Assembly: GCF_001424485.1 (NCBI RefSeq)
Contig: NZ_LMQC01000003.1
Span: forward strand, 1-64,000
Reading direction: 5' to 3'
Length of the DNA: 64,000 nt
Source: Modestobacter sp. Leaf380
GTDB taxonomy: Bacteria > Actinomycetota > Actinomycetes > Mycobacteriales > Geodermatophilaceae
Shown here: positions 1-64,000 of the stretch, one piece after another
Position numbering within the stretch: the stretch's first letter is position 1
How the letters are laid out: every line of letters starts with the position of its first letter
Made by a program: the position numbers and the translations under genes
The notes under the pieces: model-generated
The model's database searches: none
What the model saw: the letters and a program-made list of their open reading frames with translations, nothing else
Told to the model about the DNA's origin: nothing

Positions 1-104
1 TCGCCGCCATCAGCACCGTCATCGACACCATCAACGAGACCCAGGCCGTCATCGGCGGCGTCCTCACCGAACAGGTCGCGGTCACCCGCGCCATCCTCGC
101 CTGA
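1..104 (+). CDS. Methyl-accepting chemotaxis protein, C-terminal end (partial)
   Basis: Only the last 33 codons are present; the 5' part lies outside the window. The reading frame encodes an alpha-helical tail with the pattern AISTVIDTINETQAVIGGV followed by a short LTEQ-containing end. This matches the last part of a chemoreceptor signalling domain, where 'I..I..I...I..AVEEQ' heptads normally occur, and it resembles the equivalent stretch of the complete chemoreceptor further along the window. Chemoreceptors pass ligand signals to CheA/CheW at the membrane. The stop codon lies two bases before the GTG of the downstream GGDEF-EAL gene, so the two are probably co-transcribed. Identity rests on a short fragment. 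Confidence 0.6.
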   Translation, partial: AAISTVIDTINETQAVIGGVLTEQVAVTRAILA

Positions 105-106
105 CC

Positions 107-2437
107 GTGTCCACCGGAGACGTGCTCGCACGCCCCGACCCCGAGGCGTCGACGGGGGCCGGAGGCGTGCCGCCCCGGCCCGCAGGGGCCGCGCGGGCGC
201 GGTCCCTGCTGACCCTCACGGGTGGGGCGCTGGCCGGCCGGCTGCTCCTGGCCGGCACGTCCGCCCCCGACGCCGCCTGGTGGTGGGCGGTGGACTCGCT
301 GCTCGTCGGTGCGGTCGTCGTCGGCAGCGCGCTGGCGGCGGTCTCCCCCGGGCCCGGGCACTCCCGACCCGGACCGGTCCGTACCGGCACGACCACGGCG
401 CTGCTGCTGCTGGGGATCGCCGTCGTCCTGGGCCGCCCCGGCCCCTCGGGTGACCGGGGCGAACTGCCGGTCAGCTGCTGGCTGCACGTCGCGGGCCTGG
501 CCGTCCTGGTCGTCGTCACCGCAGCGATCGCGCGGGCGGCCGTCGGCCACGGTGCCCGGGCGCGGGCGTCCCTCGCCGTCGACGTCCTCGGGGCCGCGGT
601 GCTGGTCGCGGTCGCGGGGACACCCGTCGCCGCGAACGCCGCCGCGCTCGGGACGCCGGCCCTCTGGTCGGCCCGCGTCCCCGCCGTGGCCACCGCAACC
701 CTCCTGCTGGCCCTCGTCATCGCCGCGGGCGCGGCCACGCGCGCGGACCGCCGACACCCGTTGACGGCGCTCGTGGTCGCCGCCGCGCTGACCTGGCTCG
801 CGGGCCTGCTGCACCTGCTGCCCGACGCGGTACCCGCGGTGCTGACCTCCACCGTCCAGCTCGCGGCACTGCCGGCGCTGGCCGTCGCGGCGGCTCGGTT
901 GCACCTCCCGGCCCCCCAGCCCGCGCGGCCGGACCGCCCCACGGGCCTGCGGTCGACCGTGCTCCCGCTGCTGGGTGCCGCGGCGGCCGTGGTGGGGGTG
1001 GTCGCCGTCGACCCGGCCCTGCTGCCGGAAGGGTCGGACGTCGTCTTCGTCGCGCTGGGCCTGACCTGTCTGCTGGCCACCGGCTGGCGCGTGCACGCCG
1101 CCCTCCACGCCCCCGACCGCCGGCCCGAGCGGGTGGACGCCACTCTGACCGACCACCTCACCGGTCTCCCGGACCGCCGCGGGCTGCGGGCCCACCTGGA
1201 CGCACTCACCGGGGAGGCCACCGTCCTCGCCGTCGACCTGGACGGCTTCCGCCGGATCAACGAGGAGGCCGGTCACGAGGTCGGCGACCGGGTGCTGGTC
1301 ACGGTCGCGGGGCACCTGGTCCGGCTGGCCGGGACCGACGGCACCGCCGCCCGCATCGACGGGGACGACTTCGCCCTCGTCGTCCCCGGCACCGACCTCG
1401 AGGACGCCTGGGAGCTGGCCGCCCGGGTGCGCCACACCCTCGGCCAGCCCGTCGACGTGGCCGGACACCGGTTCCACCTCAGCGCCAACGTGGGCATCCT
1501 GCTGGGCCACGACGCCCGGCCGGACCCCGGCACCGGCCTGACCGAGTCCCGGACCGACCGGCTGCTGCGCTGCTCGGACCTGGCCCTGCGCGCAGCCCAG
1601 TCCAGCGCCACGGGGTTCGCCGTCCACGACGACGAGGCCTGCCGCGCCGGCTCCGACGACCCGCTGCTCGAGGTCGTGGCCGAACTGCACGCCGCGCTGG
1701 CCTCGGACACCCAGCTCGTCGTCCACCTGCAGCCCCAGCACCGGCTCGACGTCCCGGGCCCGCTGTCGGCGGCCACGCTGCTGGGCTGCGAGGCGCTGCT
1801 GCGCTGGCAGCACCCCGAGCGCGGCCTCGTCGGCCCGGCCACCGTGCTGCGCGCCGCTCGCTCCGGGCACCTCGGGCCGGCCCTGACCGCCCGGGTGCTG
1901 GACCTGGCGCTGACGGCCGCAGCCGGCTGGTGGACGACCCGTCCGGTGCCGGTCTCGGTCAACCTGACCACCGAGGACCTCGACGACGAGTCCCTCCCCC
2001 ACCGCATCGCCGCCGCACTCGCCCACCACGGCCTGCCCGCCGCAGCGCTCACCGTCGAGGTCGTCGAAGACAGCCTCATGCTCGACCCCCGGCGCGCCGT
2101 CCGGACCCTCACCGCGCTGCGCGCCATCGGGCTCACCATCGCCGTCGACGACTACGGCACCGGCTACAGCTCGCTGGCCTACCTGCACCGCCTGCCCGTC
2201 GACGAGGTCAAGTTCGACCGGTCGCTCACCGCCGGGGTCGCCGACGACCACGCAGCCACCGCCATCGTCAAGCACAGCGTGCGGCTGGCCCACGACCTCG
2301 GCCTCACCGTCGTCGCCGAGGGCGTGGAACGCCCGCAGGACCTCGAACGCCTCCGCGAGCTGGGCTGCGACGCCGTCCAGGGGTACCTCACCGGCCGGCC
2401 CGTGCCGCTGGCCGAGTGGAGGGAGCTGCTGGGCTGA
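107..2437 (+). CDS. Membrane GGDEF-EAL protein, probable c-di-GMP phosphodiesterase
   Basis: A 776-residue protein that probably hydrolyses or senses the second messenger cyclic di-GMP at the membrane. About 300 N-terminal residues form a run of hydrophobic segments (roughly eight membrane helices). A GGDEF-like domain follows (about residues 345-505), then a full EAL domain (about 535-775). The GGDEF signature is degenerate: RIDGDDF stands where R-x-GGDEF is expected, so diguanylate cyclase activity is unlikely and the domain may only bind GTP. The EAL domain keeps the expected catalytic residues: CEALLRW near residue 561, the Asn of VNLTTEDL, the DDYGTGYSS loop, the Lys of VKFDRS, EGVE and QGYLTGRP. 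The GTG start sits two bases after the chemoreceptor stop, which implies an operon linking chemotaxis and c-di-GMP signalling. The phosphodiesterase role is inferred from motif conservation. Confidence 0.88.
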   Translation: MSTGDVLARPDPEASTGAGGVPPRPAGAARARSLLTLTGGALAGRLLLAGTSAPDAAWWWAVDSLLVGAVVVGSALAAVSPGPGHSRPGPVRTGTTTALLLLGIAVVLGRPGPSGDRGELPVSCWLHVAGLAVLVVVTAAIARAAVGHGARARASLAVDVLGAAVLVAVAGTPVAANAAALGTPALWSARVPAVATATLLLALVIAAGAATRADRRHPLTALVVAAALTWLAGLLHLLPDAVPAVLTSTVQLAALPALAVAAARLHLPAPQPARPDRPTGLRSTVLPLLGAAAAVVGVVAVDPALLPEGSDVVFVALGLTCLLATGWRVHAALHAPDRRPERVDATLTDHLTGLPDRRGLRAHLDALTGEATVLAVDLDGFRRINEEAGHEVGDRVLVTVAGHLVRLAGTDGTAARIDGDDFALVVPGTDLEDAWELAARVRHTLGQPVDVAGHRFHLSANVGILLGHDARPDPGTGLTESRTDRLLRCSDLALRAAQSSATGFAVHDDEACRAGSDDPLLEVVAELHAALASDTQLVVHLQPQHRLDVPGPLSAATLLGCEALLRWQHPERGLVGPATVLRAARSGHLGPALTARVLDLALTAAAGWWTTRPVPVSVNLTTEDLDDESLPHRIAAALAHHGLPAAALTVEVVEDSLMLDPRRAVRTLTALRAIGLTIAVDDYGTGYSSLAYLHRLPVDEVKFDRSLTAGVADDHAATAIVKHSVRLAHDLGLTVVAEGVERPQDLERLRELGCDAVQGYLTGRPVPLAEWRELLG

Positions 2438-2474
2438 GCCGCCCGGTCCACCGCGGGGCCGGGGACCCGCCGGG

Positions 2475-3119
2475 TCAGCCCAGGTGCGTCCACACCTCGG
2501 CGACGCCCTGCTCGGTCCGGTGCGTCCGCAGCGGCACCGACCGGCCGTAGACCCCGAACCACCGCGGCCCGTCGTAGACCAGGAACCGGTCGCCCAGGCC
2601 CTCGGGCAGCCGGTCGACCTGGCCGGCACGCGGGCCGCCCTCGTGCGCGACCAGCGCCGCCGGCAGCGCCCGCGGCGGGACGCGGCGCGCGGTCCCGGCG
2701 GTGGAGCGGGCCGACCGGCGGGGACCGGCCGGACCGGTGCCCCGGGACGGCGTCCGGAACGGCGTCCGCACGTGACTGGCCCGCAACGCCTCCCGGACCA
2801 CGGGACGGTGACCACCCCGCAGGGTCAGCTCCACCCCGGCCTCGTCCGCCCGGCGGCGGGCGTCGAAGAGGACGCCGACGCCCTCGGCGTCCAGCGCGGT
2901 CACCCGCAGGACGTCGACGGCGACCTCACCCCCCGCGCCGCCCTCCCGGGCGCGGGCCAGCGCCCGTTCCAGGCAGGACTCGAGGGGCACGAGCAAGCCG
3001 CGGACGACCCGTCCGGCGACGGCCACGGTGAGGGGACGACGACCGGGGACGGCCGGGTAGAGGTCGACGGCGAGGGGGCGTTCGCTGGTCCGCGTGGCGG
3101 CAGCGCTGTGCGTGGTCAT
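2475..3119 (-). CDS. STAS-domain protein with C-terminal extension
   Basis: A 214-residue protein. The N-terminal part (about residues 17-112) has the STAS fold pattern of anti-sigma-factor antagonists: a beta strand LTVAVAGRVV, a helix over SCLERALARAR, the strand VAVDVLRVTALDAEGVGVLF, and a final strand VELTLRGG. STAS antagonists normally bind anti-sigma kinases through a Ser/Thr at the start of helix 2; here the equivalent stretch reads TALDAEGVG, so that phosphorylation site is doubtful. The remaining 100 residues are basic and proline-rich, ending in a more ordered segment (RFLVYDGPRWFGVYGRSVPL), and are not recognised. The ATG is chosen because GAGGTG lies just upstream. The gene is monocistronic, with 124 bases before glpD. 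The partner protein is unknown. Confidence 0.7.
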   Translation of the reverse strand: MTTHSAAATRTSERPLAVDLYPAVPGRRPLTVAVAGRVVRGLLVPLESCLERALARAREGGAGGEVAVDVLRVTALDAEGVGVLFDARRRADEAGVELTLRGGHRPVVREALRASHVRTPFRTPSRGTGPAGPRRSARSTAGTARRVPPRALPAALVAHEGGPRAGQVDRLPEGLGDRFLVYDGPRWFGVYGRSVPLRTHRTEQGVAEVWTHLG

Positions 3120-3243
3120 CGGACACCTCGGGACACGAGGGGCGCCGGATCCGCACACGGCAGGCCGGGCCCCGGAGGGTCGACAGCCTGGTCTGAGCTG
3201 ATCCCGAACGTACGGCGCCCCGCGACGCCCCGCACCCGGAGCC

Positions 3244-4758
3244 TCAGGCCTCGGCGAGCACCCGCTCGGCGACGTCCCGGGCCGCCGCCCGGTCGGCCGG
3301 GACGAGCCCCACCCGGGTGCGCCGGTCCAGCAGGTCGGCCACCGAGCGCGCCCCCTCCGCCCGGACGGCGAACCGCAGCTCCCCCACCGTCTCGACCCGT
3401 CCCGGCGCCACCGGGTCGCCGCCCAGGGCGTGCACCGCGGGGGCCTCGGTGCCGTACCGCCCGACCAGCCGGGACGGCGCGTCGACCCGGTCCAGCGCCC
3501 GCCGGGGCGCCGCGCCGACCAGCGGCAGGCCGGCCGTCGGCGAGCGGCGGGCACCGCGCCCCAACCGCTCCACCACCGCGTCCACGGTCTCCTCGGCCAT
3601 CGCCCGGTACGTGGTGAGCTTCCCGCCGACGACGGTGAGCACCCCGCCCGACCGGTGCAGCAGGTGCCGGCGGGACAGGTCGGCCGTGGCGTCCCCGGGC
3701 CCGGTCCCGGCCGACGCCGGGAGCACCAGCGGGCGCAGCCCGGCGTGCGCGCCGACGACGTCCGCGGGGGTCAACGGGTCGGCGAGCACCCGGTTGACCG
3801 TGGCCAGCAGCTGGGCGACCTCGGCGGCGGAGGGGACGGGGTCCGCGTCGGGCACCGGGCCCTCCACCGGCTCGTCGGTGATCCCCAGGTGCACGTACCC
3901 GGTGGCCTGCGGCAGCGCGAAGACGTACCGGGAGCGGGACCCCGGCAGCGGCACGGTCAGCGCGGCGGTCGGCGAGCCCAGCCGGTCGGCCCGCAGCACC
4001 AGGTGCGACCCGCGCGAGGGCATCAGCCGGACGCCGTCGTCCAGGGCGGCCGACCACACCCCTGCCGCGACGACCACGACCCCGGCCTCCACCGCGACGC
4101 GCCCGCCCTCGACCTCCACGGTGACCACCGACCCGGCCCGGCCGGGGTCCACGCCCACGACTCGCGCACCGGTGAGCACCGACGCGCCGCGCCCGGCCGC
4201 CGTGCGCGCCAGGGCGACGACCAGCCGGGCGTCGTCGACGAGGCGGCCGTCCCAGAACGCCACCCCGCCCCGCCCGGGGCGCACCGCCGGGGTCCACGCG
4301 GCCACCTCGGCCCGGGAGACCCGGCGGCTGCGCGGCAGCGACCCCCGGCCGCCGGCCACCGAGGAGCGGACGGCGTCCCCGAGCACCCCGCCCAGGCCGG
4401 CGACGGCGCTGACGTCCCGGCCGGCGACGTCGGGGACCAGGAAGGCCAGCGGCGACACCAGGTGCGGCGCGGTGGTGCCCATCAGCACCGCGCGCTCGCG
4501 GGCGGACTCCCGGGCCAGACCCACCTCGCCGTGCGCCAGGTAGCGCAACCCGCCGTGCACCAGCTTGGAGGACCAGCGGCTGGTGCCCGACGCCAGGTCG
4601 TCGCGCTCGCACAGCAGCACCGACAACCCACGCGACGCCGCGTCCAACGCCACGCCCGCCCCGGTCACCCCGCCCCCGACGACCAGCACGTCGACCCGGC
4701 TGCCCAGCCGCTCCAGGTCGCGCGACCGGCGGGCGTCGTCGAGCAGCGTCGCGTCCAC
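3244..4758 (-). CDS. glpD: Glycerol-3-phosphate dehydrogenase (FAD-dependent)
   Basis: A 504-residue FAD-dependent enzyme that oxidises sn-glycerol-3-phosphate to dihydroxyacetone phosphate and feeds electrons to the quinone pool at the inner face of the membrane. Family marks: the dinucleotide-binding motif VVGGGVTGAGVALDAASRG near residue 24, the GlpD block SSKLVHGGLRYL, the substrate/FAD motif GLRPLV, and GGKLTTYR, followed by the C-terminal helical domain. Length matches the family. The GTG start is preceded by GGAGGG with good spacing. It is divergent from the AGPS-like flavoprotein gene with only 33 bases between the two starts, so the promoters must overlap or lie inside the coding ends. 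The same pairing (glpD next to an AGPS-like oxidase) is known in mycobacteria, supporting a shared glycerolipid role. Confidence 0.93.
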   Translation of the reverse strand: MDATLLDDARRSRDLERLGSRVDVLVVGGGVTGAGVALDAASRGLSVLLCERDDLASGTSRWSSKLVHGGLRYLAHGEVGLARESARERAVLMGTTAPHLVSPLAFLVPDVAGRDVSAVAGLGGVLGDAVRSSVAGGRGSLPRSRRVSRAEVAAWTPAVRPGRGGVAFWDGRLVDDARLVVALARTAAGRGASVLTGARVVGVDPGRAGSVVTVEVEGGRVAVEAGVVVVAAGVWSAALDDGVRLMPSRGSHLVLRADRLGSPTAALTVPLPGSRSRYVFALPQATGYVHLGITDEPVEGPVPDADPVPSAAEVAQLLATVNRVLADPLTPADVVGAHAGLRPLVLPASAGTGPGDATADLSRRHLLHRSGGVLTVVGGKLTTYRAMAEETVDAVVERLGRGARRSPTAGLPLVGAAPRRALDRVDAPSRLVGRYGTEAPAVHALGGDPVAPGRVETVGELRFAVRAEGARSVADLLDRRTRVGLVPADRAAARDVAERVLAEA

Positions 4759-4791
4759 GTCCCCACCCTCCCAGGCAGGCAGACTGTCCCG

Positions 4792-6483
4792 GTGAGCGCA
4801 CAGCCGGAACTGACCATCCAGGGCTGGGGCCCCGCCGGCTCCCGCGTCGCGCACGTCGCCGACGGCGGCGACCGGCTGGAGCTGACCGCGGACGCCTCGC
4901 TCAAGCAGGCGCTGCCCAAGGCCGCCCGCAAGCACCTGTCCCGCGAGCTGGGCTGGACGCCGCGGCACACCCCGCCGGTCCCGGTCGCCGACATCGCGCT
5001 GGCGGCGTCCCGGCTGCCGGAGGACGTGCGGGTCGCGCTGGTCGGTCTGCTGGGCGCGGAGAACGTCCGCGACGACCGGGAGTCCCGGCTGCGGCGCACC
5101 GGCGGCAAGAGCTACCTGGACCTGGTCCGCCGCCGCTCCGGCGACGCCTCCGACGCCCCCGACGCCGTCCTCACCCCGGCGGACACCGAGCAGACCGCCG
5201 CCGTGCTCGCCCTGTGCAGCGCCCACGGCGTCGTCGTGGTGCCCTTCGGCGGGGGGACCAGCGTGGTCGGCGGGCTGTCCGGCGCGGACGCCGACGACCG
5301 CCCCGTCGTCGTGGTCGACCTGGGCCGGATGTCGGCGGTCAAGGCCCTGGACGTGCCCTCCTCGCTGGTCACCGTCGGCCCGGGCATGCGGGGACCGGCC
5401 CTGGAGGAGGCGCTGAGCACCGACGGGCTGACCCTGGGCCACCTGCCGCAGAGCTGGGAGTTCGCCACCCTCGGCGGGTACGCCGCCACCCGCTCGGCCG
5501 GCCAGTCCTCGACCGGCGTGGGCCGGTTCGACGACCTGGTGGCCGGGCTCACCCTGGCCACCCCGGTGGGCGTGCTCGAGCTGGGCAGCCCGCCCGCCTC
5601 GGCCGCCGGCCCCGACCTGCTGGGCCTGGCGCTGGGCTCCGAGGGCTCCCTGGGCGTCATCACCGAGCTGCGCCTGCGGGTCCGGCCCACCCCGCGCACC
5701 ACCGAGTACGAGGGCTGGTCCACCCGCAGCTGGGCCGCCGGGCTCGCCGCCCTGCAGCGGCTGGCCCGGCACGACCTGCTGCCCGACGTCGTCCGGCTCA
5801 GCGACCCCGACGAGACCCGCGCCAACCTGCTGCTGTCCTCCTCGGCCGGCGCCCGCGCGCTGCGCGGCGCGCTGCGGGCCCGCCGGCACGGCGAGGGCTG
5901 CCTGCTGGTGCTGGGCTGGGAGGGGCTGCCCACCATCGTGGCGGCCCGGAAGCGGGCGGCGTCGTCCCTGCTGCGCGAGGACGGCGCCTCGCGGCTGGGC
6001 ACCCGGGTCGGCGAGGCGTGGCGGGCCGGCCGCTTCTCCGCCCCCTACCTGCGCGACCAGCTGCTCGACCACGGCCTGCTGGTCGAGACCCTGGAGACGG
6101 CGGCGACCTGGTCGGCGCTGCCCACGGTCTACGACGCGGTCCGGCGGGCACTGCGGGACTCCCTGGGCGGCCGGGACTCCCGGCCGCTGGTGATGACCCA
6201 CCTCTCGCACGGCTACGCCACCGGCGCCTCGCTCTACGTGACCGTGCTCGCCGACCGGGACGACGCCCTCCCGCTGCAGCAGTGGCTGGGCGCCAAGCGG
6301 GCCGCCACCGACGCGCTGCTGGCCGCCGGCGGCACGCTGACCCACCACCACGCCGTCGGCGCCGACCACCGGCCGTGGATGGAGCAGGAGGTGGGCGCGC
6401 TGGGCGTCGACGTGCTGCGTGCGGTCAAGGACCGGTTGGACCCCCGCGGCATCTGCAACCCGGGCGTGCTGCTGCCCGGGTGA
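4792..6483 (+). CDS. FAD-binding oxidase, alkyl-dihydroxyacetonephosphate synthase-like
   Basis: A 563-residue flavoprotein of the VAO/PCMH family. The FAD-binding domain carries VVVVPFGGGTSVVGGLSG near residue 147 and SAGQSSTGVGRFDDLV plus GSEGSLGVIT further on. The C-terminal oxidase domain has the triple His of LTHHHAVG (H518-H520), the motif that marks alkylglycerone-phosphate synthases, and ends with DPRGICNPGVLLPG. Eukaryotic members exchange the acyl chain of acyl-DHAP for a fatty alcohol in ether-lipid synthesis; actinobacterial members are mostly uncharacterised and could instead oxidise a 2-hydroxy acid. The location opposite glpD, which makes DHAP, fits a DHAP-linked lipid role (inference). 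The GTG start gives MSAQPELTIQGWGP, the conserved N-terminus in this family. Confidence 0.8.
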   Translation: MSAQPELTIQGWGPAGSRVAHVADGGDRLELTADASLKQALPKAARKHLSRELGWTPRHTPPVPVADIALAASRLPEDVRVALVGLLGAENVRDDRESRLRRTGGKSYLDLVRRRSGDASDAPDAVLTPADTEQTAAVLALCSAHGVVVVPFGGGTSVVGGLSGADADDRPVVVVDLGRMSAVKALDVPSSLVTVGPGMRGPALEEALSTDGLTLGHLPQSWEFATLGGYAATRSAGQSSTGVGRFDDLVAGLTLATPVGVLELGSPPASAAGPDLLGLALGSEGSLGVITELRLRVRPTPRTTEYEGWSTRSWAAGLAALQRLARHDLLPDVVRLSDPDETRANLLLSSSAGARALRGALRARRHGEGCLLVLGWEGLPTIVAARKRAASSLLREDGASRLGTRVGEAWRAGRFSAPYLRDQLLDHGLLVETLETAATWSALPTVYDAVRRALRDSLGGRDSRPLVMTHLSHGYATGASLYVTVLADRDDALPLQQWLGAKRAATDALLAAGGTLTHHHAVGADHRPWMEQEVGALGVDVLRAVKDRLDPRGICNPGVLLPG

Positions 6484-6551
6484 CCGCCCACCACCCGCCG
6501 GTGGGGACCCACACACCCACGGTGACCTGCACCGACCCGGCGGGACCGGGG

Positions 6552-6575
6552 GTTTGGGCGGGGCCCGCTGGGTGT
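6552..6575 (+). promoter_or_regulatory. Sigma-B/sigma-F-like promoter upstream of STAS gene
   Basis: GTTT, a 14-base spacer, then GGGTGT. This resembles actinobacterial general-stress sigma-B/F promoters (GTTT-N14-17-GGGTAT). The predicted transcript would start a few bases before the ATG of the downstream anti-sigma antagonist. One base of the -10 differs from consensus. Promoter activity is inferred. Confidence 0.45.
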
Positions 6576-6587
6576 ACACAGACGGGC

Positions 6588-6938
6588 ATGACCGAGCCTG
6601 CTGAGAACGTCGAGTCCACGGCTCCCGAGCACGGTTCCATCACGCTGTCGGAGGACGGGTCGCTGATCGTCGTCACCGGCGAGATCGACAAGGACGTCGT
6701 CCGGCACTTCCGGGTGACCGTCCGCCCGTCGCAGTGGCCGGCCCGGGTCGACGCCCGCGGGGTCACCTTCATGAGCTCGGCGGGCCTGGAGCTGATGGTC
6801 CACCTGGCCCGCAAGCAGAAGCGTGCCGGCGGCGAGCTGGAGCTGATCGACCCGCCGACGTCGCTGCGCCTGCTGCTGAACCAGACCGGCCTCAACCGGG
6901 TGTTCCGCTCGGTGCCGGCCCCCGCCGCGCCGGCCTGA
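6588..6938 (+). CDS. STAS-domain anti-anti-sigma factor
   Basis: A 116-residue, nearly single-domain STAS protein like SpoIIAA/RsbV. These proteins release a sigma factor by binding its anti-sigma kinase. The fold is visible as the strand [16 protein letters not shown], the strand [21 protein letters not shown] (with the phospho-acceptor motif MSSAGLELM, where the second Ser is the usual kinase target), the strand GELELIDPP, and the final helix [15 protein letters not shown], a typical RsbV/SpoIIAA ending. The upstream sequence resembles a general-stress promoter, suggesting feedback within a stress-sigma circuit. No anti-sigma kinase or sigma gene is adjacent, so the partner is elsewhere. 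Confidence 0.87.
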
Positions 6939-6944
6939 CCCCGC

Positions 6945-6965
6945 ACCCGGCCCCACCGGCCGGGT
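6945..6965. terminator. Bidirectional hairpin terminator
   Basis: ACCCGGCC, a 5-base loop, then GGCCGGGT lies exactly between two convergent genes and touches the stop of the leftward one. There is no T-tract, which is usual in actinobacteria. Confidence 0.6.
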
Positions 6966-7207
6966 CAGTCCCGGCGGGACACCGGCGGGAGCAACGCCGC
7001 GACGGTGCGGGCGGCGAACCCACCGACCACGGCCGACAGCAGGGCGATCACCAGCACGAACCCGCCCCCGACCTGGTCGGCACCCAGCGCGTGCAGGGCG
7101 AAGAAGCACAGCGCGGCGACCAGCACCGCCAGTCCCAGGCCCAGCACGACGACGAACCAGGTGGGCTGCCCGGACGAGGGCTCGGCGGGGACGCGCGGGT
7201 CGGTCAC
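6965..7207 (-). CDS. Small two-helix membrane protein of unknown function
   Basis: An 80-residue protein with a short polar N-terminus ([16 protein letters not shown]), two hydrophobic helices ([21 protein letters not shown] and [20 protein letters not shown]) and a short basic tail. It is probably an inner-membrane protein; no family is recognised. The GTG start is chosen over one farther upstream because the upstream start would overlap the divergent arginine deiminase gene and GGGAG is placed well for this GTG. The 56 bases to arcA must hold both promoters. Confidence 0.6.
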
Positions 7208-7263
7208 CGGGACAGTCTCCCCCGGCTGGACCGCGGGGAGTGCAGCCGCCAGGCTCTCTCCCC

Positions 7264-8496
7264 ATGAGCGCACCCCTCCCCCAGGTCACCAGCGAGGTGG
7301 GCCGGCTGCGCACCGTCGTGCTGCACCGCCCGGGCGCCGAGCTGCGCCGGCTCACCCCGCGCAACAACGACCAGCTGCTCTTCGACGGCGTGCCCTGGGT
7401 GGCCCGCGCTCAGGAGGAGCACGACGCGTTCGCCGAGGCCCTGCGCACCCGCGACGTCGAGGTGCTGCACCTGGACCGGCTGCTGGCCGACGTCATGGCC
7501 GTGCCGACGGCCCGCGAGGAGCTCATCGCCTCCGCCGTCGACGACCCCCGGCTGGGCGCCACCCTGCGGCACGTCACCGCCGACCACCTCGCGGGCCTGG
7601 CCCCCGACGACCTGGCCGCCGTCCTCATCGCGGGCCTGGCCCACGACGAGCTGCCCGGTGGCCGCGGGCTGGCCTTCGAGCTGATGACCCGCGGGGACTT
7701 CGTCGTCCCACCGCTGCCCAACCTGCTCTTCACCCGGGACTCTTCGGTGTGGGTCGGCGGTCAGGTCGCCGTCACCTCGCTGGCCATGCCGGCCCGGCAC
7801 CGGGAGTCCACGATCACCCGGGCCGTCTACAGCCACCACCCGCGCTTCGCCGGCGCCGAGCAGCTCTACGACTCCTCGCTCGAGCACCTCGAGGGCGGTG
7901 ACGTCCTCGCGCTGGCCCCGGGCGTGCTGGCCGTGGGCGTCGGTGAGCGGACCACCGCCGGCGGTGCCGAGCGGCTGGCCCGGCGCGCGTTCGCCCGCGG
8001 CCTGGCGCACACCGTGCTGGTCGTCCCGGTGCCGCAGGAGCGGGCCACCATGCACCTGGACACGATCTGCACGATGGTCGACGTCGACGCGGTGGTCATG
8101 TACCCCGCCCTCGCCGACCACCTGGTCGCCTGGACCGTCACCGCCGGCGAGCAGCTCCCCGACGACGCCGACAGCACCGAGCTGCGGGTCACCGGGCCCG
8201 AGCCGCTGCTGACCGCCGCGGCGACCGCGATGGGGATCGAGCGACTGCGGGTGATCGACACCGGCCTGGACCCGGTGACCGCCGAACGGGAGCAGTGGGA
8301 CGACGGCAACAACACCCTGGCCCTGGCACCGCGCCTGGCGGTGGCCTACGAGCGGAACACCGTCACCAACGCGGCCCTGGAGGCTGCCGGCATCGAGGTC
8401 GTCCGGATCGCCGGGTCCGAGCTGGGCAGCGGCCGTGGCGGTCCGCGCTGCATGAGCTGCCCGGTCGTCCGGGACCCGCTGCCGGCGGCCCCCTGA
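7264..8496 (+). CDS. arcA: Arginine deiminase
   Basis: A 410-residue enzyme converting L-arginine to L-citrulline and ammonia in the cytoplasm. Diagnostic features are [10 protein letters not shown] at the N-terminus, the substrate-binding [15 protein letters not shown], the catalytic His region [15 protein letters not shown], and the nucleophilic cysteine C396 in [15 protein letters not shown] at the C-terminus. Length matches bacterial ArcA. The usual partners of the energy-yielding pathway (arcB ornithine carbamoyltransferase, arcC carbamate kinase, arcD antiporter) are not beside it, so it may serve acid or nitrogen metabolism or rely on unlinked genes. The start is the ATG giving [17 protein letters not shown] long hairpin follows the gene and may end its transcript. 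Confidence 0.95.
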
Positions 8497-8545
8497 CCCC
8501 GCACCCGCCGCCCGCTGGCCCCCGCCCGCCACCGCCGGTCGGCGT

Positions 8546-8602
8546 CGAGTGACACGTGAGCGTGGACGTGACGAGCCGACGTCCACGCTGACGTGTCACT
8601 CG
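8546..8602. repeat. 57-bp near-perfect inverted repeat
   Basis: Two 24-base arms (left arm starts CGAGTGACACGT, right arm ends ACGTGTCACTCG) match at 23 of 24 positions around a 9-base loop. It lies after arcA and before the SMR operator. It could be a strong terminator for arcA, but the arms are much longer than other terminators in the window and there is no T-tract, so a palindromic repeat-element (REP-like) origin is also possible. Confidence 0.75.
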
Positions 8603-8610
8603 CGTCGGAC

Positions 8611-8650
8611 GACGCGGCGACGCGACGACGCGGCGACGCGGCGACGCGGC
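8611..8650 (+). repeat. Five tandem 8-bp units (GACGCGGC)
   Basis: Consecutive octamers GACGCGGC, GACGCGAC, GACGCGGC, GACGCGGC, GACGCGGC fill the space between the 57-bp inverted repeat and the SMR operator, meeting the operator at one base. Such short tandem units can vary in copy number by slippage. The effect on the SMR promoter is unknown. Confidence 0.7.
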
Positions 8651-8692
8651 GAGTGGTACGGCTGTACCGGTTTGGTACGGTCGTACCACTCG
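8650..8692. promoter_or_regulatory. Nested palindromic operator of the SMR-TetR operon
   Basis: The outer arms are CGAGTGGTACG and CGTACCACTCG. Each half also contains its own dyad (GGTACGGCTGTACC and GGTACGGTCGTACC), so four GGTAC/GTACC half-sites sit in 43 bases. This is the typical pattern for a TetR-family repressor binding as a pair of dimers (as in QacR). The TetR gene is the second gene of the operon, implying autoregulation. Binding is inferred. Confidence 0.75.
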
Positions 8693-8755
8693 GGTGGCCG
8701 AGCGTCGGGGCACCCGACCGGCCGCCGACCGAGCACGACCCCCTGGAGGAACCCC

Positions 8756-9082
8756 GTGGCCTGGGCACTCGTCATCGTCGCCGGCGCGTTCGAGACGGCG
8801 TTCGCCGTCTCGCTGAAGAACTCCGAGGGGTTCAGCCGGCTCTGGTGGACCGTCTCCTTCGTCGTCTGCGCCGGGATCAGCTTCACGCTGCTGACCATCG
8901 CGCTGCGCACGCTCCCGGTCGGGAGCGCCTACGCGGTGTGGACCGGCATCGGTGCCGCCGGCACCGCGGTCGTCGGGATGGCCGTGCTCGGCGACCCGGT
9001 GGGCACGGTGCGGATCCTGTCCATCCTGCTGATCATCGCCGGCGTCGTCGGACTGAACCTGGCGCCCTCCGCGGCGCACTGA
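8756..9082 (+). CDS. SMR-family efflux transporter (SugE/Gdx-like)
   Basis: A 108-residue, four-helix small multidrug resistance protein. SMR proteins work as antiparallel dimers that exchange protons for cationic substrates. The essential membrane glutamate is present in helix 1 (IVAGAFETAFAVSLKNSEGF, E13). The block YAVWTGIGAAGTAVVGMAVLGDP is of the SugE/Gdx (guanidinium or quaternary-ammonium exporter) type. The GTG start has CTGGAGGA just upstream. It is followed three bases later by a TetR gene and preceded by a nested operator, so it is probably induced by a ligand of that TetR protein. No guanidine riboswitch was recognised upstream, so guanidinium as substrate is uncertain. Confidence 0.88.
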   Translation: MAWALVIVAGAFETAFAVSLKNSEGFSRLWWTVSFVVCAGISFTLLTIALRTLPVGSAYAVWTGIGAAGTAVVGMAVLGDPVGTVRILSILLIIAGVVGLNLAPSAAH

Positions 9083-9085
9083 GCC

Positions 9086-9709
9086 GTGCCCACCCCGAGG
9101 GCCACACCCCAGGCCACCCCCAAGGGCGGTGCGCGGCGGGCAGCCATCGTCACCGCGGCCGCCGACCTGGTCGCGGACGAGGGCCCGGACGCCGTCTCCC
9201 ACCGCCGGGTCGCGGCGGCGGCCGGCGTGCCGCTGGCGGCCACCACGTACTACTCCCGCGACCTCGGGGAGCTGCTGGTGGCGGCGTTCACCGAGCTGGG
9301 CGAGCGGGAGACCCGGCGCACCACGGCCCTGGTCCAGGAGCTCACCCGCGAGCCCCGGTCGGCCACCTCGACGGCGGCCCTGGTCGGCGACGTGCTGCTG
9401 GGCCCCGACCGGCGCACCGACGCGGACGTGCTGGCGTTCTACCAGCGGTTCCTGGCCAGCGGGCGGCACCCCGGGGTCCGCCCCGTGCTCGCCGCGACCC
9501 GTCGACGCCTGGACGAGCTGGTGGGCGAGGCGCTCGACCGCAGCGCGGCCCCGGCGGTGCCCCTGGCCCGCCTGGTGGCGGTGTTCGACGGCAGCGCGGT
9601 CTCCGCTCTGGTCGAAGGCGACGGCGACGCCCGCGCGACGGCCGAGGCGGCGGTGGCCGACCTGCTGCGCGACCACGGTCACCCGGACGTGGCGCCCCCA
9701 ACGGCGTAA
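9086..9709 (+). CDS. TetR-family regulator of the SMR operon
   Basis: A 207-residue TetR-type repressor. The N-terminal DNA-binding domain (about residues 15-65) contains RRAAIVTAAADLVADEGPDA and the helix-turn-helix SHRRVAAAAGVPLAATTYYS, a classic TetR pattern with YYS replacing the usual YYHF. The remaining helical domain would bind an inducer and form the dimer. The GTG start lies three bases after the SMR stop, so the two genes are co-transcribed. The four-half-site operator in front of the SMR gene is the obvious target. The inducer is unknown. Confidence 0.9.
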   Translation: MPTPRATPQATPKGGARRAAIVTAAADLVADEGPDAVSHRRVAAAAGVPLAATTYYSRDLGELLVAAFTELGERETRRTTALVQELTREPRSATSTAALVGDVLLGPDRRTDADVLAFYQRFLASGRHPGVRPVLAATRRRLDELVGEALDRSAAPAVPLARLVAVFDGSAVSALVEGDGDARATAEAAVADLLRDHGHPDVAPPTA

Positions 9710-9715
9710 GCGGCG

Positions 9716-9740
9716 GTTACCGACGGTGCCAGACGGGTAG
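9716..9740 (+). promoter_or_regulatory. Possible sigma-B-like promoter of the DUF4383 gene
   Basis: GTTA, 15 bases, GGGTAG approximates the actinobacterial general-stress promoter (GTTT-N14-17-GGGTAT). It lies about 45 bases before the ATG and just beyond the TetR stop. The match is partial. Confidence 0.35.
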
Positions 9741-9785
9741 TCGGCGCGGGACGTTCAGACCTCGAGCGCAGAAGGGCCTCGCGCC

Positions 9786-10541
9786 ATGAGCACCAAGGAC
9801 CGTTCCACCCGCACCCCCGCCCCTCCGGCGTCGGTCGACCCGCAGCGACCCGACCAGAGCGGCGCCACCCGGTACGCCGACGAGGACCGCGCCGACACCC
9901 CCACCGCCCGCAAGGTCAAGGTCGTGCACCGGGTCGGCGCCTTCGCCGTCGCCGCCGTGCTGGCGGTGTTCGGCCTGCTGGGCCTGATCGGCGGCCTGGA
10001 CTACTTCTCCACCGACGGCGGCAACGTCGTCGGCCTGTCCAGCAACGGCCTGCTGTCCACCATCTCGCTGCTCACCGCCGCCGTGCTCATCGCCTCGGCG
10101 CTGCGCGGCGGGCGCCAGGCCGGAGTGGTGATGATCGGCTTCGGCGCCGCGTTCCTGCTGTCGGCGTTCTGGCACCTCTTCGTGCTGAACAGCTCGTTGA
10201 ACGTGCTGGCCTTCTCGATGGCCAACGTCATCTTCTCGATCGTCGCCGGCATCGTGCTGCTCACCCTGGGCCTCTACGGACGGGTCAGCGGCAACCTCCC
10301 GGCCGACAACCCGTACCACCTGCACACCGCGGGCAGCCGGGAGGGCGACGCCGACGAGGAGCCCGAGCTCCCGCCGGCGACCCCGGCCGAGCGCCGGGCC
10401 GAGCGGGAGATGCGGGAGGCCGAGCTGGCCGTGACCGAGCACCGGGCCACCCCTGAGCAGACCCGTCGGGTCCAGGCAATGGGCCGGGTGCGCACCAAGA
10501 CCGAGCGTCGTCGGGTCTGGATGGCGGACTCCGGGCGCTAG
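9786..10541 (+). CDS. DUF4383-domain membrane protein
   Basis: A 251-residue protein with a polar N-terminus of about 45 residues, four hydrophobic helices (residues about 50-175, including VGAFAVAAVLAVFGLLGLIGGLDYFS and VIFSIVAGIVLLTLGLYGRVSGNLP), and a charged C-terminal tail of about 75 residues rich in Glu and Arg. The helix pattern, with a central AFLLSAFWHLFVLNSSLNVL block and the GRVSGN ending, matches the DUF4383 family, which is widespread in actinobacteria and functionally undefined. The charged tail suggests a cytoplasmic interaction surface. A possible stress-type promoter precedes it and a strong hairpin follows. Confidence 0.8.
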   Translation: MSTKDRSTRTPAPPASVDPQRPDQSGATRYADEDRADTPTARKVKVVHRVGAFAVAAVLAVFGLLGLIGGLDYFSTDGGNVVGLSSNGLLSTISLLTAAVLIASALRGGRQAGVVMIGFGAAFLLSAFWHLFVLNSSLNVLAFSMANVIFSIVAGIVLLTLGLYGRVSGNLPADNPYHLHTAGSREGDADEEPELPPATPAERRAEREMREAELAVTEHRATPEQTRRVQAMGRVRTKTERRRVWMADSGR

Positions 10542-10555
10542 CCCCAGCACAGCGC

Positions 10556-10587
10556 ACGGGGCGGGCCGGTCATCCGGCCCGCCCCGT
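10556..10587. terminator. Bidirectional terminator hairpin
   Basis: A perfect 14-bp stem (ACGGGGCGGGCCGG and its complement) with a TCAT loop lies between the convergent DUF4383 and araA genes and probably ends both transcripts. Confidence 0.85.
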
Positions 10588-10611
10588 GGCGTCTGTGGGT
10601 GGCGCTGCGGC

Positions 10612-12108
10612 CTAGATGCCGTTCGCCAGCCGGTGGTAGGCCGCCGACCAGCGCAGCTCCTGCGCCAGGCTGCGGCGGGTGGTCGCCTCGTCGATGACCA
10701 CCAGCTCGGTGCTGAAGGCCTCGGCCAGCACGGTGAGCTCGTCGGTCGTCACCTGGGTGGACAGCACCGTGTGGTGCGGGGCCCCGGCGGTCAGCCAGCC
10801 CTCGGTCGACGTCGAGAAGTCCGGCTTGGGCTCCCAGACCGCGTGCGCGACCGGCAGGTTCGGCAGGGGCGCGGAGGGGGCGACGACGTCGATCTCGTTG
10901 GCCACCCAGCGGAACCGGTCGCCCAGGTCCGCCCAGCCGACGACGACACCGGGCGCGGACGCCGCGGTGAAGACCAGCCGGGCCGGGTCCTCGCGGCCGC
11001 CGATGCCCAGCGGGTGGACCTCCAGGCGGGGCTTCTCCCCCGAGATCGAGGGGCACACCTCCAGCATGTGGGCGCCCAGGATCTTCGGCGTCTCCGAGGA
11101 CAGGTCGTAGGTGTAGTCCTCCATGAAGGACGTGCCACCGGGCCGGTCACCGCCGACGACCTTGAGGATGCGCAGCAACGCGGAGGTCTTCCAGTCGCCC
11201 TCGCCGCCGAAGCCGTACCCCTCGGCCATCAGCCGCTGGACGGCCAGGCCGGGGAGCTGGCGCAGCCCGCCGAGGTCCTCGAAGTTCGACGTGAAGGCCT
11301 TGAAGCCACCGTCGACGAGGAAGGAGCGCAGACCGGCCTCGATGCGGGCGGCCTCGCGGACGCTGTCGTGCCGGTCCCCGCCGGGGCGCAGGTCCTCGGC
11401 GACGACGTAGGAGTCCAGGTACTCGGCGACCAGCGCGTCGATCTGCGCGTCGGTCACCTGCCCGACGACGTCGACCAGGTCGTTGACCCCGTAGGTGTTC
11501 ACCGAGACGCCGACCCGCAGCTCGGCCTCGACCTTGTCGCCCTCGGTGACGGCGACGTTGCGCATGTTGTCCCCGAAGCGGGCCAGCCGCAGCGTCCGGG
11601 CCTCGGCGATGCCCAGCGCGGCGCGGGCCCAGCCACCGACCCGGGTCTGCACGGCCGGGTTCGAGGCGTGCCCGGACACCGTGGTGCGCGGGACCTTGAG
11701 GCGGGTGAGGGCGAACCCGAACTCCCGGTCGCCGTGGGCGGCCTGGTTGAGGTTCATGAAGTCCATGTCGATCGTGCCCCAGGGCAGGGCGGCGTCGGCC
11801 TGGGTGTGCAGGTGCAGCAGCGGCTTGCGCAGCGCGTCCAGGCCGGCGATCCACATCTTGGCCGGGGAGAACGTGTGCATCCAGGTGACGACACCGATGC
11901 AGGAGGGGTCCTCGTTGGCCGCGCCCATCGCCTGGCGGATGGCGGCCGAGTCCTTGAGGACCGGCTTCCACACGACCGGCACCGGGACGGCGGTGGCGCC
12001 GTCGAGGGTGGCGGCGACGCGCTGGGACTGCTCGGCGACCTGCTGGAGGGTCTCCTCGCCGTACAGGTCCTGGCTGCCGGTGAGGAACCAGATCGAAGGG
12101 GTGCTCAT
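10612..12108 (-). CDS. araA: L-arabinose isomerase
   Basis: A 498-residue metal-dependent isomerase converting L-arabinose to L-ribulose, the first step of the araBAD pathway. Recognisable blocks are [16 protein letters not shown] at the N-terminus, [36 protein letters not shown], the metal-ligand region [20 protein letters not shown] (E and H ligands lie here and at the later HMLEVCP motif), and the typical C-terminal half. Length is that of the family. The ATG begins five bases after the araD stop, so it is the last gene of the araB-araD-araA transcript. Confidence 0.97.
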
Positions 12109-12113
12109 CTCGC

Positions 12114-12860
12114 TCACTTCTGTCCGTAGACGTTCTGGTAGCGCTCGTAGAGCGCGTCGATGTCGGCCTGGGGGATCGGGACCGGCTCGCCGAGCTGCCG
12201 GGAGATGTGCACGGTGCGGGCGACGTCCTCGGCCATGACGGCGGCCTTGACCGCCGCCTTGGCGCTCTTCCCGATGGTGAACACCCCGTGGTTCTGCATG
12301 AAGACGGCCTTGGAGCGGTGGCCGGCGAGGGTGTCGACGATGCCGCGGCCGATCGAGTCGTCGCCGATCAGCGCGAAGGGCCCGATCGGGATGGGCCCGC
12401 CGAACTCGTCGGCCATCGCGGTCAGCACGCAGGGCACCGGCTCGGCGCGGGCGGCCCACGCGGCGGCGTAGGTGCTGTGGGTGTGCACCTGGCCGTTGAC
12501 CTCGGGCATGGCGCGGTAGACGTAGGCGTGCGCGTCGGTGTCGCTGGAGGGGGCCCGGACGCCGTCGACGGTCTTCCCGTCCAGGTCGCAGACCGTGATG
12601 CCCTCCCAGGTCAGCTCGTCGTACTCGACGCCGCTGCCCTTGATGACGAAGAGGTCCTCACCGGGGACCCGCTCGCTGACGTTGCCGGCGGTCCAGGTGA
12701 CCAGGGCGTTGGTGACCAGCAGGTCGTGCAGGGCCGCCACGTGCTCGCGCTGGGCACGGTGGGTGCCCTGCTCGGAGCGGGCCGCCGCACGGACGGTCAG
12801 CCGGGTGGGCGTCGCGCCCTCGACCGGATCGGTCGCGGGGGTGTCACACGCTGAACACAT
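12114..12860 (-). CDS. araD: L-ribulose-5-phosphate 4-epimerase
   Basis: A 248-residue class II aldolase/epimerase that converts L-ribulose-5-phosphate to D-xylulose-5-phosphate. The family motifs [20 protein letters not shown], the zinc-binding [11 protein letters not shown], and the third metal His in [10 protein letters not shown] are all present. The N-terminus is about 20 residues longer than in E. coli AraD. The ATG was chosen because GGAGGAGCG lies at correct spacing; this start overlaps the end of araB by 17 bases, indicating translational coupling. Confidence 0.95.
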
Positions 12861-14568
12861 CGGGACGCTCCTCCATCGCGGGGGTCTCGGGCTCGGTGAC
12901 GGCGGCGGCCGGGCGGGCGGACGCGGCCCGGCGGATGGCCCGCAGCCGGTGCAGCACGTCGTTGCCACCGCGACCGAAGTGGTCGTGCAGCAGCGTGTAC
13001 TCGGCGAACAGGGCGTCGTAGGCGTCGGCCCGCTCGGGGTCGGGCGTGTAGACCCCGCGCAGCACCTTGCCCATGACGGCGGCGGCGGCCGGCACGTCGG
13101 GGTGGGCCCCGGCGGCGACGGCGGCGTGGATGGCCGAGCCCAGTGCCGGGCCCTGCTCGGAGTCGATGACCGACAGCGGGCGGCGGCAGACGTCGGCGTA
13201 GGTCTGCATCAGGAAGGCGTTCTTCAGCAGGCCGCCGGCGACCACGAGCTCGGTGACCGGCACGCCACTGGACTCGAAGGACTCGATGATCGTGCGGGTG
13301 CCGAAGGCGGTGGCCTCCAGCAGCGCGCGGTAGGTGTCCTCGGGACGGGTGGCCAGCGTCTGGCCGACGACGACCCCGGAGAGCTCGGCGTCGACCAGGA
13401 CGGAGCGGTTGCCGCCGTGCCAGTCCAGCGCGATGAGCCCGTGCTCGCCGACCTGCTGCTCCTGGGCCAGCTCGGTGAGGTGCTGGTGCACCGAGATGCC
13501 GCGCTCGGCGGCGGCCTGCACGTAGGCCGGCGGGACGGCGGTGTCGACGAACCAGCCGAAGATGTCCCCGACGCCGCTCTGGCCGGCCTCGTAGCCGTAG
13601 AGCCCGGCGATGATGCCGCCGTCGACGACGCCGCACATGCCCGGCACGTCGGCCAGGGTGTCCCCGTTCATGACGTGGCAGGTCGAGGTGCCCATGACCG
13701 CGAGCATCTGGCCGGGCTCGGTGGCCCGGGCGGCCGGTGCGGTGACGTGCGCGTCGACGTTGCCGACGGCGACCGCGATGCCCTCGGGCAGGCCGGTCCA
13801 GCGGGCGGCCTCGGCGGCCAGGCCGCCGGCCCGCTCGCCCAGCTGGCCGATGGGCTGGTCCAGCTTGTCGGCGACGAAGTCGGCGAAGTCGGGGTTCAGC
13901 GCGGCCAGGAACTCCCGCGAGGGGTACTCGCCGTCCTGGCGGATGCCCTTGTAGCCGGCGGTGCAGGCGTTGCGGACGTAGGTGCCGCACAGCTGCCAGA
14001 CGATCCAGTCGGCGGCCTCGACCCAGCGGGCGGTGGCCGCGTAGACCTCCGGGTCCTCCTCCAGCAGCTGCAGGCCCTTGGCGAACTCCCACTCGCTGGA
14101 GATGAGACCGCCGTAGCGGGGCAGCCAGGCCTCCCCGCGCTCGGCGGCCAGGGCGTTGATCCGGTCGGCGTGCGGCTGGGCGGCGTGGTGCTTCCACAGC
14201 TTCACGAAGGCGTGCTTGCGGTCGGCGAACTCGGGGACCTCGCACAGCGGGGTGCCGTCGGCGAGCGTGGGCACCATCGTGCAGGCGGTGAAGTCGGTGG
14301 CGATGCCGATGACCGACGCGGGGTCGACGCCGCTGGCGGCCAGCGCCTGGGGCACCGCCGTCTTCAGCACGTCGACGTAGTCCGCGGGGACCTGCAGCGC
14401 CCAGTCCGGCGGCAGCTTCTCCCCGGTGCCGGGGAGGGTGCGCTCGAGGACGGCGTGCGGGTAGGGGTGCGTCGCGCTGGCCAGCTCGGCCCCGTCGGAC
14501 ACCCGGACGACGACAGCGCGTCCCGAGAGGGTGCCGTAGTCGACTCCGACGACGTGCTGGTCAGCCAT
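12844..14568 (-). CDS. araB: L-ribulokinase
   Basis: A 574-residue FGGY-family sugar kinase that phosphorylates L-ribulose with ATP. The N-terminal ATPase domain starts with VVGVDYGTLSGRAVVVRVSDG, the AraB signature. Other marks are IGIATDFTACTMVPTLADG, LPRYGGLISSEWEFAKGLQL, the substrate region YKGIRQDGEYPS, and the second-domain motifs LIALDWHGGNRS and ELVVAGGLLKNAFLMQ. Length matches AraB. The ATG has an excellent AGGAGGA site. A perfect LacI-type palindrome sits about 60 bases upstream, so this gene heads its own regulated transcript although the regulator gene is also upstream on the same strand. Confidence 0.96.
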   Translation of the reverse strand: MADQHVVGVDYGTLSGRAVVVRVSDGAELASATHPYPHAVLERTLPGTGEKLPPDWALQVPADYVDVLKTAVPQALAASGVDPASVIGIATDFTACTMVPTLADGTPLCEVPEFADRKHAFVKLWKHHAAQPHADRINALAAERGEAWLPRYGGLISSEWEFAKGLQLLEEDPEVYAATARWVEAADWIVWQLCGTYVRNACTAGYKGIRQDGEYPSREFLAALNPDFADFVADKLDQPIGQLGERAGGLAAEAARWTGLPEGIAVAVGNVDAHVTAPAARATEPGQMLAVMGTSTCHVMNGDTLADVPGMCGVVDGGIIAGLYGYEAGQSGVGDIFGWFVDTAVPPAYVQAAAERGISVHQHLTELAQEQQVGEHGLIALDWHGGNRSVLVDAELSGVVVGQTLATRPEDTYRALLEATAFGTRTIIESFESSGVPVTELVVAGGLLKNAFLMQTYADVCRRPLSVIDSEQGPALGSAIHAAVAAGAHPDVPAAAAVMGKVLRGVYTPDPERADAYDALFAEYTLLHDHFGRGGNDVLHRLRAIRRAASARPAAAVTEPETPAMEERPDVFSV

Positions 14569-14624
14569 CTGTCCTCCTGTGTGCGGGTGCGGTCCGACGT
14601 CCACGTCGTCCTGCAGTCGACGCA

Positions 14625-14638
14625 TGTTAGCGCTAACA
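14625..14638. promoter_or_regulatory. LacI-family operator in front of araB
   Basis: The perfect palindrome TGTTAGCGCTAACA with a central CG is typical of LacI-family operators. A related site precedes chvE. The adjacent LacI-type gene is the likely binder. Confidence 0.85.
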
Positions 14639-14676
14639 CAAGTGCGGTGGGCCACACCCCTGCGGGGGAGTCCCGC

Positions 14677-15726
14677 TCAGCCCCGGACGGGACCGGTCGA
14701 GCCACGCACCACGAGCACCGGTGGGACCTGGTCGGGCAGGGTGTCGCGACCGGCCAGCTTGGCCAGCACCAGCTCGACCCCGCGGCGCCCCAGCTCGGCG
14801 AAGTCCTGGCGCACCGTGGTCAGCGGCGGGCTGAAGTAGGGCGCCTCGGGCACGTCGTCGAAGCCGACCACGGACACGTCGCCGGGCACGTCGAGGCCCT
14901 CCTCGTGCAGGGCGACCATCAGCCCCAGGGCCATCTGGTCGTTGCCCACGAAGACGGCTGTGACGTCCTCGCCGTCCCGGATGCGCTGGGCCAGCAGCCG
15001 CCCCGTGCGGTGGCCGGACCCCGGCCACCAGTCCCCGTGCAGCAGCTCGGGGACCGGCGCACCGGCGGCCAGCAGCTCGCACCGCCAGCCCTGCACCCGT
15101 CGCTGGGCCTCCAGCGAGTAGGCCGGCCCGGCCAGGTGGTGCACGGTGCGGTGGCCGAGCCCGAGCAGGTGGGCCACGGCCAGCCGGGCACCGGCCTCCT
15201 GCCCGACGGTGACGGTCGGGCGGACCTCCTCGGCCCCCATCTGCACGGCGACCAGGGGCACCGGGGGGTCCAGCTCCCGCAGCGCCTCGACCGCCTGGAA
15301 GCTCGCGGTGTGCACGACGACGGCGTCCACGGACTGGGCGACGAAGCGGTCGACCGCGTCCCGCATGTCGGCGAACTCCCCGGCGTCCAGGATCGCCACC
15401 GAGAGGGAGTAGCCCGCCGCGCGGGCGGCCTCCTCCAACCCGATGAGGGTCTGTGCCGGGCCGTACTGGTTCACGTTGATCGTGACCAGCCCGATCGTCC
15501 GGGAGGACCCGGTGACGAGTGCGCGGGCCGCGGTGTTGGGCCGGTAGCCCAGCTCCGCGATCGCCCGCTGCACCCGTTCCCGGGTCATCGCCGCGACGTT
15601 GGGGTGGCCGTTGACCACCCGCGAGACGGTCTGGTGAGAGACCCCCGCACGGGCCGCGACGTCGGACATGACCAGTGCCCGTGTCGCGTGCCCCGCGGGA
15701 GCGGTCCCGGCTGTCTCCGTCGACAC
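14677..15726 (-). CDS. LacI-family transcriptional regulator of the arabinose locus
   Basis: A 349-residue LacI/GalR regulator. The N-terminal helix-turn-helix is MSDVAARAGVSHQTVSRVV followed by the hinge region RERVQRAIAELGYRPNTAARAL, which inserts into the central CG of operators. The periplasmic-binding-protein-like effector domain follows (TIGLVTINVNQYGPAQTL to the C-terminus). It lies between the sugar ABC transporter and araB, all on one strand, and palindromes that fit a LacI protein precede both chvE and araB, so it is probably an arabinose-responsive repressor (AraR-like in function, though of a different architecture from Bacillus AraR). The GTG start has a GGGGAG site. The effector is inferred from context. 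Confidence 0.9.
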   Translation of the reverse strand: MSTETAGTAPAGHATRALVMSDVAARAGVSHQTVSRVVNGHPNVAAMTRERVQRAIAELGYRPNTAARALVTGSSRTIGLVTINVNQYGPAQTLIGLEEAARAAGYSLSVAILDAGEFADMRDAVDRFVAQSVDAVVVHTASFQAVEALRELDPPVPLVAVQMGAEEVRPTVTVGQEAGARLAVAHLLGLGHRTVHHLAGPAYSLEAQRRVQGWRCELLAAGAPVPELLHGDWWPGSGHRTGRLLAQRIRDGEDVTAVFVGNDQMALGLMVALHEEGLDVPGDVSVVGFDDVPEAPYFSPPLTTVRQDFAELGRRGVELVLAKLAGRDTLPDQVPPVLVVRGSTGPVRG

Positions 15727-15763
15727 CCTGGCTCCCCGTCCGGTCCGCCCCGTCAGCTCCCGG

Positions 15764-17029
15764 TCAGCGGGCGGAGCCGGCGCGGCGCTTGTTGTAGACG
15801 TCGAAGGCGACGGCCAGCAGCAGGACCATGCCCTTGACCATCGACTGGATCGACTGGTCCACGCCCATGAGCTGCATGCCGTTGCTCATGACACCGACGA
15901 GCAGACCACCGACCATGGCGCCCACGACCGTGCCCACACCGCCGGTGACGGCAGCGCCACCGATGAAGGCCGCGGCGATGGCGTCCAGCTCGAAGCTGTT
16001 GCCGGCGCCGGGCTGGGCACCGTTGGACCGGGACGAGAACACGACCCCGGCCACGGCGGCCAGGAAGCCCATGTTGACGAAGATCCAGAAGTTGACGGCC
16101 TTGACCTTGACGCCCGAGAGCGTCGCGGCGGCCAGGTTGCCGCCGATCGCGTAGACCTGGCGGCCGAAGACGGTCCGCTTGGTGACGACGCCGTAGACCA
16201 TGATCAGCGCGGCCAGGATGATCAGCACGATCGGCAGACCGCGGGCGGTGGCCAGCTGGTAGGCGAAGGCCATGACGACCGCGGCGACGATGACGATCTG
16301 GGCCACGAAGAGCGGGAACGACGGCACGGTCTGGCCGTAGCGGACCCGGGCGATGCGGGTGCGGTACTGGCTGACCGCGTAGGCCGCCACGGCGACGCCG
16401 AAGACCAGCAGCGTGAAGGCGTCGAAGCCGTTGCCGCCGAGCAGGCCGTTGAGGAAGCCGGAGGCGATCTTGCTGTACTCCGAGGTGAAGGGGGACAGCG
16501 AGACGTTGTCCAGCACCTGCAGGGTCAGACCGCGGAACAGCAGCATGCCGGCGAGGGTCACGATGAACGCCGGGATGCCGACGTAGGCGACCCAGAACCC
16601 GTGCCAGGCGCCGATCAGCAGGCCGGTGGCCAGGGCGGCGAGGACGCCGACCCACCAGGGCTGGTCCTGGCGGATGACCAGCACGGCCGAGACGGCCCCG
16701 GTGACCGCCACGACGGACCCGACCGAGAGGTCGATGTGCCCGGCGATGATCACGATGACCATCCCGATCGCGAGGATCAGGATGTAGGAGTACTGCAGGA
16801 CGATGTTCGTGATGTTGCCCGGGGACAGCGAGGTGCCACCGGTCAGGATCGCGAAGAGCGCGACCACCACGACGAACGCGATGTAGATGCCGCTGGTCCG
16901 GAGGTTCCGGGTCAGCAGGGCGCGGACGTCGCTGGTGCCGACGCCCAACGCTGCGGCAGGGGCGACGTCCTTGGCCTGCGTGGCCGACGAGGCCTCGGGC
17001 TCCGACGTCGGACCGACGGTCTGGGTCAT
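15764..17029 (-). CDS. gguB: Sugar ABC transporter permease (GguB/MmsB/XylH type)
   Basis: A 421-residue membrane permease of a monosaccharide ABC importer. After a 40-residue polar N-terminus there are about ten or more hydrophobic helices. The BPD_transp_2 signature appears as [20 protein letters not shown], with [20 protein letters not shown] and the EAA-like region [20 protein letters not shown]. It overlaps the ATPase gene by four bases (ATGA), so translation is coupled. The arrangement chvE-gguA-gguB next to araBDA indicates import of L-arabinose or several aldoses. Confidence 0.93.
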
Positions 17030-18564
17030 CCGACGAGCTCCTTCTCCTGGGTCATGAGGGTCATGAGGCGTTCCTGGGTGGCTTCGGCCACGGGCATCTG
17101 CCCGGTGATGCGGCCGGCCGAGAGGGTGTAGACGCGGTCACAGATGCCGAGCAGCTCGGGCAGCTCGGAGGAGATGACCACCACGGCCTTCCCGGCAGCG
17201 ACCAGCTTGTTGATGATCGTGTAGATCTCGTACTTGGCGCCGACGTCGATGCCGCGGGTGGGCTCGTCGAGGATCAGCACGTCGGGGTCGGTGAGCAGCC
17301 ACTTGGACAGCACGACCTTCTGCTGGTTGCCACCGGAGAGCTTGCCGACGATCGACTTCACCGTGGGCGCCTTGATGTTCATCGACCGGCGCCCCTCCTC
17401 GGCCGCCTTGGCCTCCTCGTTGGCGTCCACGAAGCCCCGGGTGGACAGCTTGTCCAGGGCGGCGGCCGAGTTGTTGCGGGCGATGTCGTCGATGAGGTTG
17501 AGGCCGTACTTCTTCCGGTCCTCGGTGGCGTAGGCGATGCCGGCGTCGATGGCCTCGGCGACGTTGCGCGCCTTGACCTCCTTGCCGTACATGAAGACCC
17601 GGCCGTCGACGTAGGTGCCGTAGGAGCGGCCGAAGACGCTCATCGCCAGCTCGGTGCGCCCGGCGCCCATGAGGCCGGCGATGCCGACGACCTCGCCGGC
17701 CCGCACGTCGAAGCTGGCGTGGTCGACGACGAGGCGGTCCTGGCTGGGGTGCTTGACCGTCCAGTCCTCGACCCGCAGGACCTCCTCGCCCGGGTGCGAC
17801 TCGCGCTCGGGGTAGTAGGAGTCCAGGGCGCGACCGACCATCAGCCGGATGATCCGGTCGACGTCGACGGTGGGGTCGGCCATGTCCAGGGTCTCGACCG
17901 TCTGGCCGTCCCGGATGATCGTGGTGTGGTCGGCGATCGCGTCGATCTCGTTGAGCTTGTGCGAGATGATGATCGAGGTGATCCCGCGGTCCTTGAGGCC
18001 GCGGATCAGCCCGAGCAGGTGCGCGGAGTCGGTGTCGTTCAGCGCAGCGGTGGGCTCGTCCAGGATGAGCAGCTTCACGTCCTTGGACAGCGCCTTGGCG
18101 ATCTCCACCAGCTGCTGCTTGCCGACCCCGAGCGTGCCGACCGGGGTGGTGGGGCTCTCGTCGAGGCCGACCTCGCGCAGCAGCTTGCCCGCCTCGGCGT
18201 TGGCCAGGTTCCAGTCGATGAGACCGAACCGGCCGCGCTTCTCGCTGCCCAGGAAGATGTTCTCGGCGATCGAGAGGTAGGGCACCAGGGCGAGCTCCTG
18301 GTGGATGATCACGATGCCCGCGTGCTCGGAGTCGCGGATGCCGCTGAACGAGCAGACCTGCCCGTCGAAGACGATCTCGCCCTCGTACTCACCCGCCGGG
18401 TAGACCCCGGACAGGACCTTCATCAGCGTCGACTTGCCGGCGCCGTTCTCCCCGCAGATGGCGTGGACCTCGCCGCGCGACACCGCCAGGGTGACGTCGG
18501 AGAGGGCCTTGACCCCGGGGAACGTCTTGGTGATGGAGCGCATCTCGAGGATGTGGTCGGCCAT
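17026..18564 (-). CDS. gguA: Sugar ABC transporter ATP-binding protein (GguA/MmsA/XylG type)
   Basis: A 512-residue protein with two fused ABC ATPase domains. The first has Walker [15 protein letters not shown] near residue 38, a signature region read here as [15 protein letters not shown], and Walker [13 protein letters not shown]. The second has the degenerate P-loop [16 protein letters not shown], usual for this family, then the signature [15 protein letters not shown] and Walker [17 protein letters not shown]. It powers monosaccharide import with the following permease. It is separated from the binding-protein gene by about 180 bases containing three hairpins, which would lower its expression relative to that protein. 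Confidence 0.95.
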
Positions 18565-18617
18565 GGACTCCGTCGTCTCACTCGGTGGTGCCGGACTGCT
18601 GCTGTGCTCGTGCAGAG

Positions 18618-18730
18618 GGCGCCCCCTGGGGGACGCCGGGTGGTGCCCGTCGCGGCCACCCGGGGGTGACCGCGACGGTGCCGCGTGGTGCCGGTCGGGT
18701 CCGGCAGCCTGCGCTGCCGGACCCGACCGG
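18618..18730 (-). terminator. Three tandem hairpins between chvE and gguA
   Basis: Reading with transcription, a perfect 17-bp stem (CCGGTCGGGTCCGGCAG and complement, 6-base loop) starts 15 bases after the chvE stop. It is followed by an imperfect 14-bp hairpin (CGTCGCGG arms) and a short GGCG/CGCC hairpin. They probably cause partial termination or protect the chvE mRNA 3' end so that binding protein exceeds transporter. Confidence 0.75.
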
Positions 18731-18744
18731 GTCTGCGGGGTGGG

Positions 18745-19899
18745 TCAGTCGGCCTGGCCGGCCTCGACCTCGGCCTCGGTGTAGTAACCCGAGTCCACCA
18801 GGACCGACGCGATGTCGTCGGCGTAGACCGTCTCGACGGGCAGCAGGTAGGACGGGACCACCTTGACGCCGTTGTCGTAGGTCTCGGTGTCGTTGGCCTC
18901 CGGCTCGCCGTCCTCGAGGAACGCGGTCGCCGCAGCCACGGCCTGCTCGGCCAGGTTGCGGGTGTCCTTGAAGATGGTCGAGCTCTGCACACCGTCGTTG
19001 ATCAGCTTGACCGAGGCGATCTCGGCGTCCTGACCGGTGACCACGGGGAGCGGACGCGGCGTGGAGGCCAGGTCCGGGCCGTAGCCGGTGTTCTGCAGGG
19101 CGGTGATGATGCCGCGCGAGATGCCGTCGTAGGGCGACAGGACGCCGTTGAGCACGGTGCCGTCGTTGTACGTGCCGGTCAGCAGGGTGTCCATGCGCGC
19201 CTGGGCGGTGGCCTGGTCCCAACGGAGGGTGGCGGCCTGCTCGATCGACGTCTGGCCCGAGGGGACGACGAGCGTGCCGTCGTCGATCAGCGGCTGCAGG
19301 ATCGACATCGCACCGTCGAAGAAGAAGGTGGCGTTGTTGTCGTCCAGCGAGCCGGCGAACAGCTCGACGTTGAACGGGCCGGTCGCGGTGCCGGCGCCGC
19401 CGTCGGCGGTCTGCAGGCCGAGGCCGGTCAGCAGGGCGTTGGCCTGGGCCACGCCGACGGAGAAGTTGTCGAACGTGACGTAGAAGTCGACGTTCTCGCT
19501 GTCGCGGATGAGGCGGTCGTAGGCGATGACCTCGATGCCCTCGGCGGCGGCGTTCTCCAGCTGCGGCGCCAGCGCGGTGCCGTCGACGGCCGCGATGATC
19601 AGGACGTCGACGCCCTCGGTGATCATCTGGTCGACCTGCTGGGACTGGGTGGGGATGTCGTCGTTGGCGTACTGCAGCTCGACGTTGTAGCCGGCGTCCT
19701 CGAGCTGGGACTTCACGTTGTCGCCGTCGGCGATCCAACGCTCGGAGGTCTGGGTCGGCATCGAGACGCCGATCGTGAGGTCGCCGGCGTCGGCGTCAGC
19801 CGTGTCGTCGCCGCCGCCGCCGGCGCCACCGCCGCCGCACGCGGTCAGGCCGAACGCCAGTGCGGCGCCCAGGGCGGTCAACCGGAGCTTGTTGCTCAC
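18745..19899 (-). CDS. chvE: Sugar-binding lipoprotein (ChvE family)
   Basis: A 384-residue periplasmic-binding-protein type 1 receptor. The N-terminus is a lipoprotein signal: basic MSNKLR, a hydrophobic stretch, and the lipobox LTAC with the modified cysteine at residue 21, followed by a Gly-rich linker. The mature protein begins LTIGVSMPTQTSERWIADGD, a typical ChvE/xylose-binding-protein start, and contains DVLIIAAVDGTAL, EVIAYDRLI and PVVTGQDAEIAS. It would capture arabinose or related sugars outside the membrane and deliver them to GguB. It heads the operon and has a LacI-type operator and a Crp-like site upstream. Confidence 0.93.
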   Translation of the reverse strand: MSNKLRLTALGAALAFGLTACGGGGAGGGGDDTADADAGDLTIGVSMPTQTSERWIADGDNVKSQLEDAGYNVELQYANDDIPTQSQQVDQMITEGVDVLIIAAVDGTALAPQLENAAAEGIEVIAYDRLIRDSENVDFYVTFDNFSVGVAQANALLTGLGLQTADGGAGTATGPFNVELFAGSLDDNNATFFFDGAMSILQPLIDDGTLVVPSGQTSIEQAATLRWDQATAQARMDTLLTGTYNDGTVLNGVLSPYDGISRGIITALQNTGYGPDLASTPRPLPVVTGQDAEIASVKLINDGVQSSTIFKDTRNLAEQAVAAATAFLEDGEPEANDTETYDNGVKVVPSYLLPVETVYADDIASVLVDSGYYTEAEVEAGQAD

Positions 19900-19954
19900 T
19901 CGTGTCTCCTCTTCGAGAACTTCTGCCCGCCGTTGATCAGGCGCTCAGGCCCGC

Positions 19955-19970
19955 TGTGCGAGCGCTCACA
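19955..19970. promoter_or_regulatory. Crp/GlxR-like site upstream of chvE
   Basis: TGTGCGAGCGCTCACA matches TGTGA-N6-TCACA at 9 of 10 specified positions. It abuts the LacI-type operator. Binding by a cAMP-receptor protein is inferred. Confidence 0.55.
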
Positions 19971-19971
19971 T

Positions 19972-19985
19972 TGTGAGCGTTAACA
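19972..19985. promoter_or_regulatory. LacI-family operator upstream of chvE
   Basis: TGTGAGCGTTAACA matches the araB operator (TGTTAGCGCTAACA) in 12 of 14 positions and lies 9 bases downstream of a TTGACG -35 candidate, where a repressor would block transcription. Confidence 0.7.
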
Positions 19986-20302
19986 AGCGGGTCCCGTCAA
20001 GAGGCGGACCGCAGCAAAGCGTCACGTTCTCGTAACGATGGAGACGGCCGCCTGTAACCCGACGGCGGGGCGAACGGGCTGATCCGGGCGCCGTCGCCCT
20101 GGGTGTTCGCGGCGGAACGCAGACAGACGGTTGTGTTCGGGATCACTCGGGCCACACGATGCCGGCGGGCCCCACTCACCCCGACGGGGGTCCTGGACCC
20201 GGCCCGGCTGCAGGACCGTCGGGGACCGGTCGAACCACCTGCTGACGACGTACACCGGTCAAACCACGGCCGTGCCGCCCCCGACGAGGAGAGACCCGCG
20301 CC

Positions 20303-21397
20303 GTGGCCCACCGGAAGCCCACCCTGCCCACCCGGGCCGCGCTGCGCCGCGGCACCGGCGCGCGGGACCCCCTGCTCGCCGCCCGCACCGCGACCGCCGT
20401 GCTGGTGGCCGCCGCGGTGGTCCTGGCCGTCTTCTCCGTCACCGACCCCGCCACCGACACCCCGGCCGAGCGCAACGGCACCTGGGCCGTCGTCGTCGTG
20501 CTGTCGATCGCCGCCGCCCTGCTGCGCCGGGCCGACCCCGTCGCCGTCGACCGCTCCGGGCTGTTCACCATCGTCCCCACCGGCGGCGCGCTGCTGGTCT
20601 GCGGGCTCAACGCGTTCACCGCGGACACCTCCGCGGCGGCGCAGGTCTTCGTCGTCCTGCCCACGCTGTGGGCGGCCTCGCAGCTGCGCGGGGTGGGCGC
20701 CTGGACCGTGGGGGTCGTCGCTGCGGTCGCCCACACCGCCGTGGTCACCTCGCTGGAACCGCTGGGCCGGGCCGTGCCCGACGTCGTCTTCGTCGCCTGC
20801 ACCCTGGGCCTGGCCACCGCGCTGCTCGTGCACGCCGGGGACCGGCAGGAGGAGCTCGTGGGCGCCCTGCGCCGGCAGGCCGCCGTCGACCCGCTCACCG
20901 GACTGGTCACCCGCCGGGTCCTCGACGACGCGCTGGCCAGCGCCCTGTCCGCCGTCGCCGGACAGGGCACGGCCCTGGTGCTCGTCGACGTCGACTCCTT
21001 CAAGTCGGTCAACGACCGGCTGGGCCACCCGGTCGGCGACGACGCGCTGCGCCACCTCGGGGAGGTCCTGCGCAGCGCGGTCCGCGACAGCGACGCCGTG
21101 GTCAGCCGGATGGGCGGCGACGAGCTCGCCGTCCTGCTGCCCGGCTGCCCGCCCGAGGTCGCCGAACGTCGTGCCCACGAGCTGCTGACCGCCGTCCGGG
21201 CGGCCCCGCTGCCGCTGGCCGACGGCGCCCTCCTGCCGCTCACCGTCAGCATCGGGGTCGCGCACTCCCCCGGGCACGCCGCCGGCCTGCGGCCGCTCTA
21301 CGCCGCCGCCGACGCCGCCCTCTACGAGGCCAAGCGCGGGGGCCGCGACCGGGTCGGGGTCGCGGGCCCCCGGGGCGTCGCCGTCAGCGGAGGGTGA
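20303..21397 (+). CDS. Membrane GGDEF diguanylate cyclase
   Basis: A 364-residue protein predicted to make cyclic di-GMP from two GTP. The first about 185 residues contain six hydrophobic helices. A complete GGDEF domain follows (about residues 195-350) with VDPLTGLVTRRVLDDAL, LVLVDVDSFKSVNDRLGHPV and the active-site loop SRMGGDELAVLLPG (GGDEL at 271-275, an active variant). The inhibitory RxxD is not at its usual spacing. It is a close paralogue of the GGDEF gene near the right end of the window: sequence is shared through the cyclase domain and the membrane domain has the same layout (FSVxDPAT after helix 1). The GTG follows a GAGGAGAG site. Its 3' end overlaps the convergent SEC-C gene by 14 bases. 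Confidence 0.92.
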   Translation: MAHRKPTLPTRAALRRGTGARDPLLAARTATAVLVAAAVVLAVFSVTDPATDTPAERNGTWAVVVVLSIAAALLRRADPVAVDRSGLFTIVPTGGALLVCGLNAFTADTSAAAQVFVVLPTLWAASQLRGVGAWTVGVVAAVAHTAVVTSLEPLGRAVPDVVFVACTLGLATALLVHAGDRQEELVGALRRQAAVDPLTGLVTRRVLDDALASALSAVAGQGTALVLVDVDSFKSVNDRLGHPVGDDALRHLGEVLRSAVRDSDAVVSRMGGDELAVLLPGCPPEVAERRAHELLTAVRAAPLPLADGALLPLTVSIGVAHSPGHAAGLRPLYAAADAALYEAKRGGRDRVGVAGPRGVAVSGG

Positions 21398-22337
21398 CCT
21401 GCCGGGACAGCAGCCCGGCGCGCGACCGGCGCTCGTCGGTGGTCAGCGGGTCGGTGACGGCCAGCGCCGCCTCCAGCCGGGTCTGCAGCTGCGCAGCCGG
21501 CTCGGCCCAGTCGGCGGCCGGCGTCTCGGCCGGCACGTCCCACACCGGGACGACGAGGCCGTGCGCGCGGAAGGCCCCGGCGTACTTGGTGCCCTCCCCC
21601 AGCGACAGCTGCTCCGCGGCGCCGAGACGGGCCAGCGCGTCCAGCAGCTGCTCCTCGGGCTCGGGGCGCACCCAGCGCACGTGCGCCCGGTCGGTGGCCG
21701 GCCGGCACCAGTAGGCGGCCTCGAGCCCCTCGAGCCGCACGGTCGGGATGATCGCCTCGTTGGCGCGCTCGAGCCCGGCCAGCGCGGCGGCGTTGGCGCC
21801 GGTGCCCTCGAGCCAGAAGCCGAAGTCCTCGCGGACGGTGACCTCCAGCGGGGCGGCCGGGTCCAGCAGCTCCTGCAGCCGGGGACCTGCCGAGCCCTCC
21901 GCGCCGATCGGGCCCGGGTCGACCGGGTTGCCGGCCGGCGCGTCGAGCGCGGCCGCCAGCGCGGTGCCCAGGTCGCGGCTGACGTCGTCGGAGGAGGCGG
22001 CCAGCTGGACGCCGATCATCACCTCGCCGTTGGCCCGCACCAGGCCCGGAGAGCCTCCGGGCAGCACGCTGGCCAGGGTGGCCGTGCGGCCGTCCGTCGT
22101 GGTCAGCACGGCGGTGGCGGCGGGCACCAGCTCGCGCAGCGCCACCCAGTCGCACTCCCCGGCCAGGCCCTCGAAGGGGCGGGCGACGACGGGGGCGTAG
22201 GCCGATCCGTGGCAGTGCTTGTACTTGCGGCCGGACCCGCAGGGGCACGGCGCCTTGGGGTTGACCGCCCCGTCGGCGGCGGGGGCGGTGGAGCCGGCGG
22301 GGGCGGCGGGACGACGACGGGGTGCGGTGCGGGCCAT
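21384..22337 (-). CDS. DUF5926-type protein with SEC-C zinc motif
   Basis: A 317-residue protein with a basic N-terminus and a SEC-C metal-binding motif (APCPCGSGRKYKHCHG, about residues 31-46). In SecA and unrelated proteins this motif binds zinc and contacts ribosomes or other partners. The remaining about 270 residues are an acidic-to-neutral globular domain that fits the actinobacterial DUF5926 family, of unknown function. The ATG gives MARTAPRRRP. The gene is divergent from the P450 gene with 69 bases between starts. A role with SecA or in translation would be speculation. Confidence 0.75.
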   Translation of the reverse strand: MARTAPRRRPAAPAGSTAPAADGAVNPKAPCPCGSGRKYKHCHGSAYAPVVARPFEGLAGECDWVALRELVPAATAVLTTTDGRTATLASVLPGGSPGLVRANGEVMIGVQLAASSDDVSRDLGTALAAALDAPAGNPVDPGPIGAEGSAGPRLQELLDPAAPLEVTVREDFGFWLEGTGANAAALAGLERANEAIIPTVRLEGLEAAYWCRPATDRAHVRWVRPEPEEQLLDALARLGAAEQLSLGEGTKYAGAFRAHGLVVPVWDVPAETPAADWAEPAAQLQTRLEAALAVTDPLTTDERRSRAGLLSRQVTLR

Positions 22338-22406
22338 GCGCCCGACCCTATGCGGGACCGGGGGCCGACCGGCCGGACCCCGACCGGGCAGGTGCACACT
22401 CGCCGG

Positions 22407-23597
22407 GTGCTCGACCTGACCGATCCCGCGTTCGTCGACGACCCCTACCCCGCGTTCGCCGCGGCCCGCGCGGTGGCGCCGGTGCAGTGGGACGAGGGCC
22501 TGGGCATGTGGCTGGCCTACGGGCACGCCGAGGCCAACGCGGTGCTGCGGACCCGCGCGCTGGGCCGGATCTGGACCGACCGGGAGCCCGCCGAGCGGTT
22601 CGGCCAGTTCAACCTGGTGCACCGCAACGCGATCCTGGAGATGGAGCCGCCGGACCACACCCGGCTGCGCCGGCTGATCAGCACCGCCTTCGCCCGCGGC
22701 CACGTCGAGCGGCTGCGCCCGTGGGTCGAGGAGCTCGCCGGGCGGCTGGTGGACGGGATGGTCGAGGAGTCCGCGGGCAGCGCGCCGGTGGACCTGTTCG
22801 CCGGGATGGCCGAGCAGCTGCCGGTCGCCGTCATCGCCGAGCTGCTGGGCGTGCCCGAGGCCGACCGGCACCTGCTCCGGCCCTGGTCCAACGCGATCGT
22901 GAAGATGTACGAGTACGGCCGCACCACCGAGGTCGAGGACGCCGCGGAGACCGCGGCCGCCGAGTTCGTCGAGTACCTGCGCGGGCTGGCCGCCGAGCGC
23001 CGCCGCGTCCCCGGCGACGACCTGCTCACGCACCTGGTCACCGCCCGGGACGCCGACGGCGACCGGCTGACCGAGGACGAGCTGGTCACCACCTGCGTGC
23101 TGCTGCTCAACGCCGGGCACGAGGCCACCGTCAACGTCACCGGCAACGGCCTGCTGGCCCTGCTGCAGCACCCCGGCGAGCTGGCCCGGCTGCGGGCGGA
23201 CCCGGCGCTGCTGCCGACGGCGATCGAGGAGCTGATGCGCTTCGACTCACCGCTGCAGCTCTTCGAGCGCACCGCCACCGCCGACGTCGAGATCGGCGGG
23301 GTCACCGTGCAGCGGGGGCAGAAGATCGCGGCGCTGCTGGGCAGCGGCAACCACGACCCGGCGGTCTTCGCCGAGCCCGACCGGCTCGACGTCGGCCGGA
23401 CGGAGAACCCGCACATCTCCTTCGGCGCCGGCGTGCACTTCTGCATCGGCGCCCCGCTGGCCCGGGTGGAGCTGCAGGCCTCCTTCAGCGCGCTGCTGGA
23501 CCGGACCTCGCGGATCGAGCTGCCCGCACCGCCGCGGCGCCGTCCCGAGTTCGTGATCCGCGGGCTGGCCGAGCTGCCGATCGTGCTGCACCGCTGA
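22407..23597 (+). CDS. Cytochrome P450
   Basis: A 396-residue soluble bacterial P450, a haem monooxygenase needing ferredoxin and reductase. The haem-ligand loop is FGAGVHFCIGAPLAR near the C-terminus; the I-helix oxygen-activation motif is LLLNAGHEATVN; the K-helix ExxR is EELMR; and the N-terminal region has the usual DPAFVDDPYPAF. The GTG start is favoured because CACACT lies six bases upstream, fitting a leaderless transcript. An in-frame GTG five codons earlier is an alternative. The substrate is unknown. No ferredoxin gene is adjacent, and the next gene is a fatty acyl-CoA ligase, so a fatty-acid or hydrophobic substrate is possible. Confidence 0.95.
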   Translation: MLDLTDPAFVDDPYPAFAAARAVAPVQWDEGLGMWLAYGHAEANAVLRTRALGRIWTDREPAERFGQFNLVHRNAILEMEPPDHTRLRRLISTAFARGHVERLRPWVEELAGRLVDGMVEESAGSAPVDLFAGMAEQLPVAVIAELLGVPEADRHLLRPWSNAIVKMYEYGRTTEVEDAAETAAAEFVEYLRGLAAERRRVPGDDLLTHLVTARDADGDRLTEDELVTTCVLLLNAGHEATVNVTGNGLLALLQHPGELARLRADPALLPTAIEELMRFDSPLQLFERTATADVEIGGVTVQRGQKIAALLGSGNHDPAVFAEPDRLDVGRTENPHISFGAGVHFCIGAPLARVELQASFSALLDRTSRIELPAPPRRRPEFVIRGLAELPIVLHR

Positions 23598-23621
23598 TCA
23601 GGGAGCTACCCACCAGTAGAT

Positions 23622-23645
23622 GGTGAGCGCGCTCACTGGCACGAT
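23622..23645 (+). promoter_or_regulatory. Crp-like site and leaderless promoter of the acyl-CoA ligase gene
   Basis: GGTGAGCGCGCTCACT, containing the perfect palindrome GTGAGCGCGCTCAC, fits TGTGA-N6-TCACA at 8 of 10 positions. It is followed by CACGAT, a TAnnnT-like -10 seven bases before the ATG. The site would cover the -35 region, a position expected for repression. Confidence 0.5.
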
Positions 23646-23652
23646 GCGGCCC

Positions 23653-25266
<1,614 letters not shown>

Positions 25267-25272
25267 CGGGAC

Positions 25273-25306
25273 CGTGCGGGGGCGCAGGTCACAGCGCCCC
25301 CGCACG
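25273..25306 (+). terminator. Hairpin terminator after the acyl-CoA ligase gene
   Basis: A 13-bp stem (CGTGCGGGGGCGC and complement) with an 8-base loop begins seven bases after the stop codon. Confidence 0.8.
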
Positions 25307-25380
25307 CCGGACCCCCGTCCTCCCCCGGGAGACCGCGGCGCCGCTGCCTGCCGTTCACCTCGTGCTGGTCCGCTGCCGGG

Positions 25381-26193
25381 GTGGACGACGAACGCCTGCT
25401 GGTGCTGCTGCCCACCTACGACGAACGCGAGTCGCTGCCACGGGTGGTGCGCCGCATCCGGGACGCCGTCCCGGGCGCCGACGTCCTCGTGGTCGACGAC
25501 GCGTCCCCCGACGGGACCGGGGCGGTCGCCGACGGGCTGGCCCGCTTCGACCCCCACGTGCACGTCCTGCACCGCGGCGGGAAGGCCGGCCTGGGCGCCG
25601 CCTACCTGGCCGGCTTCGCGTGGGGTCTGCAGCGGGGCTACGACGTCCTGGTCGAGATGGACGCCGACGGCTCCCACCAGCCCGAGGAGCTGCCCCGCCT
25701 CCTGGACGGGCTGACCGGTGCCGATGTCGTGCTGGGTTCGCGCTGGGTGCCCGGCGGCCGGGTGGTGGACTGGCCGCTGCACCGCCGGCTGCTGTCCCGG
25801 GGCGGCAGCGCCTACGCGCGGTGGGCGCTGGGCCTGCAGCTGCGCGACGTGACGGGCGGCTACCGGGCGTTCCGGCGGGAGGTGCTCGAGGAGCTGGACC
25901 TGACCCGGGTGGCCTCCCAGGGGTACTGCTTCCAGATCGACCTGGCGTGGCGGGCGCTGCGGGCGGGCTGCCGGGTGGCGGAGGTGCCGATCACCTTCGT
26001 CGAGCGCACCAGCGGCGCCTCCAAGATGAGCGGCTCGATCGTCGGTGAGTCCCTGGTCCGGGTGACCGGCTGGGCCGTGGCCGAGCGGACCGCCCAGCTG
26101 GCCCGGGTGCTGCGGGGCGAGCCGACGCGGGTCCGGCCGGTCCCGGTCCGGCACCGCCGGGCGGACCGGCTCGAGTTGGACGGCGCGGCCTGA
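25381..26193 (+). CDS. Polyprenyl-phosphate mannose synthase (Ppm1-like glycosyltransferase 2)
   Basis: A 270-residue cytoplasmic GT-A glycosyltransferase predicted to transfer mannose from GDP-mannose to polyprenyl phosphate, giving the donor for lipomannan and protein mannosylation. Visible motifs are LLPTYDERESLP, LVVDDASPDGTG, the metal/nucleotide motif EMDADGSHQPEEL, GSRWVPGGRV, and the DPM1-type RDVTGGYRAFRREVL and SQGYCFQIDL. There is no C-terminal membrane domain, so this is the single-domain type that usually works with a membrane partner. The downstream multispanning protein follows almost immediately and is a plausible user of the product. Confidence 0.92.
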   Translation: MDDERLLVLLPTYDERESLPRVVRRIRDAVPGADVLVVDDASPDGTGAVADGLARFDPHVHVLHRGGKAGLGAAYLAGFAWGLQRGYDVLVEMDADGSHQPEELPRLLDGLTGADVVLGSRWVPGGRVVDWPLHRRLLSRGGSAYARWALGLQLRDVTGGYRAFRREVLEELDLTRVASQGYCFQIDLAWRALRAGCRVAEVPITFVERTSGASKMSGSIVGESLVRVTGWAVAERTAQLARVLRGEPTRVRPVPVRHRRADRLELDGAA

Positions 26194-26324
26194 CCGCGGC
26201 CCCGGCCCGGGCCGCGCGGCGCCCGCGGGCGGCTGTCGGCACCGGCCCGCTGCTGCTGGCGGGCTGTCTCCTGCTGCCGTGGGTCGTCGCGCTGTCCTCG
26301 GCCCAAGCCGGCCTCACCCAGCTG

Positions 26325-27623
26325 GTGGACCTCCCGGACTGGTGGGGCGCCTGGCCGGTGCGCGCGCCCGGCGACCAGCTGGGCTGGCGGGTGACCGGGG
26401 TGCTGGCGACCACGGCCTGGGCGGGCTGCTGGGGGGCGCTGCTGCTGCGCCTGGTCCGGGCCCGCCGCACCGGACGGGGTCCGGGCACCCGGGCCCTGCT
26501 CGCGCTGGCCGCCGGCTCGGCCGCGCCCTTCCTCACCGGCGGTCCGGTGGGCAGCCTGGACGTCAACAGCTACGCCGCGGTCGGCCGGCTGGCCCACCTG
26601 GGGCTGGACCCCTACCGGGTCTTCCCGATCGCCCTGGACGACGCGTTCGGCGCGGCGGTCGACCCGCTCTGGCGGCAGACACCGACGCCCTACGGACCGC
26701 TGCAGGTGGCCCTGTTCCGCGGGGTCGCCGAGCTGGCCGGCACCGACCAGCGACTGGCCGTGCTGCTGGTGCGCGCGGTGGCCGTGCTGGCACTGGTGGC
26801 GGCGGTCGCGCTGGTGGTGCGGGTCGCCGACCCCCGCGACCGGGCGCTGGCCGTCGCCCTGACCGCGGCCAACCCGCTGGTCGTGGTGCACGTCGTCGCC
26901 GGGGCCCACGTCGACGTGCTGATCGGGCTGGGTGCGGTCGCGGTCGTGCTGCTGGCCGGCCGCGGGTGGGTGACCACGGCGATGGCGGTCGCGGTGCTGC
27001 TCGCCTTCGTCAAGCTCCCCGGGGCCGTGCTGGCCGGGTACGTGCTGCTGCGCGTCGTGCGCACCCGGGGCCCCGTCGTCCCGACGGTCGTGTCCGCGCT
27101 GCTGACGACCGGGCTGGTGCTGGTGCTGCTCCCGCACCCGTTGGGCTGGGTGGAGGCCCTCGGCGTGCCCGGGCAGGTCCGCAACGGGACGGCGCCGAGC
27201 ACCTGGCTGGCCTACGGGCTGGCCGAGGTGGTGCCCCCCCTCGGGCTGGACGGCGCCCTGGGTGCCGCGCGTCTGGTCGTCGCCGTGGTCGGGGTCGTCC
27301 TGGCCACCCTGGTGCTGTGGCGGGCGGCGGGCGCAGGCACCCGGCAGGCCACGGGTCTGGTCGGGGTGGCACTGGTGCTCGTCGCGCTGAGCGGGCCCGC
27401 GCTCTACCCCTGGTACCTGGCCTGGGGCGCGCTGGCGGTCGCCGCGGGCGGCAGCACCCGGGCGCGCTGGGCGCTGGTCGCCCTCTCCGCGTACCTGACG
27501 CTGGCCGGCACCCTGACCGAGGGCCCGGTGGCGCAGCTGGTCTGTGCTGCCGCCGCCGCCGCTCTCGCCGCCGGCGCGGTCCGGTACACCCGCCCGGGGG
27601 TGCCGGCAGCGGTGCGGGCCTGA
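26325..27623 (+). CDS. Multispanning mannosyltransferase-like membrane protein
   Basis: A protein of at least 432 residues with about ten or more hydrophobic helices and a layout like the GT-C polyprenyl-phosphate-mannose-dependent mannosyltransferases. The first large loop contains GGPVGSLDVNSYAAVGRLAHLGLDPY, where an acidic residue (D) after the first helix is expected to be catalytic, and further loops have TPTPYGPLQ and GPALYPWYLAW, both typical. The frame stays open upstream to the preceding ppm gene and encodes another hydrophobic helix (PLLLAGCLLLPWVVALSS), yet that stretch has no ATG or GTG in frame. The true start may be a CTG overlapping the ppm stop. It would use the mannose donor made by the upstream enzyme. 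Confidence 0.75.
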   Translation: MDLPDWWGAWPVRAPGDQLGWRVTGVLATTAWAGCWGALLLRLVRARRTGRGPGTRALLALAAGSAAPFLTGGPVGSLDVNSYAAVGRLAHLGLDPYRVFPIALDDAFGAAVDPLWRQTPTPYGPLQVALFRGVAELAGTDQRLAVLLVRAVAVLALVAAVALVVRVADPRDRALAVALTAANPLVVVHVVAGAHVDVLIGLGAVAVVLLAGRGWVTTAMAVAVLLAFVKLPGAVLAGYVLLRVVRTRGPVVPTVVSALLTTGLVLVLLPHPLGWVEALGVPGQVRNGTAPSTWLAYGLAEVVPPLGLDGALGAARLVVAVVGVVLATLVLWRAAGAGTRQATGLVGVALVLVALSGPALYPWYLAWGALAVAAGGSTRARWALVALSAYLTLAGTLTEGPVAQLVCAAAAAALAAGAVRYTRPGVPAAVRA

Positions 27624-27687
27624 CCCGATCGGGCCAGGTCGGGGCGTTCGGCTGGAGCGTGCGCCCCGGGCGGCCGACGACGAGGTC

Positions 27688-28851
27688 GTGACAGCGCTCG
27701 ACAGCACACCCGGGACCGTCCGGGACCCGGACTGGCCGGCCGAGCTGGACCGGCTCGCCGCCCGACCGGAGACCCTGCAGCTGGTCTTCCAGCCCATCGT
27801 CGACGTCGCCCGCGGGGTGGTCGCCGGCTACGAGACCCTGGCCCGGTTCCAGGACGCCGACGGCGGTCCCAGCCCGGCCACCCCGGACCGCTGGTTCGCC
27901 GCGGCCGACGCCGCGGGGGTGGGGGCCCGGGTGGAGGCGCTCGTCGTCCGACGGTGCCTGGACCTGCGTGCGGACCTGCCGCCCAACTGCTTCCTCACCG
28001 TCAACGTCAGCCCGCACCTGCTCACCGAGCCCGAGCTGGCCGACCTGCTGCTGTCCGCCGGGGACCTGGCACCCCTGGTCCTGGAGCTCACCGAGCACCA
28101 GGACGTCGCCGACCTGCGGCCGCTGCTGGACGTGCAGGACCGGCTGCGCGACCGGGGCGCGCTGGTCGCCCTGGACGACGCCGGCTCCGGGTACTCGGGC
28201 CTCCAGCAGCTCACCGCCGTCCGCCCGCAGCTGATCAAGCTGGACCGGGCCCTGGTCGACGGCGCCGACCGCGACCCGGTGAAGCTGGCACTGGCCCAGC
28301 TGCTGGGCGAGTTCGGTGCCCGGATCGACGCCTGGCTGCTCGCCGAGGGCGTGGAGACGTGGGGCGAGATGGAGGCCTTCTCCCGGCTCGGTGTGCCGCT
28401 GGCCCAGGGGTACCTGCTGGGCCGCCCGGCGCCGCCGTGGTCCTCGCTGGACCCCGCGGTGGCCGCCCGGCTGCGCGAGGTGCACGTGCGTGGACGGCTG
28501 CGGGAGAACGTCGTCAGCCTCGTGGAGCCCGTCGAGCTGGTGCCGGTCGAGGGGGCTCCCACCGGCCGCGGCGCCGCCGTCCGGGTCGACGCCCACGGCC
28601 ACCCGGTCGCCCTGCTGCTCCCGTGGCGCCGCGACCAGGACCCCGGCGGGCACCGGTCGGCGCCGGTGTCGCTGCGGGTGCCGGCCTCCACCGGGACCGC
28701 CGAGCTGGCCCGCCGGGTCGCCACCCGGCCCGAGGAGACCCGCTTCGACCCCGTCGTCTGCGTGGACGACGTCGGCGCGGTGGTCGGCCTGGTCCGCGTC
28801 GAGCACCTGCTCGCCCGGCTGGCCGAACAGCACGACGGCGACCCCGCCTGA
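27688..28851 (+). CDS. Soluble EAL-domain protein, probable c-di-GMP phosphodiesterase
   Basis: A 387-residue protein without membrane helices. An EAL domain (about residues 25-262) starts LQLVFQPIVDVARG. The signature is ETL instead of EAL (E49-T50-L51), but the metal and catalytic residues remain: the Asn of VNVSPHLL, LELTEHQ, the Asp pair in LDDAGSGYSG, the Lys of LIKLDRALV, EGVE and QGYLLGRP. The last about 110 residues form a separate alpha/beta domain (GRGAAVRVDAHGHPVALLL and FDPVVCVDDVGAVVGLVRVE) with a CBS- or receiver-like look that may sense a ligand. The GTG start is chosen because it leaves a short tail before the EAL domain; other in-frame GTGs exist upstream. Confidence 0.85.
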   Translation: MTALDSTPGTVRDPDWPAELDRLAARPETLQLVFQPIVDVARGVVAGYETLARFQDADGGPSPATPDRWFAAADAAGVGARVEALVVRRCLDLRADLPPNCFLTVNVSPHLLTEPELADLLLSAGDLAPLVLELTEHQDVADLRPLLDVQDRLRDRGALVALDDAGSGYSGLQQLTAVRPQLIKLDRALVDGADRDPVKLALAQLLGEFGARIDAWLLAEGVETWGEMEAFSRLGVPLAQGYLLGRPAPPWSSLDPAVAARLREVHVRGRLRENVVSLVEPVELVPVEGAPTGRGAAVRVDAHGHPVALLLPWRRDQDPGGHRSAPVSLRVPASTGTAELARRVATRPEETRFDPVVCVDDVGAVVGLVRVEHLLARLAEQHDGDPA

Positions 28852-28946
28852 CCCCTGCACCGCCTGACCCAGACCCCCTCGTGGAGCCCACGCGAGACCA
28901 GCACGACCCGAGCACCGCGCCGCGGTGCCGACCCGAGGAGAACACC

Positions 28947-29123
28947 GTGAAGAGCTTCGCCTGTGGGGACGTCGTCCCCGGTTGCGGCCGTACGTTCAGC
29001 GCCGCCGACGAGGACGGCATCCTGGCCCAGGTCGCCGCGCACGCCGGCGCCGACCACGGCCTGACCGAGGTCCCGCCGGCCCTGGTCGCCCAGGTCCGGT
29101 CGCGGATCACCGTCGCCGGCTGA
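28947..29123 (+). CDS. DUF1059 small protein
   Basis: A 58-residue protein, MKSFACGDVVPGCGRTF followed by a helix-rich end (DEDGILAQVAAHAGADHG), which matches the DUF1059 family. Its conserved Cys-Gly-Cys/His pattern (FACGDVVPGC and later HAGADHG) may bind a metal. The function is unknown; members are common in actinobacteria, often with stress genes. The GTG start has a strong GAGGAG. It stands between the EAL gene and the terminator and has its own ribosome-binding site. Confidence 0.82.
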   Translation: MKSFACGDVVPGCGRTFSAADEDGILAQVAAHAGADHGLTEVPPALVAQVRSRITVAG

Positions 29124-29125
29124 GT

Positions 29126-29164
29126 GGAGGGCGGGGGCGCAGGAGACCTGCGCCCCCGCCCTCC
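29126..29164. terminator. Strong bidirectional terminator hairpin
   Basis: A perfect 18-bp stem (GGAGGGCGGGGGCGCAGG and complement) with a three-base loop between the convergent DUF1059 and rhodanese genes. Confidence 0.88.
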
Positions 29165-29166
29165 GC

Positions 29167-29496
29167 TCAGACCACGCGCGGGGGGTTGCCGGTCTCGCTG
29201 ACCATCGGGCGGCCGGCGTCCTGCCACTCGCCCATGCCGCCGCCCACGTTGACGGCCTCGTAGCCGTTCTGGTTCAGCCAGGCGGCGACCCGGGCCGACC
29301 GGCCGCCACCACGGCAGGTCACGTACAGCGGGTCGCCCTCGGGCAGCTCGTCGAGCCGGGCCGGGACGTCGCCCATCGGGATGTGGGTGGCCCCGTCGAT
29401 GTGCCCGGCGACCCACTCGTCGTCCTCGCGGACGTCGAGCACGACGGCGTCGGCGGGGACCTCGGCGGCGGGCACGGTCGGGACCTGCTGCGGCAT
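29167..29496 (-). CDS. Single-domain rhodanese-like sulfurtransferase
   Basis: A 109-residue rhodanese domain. The active-site cysteine is in the loop YVTCRGGGRSARVA (C66), where sulfane sulfur would be carried. The CH2A-like motif VVLDVREDDEWVAGHIDGATHIPMG and the C-terminal VNVGGGMGEWQDAGRP are typical. Single-domain rhodaneses of this size act in sulfur transfer or thiosulfate/cyanide handling; the specific substrate is unknown. The ATG was preferred over one five codons upstream because GGAGAG lies at the right distance. It is divergent from the PH-domain operon. Confidence 0.92.
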   Translation of the reverse strand: MPQQVPTVPAAEVPADAVVLDVREDDEWVAGHIDGATHIPMGDVPARLDELPEGDPLYVTCRGGGRSARVAAWLNQNGYEAVNVGGGMGEWQDAGRPMVSETGNPPRVV

Positions 29497-29547
29497 CGTC
29501 ACGCTCTCCATCGTGGCACGCGCCACCGACTGGGAGGATGGCCCACG

Positions 29548-30078
29548 ATGACCCAGCTGCCGCCCGACCGGCCCGCGCCACCCGCCCCGCCCACCGCGGC
29601 GGCCCGGCTGCCGGCGTGGTCGCTGTCCCGCGACGCGATCGCGCTGTGGACCGTCGAGGGCGTGCTCGGGAGCCTGTTCTGGGTCGCCGTGGTGACGGCG
29701 CTGGAGGTCTTCGCGCCCCTGCCCACCTGGCTGCGCGTGCTGCTGCCGGTGCTGGTCGCCGTCGACGCGGTGGTGATGATCGGGGTGCGCCCGCGGCTGC
29801 GGTACCGGGTGCACCGCTGGGAGGTCACCGACGAGGCGGTCTACACCCTCACCGGCTGGCTGTCCCGGACCTGGACGCTGGTGCCGGTCTCCCGGATCCA
29901 GACCGTCGACGTGACCCGCGGGGTGGTGCAGCAGCTGTTCGGGCTGGCCACCGTGGCGGTGATGACGGCGTCGTCCCAGGGCACCGTGCGGGTGCTGCAC
30001 CTGGAGGCCGACGTGGCCACCCGGGTGGCCGACGACCTGGCCAGGCGGGCGGAGCGGGTGCGGGACGAGGCCACGTGA
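29548..30078 (+). CDS. Bacterial PH-domain membrane protein (YdbS-like)
   Basis: A 176-residue protein with two hydrophobic helices (LGSLFWVAVVTALEVFAP and LRVLLPVLVAVDAVVMIGV) after a proline-rich N-terminus, followed by a bacterial pleckstrin-homology (bPH2/DUF304) domain: YRVHRWEVTDEAVYTLTGWL, WTLVPVSRIQTVDVTRG and FGLATVAVMTASSQG are diagnostic. It overlaps the next gene by four bases, forming a YdbS-YdbT-like pair. These membrane proteins are of unknown biochemical function; in Bacillus they affect envelope stress and antimicrobial resistance. The ATG follows GGGAGGA. Confidence 0.88.
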   Translation: MTQLPPDRPAPPAPPTAAARLPAWSLSRDAIALWTVEGVLGSLFWVAVVTALEVFAPLPTWLRVLLPVLVAVDAVVMIGVRPRLRYRVHRWEVTDEAVYTLTGWLSRTWTLVPVSRIQTVDVTRGVVQQLFGLATVAVMTASSQGTVRVLHLEADVATRVADDLARRAERVRDEAT

Positions 30079-31586
30079 GCGGTCCCTGGGGTCAGCCGCA
30101 GCCGCACTCGCCGCAGGCGGACCCGGCGCACCCGCCGGCCGGCCGGCGCACGTCGTGGCGGGTCGTGCTGGTGCACACCGCGACCTTCCGGCAGGCCCGG
30201 TCGTTCGTCCCGGCCCTGCTGGGGCTGGGCGCCGTCGTCGGCACCCGGCTGGACGCCGGGCCGTGGACCGTCGTGGCCCTCGTGGTCGGGGTGACGCTGG
30301 CGTCCCTGGGGTTCGCCGCGCTGTCGTGGTGGCGGTTCAGCTACACCGACGGCGAGACGGCGATGGTGGTGACCCGCGGCCTGCTGTCCCGCTCGGTGCG
30401 CACGGTGCCCAACGACCGGGTGCGCGGCGTGGAGGTCGAGGCGCCCGCGCTGCACCGGGTCTTCGGGCTGGTCCGGGTGCGGGTGGACGCGGCCGCCGGT
30501 GCGGTCTCCAACGACGAGGAGGAGCTGGTCGTCGACGGGCTGACCCCCGCCGAGGCCGACCGGCTGCGCACCCACCTGCTCACCCGGCGGGCGCCGGACG
30601 TGCCGGCCGAGGCGTTCGAGCCCGAGCCGGTGGAGGAGGAGTTCGCCCGCTTCGACAACCGCTGGCTGCTCTACGCCCCGCTGGTGGGGAGCTACCTGGC
30701 CGTGCCGCTGGCCGCCGTCGGCGCGCTGTTCCGGCTGACCGACGAGCTGCCCGACCGGTGGCGGCCGGAGCTGGACCGGCCCGACCTCGCCGACGGCACG
30801 GTCGTCGTCCTGGTGGTCGTGGCGGCGGCCCTGCTGCTGGTCGTCGGGGCCGTGGTGGGCAGCGCGCTGGTGAACTGGCGGTTCCGGCTGGTCCGCCGCG
30901 GCGGGTCGCTGGTCGCCGTCCGCGGCCTGGTGACCCGGCGGCACACCGAGCTGGAGGTCGACCGGATCCGCGGGGCGGCGGTGTCCGAGGGCCTGGGCAT
31001 GCGGTGCGTGCGGGCCGCTCGGGCCACGGCCCTGGTCACCGGACTGGGCGATGCGACCCGGCGCGGTCAGCTGCTGCCGCTGGGCCCCCGCGAGGAGGCC
31101 TGGGCGCTGGCCCTGCGCCTGGTCGAGGACCCCGGCCCGCTGCGCGCGCACCCGCCGGCCGCGCGCCGGCGCCGGGTGGTGCGGGCGGTCGCCGGCGGGG
31201 TCGTGGTCACCGCGGGCGGGGTGCTGCTGCTGGCGCTGACCGGGCAGTGTTGGCTGCTGGCCGTCGGGGTCGTGCTGGCCGTGCTCGGCGTCCCGCTGGG
31301 CCTGGGGCGGTACGCGGCCCTGGGGCACGCGGCCGGGCCCCGGTCGTTCACCGTGCGCTCGGGCTGGCTGGTGCGTGAGCAGGTGGTGCTGCAGCGGCGG
31401 GCCGTCGTCGGCTGGCAGGTCCGGCAGTCGTTCTTCCAGCGGCGGCAGGGGCTGGCCACCGTGGTGGCGGCCGTCGGGGCCGGCAGCGGTGGCTACCAGG
31501 CGCTGGACGTCGCCGCCGCCGACGCCGCGCCCTTCGCGGCCGCGGCATCGGGCCGCTGGGCCGCGACGCTCAGCGACCCCGGCTGA
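30075..31586 (+). CDS. Bacterial PH-domain membrane protein (YdbT-like)
   Basis: A 503-residue membrane protein with three bPH2 (DUF304) modules separated by helix pairs. Module 1 has WWRFSYTDGETAMVVTRGLL and VPNDRVRGVEVEAP; module 2 has WRFRLVRRGGSLVAVRGLV and LEVDRIRGAAVSEG; module 3 has RSFTVRSGWLVREQVVLQ and FFQRRQGLATVVAAVGAG. This three-module layout is that of YdbT, which pairs with YdbS, the gene just upstream (four-base overlap GTGA). The two products probably form a membrane complex. The function is not established. Confidence 0.88.
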   Translation: MSGPWGQPQPHSPQADPAHPPAGRRTSWRVVLVHTATFRQARSFVPALLGLGAVVGTRLDAGPWTVVALVVGVTLASLGFAALSWWRFSYTDGETAMVVTRGLLSRSVRTVPNDRVRGVEVEAPALHRVFGLVRVRVDAAAGAVSNDEEELVVDGLTPAEADRLRTHLLTRRAPDVPAEAFEPEPVEEEFARFDNRWLLYAPLVGSYLAVPLAAVGALFRLTDELPDRWRPELDRPDLADGTVVVLVVVAAALLLVVGAVVGSALVNWRFRLVRRGGSLVAVRGLVTRRHTELEVDRIRGAAVSEGLGMRCVRAARATALVTGLGDATRRGQLLPLGPREEAWALALRLVEDPGPLRAHPPAARRRRVVRAVAGGVVVTAGGVLLLALTGQCWLLAVGVVLAVLGVPLGLGRYAALGHAAGPRSFTVRSGWLVREQVVLQRRAVVGWQVRQSFFQRRQGLATVVAAVGAGSGGYQALDVAAADAAPFAAAASGRWAATLSDPG

Positions 31587-31640
31587 ACGACCGCTGCACC
31601 GGCACCGCGACGGCGGCCACGAGCACGCCGGCCGAGAGGC

Positions 31641-31656
31641 CGCCCCAGGTGGGGCG
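31641..31656. terminator. Short hairpin between convergent genes
   Basis: CGCCCC, AGGT, GGGGCG lies in the 81-base gap between the PH-domain gene and the convergent TetR gene. A wider GGCGGCC/GGCCGCC inverted repeat overlaps it. It is a weak terminator candidate. Confidence 0.45.
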
Positions 31657-31667
31657 CGGCAGCCACC

Positions 31668-32231
31668 TCAGGAGGCGTCGAGGACCTCGCGCAGGTGGGC
31701 CATCGGGTCGCCCTCGACCGCCCCGTCGACCAGGTCGTCCAGCCACACCCGGAAGGCCGCGGTGCTGCGGGCCACGGTGAGCCGCACCCGCCAGTCGACG
31801 GTGCCCCCGGTGCGGTCCACCAGCGCTGCGGCGACCACGCGCTCCCGGTCCCCCAGGCGCATCAGCGGGTGCGCCCGGGCCGCCGGGGCCTGCCGCAGCA
31901 CCCGGAACAGCCCGGCCGCCCGCTGGTCGTCGGCCACCAGCTCGGCGCCCACCACCAGCAGGGCCGCGTGCAGGGCCGCGGTGTCCGAGACCCTGGCCGG
32001 GGTCGCCGCGAGCTCGGCCTGCACCCGGTCGGCGAGGACCCGGGCCGGCTCGGTGAGCACGTCGTCCTTGGTCGGGAAGTAGCGGAAGAACGTGCGCGGG
32101 GCGATGCCCGCGGCGGTGCAGACCTCGGCCACCGTCACCTCGTCGTAGCCGCGCTCGGCGAACAGGCCGAAGGCCACGTCGACCACCCGGGCCCGGCTGT
32201 CCGCCCGCTTGCGCTCCCGCAGCCCGTCCAC
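31668..32231 (-). CDS. TetR-family repressor divergent from an MFS exporter
   Basis: A 187-residue TetR protein. The DNA-binding domain is near the N-terminus: RARVVDVAFGLFAERGYDEV and the helix-turn-helix VTVAEVCTAAGIAPRTFFRYF, followed by PTKDDVL, a textbook TetR pattern. The C-terminal domain is the usual dimer and inducer-binding bundle. The start is the GTG giving MDGLRERKRAD, supported by GGAGAGG at good spacing. It is divergent from an MFS drug/metabolite exporter, and the intergenic DNA contains two GGCA-N5-TGCC dyads, so the protein probably represses both its own gene and the exporter. Confidence 0.9.
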   Translation of the reverse strand: MDGLRERKRADSRARVVDVAFGLFAERGYDEVTVAEVCTAAGIAPRTFFRYFPTKDDVLTEPARVLADRVQAELAATPARVSDTAALHAALLVVGAELVADDQRAAGLFRVLRQAPAARAHPLMRLGDRERVVAAALVDRTGGTVDWRVRLTVARSTAAFRVWLDDLVDGAVEGDPMAHLREVLDAS

Positions 32232-32277
32232 GTCGTCCTCTCCGCTGTGGTGCACCCGACCCGGTGTACGGGACAAC

Positions 32278-32317
32278 GAAGTGGCACACTCTGCCTCGTG
32301 GCACAGTCTGCCACTTC
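32278..32317. promoter_or_regulatory. Double operator between TetR and MFS genes
   Basis: Two GTGGCA-N5-TGCC elements (GTGGCACACTCTGCC and GTGGCACAGTCTGCCAC) sit two bases apart, framed by an outer inverted repeat GAAGTGGCA / TGCCACTTC. The layout suits two TetR dimers on overlapping promoters. Binding is inferred. Confidence 0.7.
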
Positions 32318-32372
32318 CTGTCCTGGCCAGTACACCGTCGTGCCGCGGGACCACGATCCGTTGGAGGACCCC

Positions 32373-33824
32373 GTGTCCGGAGCCACCCGCACCGCCGCAG
32401 CGCCCGCCGCTGCCGCCGAGCCCGACGAGGGCTGGACGGCGCCACAGGTCACGGCACTGTCCGTCGTCGCCGTCCTGGGCGTCATCGTCGCACTCACCAC
32501 CTCGCTGCTGGTCCCCGTGCTGCCCCAGCTGTCCGCGCAACTGGGGCCCGACACGCCCTGGCTGCTGACCGTCACGCTGCTGGTCGGCGCCGTCGCCGTC
32601 CCCGTGTTCGGCCGGCTGGCCGACCTCTACGGCAAGCGGCTGATGCTGATCGTCGCCGCCGTCGCGCTGACCGTGGGCTCGGTGGTCTGCGCCCTGTCGG
32701 ACACCCTGGCCTGGCTGATCGTCGGCCGCGGCATCACCGGCCTGGCCACCGCGGCCATCCCGCTGGGCATCAGCCTGATCGGCACCGTGCTGCCGCCGAA
32801 GCGGGCCGGCACCGGGATCGCCCTGGTCAGCGCGACGCTGGGCATCGGCGGCGCCCTGGGCCTGCCGCTGGCCGCCTTCATCGCCGAGCACACCGACTAC
32901 CACGTGCTCTTCTGGATCTGCGCCGTCGGCGGGCTGGTCGCGGTCGTCGGCATCCTGACCGTGCTGCGTGAGGTCCGCACCGAGACGCGCGGCCGGATGG
33001 ACCTGCCGGGCTCGGTCCTGCTGGCCGCCGCCCTGGTGTCCCTGCTGCTGCCGCTGGCCCAGGCCTCCCGCTGGGGCTGGTCGGACCCGAAGACGATCGG
33101 GCTGCTGGTGCTGGCCGCCGTCCTGCTGGTGGTCTTCGTCCTGGTCGAGCGACGGACGGCGTCCCCGCTGGTGGACATGGTCACCAACGCCCGCCCGGCG
33201 CTGCTGCTGACCAACGTCGCCTCGGTCTGCGTGGGCTTCGCGCTGTTCGCCAGCCTCATCGGGACGGCGTCCTACGTGCAGGCACCGGAGGCCTCGGGGT
33301 ACGGCTTCGGCTCCTCGGTGCTGGTCAGCGGCCTGTGCCTGCTGCCCAGCGGCATCGCGATGATCCTGCTGTCCCCGGTGTCGGCGAAGCTGTCGGTGCG
33401 GTTCGGCCCCAAGGTCACCCTGGCGCTGGGCTCGGGCGTCATCGCGGTCGGCTTCCTGGGCCGCATCCTGTTCACCGGCTCGTTGTGGGAGGTCGTGGTC
33501 TTCACGACCGTCGCCGGTGCCGGCACCGGCATCGCCTACGCCGCCATGCCCAGCCTGGTGCTGCGGGCGGCGCCGAGCTCCGAGTTGGCCGCCGCCAACG
33601 GGCTGAACACGCTGGCCCGGTCGGTGGGCAGCTCGCTGGCCAGCGCCATCGGCGGCACCCTGCTGGCCGCCTCCACCCTCACCCTCGGGACGACGGTGCT
33701 GCCCTCGCTGACCGCCTACCGGGTGTTGTTCGCCGCCTGCGCGGGCGCCGCGGTGCTCGGTGCGGTCATCGCACTGCTCATCCCGGCGGCGACCCCGGCG
33801 GAGCGGGAGGCCGTGCCCGCCTGA
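32373..33824 (+). CDS. MFS drug-efflux transporter (DHA2, 14-helix type)
   Basis: A 483-residue major facilitator protein with about 14 hydrophobic helices, expected to pump a compound out in exchange for protons. The motif-A sequence FGRLADLYGKRLMLIVAA between helices 2 and 3 and the motif-C-like GIGGALGLPLAAFI are visible, with the long helices and the loop VEVVVFTTVAGAG typical of EmrB/QacA. The GTG start (MSGATRTAAAP) has GGAGG at five bases. It is divergent from a TetR repressor and probably induced by its ligand. The substrate is unknown. Confidence 0.9.
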   Translation: MSGATRTAAAPAAAAEPDEGWTAPQVTALSVVAVLGVIVALTTSLLVPVLPQLSAQLGPDTPWLLTVTLLVGAVAVPVFGRLADLYGKRLMLIVAAVALTVGSVVCALSDTLAWLIVGRGITGLATAAIPLGISLIGTVLPPKRAGTGIALVSATLGIGGALGLPLAAFIAEHTDYHVLFWICAVGGLVAVVGILTVLREVRTETRGRMDLPGSVLLAAALVSLLLPLAQASRWGWSDPKTIGLLVLAAVLLVVFVLVERRTASPLVDMVTNARPALLLTNVASVCVGFALFASLIGTASYVQAPEASGYGFGSSVLVSGLCLLPSGIAMILLSPVSAKLSVRFGPKVTLALGSGVIAVGFLGRILFTGSLWEVVVFTTVAGAGTGIAYAAMPSLVLRAAPSSELAAANGLNTLARSVGSSLASAIGGTLLAASTLTLGTTVLPSLTAYRVLFAACAGAAVLGAVIALLIPAATPAEREAVPA

Positions 33825-33831
33825 GCCGGGG

Positions 33832-35073
33832 TCAGGCCAGCCGGGAGACCAGTCCGCGGGCGGCGGCGGGGTGGTCCCCGGCGAGCAGGCCGGCGGCGGC
33901 CAGCACGTACCGGTCGTCGACGGCGACCTCGGTGCCGGTGAGGACGCCGCCGGCGCCGCCGCGGTCCCCGCCCAGCCGGGCCACGACGGCGTTCCGGGCG
34001 GTGCGGTCGGCGTGCCGGAAGACACCGCCGGACAGCACCACCAGACCCACCCCGCGGGCGCTGGCACCGCCCGGGCCGTAGGCGGCCTCGGCCCGCAGGT
34101 GCCGGCGCAGCGCGACGGTGGCCGCCGCCTCGCCCAGGGCCAGCGCGCCGTCGGCCAGCGGCGGCAGGCCCTCGGCCCGGGCGGCGGCGCGCAGGTCGGC
34201 GACGGCGTGGTGCACGCCGAGGTCGCCCTCGACGGTCCGCCGGTGCGCGGGGACGCCGACGGCCTCCCGGCGCAGCGCGGCCTGCTCGGGGTCCAGGTCG
34301 GGCACGCAGTAGACGTCGGTGGTGGCCCCACCGACGTCGAGCACCACCACCCCGGGGACGTCGGCCTCGGCACGCAGCCCGGCCAGCACGACGACGCCGT
34401 CGAGCACCGCGTCGGGGGTGACGGCGCGGACCCACTGGCGCAGGCGCGGGTCGGTGGACAGCCGGTCCCCGCCGATGACGTGCTCGAGGAAGACCGCCCG
34501 GATGCCGGCCCGGGCCTCGTCGGGCGCGAGCTCGCCGATGTCGGGCAGCACGTTGGCGCAGACCGTCACCGGGTGGCCGCCGGCGCGCAGCACCGCGGCC
34601 ACCTCGGCCGCGACGTGCGCGTTCCCGGCCAGCACGACCGGTACGGACCCGTCCGCACCGGCCAGCGCGCCGGCGTTGTGGGTGAGCACCGCGGTGTCGC
34701 CACCGTCGGTGCCCCCCACCAGCAAGACCACGTCGGGACGGGCCGCGGCGAGGGCGACCAGCGCGGCGTCGTCCAGCCGCCCCGCGGCGACGTGCACGAC
34801 CCGTGCGCCGGCGGACAGCGCCGCGCGGTGCCCGGCCTCGGCGCTGATGAGCTGCTCGTAGCCGACGACGGCCAGCCGCAGCCCGCCCCCGGCGCTGGAG
34901 CAGGCCCGCACCGGCACACCGCCGAACCCGGCGGTCGCCGCCAGCACCCCGCGGACGACGTCGTCGAGCGTGGTGGGCGCCTGCGCGGTCGCCAGCAGCT
35001 CCCCGGTGGCGACGTCGACCAGCGCGGCCTTGGTGTACGTCGAGCCGATGTCGACGCAGGCCACGGTGCTCAC
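33832..35073 (-). CDS. GlmL-like ASKHA ATPase (glutamate mutase repair protein family)
   Basis: A 413-residue protein of the sugar kinase/HSP70/actin superfamily matching GlmL/MutL of methylaspartate (glutamate) mutase operons. The first phosphate loop is VACVDIGSTYTKAALVDVAT, followed by ACSSAGGGLRLAVVGYE, LLVGGTDGGDTAVLTHNA, and the second phosphate loop VVLDVGGATTDVYCVPD. In clostridia GlmL is presumed to reactivate the B12-dependent mutase (GlmS/GlmE). No mutase subunit gene is next to this copy; the neighbours are an MFS exporter (convergent, seven bases away) and the acetate-type symporter. Its true partner may be a different B12 enzyme elsewhere. The GTG start has only a weak ribosome-binding site. 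Confidence 0.8.
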   Translation of the reverse strand: MSTVACVDIGSTYTKAALVDVATGELLATAQAPTTLDDVVRGVLAATAGFGGVPVRACSSAGGGLRLAVVGYEQLISAEAGHRAALSAGARVVHVAAGRLDDAALVALAAARPDVVLLVGGTDGGDTAVLTHNAGALAGADGSVPVVLAGNAHVAAEVAAVLRAGGHPVTVCANVLPDIGELAPDEARAGIRAVFLEHVIGGDRLSTDPRLRQWVRAVTPDAVLDGVVVLAGLRAEADVPGVVVLDVGGATTDVYCVPDLDPEQAALRREAVGVPAHRRTVEGDLGVHHAVADLRAAARAEGLPPLADGALALGEAAATVALRRHLRAEAAYGPGGASARGVGLVVLSGGVFRHADRTARNAVVARLGGDRGGAGGVLTGTEVAVDDRYVLAAAGLLAGDHPAAARGLVSRLA

Positions 35074-35134
35074 CCCCGGAACCCAACCAGCCCCGCCCTC
35101 CGACCGGAGGACGGGGCAGGTGAGGCGCTGGAAC

Positions 35135-35188
35135 GGCCCCGGTGCAGGGACCCGCGACGTGCGGAGCGCGTCGTGGGGCACCGGGGCC
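35135..35188 (-). terminator. Terminator of the DUF485-actP operon
   Basis: GGCCCCGGTGC and GCACCGGGGCC form an 11-bp stem enclosing a further GC-rich fold. It starts six bases beyond the actP stop on the minus strand. Confidence 0.65.
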
Positions 35189-35193
35189 CTTCT

Positions 35194-36819
35194 TCAGTGC
35201 GGGGTGGCCTTCTCGGCGCCGATCCCGGTCAGGGAGCGGACCTCGAGCTCGGCGTACTTGTCGACGTCCGGCTTCTCCTTGCTGAGCATCGTGCCCAGCC
35301 AGCCCAGGAAGAAGGCCAGCGGGATCGAGACCAGACCCGGGTTGTTCAGCGGGAACCAGGAGAAGTCGACGTCCTGGACGAGCGACGTGGACTTGCCCGT
35401 GGCGGGGTTGATCGCGCCGCCGGAGACGACCGGGGAGAAGAGGATCAGCACCAGGCAGGAGATCAGCCCGCCGTAGATCGACCACAGCGCGCCCTGGGTG
35501 GTGAAGCGCTTCCAGAACAGCGTGTAGAGGATCGTCGGCAGGTTCGCCGAGGCGGCGACGGCGAACGCCAGCGCCACCAGGAAGGCGATGTTGAGCCCGG
35601 CCTGCAGCGCCAGGATGCCCAGCCCGATCGCGACCGCACCGATGACCACCGAGGTGATCCGGGCGACCCGGACCTCCTGCTTGCCGTCGGCGGCACCCTT
35701 CTTGATCACCGAGTTGTAGACGTCGTGGGCGAAGGACGCCGATGCGGTGATCGTGAGCCCGGCGACGACGGCCAGGATCGTGGCGAAGGCGACGCCGGCG
35801 ATGATGCCCAGCAGCACGGTGCCGCCGAGCTCGAAGGCCAGCAGCGGTGCCGCGGAGTTGACCGCACCGGGGGCGGCGAGGATCTCGTCGGCCCCGACCA
35901 GGGCACCGGCGCCGTAGCCGATGACCAGGCTGAACAGGTAGAAGAACCCGATCAGCCAGATCGCCCAGACCACGGACTTCCGGGCGTCCTTGGCGGTGGG
36001 CACCGTGTAGAAGCGCATCAGGACGTGCGGCAGGCCGGCAGTGCCGAGCACCAGGGCCAGGCCCAGGGACACGAAGTCCAGCTTGGAGGTGCCGGTGGCG
36101 CCGTACTGGCCCATCGGGGAGAGCACGTCGCGCGGGGTGGCCTGCTGGGCCGCGGTGTCGGCGGCCCCGCCGAGCAGCGAGGACAGGTTGAACCCGTACT
36201 TCCCGAGCACCCACACGGTCATCACGAACGCGCCGATGATCAGCAGGGTGGCCTTGATCAGCTGCACGTAGGTGGTGCCGCGCATGCCGCCGACGAGCAC
36301 GTAGAAGATCATCAGCGCGCCGACGACGACGACGGTGAGGGCCTGGGCGGCCTCGCCGCTGACCCCCAGCAGCAGGGTGACCAGTCCGCCGGCGCCGGCC
36401 ATCTGGGCGAGCAGGTAGAACAACGAGACGGTCAGCGTGGACAGCGCCGCCGCCGTCCGGACCGGGCCCTGCCGCATCCGGAAGGCCAGGACGTCGGCCA
36501 TGGTGAACCGGGCGGTGTTGCGCAGCAGCTCGGCGACCAGCAGCAGCGCGACGAGCCACGCCACCAGGAACCCGATGGAGTAGAGGAAGCCGTCGTAGCC
36601 GTAGACGGCGATGGCGCCGGCGATGCCCAGGAACGACGCGGCGGACAGGTAGTCACCGGCGATGGCCAGGCCGTTCTGGGTGCCGGAGATGTTGCGCCCG
36701 GCGGCGTAGAAGTCGGCGGCGCTGGCGTTGGTGCGGCTGGCCCGGAAGGTGATGACCAGCGTGATCAGGACGAAGACGCCGAAGATCGAGATGTTGATGA
36801 CGGGGTTGCCGATGGTCAC
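35194..36819 (-). CDS. actP: Sodium/solute symporter, acetate permease ActP-like
   Basis: A 541-residue member of the SSS family (13 or more helices). The N-terminal ITFRASRTNASAADFYAAGRNISGTQNGLAIAGDYLSAASFLG, the ActP-type GGMRGTTYVQLIKATLLIIG, GLPHVLMRFYTVPTAKDARKSVVWA, and VAGLTITASASFAHDVY are all diagnostic of ActP and distinguish it from proline or pantothenate symporters. It imports acetate or another short-chain monocarboxylate with sodium or protons. It overlaps the DUF485 gene by four bases (GTGA), the standard YjcH-ActP pairing. The upstream region of the operon has a Crp-like site. Confidence 0.92.
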   Translation of the reverse strand: MTIGNPVINISIFGVFVLITLVITFRASRTNASAADFYAAGRNISGTQNGLAIAGDYLSAASFLGIAGAIAVYGYDGFLYSIGFLVAWLVALLLVAELLRNTARFTMADVLAFRMRQGPVRTAAALSTLTVSLFYLLAQMAGAGGLVTLLLGVSGEAAQALTVVVVGALMIFYVLVGGMRGTTYVQLIKATLLIIGAFVMTVWVLGKYGFNLSSLLGGAADTAAQQATPRDVLSPMGQYGATGTSKLDFVSLGLALVLGTAGLPHVLMRFYTVPTAKDARKSVVWAIWLIGFFYLFSLVIGYGAGALVGADEILAAPGAVNSAAPLLAFELGGTVLLGIIAGVAFATILAVVAGLTITASASFAHDVYNSVIKKGAADGKQEVRVARITSVVIGAVAIGLGILALQAGLNIAFLVALAFAVAASANLPTILYTLFWKRFTTQGALWSIYGGLISCLVLILFSPVVSGGAINPATGKSTSLVQDVDFSWFPLNNPGLVSIPLAFFLGWLGTMLSKEKPDVDKYAELEVRSLTGIGAEKATPH

Positions 36820-37172
36820 TGCTGCTCCCCCGGGAGGAACTGGTGGGCCTCGAGCCGCTCGCGCATCTCGTCGGCCACCGGGTCGGTCTGGCGGGCCGAG
36901 TAGGCGACGTAGAGCTGGGTGATGAGGAAGGTCGTCACGAACTGGCCCAGGCCCAGCAGGATGCCGAGGTTGACGTTGCCGAACACGTGGGTGTTCATCA
37001 GGTCCACCGCGTAGGTGCTCAGCAGCACGTAGGCCAGGTACCAGGTCAGGAAGGCCACGGTCATCGGGACCGCGAAGCGGCGGAAGCGCCGCTTGAGCTC
37101 GGTGAACTCCGGGGAGTCCTGGGCCTGCCGGTACTCCTCGGGGGTGAGCAGCCGGCGTTCGGGTTCGGTCAC
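36816..37172 (-). CDS. DUF485 (YjcH-like) membrane protein
   Basis: A 118-residue protein with a charged N-terminus (TPEEYRQAQDSPEFTELKRRFRRF, the DUF485 hallmark) and two hydrophobic helices (VPMTVAFLTWYLAYVLL and GLGQFVTTFLITQLYVAYS). It is always found upstream of ActP-type symporters and overlaps actP by four bases here, so a helper or assembly role is likely. It is the first gene of the operon. The GTG start lies behind GAGGTG. Confidence 0.92.
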   Translation of the reverse strand: MTEPERRLLTPEEYRQAQDSPEFTELKRRFRRFAVPMTVAFLTWYLAYVLLSTYAVDLMNTHVFGNVNLGILLGLGQFVTTFLITQLYVAYSARQTDPVADEMRERLEAHQFLPGEQQ

Positions 37173-37200
37173 GGGGTGGCACCTCGCTGTGGGTCCGCTG

Positions 37201-37216
37201 TGTGGGTGCGCTCACA
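37201..37216. promoter_or_regulatory. Crp/GlxR-like site upstream of DUF485-actP
   Basis: Read with the operon the site is TGTGAGCGCACCCACA, 9 of 10 matches to TGTGA-N6-TCACA. It ends about 28 bases before the GTG. Acetate uptake genes are Crp/GlxR targets in related actinobacteria (established knowledge), which supports the site. Confidence 0.6.
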
Positions 37217-37318
37217 CTAAGGGGTGCCGGTGACGTTCCGGAGTGACCCGGCCCCCGGCGCACCGCAGACGTCACCCGGTGGCAACGCGGGAGGAACGCG
37301 GCGGCGGTTGCATGGCTC

Positions 37319-38590
37319 ATGGCCCCGTCCAGGACTGCCCCCTCCCCCGGCTCCACCGGCTGGTTCCCGGTCGCCCGCGCGGCCGACGTCGGCTCCGCAC
37401 CGCGCGCGGTGGGTGCCGGCGGCCGGCCCTTCGTCGTCGTCCGGTTGCGGCCCGGCGCCGAGGTGACCGCGCTGTCGGCCCGCTGCCCGCACCGCCTGGT
37501 GCCGCTCACCACCGGCACCGTCGTCGACGGGCGGCTGCAGTGCGCCTCGCACGGCTGGCAGTTCAACGCCGAGGGCCGCTGCGTGGACATCCCCTCGCTG
37601 GGCGCCGAGGGCACCCCACCGCCCCGGGCCGACCTGTCCACCCCGTGGGCGGTGGAGGAGCGGGACGGCTGGGTGTGGATCGCCCCGGAGCGGACGCTGC
37701 ACCACCGGCCGCCGCGCGCGGTCGCGGGGACGTCGGCCGAGCCGGTGCCCGCCCTCCCGGAGCCGGCCGGCCCGGTGCTGGACAACCTGGACCCGGCCCT
37801 GGAGCACGCCTGGCACCCGGTCGCGCTGTCCGACGAGCTCCGGGACGGCGGCTGGCTCGCCGTCCGACTGCTGGGGCGGACCCGGACCCTGGAGCGTCGG
37901 GGCGGGGTGCTGACGGTCGACCCGCCCGCGTGGGGGGTGCGCGAGCGGCACGGCGTCGTCCAGGTCGCCCCGCAGGAGCCCCGGGGCGCCGACCTGGAGG
38001 TGCCCGGCGAGGACGCCCGGTCGCGCTCGGCCTGGCTCCCCCCGGTCCGCACCAGCGCGCCGGCCGCGCCGCTGCTCGACGTCCTGCTCGACGCCGCCCA
38101 CGCCCCGTTCGCGCACGGCGCCGGGGCCCGCGAGGTCGCCGTCGCCGAGGTCCGGGTCGAGCACGGCGGCTTCTCCGGGGTGCGGGACGACGGGGTGGAC
38201 CGGTGCACGGTCGTCCTGCGCCCGCCGTTCCAGCTGCTGGTGCGCCGCGTGGCCCCCGACGGTGCGACGACGACGCTGCTGGTGCTGCTGACGCCCGAGG
38301 ACGCCGACTCCACCCGGGTGTGGACCCGGGTGCTGCTGGGCGGCCCGCAGCGGCCGACCCGCACCGCGGTGGCCACGGAGGCAGCGCGACAGCAGACGCT
38401 GCTGGCCGAGGACCTGGCCCTGCTGGAGCTCTCCGGCAGCCCGGGGCTGCCCCTGACCCCACGCGACGAGCTGCACGTGCCCGCGGACCGGCTCGGCGTC
38501 GCCCTGCGGCGGGCGTTGGGCGACTTCGTGGTGGCCGCCCGCACCCCGCTCCGGGAAGAGAGCCGGGAGGAGGGCGACGTGGCCGCCTGA
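37319..38590 (+). CDS. Rieske-type oxygenase-like protein with a second degenerate Rieske segment
   Basis: A 423-residue protein. Residues about 14-122 form a Rieske domain starting TGWFPVARAADV, with the [2Fe-2S] ligands C56-P-H58 and C75-A-S-H78 and the closing WVWIAPE. A second copy of Rieske-like framing follows: LDPALEHAWHPVALSDELRD (about 156-176), then PAWGVRERHGVVQVAPQEP, but without any CxH/CxxH cluster ligands. A catalytic domain follows with the mononuclear iron motif LLDAAHAPFAHG (H261 and H266). So it looks like a ring-hydroxylating-type oxygenase with a duplicated, decayed Rieske part. The substrate is unknown. No reductase gene is adjacent. Confidence 0.75.
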   Translation: MAPSRTAPSPGSTGWFPVARAADVGSAPRAVGAGGRPFVVVRLRPGAEVTALSARCPHRLVPLTTGTVVDGRLQCASHGWQFNAEGRCVDIPSLGAEGTPPPRADLSTPWAVEERDGWVWIAPERTLHHRPPRAVAGTSAEPVPALPEPAGPVLDNLDPALEHAWHPVALSDELRDGGWLAVRLLGRTRTLERRGGVLTVDPPAWGVRERHGVVQVAPQEPRGADLEVPGEDARSRSAWLPPVRTSAPAAPLLDVLLDAAHAPFAHGAGAREVAVAEVRVEHGGFSGVRDDGVDRCTVVLRPPFQLLVRRVAPDGATTTLLVLLTPEDADSTRVWTRVLLGGPQRPTRTAVATEAARQQTLLAEDLALLELSGSPGLPLTPRDELHVPADRLGVALRRALGDFVVAARTPLREESREEGDVAA

Positions 38591-38625
38591 GACCGGCCGT
38601 CGGGGCCGGGTGCACGATCGGGGAC

Positions 38626-39075
38626 GTGAGCGACGTCTTCGAGCGGGGCACCGACGGGCCCAAGGTCATCGTGGTGGGCGTCGACGGGTCCGACACCTCG
38701 CTGCGGGCGGCCAGCTACGCGGCCGGGCTGGCCCGCCGCCAGCACTCCCGGCTGGTGGTCGTGCACGTGCGCACCGGCTTCCCGCCGATGGCCGGGTTGG
38801 TGCCCGGGTCGGCCGCGGTGGCCGCCGAGACGGCGACCGAGGTGTCCGCGGAGCTGGAGCGGATGGTCGTGGACGGGGCCGCGCACATCGGCATCCCGGT
38901 CGAGTTCCACTCGGTGCGCGGGGACCCGTTCGCCGAGCTGACCCGGCTCGCGGACTCCCTGCTCGCCGACGCCGTCGTCGTGGGCGCCTCGGAGCAGGCC
39001 GGGCACCGGCTGGTCGGCTCGATCGCCGTCCGGCTGGTGCGGTCGGGCCGGTGGCCGGTGACCGTCGTCCCCTGA
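38626..39075 (+). CDS. Universal stress protein (UspA family)
   Basis: A 149-residue single UspA domain, typically a cytoplasmic dimer induced under stress or dormancy. The N-terminal strand IVVGVDGSDTSLRAASYAAG, the central VVVHVRTG, and the C-terminal ADAVVVGASEQAGHRLVGSIAVRLVR are typical. The ATP-binding signature G-x2-G-x9-G(S/T) is not intact (GASEQAGHRLVGS lacks the second glycine and is shorter), so nucleotide binding is doubtful. The GTG is preceded by CACGAT at seven bases, suggesting a leaderless transcript. Confidence 0.9.
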   Translation: MSDVFERGTDGPKVIVVGVDGSDTSLRAASYAAGLARRQHSRLVVVHVRTGFPPMAGLVPGSAAVAAETATEVSAELERMVVDGAAHIGIPVEFHSVRGDPFAELTRLADSLLADAVVVGASEQAGHRLVGSIAVRLVRSGRWPVTVVP

Positions 39076-39153
39076 CCCGGGGGCACCGGGCCGTCACCGG
39101 CCGGCAGGCCGCTGGCCACCGCCCCGTCCCCGGCGGGTGGGAGGATCGGTCGC

Positions 39154-39846
39154 GTGCAACGGACCACGCCCAGACCCGGCGCCTTCCTCGAGCTCGACCA
39201 GCTCGCCGACCGGACCTTCGACGGCGTCCTCCTGGACATGGACGGGACGCTGATCGACTCCATGGGCGGGTCGATGCGCGCCTGGCGCACGTGGGCCGCC
39301 GAGCACGACGTGGACCCGGCGGCGCTGACCGCGCTGGGCGGCCGCCCGGCCAGCCAGATCGTCGCCTCGCTGCTGCCCGCCGACCGGGTGGCGGCCGGGC
39401 TGGCGCGCATCCACGAGCTGGAGGTCGCCGAGGCCCTCGCCGGCATCGCCGTGCTGCCCGGGGTGCTGGAGGCCTTCACCGCGCTCCCGGCGAACCGGGT
39501 CGCGATCGTGACCTCCTGCACCGGTCCGCTGCTGGAGGCGCGACTGACCGGGTCCGGGCTGCGCCGCCCGCGCGAGGTGGTCTGCGTGGACGACCTGACC
39601 AACGGCAAGCCCGCGCCCGACCCGTTCCTGCTGGGCGCGCACCGCATCGGCGTCGACCCGCACCGGTGCCTCGCCGTCGAGGACGCCCCGGCCGGACTGG
39701 CCGCCGGGCGGGCCGCCGGCTGCGCCACCCTGGCCGTGGGCGACACCCACCACCACAGCGAGCTCGAGGCGGACGGCTACGCCCCGCACCTGGGCCACGT
39801 CCGGTTCGGCAGCACGCCGGCGGGGATCACCGTCACCGCTCGCTGA
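39154..39846 (+). CDS. HAD-superfamily sugar-phosphate phosphatase
   Basis: A 230-residue HAD hydrolase of the beta-phosphoglucomutase/2-deoxyglucose-6-phosphatase type. Motif I is LLDMDGTLIDSMG (nucleophile D28, acid/base D30), motif II VTSCTG, motif III with the lysine in LTNGKPAPDPF, and motif IV VEDAPAGLAAGRAAG. The C2-type cap (helical, residues about 35-95) suggests a small sugar-phosphate or polyol-phosphate substrate. The GTG gives MQRTTPRPGAFLELDQ, and GAGGATC upstream suggests a leaderless start. The exact substrate is unknown. Confidence 0.88.
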   Translation: MQRTTPRPGAFLELDQLADRTFDGVLLDMDGTLIDSMGGSMRAWRTWAAEHDVDPAALTALGGRPASQIVASLLPADRVAAGLARIHELEVAEALAGIAVLPGVLEAFTALPANRVAIVTSCTGPLLEARLTGSGLRRPREVVCVDDLTNGKPAPDPFLLGAHRIGVDPHRCLAVEDAPAGLAAGRAAGCATLAVGDTHHHSELEADGYAPHLGHVRFGSTPAGITVTAR

Positions 39847-39880
39847 TCCCCACGCGGGGCGTCGACGAGAAGGTCACCGG

Positions 39881-39950
39881 CCATTCGGTGTCGACACGTC
39901 ACCATGGCGACAGGAATGGTCGATGACCATTCCTGGGATCCTTTCCAGGA
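39881..39950. repeat. Cluster of palindromes upstream of the chemoreceptor gene
   Basis: This 70-base stretch has noticeably more A+T than its surroundings. It contains GTGTCGACAC, a 25-base palindrome (arms CAGGAATGGTC and GACCATTCCTG around GAT), a TCCTGG-N8-CCAGGA repeat, and a larger CCATTC/GAATGG pairing. It lies between the HAD gene and the chemoreceptor gene. It could be a terminator, an operator or an mRNA leader structure. No sigma-28-type promoter was clear. Confidence 0.6.
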
Positions 39951-40086
39951 ATTGCACGACTCAAGTGGATTACTCGTGTCAGCAGTCGTAACCAGGGGCG
40001 TCGCCGCAGGTCGAGGCGGCGCGACCCCGCCCCTCGCTGCGTGCGGGTCGCTCATCCCCCGCGTTCCCTGCTCCGAGGAGTCCCCC

Positions 40087-41697
40087 GTGTCCGACAGCCA
40101 GAAGCCCTCCGTTCTCACCGGTTGGTTCGCCGACCGGCCCGTCCGCACCAAGGTCCTCGGGGCGGTGGGGGTGGCCGCGGTGGCCGCGACCGCGATCGGG
40201 GTCCTGGGTCTCGCGGCGCTGTCCTCGAACGCGGAGCGGAGCGAGACGGTGATCACCGAGAACGTCGCCAAGCTGGAGCAGCTGAGCACCATCCGCGACG
40301 ACCTGCGCGAGCTGCGGATCGCGGTCCGTGACCCCCTCATCGCCCCCGACGCCGCCGGCCTGGAGACCGCGCTGTCCACGATCGACGACAGGCTGGCCAC
40401 CGCGCGGACCGACATCGGTGTCTACGCCGCCGGGGCCGGCGGTCAGCAGGCCACCCTGGTGCAGGACCTGGGTGCCAAGGTCGACGAGTGGGAGGCGTTC
40501 CACACCTCGACCCTGCTGCCCTTGGAGCGCGCCTCGGACAACGCCGGCTGGGTCGCCGCCAACGACAGCCAGCGGCTGCTCCCCGAGGCGATGGATATCG
40601 CCGTCTCACTGGGCGAGCTGGACGAGGCCGCCAGCAGTGCCGCCATCGCCGACATGCAGTCCTCGGCGGCCACGGCCCGCACCACCTCGATCGCCGTCCT
40701 CGTCGGCGGGCTGGCCGCCGCCCTGACGATCGCCTGGTTCGTGGCCGGTGGCATCGCCGGCGGGGTCCGGAAGGTGCAGGTCATGGCCCAGGCCCTCGCC
40801 GACGGCGACCTGACCAAGACCACCGGGCTCACCAGCGCCGACGAGATCGGCCAGATGGGCCGCGCGCTGGACGGCGCCGTCGCCGACCTGCGCACCCTGA
40901 TGGCCTCCGTCGTGGCCTCTGCCGACGCGGTCGCTGCCTCCAGCGAGGAGCTGTCGGCGTCCTCGGCGCAGATCTCGGCATCGGCGGAGGAGACCGCGGT
41001 CCAGTCCGGCGTCGTGTCCGGAGCGGCCGACGAGGTGTCCCGCAGCGTGGCCACCGTCGCCGCCGGTGCCGAGGAGATGAGCGCGTCGATCCGGGAGATC
41101 GCGCAGAGCGCCAACGAGGCGGTCCGGGTCGCCGGAACCGCGGTGACCGAGGCCGAGGCCACGAACGCCACCATCACCAAGCTGGGGCTGTCGTCGAAGG
41201 AGATCGGCGACGTCGTCAAGGTCATCACCTCCATCGCCGAGCAGACCAACCTCCTGGCCCTCAACGCCACCATCGAGGCCGCCCGCGCCGGCGAGGCAGG
41301 CAAGGGCTTCGCCGTCGTCGCCAACGAGGTCAAGGAACTGGCCCAGGAGACCGCTCGCGCCACCGAGGACATCGCCCGCCGGGTGGAGGCCATCCAGGCC
41401 GACACCGGAGGCGCCGTCGCCGCGATCGGCCGGATCGGTGAGGTCATCGGCCAGATCAACGACTACCAGATGACCATCGCCTCAGCCGTGGAGGAGCAGA
41501 CCGCCACGACCAACGAGATGTCGCGCAGCGTGGCCGAGGCGGCGGGCGGCACCACCGAGATCGCCGCCAACATCACCGGTGTCTCCACCGCGGCGGGCAC
41601 CACCACCGAGGCACTGGGCCAGACCCGGGTGGCCGTGGACGAGCTGTCCCGGATGGCCGCCGACCTGCGCACCACCGTCGGCCGCTTCACCTACTGA
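40087..41697 (+). CDS. Methyl-accepting chemotaxis protein
   Basis: A 536-residue transmembrane chemoreceptor. After a short cytoplasmic tail there is helix 1 ([20 protein letters not shown]), an extracytoplasmic four-helix-bundle sensor (about residues 45-195), helix 2 ([21 protein letters not shown]), a HAMP linker, and a long coiled-coil signalling domain. The hairpin tip that contacts CheA/CheW is intact ([20 protein letters not shown], from about residue 383, then [16 protein letters not shown]). The C-terminus lacks a CheR-tethering pentapeptide. The GTG follows GAGGAG. No che genes are nearby, so the receptor works with an array encoded elsewhere. The ligand is unknown. Palindromic DNA precedes it. 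Confidence 0.95.
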
Positions 41698-41721
41698 CCC
41701 CGGAGGGGGCCCGGCAGCTCG

Positions 41722-41746
41722 TGGCACGCACCGGCCGCACGTGCCA
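41722..41746. promoter_or_regulatory. Operator-like inverted repeat before the HxlR gene
   Basis: TGGCACG-N11-CGTGCCA ends inside a -10-like CAACCT that lies six bases before the GTG. It is placed to allow autoregulation by the HxlR-type product. Confidence 0.5.
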
Positions 41747-41756
41747 ACCTGGACGC

Positions 41757-42113
41757 GTGGTCGTGTTGTCAGAGCTGCCGGGCCGCCCCTGCCCCATCGC
41801 CGCGGCCCTCGAGGTGGTCGGGGACCGGTGGGCGCTGCTGGCGGTGCGCGAGGTGCACCTGGGCGCACACCGCTTCTCCGACGTGCTGGCCGGCACCGGC
41901 GCACCGCGCGACCGGCTCGCCGCCCGGCTCAAGGACCTGGTGGCCGCCGGGGTGCTGGAACGCCGGCCCTACCAGGACTCCCCGCCACGCTCGGACTACC
42001 ACCTGACCGAGGCCGGGCAGGACCTCGTGCCGGTGCTGGGCGCCCTCAAGGCGTGGGGACGGCGGTGGGCCGTGGACGAGCCCGCCGCCGAGGAGGAGCT
42101 CAGCCCTCGTTGA
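41757..42113 (+). CDS. HxlR-family winged-helix regulator
   Basis: A 118-residue MarR-like/HxlR-type DNA-binding protein. Diagnostic motifs are CPIAAALEVVGDRWALLAVREV (with the conserved cysteine near residue 13 that can sense oxidants or electrophiles in some members), the recognition helix FSDVLAGTGAPRDRLAARLKDL, and YHLTEAGQDLVPVLGALKAWG. It works as a dimer. The GTG is favoured over an upstream in-frame GTG because a -10-like box is six bases before it. Its target may be its own promoter or a divergent gene. Its end overlaps the convergent STAS gene by 14 bases. Confidence 0.9.
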   Translation: MVVLSELPGRPCPIAAALEVVGDRWALLAVREVHLGAHRFSDVLAGTGAPRDRLAARLKDLVAAGVLERRPYQDSPPRSDYHLTEAGQDLVPVLGALKAWGRRWAVDEPAAEEELSPR

Positions 42114-42504
42114 CCCGCAGCCGGTCGAGCAGACCGGTGACCTCCAACGGGCCGGTGACCACCCGGTGCGTGGCGACGATGCGCAGCTGCTTGCCCGCCG
42201 CGTCCGCGGCCTTGCTCACCTCGACCAGCGCGGTGATCCCGGCCGACCCGAAGAAGTCCACGTCGTCGAGGTCGACGGTGAGCCGCGCCGGGGCGTCGCC
42301 GAGCGCGGTCAGCAGCTGGCGGGGCAACCGCGGGTTGGAGTAGTTGTCCAGCACCCCGGAGACCGCGACGCGCAGGTCGCCCGCGGTGTCGGGCTCCCCG
42401 ACGGTCAGCTGGAACGGCCGTCGGCCCTCGTCGGCGGGGTCGGTCGTCGTGCTGTTGATGATGTCCTCGTTCCAGCGCTGGTCAGGCCTCGGAGAGCGTG
42501 ACAC
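42100..42504 (-). CDS. STAS-domain protein
   Basis: A 134-residue protein with a polar N-terminus and a STAS domain (about residues 30-125): strand LRVAVSGVLDNYSN, strand LTVDLDDVDFFGSAGITALV, strand LRIVATHRVVTGPLEVTG and the final helix LLDRLRV. The phospho-acceptor position is in DFFGSAGITALV, where the Ser is conserved, so it could be regulated by a SpoIIAB-like kinase. It is the third STAS gene in the window. The chosen GTG has no clear ribosome-binding site and the first 25 residues are uncertain. Confidence 0.8.
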   Translation of the reverse strand: MSRSPRPDQRWNEDIINSTTTDPADEGRRPFQLTVGEPDTAGDLRVAVSGVLDNYSNPRLPRQLLTALGDAPARLTVDLDDVDFFGSAGITALVEVSKAADAAGKQLRIVATHRVVTGPLEVTGLLDRLRVNEG

Positions 42505-42593
42505 CGGTCGTGGCGGTCCGCACCCGCAGACCTCCCCCCGGGGGCGGACCCCACCTCGTCCCGGGGGACGACGACAGGGCCCGCCGGGCTGCC

Positions 42594-42599
42594 TAGGGT
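42594..42599 (+). promoter_or_regulatory. -10 box of a probable leaderless promoter
   Basis: TAGGGT lies six bases before the GTG of the histidine kinase gene, the spacing at which actinobacterial leaderless mRNAs start on the initiation codon. No ribosome-binding site is present at this GTG. Confidence 0.6.
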
Positions 42600-42605
42600 C
42601 GGGGC

Positions 42606-43805
42606 GTGGAGCGGCAGCCGGTGGTGGAGCGCGTCTCGCGCCGACTGCGCGCGCACCCCTTCGCGGTCGACGCGGTCGTCGCCGGGCTGCTGGTCCTCGT
42701 CTGCCTGGCCCTGGGGACCTCCACCTACCCCTCCCAGCCCGGGACGGCGGCGCTGGTCTCCCTGGCGTTGCTGGTCCCGCTGGCCTGGCGCCGCACGTCG
42801 ACGGTGCGCGCGGCCGTCGCGGTGCTGGGCGCGGGCCTGGTCGAGGTGGTCCTGGTCAGCGACTTCCTGCTGGCGAACGTGGCTGTCCCGGTCATGGTCC
42901 ACGCCCTGGCCGCCTACGCCCCGCGACCCTGGCGCAAGGCAGGCCTGGTGCTCGGACTGCTCGGCGCACTGCTGGCCGCCTTCCGCTACTTCGGCGGCGT
43001 CTACATCGGCAGCAGCACCGACCTGATCCGGGGGACGGTGTTCTCCGCCGTGGCGATCGGGGTGCTGGTGCTGGCCACCTGGGCGCTCGGCGACCTCAAG
43101 CGGTCCCGGCTGCAGCGCGAGCAGGCCCTGCGCGAGCGGGCCGACCTGCTGGAGCTGGAGCGCGACCAGGAGATGCGCCTGGCCGCCGGGGCCGAGCGGG
43201 CCCGGATCGCCCGGGAGATGCACGACGTCGTCGCGCACTCGCTGTCGGTGGTCATCGCCCAGGCCGACGGCGGTCGGTACGCCGGGCGCACCGACCCGGC
43301 GGCGGCCACCGGCGCGCTGGAGCAGATCGCAGCCACCGGGCGGCAGGCGCTGACCGACATGCGGTCGCTGCTGGGCGTGCTGCGCGAGGACGGCGTCCAG
43401 GAGTTCGCCCCGCAGCCCGACGTCGCGGCGATCCCCGGGCTGGTGGAGGACGTGCGGCGCAGCGGGTTGGACGTCGACCTGATCACCGAGGGCCAGCCGG
43501 TCGAGCTGGCCGCCGGGTCCCAGCTGGCGGCCTACCGGATCGTCCAGGAGTCGCTGACCAACGTGCTCAAGCACGCCGGGCCGGCCAGCCGGGCCTGGGT
43601 GCGGCTGCAGTGGCGGGCCCAGGCCCTGGAGCTGTCGGTCCTGGACGACGGCCGCGGGGCCTCCGCGGCGACGGACGGCGCCGGGAACGGCGTGCTCGGC
43701 ATGCGCGAGCGCGCCCAGCTGCACGGCGGGCGGCTGGAGGCCGGCCCCCGGCACGGCGGCGGGTTCGGGGTGCACGCGGTGCTGCCCTACCGTCAGGCCC
43801 GATGA
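42606..43805 (+). CDS. NarL-type sensor histidine kinase
   Basis: A 399-residue membrane histidine kinase. About five hydrophobic helices (residues 20-160) with almost no extracytoplasmic loops suggest it senses events in the membrane, like LiaS, VraS or DesK. A coiled coil leads to the HisKA_3 dimerisation box ARIAREMHDVVAHSLSVVIAQ (phospho-His of REMHD) and the ATPase domain with YRIVQESLTNVLKHAG (N box) and LDDGRGASAATDGAGNGVLG (G boxes). It overlaps the response regulator by four bases (ATGA). An ABC exporter operon follows, so envelope or peptide stress is a likely signal. Confidence 0.95.
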   Translation: MERQPVVERVSRRLRAHPFAVDAVVAGLLVLVCLALGTSTYPSQPGTAALVSLALLVPLAWRRTSTVRAAVAVLGAGLVEVVLVSDFLLANVAVPVMVHALAAYAPRPWRKAGLVLGLLGALLAAFRYFGGVYIGSSTDLIRGTVFSAVAIGVLVLATWALGDLKRSRLQREQALRERADLLELERDQEMRLAAGAERARIAREMHDVVAHSLSVVIAQADGGRYAGRTDPAAATGALEQIAATGRQALTDMRSLLGVLREDGVQEFAPQPDVAAIPGLVEDVRRSGLDVDLITEGQPVELAAGSQLAAYRIVQESLTNVLKHAGPASRAWVRLQWRAQALELSVLDDGRGASAATDGAGNGVLGMRERAQLHGGRLEAGPRHGGGFGVHAVLPYRQAR

Positions 43806-44509
43806 CGAGCACCCAGCCGATCCGCATCGTCCTCGTCGACGACCAGCAGATGGTGCGGGCTGGGTTCCGGATGGTCATCGACTCCCAGCCCGACCTGACG
43901 GTCGTGGGCGAGGCCGGGGACGGCTCGCAGGTGGTCGACGTGCTGCGCCGCACCCCGGCCGACGTCGTCCTGATGGACGTCCGGATGCCCGGCACGGACG
44001 GCATCGAGGCCACCCGCGCGGTGACGGCGCTGCCCGACCCGCCCCGGGTGGTGGTGCTGACCACCTTCGACCTCGACGAGTACGTGGTGGCTGCGATCGG
44101 GGCCGGGGCCAGCGGCTTCCTGCTCAAGGACGCCGCCCCGGAGGAGATGCTGGCCGCGGTCCGCACGGTGCACGCGGGGGACTCCGTCATCGCGGCCAGC
44201 TCGACCCGACGGCTGCTGCAGCACGTGGCCCCGCTGCTGCGCGAGGAGCGCAGCGCCGGCCCGCAGGGGCCCGAGCCGGCCCTGGCCGAGCTGACCCCGC
44301 GCGAGCGGGAGGTGCTGGTGCAGATGGCCTACGGCGCGTCGAACACCGAGATCGCCACCGGCCTGTTCGTCAGCGAGGCCACGGTGAAGACCCACGTCGG
44401 CCGGGTGCTGGCCAAGACCGGCTCGCGCGACCGGGTGCAGGCCGTGGTGCTCGCGTTCCGGTCCGGGCTGGTCCGTCCCGACGACCTGCTGCGGGACGCC
44501 GCACACTGA
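43802..44509 (+). CDS. NarL/LuxR-family response regulator
   Basis: A 235-residue two-domain response regulator partnered with the upstream kinase. The receiver has the acidic pocket VLVDDQQMV, the phosphorylation aspartate in VVLMDVRMPG (D59), the Thr of VVLTTFDLDEYV, and the Lys of GFLLKDAAPEE. The GerE/LuxR DNA-binding domain has LTPREREVLVQMAYGASN and the recognition helix SEATVKTHVGRVLAKTGSRD. Translation is coupled to the kinase. Likely targets are the ABC transporter genes downstream and its own promoter; no direct sign of the binding site was seen. Confidence 0.95.
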   Translation: MTSTQPIRIVLVDDQQMVRAGFRMVIDSQPDLTVVGEAGDGSQVVDVLRRTPADVVLMDVRMPGTDGIEATRAVTALPDPPRVVVLTTFDLDEYVVAAIGAGASGFLLKDAAPEEMLAAVRTVHAGDSVIAASSTRRLLQHVAPLLREERSAGPQGPEPALAELTPREREVLVQMAYGASNTEIATGLFVSEATVKTHVGRVLAKTGSRDRVQAVVLAFRSGLVRPDDLLRDAAH

Positions 44510-44513
44510 GCCG

Positions 44514-46253
44514 GTGCGGGAGTCCCGGGTCGTCGCCGCGCACCGCGCCGACCTGCTGACCACCGCCTTCCTGCTCGAGGCCGGCGGGGGGGACGAGGCT
44601 GCCGCCGAGGACCGGGTCGACCGGGCCCTGGCCCGGCTGCCTGCCGACGCCGACCGCACCGCGGCACTGCGTGCCCTGCTCCGCACCCGCCGGACCCGCA
44701 GCGCACTGGCCGGCGAGCCGGCCGCCCCGTGGTGGGTGTCCCCCGCCGACCTGGCTGCCGCGCGCACGACCGCGGTCGCACTCGGTGGCCTGTCCGACGC
44801 CGACCGGGCCGCGGTCGTGCTCGCCGACCACGAGGACCTCGACCCGGCCGGGCTGGTGCCCGGCCCGGTCGCCGAGCGGCTGGCCCGGGCGCGGGCGGCC
44901 CTCGGCGGGGACGCACGGGCCGGGCTCGCGCGGCTGGCCGGCACCCGCCGTCCCCCCGCCCGCGACGACGACGAGGCGGTGGCCGCCGTTCGCGGGCTTC
45001 GCCGGCGGCGGCTGCTGCGACCGGTCGCCGTGCTGGCGGTGCTCGCCGTCCTGGCCGTGCTGCTGCCCGGGGCCCTGCAGCGGATCGGCGGTCCGGCCGC
45101 GGAGCGGCCCGGTCCCTCGGCACCGCTGGCCGGGCCGGCGCGCGGCTCTCTGGCCGGCGACGACGACCTGCTCGCCGCCCTCCGCGACGCCGCGGGCACC
45201 GACGCGCTGACCGACCGCCGGGTGGTCTTCGCCGGGGACCTGCTGGACCGGCGGTGGGTGCTGGTCGTCGGCACGGACGGCGGCACGGACGGCGGCACCG
45301 ACGGCGACCCCTCCGGCGGGGACCTGCTCGGCCTGTGGTCGACCGGCCCGGCCGGCGCCGGACCCGCGGAGCTGACACCGGCCAACCGCCCGGTCGTGCT
45401 GCGTCCCGACCAGCCCGCCGCGCTGCTGGAGGGCACCGCCCTGGTGGTCGTGGCCGGCCGGGAGGAGGGCGTGCGGGTCTCCCCCGGCCAGCTGGTGGGC
45501 CCGGCGGGGAGCGTGCAGCGGGTCTACGTCGCGCAGCCGGTGGCCGACGGGGTGGCCGCCGTCGCGATCGCGACGCCGGACACCTCGGGCCGGGCGGTCC
45601 GGGTGCAGGTGGCCCGGACCGGGACGACGAGCCCGCTGACCCTGACCCCGGTGCCCGTGACCCTCGCCGACCGCCCGGTCGCGCGGCCGGCGCTGCCCAC
45701 CGCCGTCCCGGTCCGGCCGACCGGCGTCCCCGACCCCGACGCCGTGGCGGCCGCCCTGCTGTCGGTCACCGTGCCGACCGGTCTGGACCCCGCCCCGCTC
45801 ACCCCGGCGCTGCTGTGGGCCGGAGCGGTGCCCGGGCCCTCCGGCCGGGTCGTGCAGGGCGTCGTCCTGGCGGTGACCGTGCCCGGGGGCGCCGTCGTGG
45901 TGAGCACCGCGGTGGCCGGCCGGCGTGCCGACGGCACGCTGCAGCAGGTGGGGTGCGGCATGCAGACGTGGCCGGCCGGCACCCCGGTCGCGGGCCTGGT
46001 GGTCGCCGCCCGGTGCACCGTGGGCGACCGGGTCGCCGACGTCTCCTCCAGCACCGTCCTCGTCGTCGCACCCCCCGGGACGGCGTCCGTGACGCTGCTC
46101 GACGGCGGCGCCGACGTGCCCCCGGCCCTCCCGTTGCCCGGCGGGGTGGGCCTGCGGCCCGACGACGACCGCACGGTGACCGCCGTCCAGCTCCCCGACC
46201 GGACCCGCCAGGCGGTCACCGCAGCCGGGCCGGGGGACCTCCTCGAGGAGTGA
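44514..46253 (+). CDS. Single-pass membrane protein with sigma-like N-terminal region
   Basis: A 579-residue protein of unrecognised family. The cytoplasmic N-terminal 165 residues are Ala/Arg-rich and contain LGGLSDADRAAVVLADHEDLDPA, a degenerate look-alike of sigma-70 region 4 (which usually reads L...R.A..LR..E.LS..E). One hydrophobic helix (about 168-190, RPVAVLAVLAVLAVLLPGAL) leads to a large extracytoplasmic beta-rich domain with no recognised family. A short tandem Gly-Thr-Asp run (GTDGGTDGGTDGD, about 257-269) is coded by 12-base repeats. The GTG lies four bases after the response-regulator stop, so it belongs to the kinase-regulator-ABC locus and may be the exported sensor or a co-regulator. 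Confidence 0.55.
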   Translation: MRESRVVAAHRADLLTTAFLLEAGGGDEAAAEDRVDRALARLPADADRTAALRALLRTRRTRSALAGEPAAPWWVSPADLAAARTTAVALGGLSDADRAAVVLADHEDLDPAGLVPGPVAERLARARAALGGDARAGLARLAGTRRPPARDDDEAVAAVRGLRRRRLLRPVAVLAVLAVLAVLLPGALQRIGGPAAERPGPSAPLAGPARGSLAGDDDLLAALRDAAGTDALTDRRVVFAGDLLDRRWVLVVGTDGGTDGGTDGDPSGGDLLGLWSTGPAGAGPAELTPANRPVVLRPDQPAALLEGTALVVVAGREEGVRVSPGQLVGPAGSVQRVYVAQPVADGVAAVAIATPDTSGRAVRVQVARTGTTSPLTLTPVPVTLADRPVARPALPTAVPVRPTGVPDPDAVAAALLSVTVPTGLDPAPLTPALLWAGAVPGPSGRVVQGVVLAVTVPGGAVVVSTAVAGRRADGTLQQVGCGMQTWPAGTPVAGLVVAARCTVGDRVADVSSSTVLVVAPPGTASVTLLDGGADVPPALPLPGGVGLRPDDDRTVTAVQLPDRTRQAVTAAGPGDLLEE

Positions 46254-46390
46254 GTCCGCCCCGGGGACGACCCGGGTCCACCCACGGGGGCAGCACGGGG
46301 AGGACACAGTCGGGACCCAGCTCCGACGCGGCGGGGGCCCGGCACGCAGCACGGTGGACACGTCCCGGTCCCCCGTCCTCAGGAGCCCCC

Positions 46391-47197
<807 letters not shown>

Positions 47198-47198
47198 C

Positions 47199-49652
47199 GT
47201 GCGCACCGTCCTCCTCGCCCAGGTCCGGGCCAACGCCGGCCGGCTGATCGCCTCGATGCTGGCGATCGTCATCGCGGTGGCCTTCGTCGTCGCCACGCTG
47301 GTCCTCAACGAGACCACCCGCTCCACCGTGCTGGCCTCGGTCGGCGCGCAGTACGTCGGCACCGACCTGGTGCTGACCTCCACGGACGGCGAGTCGCTGG
47401 CCGACATCGTCGAGCCGGTGTCCGGCGTCCCCGGGGTGCAGGCCGTCGCGCCCGAGTGGGACACCTCCGTCCAGGCCGTGCTGCCCGACCGGACCGGCGC
47501 CCGCTACGTCGCCGTCACCGCCCTGGCCGAGGACCCGCTGCTGCGCTGGCAGCAGCTGTCCGCCGGGGCGTACCCCACCGGTCCGGGCGAGATCCTGCTC
47601 GCCGAGACCGAGGGCGTGGCCGTCGGCGACACCCTCCCGGTGACCTCCTACGACGCCGCCGGCCAGCTGGTCGAGGGCGAGGTGACCGTCACCGGCCTGG
47701 TCGACCTGTCCGGCACGGTCACCGGGGGCCTGTTCACCCAGGGCTTCGTGACGCCGGACCAGGCCCGGGCCTGGGGAGCGACCGTCACCGAGCTGCGCAT
47801 CGCCGGCGACCCCGACCGGACCGAGCTGCAGATGTCCTACGCGACCCGCTACACGGAGCTGACGACCGGCGAGGAGACCGCGGAGCAGGCCGCCGCGGCG
47901 ATCACCGGCGGGGCCACCGCGCTGACCGCCGTGCTGCTGGTCTTCGCCACCGTGGCCGTGCTGGTCGCCGGGCTGGTCATCGCCAACACCTTCGCCGTGC
48001 TGCTGGCCCAGCGGACCCGCGAGCTCGCCCTGCTGCGCTGCGTGGGCGCGACCGCCCGGCAGGTGCGGCGCAGCGTGCTCGGCGAGGCGCTGCTGACCGG
48101 CGTCGTCGCCTCCGTGCTCGGCGTGCTGGCCGGCATCGGGCTGGCCGCCGGGGTCTCCGCGGTCGCCGGCGCGCTGGACTCGCCGATCCCGCTGTCCGGG
48201 GTCTCGGTGCCCCCGCTGGCCGTCGTGGTCGGCCTGCTGCTGGGCACCGTCGTCACCGTGGTGGCGGCGCTCGCCCCGGCCCGGGCGGCGACCCGGGTGG
48301 CCCCGCTGGCCGCGCTCCGCCCGGTCGACCCGGCGCCGCTGCGTTCCCGCGGCGGCGTGCTGCGCCTGGCCCTGGGGCTCGCGCTGGCCGTCCCGGGCGC
48401 TGCGCTGACCGTCTACGGCGCTGCCGTCGGCCAGGTGCTCGTCGCCCTGCCCGGCGGGGCGCTGAGCTTCCTCGGCGTCGTGCTGCTCGCCCAACGCGCC
48501 GTCCCCCCGGTGGTCGCGGCGGCCGGTCGGCTGCTGGGCCGGGTCGGCGGGGTGCCCGCCCGGCTGGCCACCGGCAACGCGACCCGCAACCCCCGCCGGA
48601 CGGCGGCGACCGCGACGGCGCTGCTCATCGGCGTCACGCTGACCACCGCGATGGTGGTGGGCGCCGCCTCCACCAAGGCCACCGCCGCGGCCGGGCTGGA
48701 CGCCGCCTACCCGACGGACGTCGTCGTGGACGACTTCGGCTCCGCGCTGCCGCCCTCGCTGCTGGACCAGCTGACCGGTGTGGACGGCGTCCAGGCCGGC
48801 GTCGGCATCACCGTGGGCACGGTGACCGGCCCCGACGGCGAGCCGGTCGAGGTCGACGGGTTCGACACCGCCGCGACGCAGCCGGTGCTGCGCTCGGGGA
48901 CCGACCAGCCGCTGCCCGGGCTGGGTGAGGTCGTGCTGCCGGCGTACACGATGGACCTCTACGGGGTGTCGGCCGGCGACCAGGTCACCTTCACCCAGGA
49001 CGGCCGCTCGCTGACCATGACCGCGGTCGCCGGCACCGACGACGTGTACACCCCCCGGCTGACCGCGACGGAGCTCGCCGCCCTGGTCCCCGACGCCCCG
49101 GTCGGGCGGCTGTGGCTGCGGCTGGCCGACTCCGCCGACGCGGACGCCACCGCCGAGGAGGTCACCGACCTGGTGGGCACCGCCGTCCCGAGTGCGCTGG
49201 TCACGGGCCTGGCCAGCGAGCGGGCCGCGCTGGACGGCGTGCTGGACACCATGCTGCTGGTGGTCACCGGCCTGCTGGGCGTCGCGGTGGTGATCGCGCT
49301 GATCGGGGTGGGCAACACCCTGGCCCTCTCGGTGGTGGAACGGCGGCAGGAGTCCGGCCTGCTCCGGGCGCTGGGTCTGACCCGCGGCCAACTGCGTGGG
49401 CTGCTGGCCTGGGAGGCCGCCCTGGTCGCCGGGGTCGCCGCCGTCCTCGGGGTGCTGCTGGGCGGGGCGTACGGGCTGGCCGGGGCGGCCTCGGTGCTCG
49501 GCGCGCTGTCCCCCGACGGCACCGTGGTGAGCGTGCCGTGGACCCAGGTGCTGGCCATCGTCGTGGTGGCCACGGTCGCGGGGCTGCTGGCCTCGGTGCT
49601 GCCGGCCCGGCGGGCCGCCCGGACCTCACCGGTGGCCGCGATCGCCGGCTGA
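47199..49652 (+). CDS. FtsX-like ABC permease (two-repeat, MacB/LolE type)
   Basis: An 817-residue membrane protein with the DUF214 (FtsX) layout duplicated: an N-terminal helix VRANAGRLIASMLAIVIAVAF, a MacB-like extracytoplasmic domain, a first three-helix FtsX module (about residues 240-375, with FAVLLAQRTRELALLRCVGATARQVRR), a second extracytoplasmic domain, and a second FtsX module near the C-terminus (LALSVVERRQESGLLRALGLTRGQLR). It forms an exporter with the preceding ATPase. Two-component genes upstream suggest involvement in antimicrobial-peptide or lipoprotein/lipid export. The start could also be a GTG three codons earlier, overlapping the ATPase stop. Confidence 0.92.
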   Translation: MRTVLLAQVRANAGRLIASMLAIVIAVAFVVATLVLNETTRSTVLASVGAQYVGTDLVLTSTDGESLADIVEPVSGVPGVQAVAPEWDTSVQAVLPDRTGARYVAVTALAEDPLLRWQQLSAGAYPTGPGEILLAETEGVAVGDTLPVTSYDAAGQLVEGEVTVTGLVDLSGTVTGGLFTQGFVTPDQARAWGATVTELRIAGDPDRTELQMSYATRYTELTTGEETAEQAAAAITGGATALTAVLLVFATVAVLVAGLVIANTFAVLLAQRTRELALLRCVGATARQVRRSVLGEALLTGVVASVLGVLAGIGLAAGVSAVAGALDSPIPLSGVSVPPLAVVVGLLLGTVVTVVAALAPARAATRVAPLAALRPVDPAPLRSRGGVLRLALGLALAVPGAALTVYGAAVGQVLVALPGGALSFLGVVLLAQRAVPPVVAAAGRLLGRVGGVPARLATGNATRNPRRTAATATALLIGVTLTTAMVVGAASTKATAAAGLDAAYPTDVVVDDFGSALPPSLLDQLTGVDGVQAGVGITVGTVTGPDGEPVEVDGFDTAATQPVLRSGTDQPLPGLGEVVLPAYTMDLYGVSAGDQVTFTQDGRSLTMTAVAGTDDVYTPRLTATELAALVPDAPVGRLWLRLADSADADATAEEVTDLVGTAVPSALVTGLASERAALDGVLDTMLLVVTGLLGVAVVIALIGVGNTLALSVVERRQESGLLRALGLTRGQLRGLLAWEAALVAGVAAVLGVLLGGAYGLAGAASVLGALSPDGTVVSVPWTQVLAIVVVATVAGLLASVLPARRAARTSPVAAIAG

Positions 49653-49667
49653 GCCCCGCCCGCACCC

Positions 49668-49711
49668 CCGTCGCCCCGCCCTCCGGTCGTCGCCGGTGGG
49701 CGGGGCGACGG
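49668..49711 (+). terminator. Hairpin terminator after the ABC permease gene
   Basis: CCGTCGCCCCGCCC and its complement GGGCGGGGCGACGG form a 14-bp stem with a 16-base loop. It starts 15 bases after the permease stop. Confidence 0.7.
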
Positions 49712-49841
49712 ACGCGTGCAACGGACCGTCCGTACCCGCATCCTGACCCACAGCGACGAATACGCAGGTCAGGACGGTGATCGACGTGCGCGGACGGCGC
49801 CACCGTGCTGCCCTGGGGTCGACGACGGGGAGGTCGAGCAC

Positions 49842-50837
49842 ATGGTGCGTGACGACGGGGCCGACGACGACCGGCCCGAGGACGACCGGCCCGAGGACGA
49901 CGCGACCGCCGTGCTGCCCTGGCTGGACCCGGACGCCTCGACCTACGGCAAGCACGCCGACACCGGACCGCTGCCGGTCGTCGTGGTGTCGGACCCCGTG
50001 GTGGCCGACCCCGCGCCCGCCGCGCCGCGCCCGCTGGTCACCGCCCGGCCGGTCACCCGCCCCCCGGCCCGCCGCCGGGCGACGCCGGTCGCCGCGGTGG
50101 CCCTGGGCGCCGGGGCCCTCGCCGTCGGCGGGCTGGCCGTGCTGGCCGCTTCCGGCAGCCCCGACGCCGACGTCACCGACCCGTCCGTGGCGGCGGCGGA
50201 GGCCACCACCTCGGCGCCCGGCACCGCCGCGGACACCACGGTGGGCGGCCCCACCGACGGCCTCCCCACCGACGACCAGGACCTCGGCGCGGTGAGCGCC
50301 CCGCCCAGCTCGCCCGTCGCCCAGCCGCCGTCCGCCCAGCCGCCCGCCGCCCAGCCGCCCGCTGCCGCGACGCCCGACCCCGGCACGGTCCCGCCCGCCG
50401 CCGAGTCGACCGCGGCGGGGGACCCCCTCCCCGCCCCGCTGGACGACGCGCCCGTGGAGCCGGACCCCGCGCCGGCCCCCGCCACGGAGCAGCCGGCCGG
50501 GGGACCCGCCGCCGCCACACCGACACTCCCCACGGACGCGGTGCCCTCCGACCGGGAGGGCGGGACGACGGCCGCCGCCGCAGAGGACCCGCCCCCCACG
50601 ACGCCGGCGGGCACCTCCACGCCCCCGCCGACGACGGCGCCCACGACCCAGCCCGACGGCACCCAGCCCGCCACGACGGCACCGGCCACGGCGGCGACGA
50701 CGGCGGCGACGACGGCGCCCACGACGACCGCCCCCGCGAGCACGGCGGAGCCGACCCCGGACCGCGACCCGGCGCCGTCACCCACGACGGACGGGACGGC
50801 CACCATCCCCACCGCCGCCCCCACCACCACCGGCTGA
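49842..50837 (+). CDS. Pro/Thr/Ala-rich membrane-anchored protein
   Basis: A 331-residue protein. The first about 85 residues are acidic then basic (DDRPEDDRPEDD, later PARRRATP), and one hydrophobic helix (PVAAVALGAGALAVGGLAVLAA) follows. The remaining 220 residues are an extracytoplasmic low-complexity region of Pro, Thr, Ala and Ser with repeats such as AQPPSAQPPAAQPPAA and the TTAATTAPTTTAP run. Such stalks span the cell wall and are often mannosylated in actinobacteria. No folded extracytoplasmic domain is present. The ATG is followed by an acidic start but no strong ribosome-binding site. Function unknown. Confidence 0.6.
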   Translation: MVRDDGADDDRPEDDRPEDDATAVLPWLDPDASTYGKHADTGPLPVVVVSDPVVADPAPAAPRPLVTARPVTRPPARRRATPVAAVALGAGALAVGGLAVLAASGSPDADVTDPSVAAAEATTSAPGTAADTTVGGPTDGLPTDDQDLGAVSAPPSSPVAQPPSAQPPAAQPPAAATPDPGTVPPAAESTAAGDPLPAPLDDAPVEPDPAPAPATEQPAGGPAAATPTLPTDAVPSDREGGTTAAAAEDPPPTTPAGTSTPPPTTAPTTQPDGTQPATTAPATAATTAATTAPTTTAPASTAEPTPDRDPAPSPTTDGTATIPTAAPTTTG

Positions 50838-50940
50838 GGGGACCGGCCGCCGCGACCCGCCAGGTGGCGGGTAGGGAGGCCCGATCCGCGTCGTCCCGAC
50901 GGTTACCCCGGTCACACCCGGCGGGCCAGGCTCGTCAGGC

Positions 50941-50958
50941 CCGGGCACCGGTGCCCGG
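50941..50958. promoter_or_regulatory. 18-bp perfect palindrome before a hydrolase gene
   Basis: CCGGGCACCGGTGCCCGG ends 21 bases before the start of the beta-lactamase-fold gene. It could be an operator or a hairpin that affects translation. In a very GC-rich background some palindromes arise by chance. Confidence 0.4.
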
Positions 50959-50979
50959 CACGGCGAGTGGAGGCACGCG

Positions 50980-52167
50980 ATGGCACGGACCGAGAGCGGC
51001 AGGATCGACGGCGCCAGGATCGACGAGGTGCTCGCCCGGGCGGTGGAGTCCGGCGAGGTGCCGCACGTGGCGGCGATCGTCGCCGACCGGGACGGCGTCC
51101 TCTACGAGGGCGGCGCCGGGGTCCGGGTCGTCGGGGAGAGCACCGACCCGGTGACGACGTCGACCCAGTTCCGGATCATGTCGATGACCAAGATGGTCGC
51201 CACGACGGTGGCCCTGCAGCAGGTCGAGCGGGGCGAGCTGGACCTCTCCGCCCCGGTCGCGGACTACCTGCCGGAGTTCGCCGACCTGCAGGTGCTCACC
51301 GGGTTCGACGGGGACACCCCCCAGTACCGTCCGCCGGCCAGCCAGGCCACGGTCCAGCAGCTGGTCACCCACACCTCGGGTCTCGGGTACTGGTTCTGGA
51401 ACGCCGACCTGGTCCGCTGGGAGGCCGCCACCGGCACCCCGAACGTCGTCCCCGGGACGATGGCGGCCTTCCGGGCGCCGCTGACCGCGGACCCGGGCAC
51501 CTCGTTCGTCTACGGCATCAACACCGACTGGCTCGGCCGGGTGGTGGAGACCGTCGCGGGCACGACGCTGGACCGCGCCGTCGCCGAGGGCGTCACCGGC
51601 CCCCTGGGGATGCACGACACGATGTTCCTGCTCGACGAGCAGCGCGCCGGCAACCTGGTCACGGTGCACGTGCCCGGCGAGGACGGCGGCTGGACCTCGG
51701 CCGGGGAGATCCTCAACCAGTCCCCGGAGTGGTTCGCCGGTGGCCACGGCCTCTACTCCACGCCCCGCGACTACACCCGCTTCGAGCGGGCCCTGCTGCG
51801 CGGCGGGGAGCTCGACGGCGTCCGCATCCTGCGCGAGGACACCGTGGACGCGGCGTTCACCAGCCAGCTCGGCGACATCGCCTTCCCGACCGAGATCCCC
51901 ACGGCCGACCCGGCGATCACCGACACGTTCCACCCCGGTCCGGGGTGGACCTGGGGCCACGGCCTGCTGATCAACACCGTGGACGTCCCCGGCGGCCGGC
52001 GGGCCGGTACCGGGGCGTGGGCCGGGCTGTTCAACACGCACTTCTTCATCGACCGGACGACGGGGATCTGCGCCTCGGTCTACACCAACAGCCTGCCCTT
52101 CATCGCCCAGGGCGGGGCGTGGAAGACCTACACCGACGTCGAGCAGGCGGTGTACGCCTCGCTCTGA
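50980..52167 (+). CDS. Serine hydrolase of the beta-lactamase (class C) family
   Basis: A 395-residue cytoplasmic protein of the class C beta-lactamase/esterase (EstB-like) family. The catalytic S-x-x-K is FRIMSMTKMVATT (the Ser and Lys of SMTK, about residues 68-71), the Y-x-N is VYGINTDWLG, and the usual third motif (HTG or similar) is replaced by GAWAG. No signal peptide is seen, so it is probably an esterase or amidase rather than an antibiotic-resistance enzyme. The ATG follows GTGGAGG. The following gene encodes an alpha/beta hydrolase and may be co-transcribed. Confidence 0.9.
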   Translation: MARTESGRIDGARIDEVLARAVESGEVPHVAAIVADRDGVLYEGGAGVRVVGESTDPVTTSTQFRIMSMTKMVATTVALQQVERGELDLSAPVADYLPEFADLQVLTGFDGDTPQYRPPASQATVQQLVTHTSGLGYWFWNADLVRWEAATGTPNVVPGTMAAFRAPLTADPGTSFVYGINTDWLGRVVETVAGTTLDRAVAEGVTGPLGMHDTMFLLDEQRAGNLVTVHVPGEDGGWTSAGEILNQSPEWFAGGHGLYSTPRDYTRFERALLRGGELDGVRILREDTVDAAFTSQLGDIAFPTEIPTADPAITDTFHPGPGWTWGHGLLINTVDVPGGRRAGTGAWAGLFNTHFFIDRTTGICASVYTNSLPFIAQGGAWKTYTDVEQAVYASL

Positions 52168-52258
52168 CCACCCCGGACGTGCGGCCGGCCCTCGAGACCA
52201 GGGGGTCGGCCGCACCCAGGCAGGATGACCGCACCCCACCGGCGCGAGGAGGAACACC

Positions 52259-53221
52259 GTGGACACCCCTCCCCGGCCCGCGTTCGACCCGGAGCTCAAG
52301 GCCGGACTGGCGGTGGTCGGCGGCATGTTCCCCCCGACCATCACCCCGGACCTCATCGGGTTCATGCGCACCTCCTACGCCTCACCGCCGGTCGAGGGCA
52401 CCCTCCGGGACCGCCGGATCACCCGGGTCGACCGGGAGGTCCCCGGTCACCGGGGCGACCCCGTGACCATCTCGGTGCTGACCCCGCACGGCACCTCCGG
52501 GCGGCGTCCCGGTGTGTTGTTCGTGCACTCGGGCGGGCTGGTGTTCGGCGACCGGTTCAGCGGCATCGACCTGGTGCTGGACTGGGTGCAGCACCTGGGC
52601 GCCGTCCTGGTGACCGTGGAGTACCGCCGGGCCCCCGAGCACCCCGAGCCGTTCCCCCGCGAGGACGTGTACGCGGCCCTGGAGTGGACCGCCTCCCACG
52701 CCGGCCAGCTCGGCATCGCCACCGACCGGCTGCTGGTGTGCGGCGCGAGCAGCGGCGGGGGGCTGGCCGCCGGCCTGGCGCTCGCCGCCCGGGACCGCGG
52801 CGGCCCGGCGCTGTGCGGGCAGGTGCTGGACTACCCGATGCTCGACGACCGCGGCACCACGCCCTCCACCCACCAGTTCGACGGCGTCGGCGTCTGGGAC
52901 CGGGTGAGCAACGAGACCGGCTGGACGGCGCTGCTGGGCGAGGCCCGCGGCGGACCCGACGTGTCGCCCTACGCGGCACCGGCCCGAGCCACCGACCTGG
53001 CCGGACTGCCACCGGCCTTCATCGACGTCGGGTCCGCGGAGGTCTTCCGCGACGAGGCGATCGACTACGCCACCGGCCTCTGGCGGGCCGGGTCCTCGGC
53101 CGAGCTGCACGTGTGGAGCGGGGCCTTCCACGCCTGCGACGTCTTCGCCCCGCACACCGCCGTCGCCCGGCAGATGATCCGCGCCCGTGACGCCTGGGTC
53201 GAACGGGTCCTCGCGGACTGA
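52259..53221 (+). CDS. Alpha/beta hydrolase, HSL (fold-3) type esterase
   Basis: A 320-residue esterase-like enzyme of the hormone-sensitive-lipase group. The oxyanion motif, usually HGGG, is HSGGLVFGDR here. The nucleophile elbow is GASSGGGLAAGLAL (Ser about residue 162), and the acid and base are expected in DVGSAEVFRDEAIDY and AFHACDVF. Substrates would be short-chain esters. The GTG gives MDTPPRPAFDPEL behind GAGGAGG. Along with the preceding serine hydrolase it may degrade an ester or lactone, but no substrate can be named. Confidence 0.9.
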   Translation: MDTPPRPAFDPELKAGLAVVGGMFPPTITPDLIGFMRTSYASPPVEGTLRDRRITRVDREVPGHRGDPVTISVLTPHGTSGRRPGVLFVHSGGLVFGDRFSGIDLVLDWVQHLGAVLVTVEYRRAPEHPEPFPREDVYAALEWTASHAGQLGIATDRLLVCGASSGGGLAAGLALAARDRGGPALCGQVLDYPMLDDRGTTPSTHQFDGVGVWDRVSNETGWTALLGEARGGPDVSPYAAPARATDLAGLPPAFIDVGSAEVFRDEAIDYATGLWRAGSSAELHVWSGAFHACDVFAPHTAVARQMIRARDAWVERVLAD

Positions 53222-53289
53222 GCCGGGACCTCCCCCCGGGCCCCCGACCGGGGCTACTGTCCGGGCACCGCGCGAGACGAGGACGTGAC

Positions 53290-54351
53290 GTGCAGGAGCT
53301 GCTGGGCCGCATCACCCGCCTGGACCCGCAGGCCAGCCTCGCGCTGCGGGTCATCGCCTGCTTCGACGAGCTCACCGTCGGCAACGTCAACACCCGCGGT
53401 CTGCTGGCCGCAGCCGCCTCGCTGGCCGGCTGCGTCGCCGGCTTCGGGCAGCAGCGTCCCGCGCGCACCGTCCGGGTCACCCCGCGCGGCGAGCTCGCCG
53501 AGCCGCTGACCACCCCGGCCGGCTCACCACCGGCCGCGGCCACCGCCGTCCCGGCCGCCGCCGGGACGTGCGTGTGGCTGGAGCGCACCGGCCCGGCCGA
53601 GGCCAACGACGCCATCGTGCTGGAGCGGCTGGCACTGGCCGTCCGGCTGCGGCACGACCGCCGGCCGGGCACGCCCGATGCCCGCCGTCACCTGGCCGTG
53701 CTGGTCGACGGCACGCTGCCCGACGACCACCGGCGCACCGCAGCCGCCGCCCTGGGGCTGTCCGCCACCGCCAGCCACCGGGTGGTGGTCGCGCCGCTGT
53801 TCGCCGTCTGGACCGAGCACCCCGGCGGGCCCGAGGACGTCGTCCCCACCGCACACGGGCCGCTGCACACCCTCGTCGTCCCGGCGGTCACCACCCAGGT
53901 GCAGGCCGGGCCGTGCGGGGTCGGCGTCGCCACCACCCCGGACCACCTGGACCACTCCTTCCGCACCGCCGTGGTCGCCCTGCGGCTGTGCGCCCGGGGC
54001 GCCACCAGCTCGGTCGGCGCGGACGCCTACGCCGGGCTGGTGAGCATGTTCGCCGAGGAGCCCCCCGGGGCGCACCACCCCGACGTCGAGCTGGTCGCCG
54101 CGATCACCGCCCACCCCTGGGGCGCCGAGACGCTGGACGCACTGGTCACCAGTGGATCGGCCCGCCAGGCCGCCCGCACCCTGGGCATCCACCACAGCAC
54201 CCTGCAGGGCCGGCTGGAGACGACGACCGCCACCCTGGGCTTCGACCCGCTCGACGGCTTCGGCCGGGTCCGGGTGGGGGTGGCCTACCTGGCCTGGCGG
54301 CTGCGGACCAGCCGGGTGCTGGACCTCCCCGCACCCACCACCGGACACTGA
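53290..54351 (+). CDS. PucR/CdaR-type helix-turn-helix regulator
   Basis: A 353-residue protein with an N-terminal, GAF-like sensory region (about 1-170) and a C-terminal PucR-type HTH (LDALVTSGSARQAARTLGIHHSTLQGRLETTT, about 283-315). In PucR proteins this HTH activates genes for purine, amino-acid or xenobiotic degradation. Unlike most members, the middle domain is not clearly GGDEF- or PAS-like. The GTG follows GAGGA at six bases and a possible -10 TACTGT lies about 30 bases earlier. A regulatory link to the preceding hydrolases is possible but unproven. Confidence 0.75.
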   Translation: MQELLGRITRLDPQASLALRVIACFDELTVGNVNTRGLLAAAASLAGCVAGFGQQRPARTVRVTPRGELAEPLTTPAGSPPAAATAVPAAAGTCVWLERTGPAEANDAIVLERLALAVRLRHDRRPGTPDARRHLAVLVDGTLPDDHRRTAAAALGLSATASHRVVVAPLFAVWTEHPGGPEDVVPTAHGPLHTLVVPAVTTQVQAGPCGVGVATTPDHLDHSFRTAVVALRLCARGATSSVGADAYAGLVSMFAEEPPGAHHPDVELVAAITAHPWGAETLDALVTSGSARQAARTLGIHHSTLQGRLETTTATLGFDPLDGFGRVRVGVAYLAWRLRTSRVLDLPAPTTGH

Positions 54352-54401
54352 GCCGCGACCTCCCGCCGCACGGCCGGCGACGACCGGGGATGCTGGTCGG
54401 C

Positions 54402-55523
54402 GTGTCACCGACCCTCCGCCGCGCCGCCGTCCGCGCTGCCACCGCCGCCGCCCTCGCCGTCCCCGCCGCGCTGATCGGCCGGGCCGCCTGGGGCATCCCC
54501 GCGAGCATGGGCGCCAGCCGCCGCCGGCTGCGGCCGCTGGTCACCGGCTCCCCGCACTTCTCGGAGGGGAAGTTCTGCAACACCGTGGCCACCACGACGA
54601 TGCAGCCCGGCTCGACCGGTGACTTCGTCCGCGAGGCGCGCAAGGGCCGGCGCGCGGGCGTGCCGAGCTCACCGGTGCCGCTGGTGACCCCGCAGCTGCC
54701 CACCGAGGCCGCCGAGCTCGCCGTCACCTGGTTCGGGCACGCCAGCGCCCTGCTCGAGGTCGACGGCCACCGCGTCCTGGTCGACCCGGTGTGGGGCGAG
54801 CGGGTGTCCCCGTCGGCCGTCGTCGGGCCCAAGCGGCTGCACCCGGTGCCCGGTCCGCTGGAGGAGCTGCCGCAGGTCGACGCGGTGCTCATCAGCCACG
54901 ACCACTACGACCACCTGGACCTGCCCACCGTCCGCCGGCTGGTCCGCGAGCAGACCGCCCCCTTCGTCGTCCCGCTGGGCATCGGGGAGCACCTGCGCGG
55001 CTGGGGCGTGCCCGAGGACCGGGTCGTCGAGCTGGACTGGGACGGCACCCACCGGGTCGGCGGGCTGACCCTGGTCTGCGCCGAGGCCCGGCACTTCTCC
55101 GGCCGCGGCCTGTCCCGCGACGACACGCTCTGGTCCTCCTGGGTGGTCGCCGGGCCCCGGCACCGGGTCTTCTTCGGCGGCGACACCGGGTACCACCCGG
55201 CGTTCGCCGCGATCGGCGCCCAGCACGGCCCCTTCGACCTGACCCTGCTGCCCGTCGGGGCCTACAGCCCGCAGTGGCCGGCGATCCACATGGACCCGGA
55301 GGAGGCCGTCCGCGCGCACGGGGACCTCGGCGGCGACGTGTTCCTGCCGATCCACTGGGCGACCTTCAACCTGGCCTTCCACCCGTGGGCCGAGCCGATC
55401 GACCGGCTGCTGGCCGCGGCCGCCCGGTCCGAGGTGTCCGTCGTCGTCCCCCGGCCCGGGGAGCGGCTGGACCTCTCGACGTCCACCCCGACCACCACCG
55501 ACTGGTGGACCGCGGTCAGCTGA
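54402..55523 (+). CDS. Metallo-beta-lactamase-fold hydrolase (UlaG/NAPE-PLD-like), membrane-anchored
   Basis: A 373-residue protein with an N-terminal membrane anchor or signal (LRRAAVRAATAAALAVPAALI) and an MBL hydrolase domain (about 105-365). The metal-binding HxHxDH is in LISHDHYDHLD, the aspartate in FFGGDTGYH, and VTWFGHASALLEVDGHRVLVDP is the family's first strand. The layout matches the UlaG/NAPE-PLD group, which cleaves phosphodiesters or lactones. The chosen GTG has GATGCT at seven bases, fitting a leaderless start; an ATG four codons upstream is an alternative. Its end overlaps the convergent HAD gene by eight bases. Confidence 0.88.
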   Translation: MSPTLRRAAVRAATAAALAVPAALIGRAAWGIPASMGASRRRLRPLVTGSPHFSEGKFCNTVATTTMQPGSTGDFVREARKGRRAGVPSSPVPLVTPQLPTEAAELAVTWFGHASALLEVDGHRVLVDPVWGERVSPSAVVGPKRLHPVPGPLEELPQVDAVLISHDHYDHLDLPTVRRLVREQTAPFVVPLGIGEHLRGWGVPEDRVVELDWDGTHRVGGLTLVCAEARHFSGRGLSRDDTLWSSWVVAGPRHRVFFGGDTGYHPAFAAIGAQHGPFDLTLLPVGAYSPQWPAIHMDPEEAVRAHGDLGGDVFLPIHWATFNLAFHPWAEPIDRLLAAAARSEVSVVVPRPGERLDLSTSTPTTTDWWTAVS

Positions 55524-56160
55524 GCCCGGCGAGCGCCGCGGGCAGGTCCCGCAGGTCGGTGACGACGACGTCCGGCGCGGGACCGGTCGGGTCGACCACG
55601 TGCCCGGGCCGGGCCACCCGGACCACCCGCATGCCCGCCTCGAGGGCGCCGCGGGTGTCCCGGGCCGATGCCGGCACGTGCACCTGGACGCCGGCCTCGA
55701 CGGCCCGCCGGTAGAGCAGCGCGGCCGGCTTGTAGGCGTGCAGCCGCTCGCTGGTGAGCCGGTCCTGCTCGGCCACCAGCGGGGCCACCCGGGTGCGGGC
55801 GAGCAGGGCGTCGTCCACGTTGGACAGCACCCCCACCCGGTGCTCCCGGGCCAGCGCGGGCAGCGCCGACTCGACGTCGGGCCACAGCGGCCAGTCCGGC
55901 AGCGAGGTCAGCAGCGCCGCCGTGGCCTCGTCCGCCCCGGACCAGCCGCGGGCGGCCCAGGTGCCGGCCAGCGCCCGCCGGCAGTGCTCGGCGAAGGGCA
56001 CCCACCCGGGCAGGTCACGCTGGGAGGCCTTGTTCCGGGCGTCCCAGTCGTCGTAGAGCTCCCCGCCGTCGGCACCCACCGGGGCGACGGCGGCCAGCGC
56101 GGCCCCCGCACCGGTCCGGCTGTCGACCAGCGCGCTGAAGAGGTCGATGGTCACGAACAC
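55516..56160 (-). CDS. HAD-type haloacid dehalogenase-like hydrolase
   Basis: A 214-residue HAD protein of the L-2-haloacid dehalogenase type. Motif I is FVTIDLFSALVDSR, with the nucleophile Asp and the Phe at +2 expected for dehalogenases in place of the second Asp of phosphatases. Motif II is VGVLSNVDDAL, motif III the Lys of LHAYKPAALLY, and motif IV SARDTRGALEAGM. The helical cap lies between motifs I and II. True dehalogenase activity cannot be assumed, since related proteins have other roles. The start is the GTG giving MFVTIDLF; another GTG two codons later is possible. Confidence 0.85.
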   Translation of the reverse strand: MFVTIDLFSALVDSRTGAGAALAAVAPVGADGGELYDDWDARNKASQRDLPGWVPFAEHCRRALAGTWAARGWSGADEATAALLTSLPDWPLWPDVESALPALAREHRVGVLSNVDDALLARTRVAPLVAEQDRLTSERLHAYKPAALLYRRAVEAGVQVHVPASARDTRGALEAGMRVVRVARPGHVVDPTGPAPDVVVTDLRDLPAALAGLS

Positions 56161-56249
56161 GGCGGGAAGGGTTGCACAGGGTCCACAGCGGGCACCCAGG
56201 ATCGACGACCGGGCCGCTGTGGCGCCGGCACACCGATGGAGGGTCGACC

Positions 56250-57116
56250 ATGGCCGACAGGGACACCACACCCGGCAACACACCGGCCGACGCCGTCGGG
56301 CGGCACGGCACGGACCCGCAGACCCAGGCGTACGGCGCCACCCCGGCGGGTGCGACGCCGGCCGGCGCCACCTCCGGCGCGGGGTACGGCAGCACCGACC
56401 GGCACGACCGGGACGGCGACGGCCGCGACGACCGGCTGGAGCGGGCCGGGACCCGGGTCCACGACCGGGACGGCGACGGCGTCGACGACCGGCGTCAGCA
56501 CGCCGTCGACCGGGACGGGGACGGGCGCGACGACCGGACCGGCGCCGCGGTCCCCACCACGGCCAAGGAGATGGCGGCGGTCCAGCGGGCCCGCTTCGGC
56601 GGGCTGCACATGGGCTCGGCGTTCTTCGGCTGGCTGTGCGCGACCGGCGTCGCGGTGATCCTGCTGGCGGTCCTGTCCGCCGCCGGGCTGGCGTTCGGGC
56701 TGAACACCGGCGTCGACACCGCGGACGAGGCGGTCGACCAGGCCAGCACCGGCATCGGCCTGGGTGCGGCGATCGCGCTGCTGGTCGTGCTGTTCCTGGC
56801 CTACCTGGCCGGCGGCTACGTGGCCGGGCGGATGGCCCGGTTCAACGGGGCCAAGCAGGGCCTGGGCGTCTGGCTGTGGCTGATCATCATCACCGTGCTG
56901 GCCGCGATCGCCGGCCTGGTGCTGGGCTCGCAGTACAACGTGTTCGACCAGCTCAACCTGCCGGCGCTGCCGGTGGAGTCCGGCACCGCCACCACGGCCG
57001 GGCTCATCGCCCTGGGCGCGGTGCTGGTGGTGACCCTGGTGGGGGCGCTGCTGGGCGGCAAGCTCGGCTCGCGCTACCACCGCAAGGTCGACAAGGTCGG
57101 TTTCGAGACCGTCTGA
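56250..57116 (+). CDS. Membrane protein with calcium-loop-like acidic repeats
   Basis: A 288-residue protein. After a short Pro/Thr/Ala-rich start there are three near-identical repeats (HDRDGDGRDDRLE, HDRDGDGVDDRRQ, VDRDGDGRDDRTG) at about residues 52-98. The D-x-D-G-D-x-x-D pattern is that of thrombospondin type-3 or dockerin calcium-binding loops. Then come four hydrophobic helices (about 125-270, with a GGYVAGRMARF loop) and a short basic tail. Calcium loops of this type usually lie outside the cell, but no signal peptide precedes them, so their side is unclear. The ATG follows GGAGGG. Function unknown. Confidence 0.65.
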   Translation: MADRDTTPGNTPADAVGRHGTDPQTQAYGATPAGATPAGATSGAGYGSTDRHDRDGDGRDDRLERAGTRVHDRDGDGVDDRRQHAVDRDGDGRDDRTGAAVPTTAKEMAAVQRARFGGLHMGSAFFGWLCATGVAVILLAVLSAAGLAFGLNTGVDTADEAVDQASTGIGLGAAIALLVVLFLAYLAGGYVAGRMARFNGAKQGLGVWLWLIIITVLAAIAGLVLGSQYNVFDQLNLPALPVESGTATTAGLIALGAVLVVTLVGALLGGKLGSRYHRKVDKVGFETV

Positions 57117-57123
57117 CGGGTCC

Positions 57124-57151
57124 GAGGGGCGTCCCGTCCGGGGCGCCCCTC
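57124..57151. terminator. Bidirectional hairpin between convergent genes
   Basis: GAGGGGCG, a 12-base loop, then CGCCCCTC; the right arm includes the stop codon of the Fpg/Nei gene. Confidence 0.6.
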
Positions 57152-58004
57152 AGCGCAGCAGCTTGGACATCCGCCGGTCGGCCAGCGGCTTGCCGCCGGT
57201 CTGGCAGGTGGCGCAGTACTGCAGCGAGGTGTCGGCGAAGGACACCTCCCGCACGGTGTCGCCGCACACCGGGCACGGCAGCCCGGTACGGGCGTGCACC
57301 TGCATGGTGGCCCGCTTCTCGCCCTTGAGCGTCGCGGCCCTCTGCCCGACCTGGCGCTCCAGCGCAGCGCTCAACGTCGTCCGGACGGCGTCGTAGAGGC
57401 GCAGCACCTCCTCGTCGGTGAGCTTGTCCGCGGACTTGAACGGCGACAGCCGCGCCACGTGCAGGATCTCGTCGGAGTAGGCGTTGCCGATCCCCGACAG
57501 CAGGGTCTGGTCGGTCAGCGCGCCCTTGAGCTGGCCCTTGCGCCCGGCCATCAGCGCCCCGAACGCCTCGACGTCCACCGCGAGCGCATCGGGGCCCAGC
57601 CGGGCGATGCCGGGCACCTCGGCCGGTGACCGGACGACGTACACGGCCAGCCCCTTGCGGGTGCCCTGCTCGGTCAGGTCGAAGCCGGCCCCGTCGTCCA
57701 GGTGCACGCGCAGGGCCAGCGGGCCCTTGCCCGGCTTGGGCGGCGCGGTGGGCAGCTCGGCACGCCAGTGCAGCCAGCCCGCGCGGGCCAGGTGCACGAC
57801 CAGGTGGACCCCGGAGACGTCCAGGTCCAGGAACTTGCCGTGCCGGCCGGCACCGGTGACCTCGAGCCCGGCCAGCGCGCTCAACGGCGGGTCGAAGGTC
57901 TTGATCGTCTGGATGCCGGTCAGGTCGACGCGGGTGACGACCCGGCCGACGGCGTTCTCGCGGAGGAACGCGGCCAGCGCCTCCACCTCGGGCAACTCGG
58001 GCAC
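57150..58004 (-). CDS. Fpg/Nei-family DNA glycosylase/AP lyase
   Basis: A 284-residue base-excision repair enzyme. The start is fixed by chemistry: the catalytic N-terminal proline must follow the initiator, and a GTG places the sequence M-PELPEVEALAAFLR exactly, with E2 also conserved. The Lys loop GRHGKFLDLD, the helix-two-turn-helix LLSGIGNAYSDEIL and the C-terminal zinc finger (CPVCGD and YCATCQ) are present. The finger's tip reads QTGGKPLADRRMSKLLR, the actinobacterial Fpg2-like variant lacking the usual Arg of classical Fpg. It removes oxidised bases such as 8-oxoguanine. An upstream in-frame ATG would add 15 residues and bury the catalytic proline. Confidence 0.93.
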   Translation of the reverse strand: MPELPEVEALAAFLRENAVGRVVTRVDLTGIQTIKTFDPPLSALAGLEVTGAGRHGKFLDLDVSGVHLVVHLARAGWLHWRAELPTAPPKPGKGPLALRVHLDDGAGFDLTEQGTRKGLAVYVVRSPAEVPGIARLGPDALAVDVEAFGALMAGRKGQLKGALTDQTLLSGIGNAYSDEILHVARLSPFKSADKLTDEEVLRLYDAVRTTLSAALERQVGQRAATLKGEKRATMQVHARTGLPCPVCGDTVREVSFADTSLQYCATCQTGGKPLADRRMSKLLR

Positions 58005-58170
58005 GGGCCCATCGTCGTCCGCGACCGGGGTGTCGTCCACCGGCGGCACCCGGACGAGGGGCCCCGTGCGGGCACGTCGGGACCTGCTCCGGACGGGTGG
58101 CCCGGGCGCCGCCGGAGGTCAGCGCACCCCCGGACCTGCCGACCCTCCTGGTGTGCACCTCTCCTCCAGC

Positions 58171-59193
58171 ATGCGGGCCCGCCACCCGCGTCGGGCCGCC
58201 CGCACGGCCGCCGGCGTCCTGGGCGCCGGCAGCGCCGTCCTCACCGTCTTCTCCGTCATCGACCCCGCCACCCCCACCCTGGACGAACGCTGGGCCAGCT
58301 GGGCGGTGGCCGGCCTGGCCGCGCTCCTCGCCGCCTGCTGCTGGCGGGTCGACGCGCACCGCAGCGACCGACGGGGGCTGCTCACCGCAGCGCCGGCCGT
58401 GGGCGCACTGCTGATCTGTGTGCAGGCCTGGCACACCCGGGACGTCTCGGCGTCCGTGCAGGTCTTCCTCGCCCTGCCCGTCGTCGCGGCCGCCACCCAG
58501 CTGCGCGCCGCCGGTGCCGCGACCACCGTCGCCGCCGCGGTCGCGGGTGACCTGGTGGTCACGCTGCACCTGATGCCGGTCGGCGCCGCGCTCACCGACG
58601 TCGTCTTCGTCGGCACCACCCTGGCCGTGGTCGCCGTCGTGCTGGTCCGGTTGGAGGACAGCCAGGCCGAGGACAAGGCCGAACTCGCCCGACTGGCCGC
58701 CGTCGACACCCTCACCGGCCTGGTCACCCGGCGCGTCCTGGACGACGCCCTGGCCACCGCGCTCAGCTCGGCGGCGTCCTCCCAGGGGACGGCGCTGATC
58801 CTGGTGGACGTCGACGACTTCAAGGCCGTCAACGACGGTCACGGCCACCCCGTCGGCGACGACGCCCTGCGCCACCTGGCCACCGTCCTGGCCCGCTCGG
58901 TCCGCGAGGACGACGCCGTGGTCAGCCGGATGGGCGGCGACGAGCTCGCGGTGCTGCTGCCCGGCTGCTCCCCCGAGGTCGCCGCGGACCGGGCCGGTGA
59001 CCTGGTCGCCGCCGTGCGGGCGTCGCCCCTGCCGCTGGCGGACGGCAGCTGGCTGCCGCTCACCGTCAGCGTGGGCGTCGCCCAGGCGCCGCGGCACGCG
59101 GTGGCGCTGCGCGAGCTGTACACGGCGGCCGACACCGCGCTCTACCAGGCCAAGCGCGCCGGCCGGGACCGGTGCGCCGTCGCCGTCGCCTGA
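58171..59193 (+). CDS. Membrane GGDEF diguanylate cyclase (paralogue)
   Basis: A 340-residue protein with about six hydrophobic helices (residues about 12-165) and a GGDEF domain (about 180-335). The sequence closely follows the earlier GGDEF gene: VDTLTGLVTRRVLDDALATAL, LILVDVDDFKAVNDGHGHPVGDDALRHL, SRMGGDELAVLLPGC (GGDEL at 255-259) and SVGVAQAPRHAVALRELYTAADTALYQAKR all have matching counterparts, so the two came from a duplication. It should make c-di-GMP. Its start is uncertain: no clear ribosome-binding site exists for this ATG and a GTG six codons upstream is possible. It is convergent, four bases apart, with the GAF/pseudo-GGDEF gene. Confidence 0.9.
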   Translation: MRARHPRRAARTAAGVLGAGSAVLTVFSVIDPATPTLDERWASWAVAGLAALLAACCWRVDAHRSDRRGLLTAAPAVGALLICVQAWHTRDVSASVQVFLALPVVAAATQLRAAGAATTVAAAVAGDLVVTLHLMPVGAALTDVVFVGTTLAVVAVVLVRLEDSQAEDKAELARLAAVDTLTGLVTRRVLDDALATALSSAASSQGTALILVDVDDFKAVNDGHGHPVGDDALRHLATVLARSVREDDAVVSRMGGDELAVLLPGCSPEVAADRAGDLVAAVRASPLPLADGSWLPLTVSVGVAQAPRHAVALRELYTAADTALYQAKRAGRDRCAVAVA

Positions 59194-59197
59194 CCGG

Positions 59198-60271
59198 TCA
59201 GCGACCGGAGGGCAGAGCCCGCTCCCGGCGGGCCGCCACGAGCGCGTGCTCCGTCCGCGACCAGGTGGTGGACAGCGGTTCGAGTCCGGCCCGCATGCTG
59301 TGCGCGGTCGCCGTCGCGAAGCCGGCGCCCTCCAGCCGGGCCTGCACCAGGTTCGCCGTGCGGGCCACCTGGGAGGCACCCGCTCCCCCGGCCAGGACCC
59401 CCAGCTGTCGCGGGCCCACCCGGGCGAGCCGCAGGTCCCCGGCGGCCTCGCCGGCGACCGCGACCGCCCGGCGCAGCGAGCGCACCGTGCGGAGGACGCC
59501 CAGGTCGACCAGGACGAGGCCGACCGGGTCCCCGACCGGGGTCGACATCTCCTCCTCCGCGGCCAGCAGCCTCGCCCACCCGCGCCGGTCGGGCAGCCGG
59601 GTGACGTCGTCGTGGTCGGCCAGGCTGCGCTCGTAGACCTCCTGCCGGGCGAGGGCCAGGGCGGCGATGTCGGCGCTCAGGGACGCCTGCAGGGCGGTGG
59701 CCTGCACGGTCAGCAGCGCGGCCCAGTCCCGGTCGTCGGGCTGCAGCGGTGCGGCACTCAGCCCTGCCAGCGACCCCAGCTCCTCCCCGGTGGGCGAGGT
59801 GAGGGAGACCCCCAGGTAGCCGCGGACGCCCCAGGTGGCCGCCACCGCCCGGACGTCGGGGTCCTCGCTGCGTTCCAGGTCGGCGACGACGACCGGCGCC
59901 GGGCCGGACAGCAGGTGGTGGCACAGGGACCGCCCCCGCCGGACGGGGGTGCCGGCGGGGTACCCGGCGGCTGCGCTGGACGACCAGCGCGAGCCGGGGT
60001 CGGCGGAGTGCGCGGCGGTCTCCAGGGCCAGCCCGGTCCAGGTGTCCTCGGTCATCCGGGTGACGGCCCAGGTGTCGACGCCCACGAGCGCGCTCAACAG
60101 GGTCAGTGACGCCCGGTTGCTGCGCACCGCCTCCCGTGGCCACGACCGGACCAGGGGCGCCGCGACCGCCGGGACCCCGGACCCGGTCCGGGCAGACAGG
60201 ACCTCGACCGTGGGTGTGACGTCCGTGCCCTCCAGCGTCCCGCTGGAGGCAGTCCCGCGCGTCCGTGTCAC
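59198..60271 (-). CDS. GAF domain protein with degenerate GGDEF domain
   Basis: A 357-residue soluble protein. Residues about 40-205 form a GAF domain (VDTWAVTRMTEDTWTGLALE, then GYLGVSLTSPTGEELGSLAG), a small-molecule or redox sensor fold. The last about 135 residues follow the GGDEF fold (DVTRLPDRRGWARLLAAEEE, then VGLVLVDLGVLRTV), but the active loop is replaced by ARVGPRQLGVLAGG, so it cannot be a cyclase and may act as a partner or GTP-sensing module. The GTG has an excellent AAGGAG site. It is divergent from the GAF-GAF-EAL gene, suggesting both belong to one c-di-GMP pathway. Confidence 0.82.
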   Translation of the reverse strand: MTRTRGTASSGTLEGTDVTPTVEVLSARTGSGVPAVAAPLVRSWPREAVRSNRASLTLLSALVGVDTWAVTRMTEDTWTGLALETAAHSADPGSRWSSSAAAGYPAGTPVRRGRSLCHHLLSGPAPVVVADLERSEDPDVRAVAATWGVRGYLGVSLTSPTGEELGSLAGLSAAPLQPDDRDWAALLTVQATALQASLSADIAALALARQEVYERSLADHDDVTRLPDRRGWARLLAAEEEMSTPVGDPVGLVLVDLGVLRTVRSLRRAVAVAGEAAGDLRLARVGPRQLGVLAGGAGASQVARTANLVQARLEGAGFATATAHSMRAGLEPLSTTWSRTEHALVAARRERALPSGR

Positions 60272-60310
60272 GACAACTCCTTGGTTCTAGACGGTTCAGT
60301 TCCGGAGTCC

Positions 60311-60334
60311 CTCGCGGTATCGCCACCGCGAGGC
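60311..60334. promoter_or_regulatory. Hairpin in the divergent GAF intergenic region
   Basis: CCTCGCGGT, six bases, ACCGCGAGG lies 40 bases upstream of the pseudo-GGDEF gene. A second, looser CGGTGAC/GTCACCG repeat is found farther toward the EAL gene. The 272-base region must hold both promoters; no clear -10 was identified. Confidence 0.45.
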
Positions 60335-60543
60335 CCGGTCTCCAGTCGAACCCGCCACGGCCCCGGTGGTCGTGGTCACGCTGCCGCGACGGCCCCGGTG
60401 ACGAGCTCGCCGCCCCGGGTCACCGTGGCCCAGCAGCGGTTGGACCTGACCCGGGAGTGTGACCTGGACTTCAGCTCGTCCGCGAGCGGCCGACAGTGGA
60501 TCCAGCAACCCCTGCACCGTCGACCCCCTCTGAGCGGAGCCTC

Positions 60544-62397
60544 GTGTCCACCAGCCACGGCGCGTGTGACGTCGGTCCGCCCAGCGGAACGGCCACCACC
60601 GCCCCCGCAGCCCACGCTCTGGACGGGCTGGCCGCCCTGCGGTCGATGGTCGCCCTCGCCGAGGTCCCGGGCGAACCGGGGATCCTCGACGAGCTCGTCA
60701 CCTCCGCCCGCCGCCTGCTGTCGGCCGACTTCGGCATCGCCATGCTCATGGGCCCCGACGGCCGGGCGACCGCGCTGACCCACCAGGGCATGACCACCGG
60801 CGAGGTCGCGTCCACGCCGCACCTCCCCCGCCCCCTCGGGCTCATCGGTGCCGTCCTGGGCGGTCAGGTGCTCCGACTGGCCCGGATGTCCGACCACCCC
60901 GCAGCGGCCGGGTTCCCGACCGGGCACGTGGCGATGGGCCCCCTGCTGGCCTCGCCCGTCACCGTCGACGACACCGTCCTGGGCGCCCTCTACCTGGCCC
61001 GCCGCCCCGGCGACCCGGTGTTCACCGCCGTGGACGAGGACGCCGTCCGGTCCCTGACCCGGATGACCGGTCTGGTCGTCGCCGTCCGTCGCCGCGTCGT
61101 CGACCGCCGGGAGGTCCTGGACGGGTTGGCCACCATGGGACTCGGGCTGCCCGAGACCACCACCCGCCCCCCGGCGGGCCTCACCGGGGCCATCGACCAC
61201 CTCGTCGAGGCAGCCCGCACCGTGCTGGGGGTGGACGTGACGTTCCTGTCCCGGATCGCCGCCGGGGAGCAGACCGTCACCCACGTCAGCACCCGGGCCG
61301 GCGCCCCCGACGTCGCCCCGGGGCTGTGCCTGCCCGAGGACGACGGCTACTGCGCCGCCATGCTCTCCGGCGCACTGCCCTCCTCGGTCCCCGACACCCA
61401 CGGTCACCCGTTGACCGCGGACCTGCCGATGACCGCGGAGCTGGGTGTCGGTTCCTACAACGGGGTGCCCGTGACGCTGGCCGACGGCAGCGTCCACGGC
61501 ACCCTCTGCGCCCTGGACCGGGCCAGCACCACCGCCGCCGACAGCACGTCCCGCACCGAGTCCCTGCACGTGGTGGCCCGCCTCGTCGCCCTGCAGGTCG
61601 ACCGGCACCACGCCGCCAGGGCCCGCCGCACCGCCGACCGGGACCTGCTCGAGCCGCTGATCGCCGGGCACCGCCGCCGCACGGTCCTGCAACCCATCGT
61701 CGACCTGCGCACCGGCACCCCGGTGGGCTACGAGGCGCTGTCCCGGTTCACCGACGTCCACGGCGGCGCCCTGCGCCCCGACCTCGTCTTCGCCGAGGCG
61801 ACCCGCCTGGGCCTGGGGGTGCGCCTGGAGCAGGCGTCGTTGGCCTCGGCGCTGCACCTGCTGCCCCGGATCCCCGGACCGGCCTACGTGTCGGTGAACC
61901 TCTCCCCGCAGGCCCTCGCCGACCCGGCCACCCACGACCTGCTCACCACCGTGCCCGCCCACCGGTTGCTGGTGGAGATCACCGAGCACGACCAGGTGCT
62001 GGACTACCCGTCCCTGGCCCGTCTCACCGAGCACCTGCGCGGCCGCGGCATCCGCATCGCCGTCGACGACGCCGGTTCCGGGTTCGCCAGCCTCCAGCAC
62101 GTCACCCGGCTGCGCCCCGAGGTCGTCAAGCTCGACATCGCCTTCGTCCGCGACGTCGACACCGACCGCGGACGGCGCGCCGTCGCCCGCGCCATGATCG
62201 CCTGCACCGCCGAGATCGGCGCCACCCTCGTCGCCGAGGGCATCGAGACCCCCGCCGAACTCGACCAGCTGCGCGCCCTGGGTGCCGAACTGGGTCAGGG
62301 GTACCTCACCGGCCGCCCCGCCCCGGCCGACACCCTGCTCCCACCCCCCGCGTCAGCACCGGTGCCGCGGGGGCACCCCGCACCCGCGAGCGTCTGA
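60544..62397 (+). CDS. GAF-GAF-EAL c-di-GMP phosphodiesterase
   Basis: A 617-residue soluble protein. Two GAF-like domains (about residues 45-190 and 215-365; the first contains SADFGIAMLMGPDG, the second VLGVDVTFLSRIAAG and SYNGVPVTLADGSVHG) are followed by a complete EAL domain (about 378-600). Its catalytic residues are intact: YEALSRF (E397-A398-L399), VSVNLSPQAL, VEITEHD, IAVDDAGSGFASLQ, VVKLDIAFV, EGIETP and GQGYLTGRP. The GAF domains would control c-di-GMP hydrolysis in response to a ligand or light/redox cue. GTG start with GGAG upstream. The gene ends eight bases before a tandem-repeat array. Confidence 0.92.
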   Translation: MSTSHGACDVGPPSGTATTAPAAHALDGLAALRSMVALAEVPGEPGILDELVTSARRLLSADFGIAMLMGPDGRATALTHQGMTTGEVASTPHLPRPLGLIGAVLGGQVLRLARMSDHPAAAGFPTGHVAMGPLLASPVTVDDTVLGALYLARRPGDPVFTAVDEDAVRSLTRMTGLVVAVRRRVVDRREVLDGLATMGLGLPETTTRPPAGLTGAIDHLVEAARTVLGVDVTFLSRIAAGEQTVTHVSTRAGAPDVAPGLCLPEDDGYCAAMLSGALPSSVPDTHGHPLTADLPMTAELGVGSYNGVPVTLADGSVHGTLCALDRASTTAADSTSRTESLHVVARLVALQVDRHHAARARRTADRDLLEPLIAGHRRRTVLQPIVDLRTGTPVGYEALSRFTDVHGGALRPDLVFAEATRLGLGVRLEQASLASALHLLPRIPGPAYVSVNLSPQALADPATHDLLTTVPAHRLLVEITEHDQVLDYPSLARLTEHLRGRGIRIAVDDAGSGFASLQHVTRLRPEVVKLDIAFVRDVDTDRGRRAVARAMIACTAEIGATLVAEGIETPAELDQLRALGAELGQGYLTGRPAPADTLLPPPASAPVPRGHPAPASV

Positions 62398-62404
62398 CCG
62401 GTCC

Positions 62405-62502
62405 GTCACGGCCGCCCCGTCACGGCCGCCCCGTCACGGCCGCCCCGTCACGGCCGCCCCGTCACGGCCGCCTCGTCACGGCCGCCTCGTCACGGCCGCC
62501 CC
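62405..62502. repeat. Seven tandem 14-bp units (GTCACGGCCGCCCC)
   Basis: Five units are GTCACGGCCGCCCC and two are GTCACGGCCGCCTC, uninterrupted, between the EAL gene and the convergent DapA-family gene. The right-hand unit contains TCA at 62490-62492, which is the TGA stop of the DapA-family gene. Because 14 is not a multiple of 3, the array carries minus-strand TGA codons in all three frames. Confidence 0.9.
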
Positions 62503-63422
62503 GTCGCGCCCCGCCCGGCCCCGTCGCGGACCTGCACCCCCAGCTCGGCCAGGGCGTCGGCGACGGCGGTGCGGTGCTCGGTGGGCACCGGGCGCAGCGG
62601 GCGGGGCAGCACCGGCTCGGTGGCGTCGCCGATCGCGACGGCCAGGGCGGCGCAGGTGCGCAGGCTGCCGAACCGGCGGTAGAGCGCCCACACCGGCTCG
62701 AGCTCGGCCGCGGCCGACACCGCACCGGCGACGTCGCCGGCCGTCGCGGCACGGGTCACCCGCAGGGCGTGCTCGGGCAGGACGGCGCCGATCATGGAGT
62801 ACCAGCCGTCGCAGCCGTGGGTGAGCCCGATCGCGGCGGCCGGGTCACCGCTGATGCCCACGTGGTGGCCGGCGGGCAGGTGCGCCCGGAGGGCGCCGAT
62901 GGTCCGGGCGGCGGCCTCGGGCACCAGTGACGGCGGCGGCGGGATCTTGACCGCCGCCACGTGCTCCAGCTGCGCGAGCCGGCCGTGCAGCTCGTCGGTG
63001 AAGGTGACGTGGGTGGTGCCGGGGTTGTCGTAGACCACCACCGGCACCGACGCCTGGGCCGCGACCGCGGCGAAGAGGTCGACCACCTCGTCCTCGGACA
63101 GCGGGTGGTACGACACCGGGGCCAGCAACAGCCCCGCCGCCCCGGCCGCCTGGGCGGCCTCCGCGTGGGCGAGCACGTCACGGGTCCGCAGCGCACCGAT
63201 GCCGACGACGACCGGGGTGTCCCCGGCGGCCTGCACGGCCAGCCGGGCGACCCGCGCCCGCTCGGCCCCGGTGAGGTAGGCGTAGTTGCCGGTGGACCCC
63301 AGCACCCCGAGACCGTCGACCCCGGCGGCGGCCAGCCGGGCCACCAGGGCGCTGAAGGCCTCCTCGTCGATGCGTTCCTCGTCCAGCGGGGTGAGCGGGA
63401 AGGCGGTCAGGCCGGTGATCAC
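62490..63422 (-). CDS. DapA-family (dihydrodipicolinate synthase-like) aldolase
   Basis: A 310-residue class I aldolase of the DHDPS/NAL superfamily. The Schiff-base lysine is in VAAVKIPPP (about residue 158), the catalytic tyrosine in VVVYDNPGTT (about 131), and the substrate-contact motif is GVLGSTGNYAYLTGAER, where the usual G-T-T-G-E reads G-S-T-G-N. That change, and the lack of lysine genes nearby, suggest it is not the lysine-pathway DapA but a related lyase for another 2-oxo acid. The GTG follows GAGGAG. Its last codons and stop lie in a 14-bp tandem repeat. Confidence 0.85.
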   Translation of the reverse strand: MITGLTAFPLTPLDEERIDEEAFSALVARLAAAGVDGLGVLGSTGNYAYLTGAERARVARLAVQAAGDTPVVVGIGALRTRDVLAHAEAAQAAGAAGLLLAPVSYHPLSEDEVVDLFAAVAAQASVPVVVYDNPGTTHVTFTDELHGRLAQLEHVAAVKIPPPPSLVPEAAARTIGALRAHLPAGHHVGISGDPAAAIGLTHGCDGWYSMIGAVLPEHALRVTRAATAGDVAGAVSAAAELEPVWALYRRFGSLRTCAALAVAIGDATEPVLPRPLRPVPTEHRTAVADALAELGVQVRDGAGRGATGRP

Positions 63423-63452
63423 GGTGGGGCTCCTCGGAGGTCGGTGACGTCG

Positions 63453-64000
63453 TCATCCTCGCGGGGAGGGCGGCCACGAGCTCAGGGTCATGTCGACGAC
63501 GACCCGGAGCTCGGACTCCCCCACGCCCGTGGCCGCCTGCACGGCGACGCCGTTGGCGACGGTCATCAGGTGCCGGGCGAGCAGCGCCGGGTCCGTACCG
63601 GCCGGCAGGTCACCGTCCTGCAGCGACCGCTCGAAGCGGTCGCGCAGGAGGGCGGCCCCCGCTTCCCGCCAGGACGCCAGGACCCCCCGGGCCGCCGTGC
63701 CGGCGGACCCGACGGCGAGGGCGCCCTGCACCCCCAGGCAGCCTGCCGGGCTGGACGGGTCGGTCGTCGCCTGGACGGCGCCGTCGAGGAACTCCCGGGC
63801 GACCTCGCGGGCGGTGGGCCGTCCCACGGCCCGCAGCGCGTAGGCGGCCGCCGTCTCGGTGTACCGGGCCAGCACCCGCCCGAAGAGCTGCTCCTTGTTG
63901 CCGAAGGCCCGGTACAGGCTCGTGCGGGTGATGCCCATGGCGGCGGTGAGGTCGTCCAGGCTCGCCCCCTCGTAGCCCTGCGCCCAGAACACCCGCACGG
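63453..64000 (-). CDS. TetR-family regulator (partial, 5' end outside the window)
   Basis: The first about ten residues of the DNA-binding domain are missing beyond the window edge. What remains starts RVFWAQGYEGASLDDLTAAMG and ITRTSLYRAFGNKEQLFGRVL, the TetR helix-turn-helix of the AcrR/YxaF-like group. The C-terminal domain (about 120 residues) has PSSPAGCLGVQGAL, a cysteine-containing motif frequent in this subgroup. It is upstream of and co-directional with the DapA-family gene, 30 bases away, so it may regulate that gene. Function otherwise unknown. Confidence 0.85.
   Translation of the reverse strand, partial: VRVFWAQGYEGASLDDLTAAMGITRTSLYRAFGNKEQLFGRVLARYTETAAAYALRAVGRPTAREVAREFLDGAVQATTDPSSPAGCLGVQGALAVGSAGTAARGVLASWREAGAALLRDRFERSLQDGDLPAGTDPALLARHLMTVANGVAVQAATGVGESELRVVVDMTLSSWPPSPRG

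Follow-up and report, generated by a model that had tools for sequence, protein, structure and literature searches.

In Mycobacterium tuberculosis, mmr (Rv3065) and Rv3066 place an SMR gene and a TetR repressor in one operon, the arrangement also found here, and according to an excerpt of one report four rv3066 mutants show a more than 100-fold higher expression of mmr, comparable to that of rv3066 deletion strains (PMC11537118). Mmr-like pairs of genomes related to ours (five loci, L235–L239) carry two dyads, as this locus does, in nearly abutting four-half-site operators of the TGTAC-N4-GT(A/C)CA type; they differ in their Qac/EmrE-like pumps, mostly TGTAC half-sites, dyad starts 14 bp apart and recognition helix PVGSTTYYF. 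The nearest solved relative of the present TetR by single-sequence search is EbrR (3hta-3htj), by its PDB name the EbrA repressor and presumably from Streptomyces, which was solved with proflavin and ethidium, whereas guanidinium is the candidate ligand here. The guanidine-III riboswitch (RF01763) of Gdx/SugE genes, an RNA sensor, stands before exporters of this kind in the same bacterial families, whereas the present operon has no Rfam riboswitch match. Within the TetR family, the QacR operator of Staphylococcus aureus consists of several half-sites, and TetR/tetO has a sequence and geometry that differ from the operator described below. As an excerpt of one paper gives it, tetO, a palindrome of about 15 bp and a dimer-size site as here, is bound by a TetR dimer, while QacR binds a 28 bp palindrome as a tetramer (PMC4482099). 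Unlike the QacR operator, the sites described here are separate and complete 16-bp dyads, two at this locus, with variable spacing in relatives and often present as one dyad only.

The locus lies within the window, the whole 64,000-nucleotide stretch of Modestobacter sp. Leaf380 DNA that was analysed (Table 1). It comprises an SMR gene followed by a TetR gene, and the sequence-only reading was correct in describing an operon with TetR as its second gene and, in front of it, a 43-base palindrome with a dyad of its own in each half. The inverted-repeat arms are present, and GGTAC-N4-GTACC is complete in both halves with dyad starts 19 bp apart. The regulator scores 52.4 bits with PF17940 TetR_C_31 (cut-off 27.4) and 20.1 bits, below the cut-off of 24, with PF00440. 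Its model is all-helical with a mean pLDDT of 93.7 (TetR fold) and all 50 matches listed in a structural search with this model are TetR-type regulators, one within a fusion biosensor; the protein belongs to the TetR family. Our proposal is that the palindrome is a duplicated operator of this TetR. A dimer on the downstream dyad would cover the -10 box and a second dimer site the region upstream of it, repressing both a Gdx-type pump and the repressor itself until a small cation releases TetR. Taken as a whole, we regard this account as likely.

Table 1. Features of the SMR-TetR locus, with positions in the window
Feature	Position	Strand	Remarks
Arginine deiminase arcA	7240-8496	+	upstream neighbour
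Strong hairpin	8546-8602		between arcA and operator, outside the operator; 24-nt arms, z -7.2
43-base imperfect palindrome	8650-8692		CGAGTGGTACGGCTGTACCGGTTTGGTACGGTCGTACCACTCG; 17/21 positions pairing; arms 8650-8668 and 8674-8692, 19 nt each, 89% complementary, 5 nt between
Upstream operator dyad	8654-8669		TGGTACGGCTGTACCG; 11/12 consensus letters
Downstream operator dyad	8673-8688		TGGTACGGTCGTACCA; 12/12 consensus letters
Predicted extended -10, TGG-TACGGT	8673-8681	+	inside downstream dyad; -10 hexamer 8676-8681
GGAGG ribosome-binding site of SMR gene	8745-8749	+	from sequence
SMR exporter, 108 aa	8756-9082	+	GTG start; Gdx/SugE-like
TetR-family repressor, 207 aa	9086-9709	+	GTG start; TetR_C_31; 3 nt after SMR gene

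The bare 43-base palindrome is in itself unremarkable. When the window was copied 60 times with a first-order Markov model, 9 copies held at least one equally good palindrome, and the window itself holds two. A better one, with 19 of 21 pairs, lies between genes at 29124-29166 and is probably a terminator hairpin. Likewise, the confinement of GGTACNNNNGTACC to two sites of the 4.76-Mb genome, both within 8650-8692, proves little alone because a reversed control pattern is matched equally often. Against chance, it is the tandem pattern GTACNNNNGTACN{5,14}GTACNNNNGTAC that is exceptional, matching once each in 13 of 60 related genomes as compared with 0 of 60 for the reversed control. Seven of the 13 matches stand before an SMR-TetR pair and four beside another TetR and a gene for a putative maa-like acetyltransferase; of the remaining two, L036 lacks neighbours of this sort and L045 has a TetR-like frame of a different type. 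In L033, L042, L043 and L044, another TetR subgroup, a double GTAC-N4-GTAC operator touches the maa-like start codon.

Given that a bare palindrome is not rare, it is conservation that decides. SMR-TetR pairs were collected by protein similarity only, the operator never serving for selection, through an alignment-based scan; a scan of genome contigs with a single protein had found no relative. Loci in which no SMR passed the matching threshold, including 35 of the 80 TetR relatives retrieved, and duplicates by SMR sequence were left out, which gave 49 non-redundant pairs from Klenkia, Geodermatophilus, Blastococcus, Modestobacter, Cellulosimicrobium, Oerskovia, Luteimicrobium, Actinopolyspora, Arthrobacter and other genera. 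All 49 carry the consensus TGGTACNNNNGTACCA (TGGTAC-N4-GTACCA) with at least 9 of 12 letters no more than 130 bp upstream of the SMR gene, and in 200 rounds of dinucleotide shuffling only 0–8 of 49 did so. The dyads are thereby found conserved in orthologous loci, the check that the sequence-only reading had set for itself. A spacer of 4 is found at all 49 loci while other spacers from 0 to 10 give 0–22, with 0 and 1 for the neighbouring spacers 3 and 5; the 21, 14 and 22 loci obtained with spacers 1, 9 and 10 are taken as overlapping or neighbouring half-sites. The outer arms CGAGTG/CACTCG, two extended half-sites (AGTGGTAC) included, are not conserved in related pairs.

Within Geodermatophilaceae the operator is present with the regulator and absent without it. 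The 19 SMR loci followed by TetR score 9–12, the 46 loci (50 SMR genes) without a TetR match 6–9, and two SMR loci with a distant TetR 8 and 10. At L169 (genome G086) the pump is of the TetR-linked type, and both TetR, within the 3-kb locus, and the operator (score 7) are missing. This comparison supports the proposed operator in front of a guanidinium-type exporter, read by a co-transcribed TetR, and the TetR repressor encoded by the adjoining gene very probably binds at 8650-8692. Three of the 35 loci left out for want of an SMR match (L079, L111 and L117) nonetheless have a perfect TGGTAC-N4-GTACCA. The window's own genome also encodes a second operon, SMR-SMR-TetR (L177, contig C12), near the start of which a TGGGAC-N4-GTCCCA dyad has the same spacing and a different core.

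Neither the -10 element discussed here nor the guanidine-III riboswitch link described below formed part of the sequence-only reading. The third spacer base is T in 37 of 49 downstream dyads, compared with 5 of 20 upstream dyads and with 2 of 49 when the other strand is read, and it is T in 24 of 26 dyads of a second family whose species overlap with the first set. This T makes TACNNT and, when the half-site's TGG is counted in, an extended -10 element, TGGTACNNT. On statistical grounds the downstream dyad thus appears to carry a directional -10 hexamer, and transcription would start near 8688. Because the -10 box lies inside the downstream dyad, a bound dimer would cover it. TTGACG or TTGACC is found 16 bp upstream of the -10 element at five loci of one genus (L063, L073, L076, L077, L104); the window has no convincing canonical -35 box, and a simple sigma-70 scan of 8400-8800 gave no hexamer pair. 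Downstream of the predicted start, the folding of the leader is no better than that of shuffled sequences (z -0.69). Rfam gave no riboswitch match at 8400-8800, the sole hits up to E 1 being two microRNA matches below threshold, and RF01763 has no match in the genome of the window; the operon thus has no guanidine aptamer in its leader, class III having been searched genome-wide.

Operator and recognition helix vary together among the paired TetRs examined, a relation that is correlative only. PLAATTYY(F/S/Y) goes with GGTAC half-sites; the window TetR has PLAATTYYS, the last residue being F in most relatives. In maa-linked TetRs the helix PLGS(L/V)TYHF goes with TGTAC or CGTAC half-sites. PLAATTYYF was rejected as a sufficient predictor of the operator: nearly all of the 35 SMR-less TetR relatives have the same helix and most lack the dyad, so the helix alone fails to predict it. 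Its invariance in L046–L125 is also partly selected, since [VL]PLAATTYY was one of two peptide patterns used in the scan that gave these loci.

The pump scores 90.5 bits with PF00893 Multi_Drug_Res (cut-off 23.7) and is a member of the SMR family. Its similarity to Gdx exceeds that to Qac proteins: the nearest solved relative is Gdx-Clo (E 1e-22, against 2e-13 for EmrE), the SMR tree puts the pump on the Gdx-like side, and the best model for it is NCBIfam SugE, albeit at 99.1 bits below the cut-off of 126. The pump keeps E13, S42, Y59 and W62 and has F at position 16, a position occupied by W in Gdx proteins and by G or A in Qac proteins according to an excerpt of one study (PMC7695847). Judged by these similarities, the pump would be a guanidinium exporter of the Gdx type, to which it is nearest, although it lacks the characteristic W16. 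Among paired pumps of the second family W16 is present in 25 of 26, and four pairs (L105, L113, L115, L121) place Qac-like pumps under the same operator.

The distribution of guanidine-III riboswitches provides a link between this operon and guanidine. In Geodermatophilaceae the riboswitch was found at 18 of 20 TetR-less SMR loci scanned (of 32 fetched) and at none of 20 other SMR loci, 19 of them TetR-linked. RF01763 exceeds its cut-off in 75 of 108 genomes, 4 of 20 with an SMR-TetR pair and 71 of 88 without (Fisher 5e-7), a difference also seen excluding Klenkia (4 of 11 versus 71 of 88; 0.004) and within genus g4 (1 of 6 versus 18 of 18; 1e-4), although these P values are too small and overstate the certainty because the genomes are related. 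TetR-linked and riboswitch-linked pumps form separate clades, so the displacement brought in another pump along with another regulator. The two systems coexist in four Geodermatophilaceae genomes, and in these the operator is found at none of the four riboswitches. Outside the family, RF01763 exceeds its cut-off in 2 of 29 pair genomes, both with a Qac-like paired pump.

A second family of 121 genomes around Cellulomonas sp. RIT-PI-Y, which includes Cellulosimicrobium, Oerskovia, Luteimicrobium and Paraoerskovia, shows both exclusion and superposition. RF01763 exceeds its cut-off in 67 of the 121 and TetR orthologues (E below 1e-43) are present in 43. The intact operator-pump-TetR unit is found in 26 genomes, and RF01763 in none of these 26 versus 67 of the 95 others. 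The other 17 TetR genomes have no intact pump beside the regulator and 15 of them have the riboswitch. Five of the 17 retain a partial, diverged SMR match beside TetR; the two examined (L252, L268) look like degraded SMR remnants and have no operator. Labelling the TetR tree by intact (26) or not (17) requires at least three well-supported changes, and the best tree has six. An operator of 10–12 letters lies no more than 150 bp ahead of the riboswitch in 11 of the 15 genomes with TetR and riboswitch but no intact pump. Its start is 12–15 nt before the aptamer match in nine, all nine with TACNNT in the -10 place, and at -70/-76 in two. The other four comprise one degraded copy (8/12) and three without any, and at L308, one of these three, no SMR gene was found after the riboswitch. 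In genomes without TetR the operator is found at 1 of 39 riboswitches, with a score of 10 and the GTAC core missing. At the two stacked loci examined (L298, L303), operator and riboswitch are followed by a tandem of two SMR genes with W16; SMR genes after riboswitches were identified with a partly hand-written query. Nine of the eleven stacked aptamers score 36–41 bits against a cut-off of 36, and are therefore weak family members.

The operator thus accompanies the regulator's own pump in genomes that lack the riboswitch and otherwise stands before the riboswitch, which suggests that the regulator follows guanidinium export and would make guanidinium the most likely inducer. The operon replaces the guanidine-III-controlled Gdx genes, or its regulator stacks on them, and for this reason we give guanidinium or a simple guanidine about even odds as the releasing cation. 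The wider proposal, that TetR is a guanidinium-responsive transcription factor, the protein equivalent of a guanidine riboswitch, that together with its pump has replaced the riboswitch in Klenkia and many Cellulomonas relatives and works in trans elsewhere, is advanced tentatively and is somewhat more doubtful. In those other relatives TetR would act on the promoters of riboswitch-controlled pumps, placing a double lock on the same export genes, of transcription by the repressor and of the leader RNA by the riboswitch. An excerpt of a 2025 review states that no guanidine-sensing transcription factor is known (PMC12186494). A search of open-licence literature found no description of a protein sensor of guanidine, an absence that weighs little, nor any match to the operator motif in several spellings. 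The locus offers a candidate protein whose operator is defined, natural replacements in each of two families and riboswitch promoters stacked with a repressor site, such that a single protein and a handful of DNA fragments would now suffice to test the question of a guanidine sensor. Targets of the regulator can also be sought in other genomes by means of the operator consensus.

Several observations count against the account as a whole, among them the 35 of 80 TetR relatives that are SMR-less, the co-occurrence of both systems in four Geodermatophilaceae genomes, the 4 of 15 riboswitch genomes without a clear operator and a 5'-UTR hairpin, described below, in 17 of 26 second-family pairs. Others point towards a multidrug sensor that uses the same operator and, in the manner of EbrR, leaves it in the presence of dyes or quaternary ammonium compounds, with a pump that may handle both kinds of substrate. 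EbrR, at 31% identity by structural alignment, was crystallised with proflavin and ethidium, Rv3066 is a further sequence relative of the TetR, four pairs have Qac-like pumps and the window pump has F16 in place of W16. We nevertheless consider a multidrug sensor unlikely, given that guanidine-III riboswitches in two families are either excluded by the operon or preceded by its operator, that W16 is nearly constant in paired pumps of the second family, and that the only pair genomes outside Geodermatophilaceae with the riboswitch are two whose pump is Qac-like. Pump exclusion alone cannot prove what TetR binds, and as it informs on the pump more than on the sensor it would also fit a TetR responsive to some other cation, for example a polyamine, agmatine, a biguanide or a product of arginine, exclusion then arising because one Gdx per genome suffices. 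The arginine deiminase gene upstream, also nearby in several relatives, and the structures of other TetR proteins of the same fold with spermidine and choline are in keeping with such a sensor. Its probability is nonetheless low, and slightly lower than that of a multidrug sensor, because an operator before riboswitch-controlled pumps in 11 of 15 TetR genomes without an intact pump ties the regulator, and not the pump alone, to guanidinium export.

The arrangement of the dyads bears on how a guanidinium-responsive or other TetR would occupy the palindrome. At the 9/12 threshold 30 of the 49 pairs have one dyad only. Two or more are found in 17 of 20 Geodermatophilaceae rows, counting L049, whose second match is a chance one 38 bp away, and in 2 of 29 rows from elsewhere; in the later, second-family set 3 of 26 have more than one. 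Among the 20 spacings measured are 22 bp in eleven cases, 21 in three, 23 in two, and also 27 and 29, the 19 bp of the window being the only 19. The unit, as judged from these comparisons, is one 16-bp dimer site, duplicated in Geodermatophilaceae about two helical turns apart, since the spacing varies and most pairs hold one dyad; the arrangement seems closer to tandem TetR-type operators than to QacR. The four half-sites and overall dyad of the window, and the double dyads spaced 14 bp apart of the Mmr-like pairs, would suit two dimers on overlapping half-sites in a QacR-like nested operator with strict spacing, as the sequence-only reading had it. That claim does not survive the predominance of single dyads, each a complete 16-bp palindrome, or the range of 19–29 bp, and a nested operator with fixed half-site geometry, which we rejected, is now improbable. 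The strong hairpin just upstream and the equally good chance palindromes might suggest an RNA hairpin, terminator or repeat with no connection to TetR, but this is barely credible given dyads that are kept with TetR and missing at TetR-less SMR loci, a simple scan of 8400-8800 that found no terminator-like site, and the unexceptional folding of the leader.

Further features accompany the operator in individual loci. In Arthrobacter sp. Br18 (L103:1384-1431) it forms the centre of a perfect 48-base palindrome with arms of 24. The hairpin of the second family, GACGGCGG...CACCCGG, is conserved in 17 of 26 intact pairs (for example L063:1411-1460 and L101:1410-1458), where it separates the operator from the Gdx start, and is missing from the window leader. 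An alignment of 18 sequences has compensatory changes at 5 of 9 predicted pairs, and 15 loci scanned against Rfam up to E 1 gave no match. It may be the actinobacterial sugE motif GGAM-2, reported in an excerpt of one paper as not binding guanidine in first tests (PMC7736828), and could itself be the sensor in the second family. Arginine deiminase lies beside or within about 1.5 kb of a Gdx-TetR pair in the window and in L046, L048, L050, L053, L055, L056, L058, L059 and L060, a proximity that possibly reflects a link to guanidino metabolism. Near-copies of an arm of the hairpin at 8546-8602 are found elsewhere in the genome, at two spots on one contig and one on another, and this hairpin is perhaps a member of a small dispersed palindrome family.
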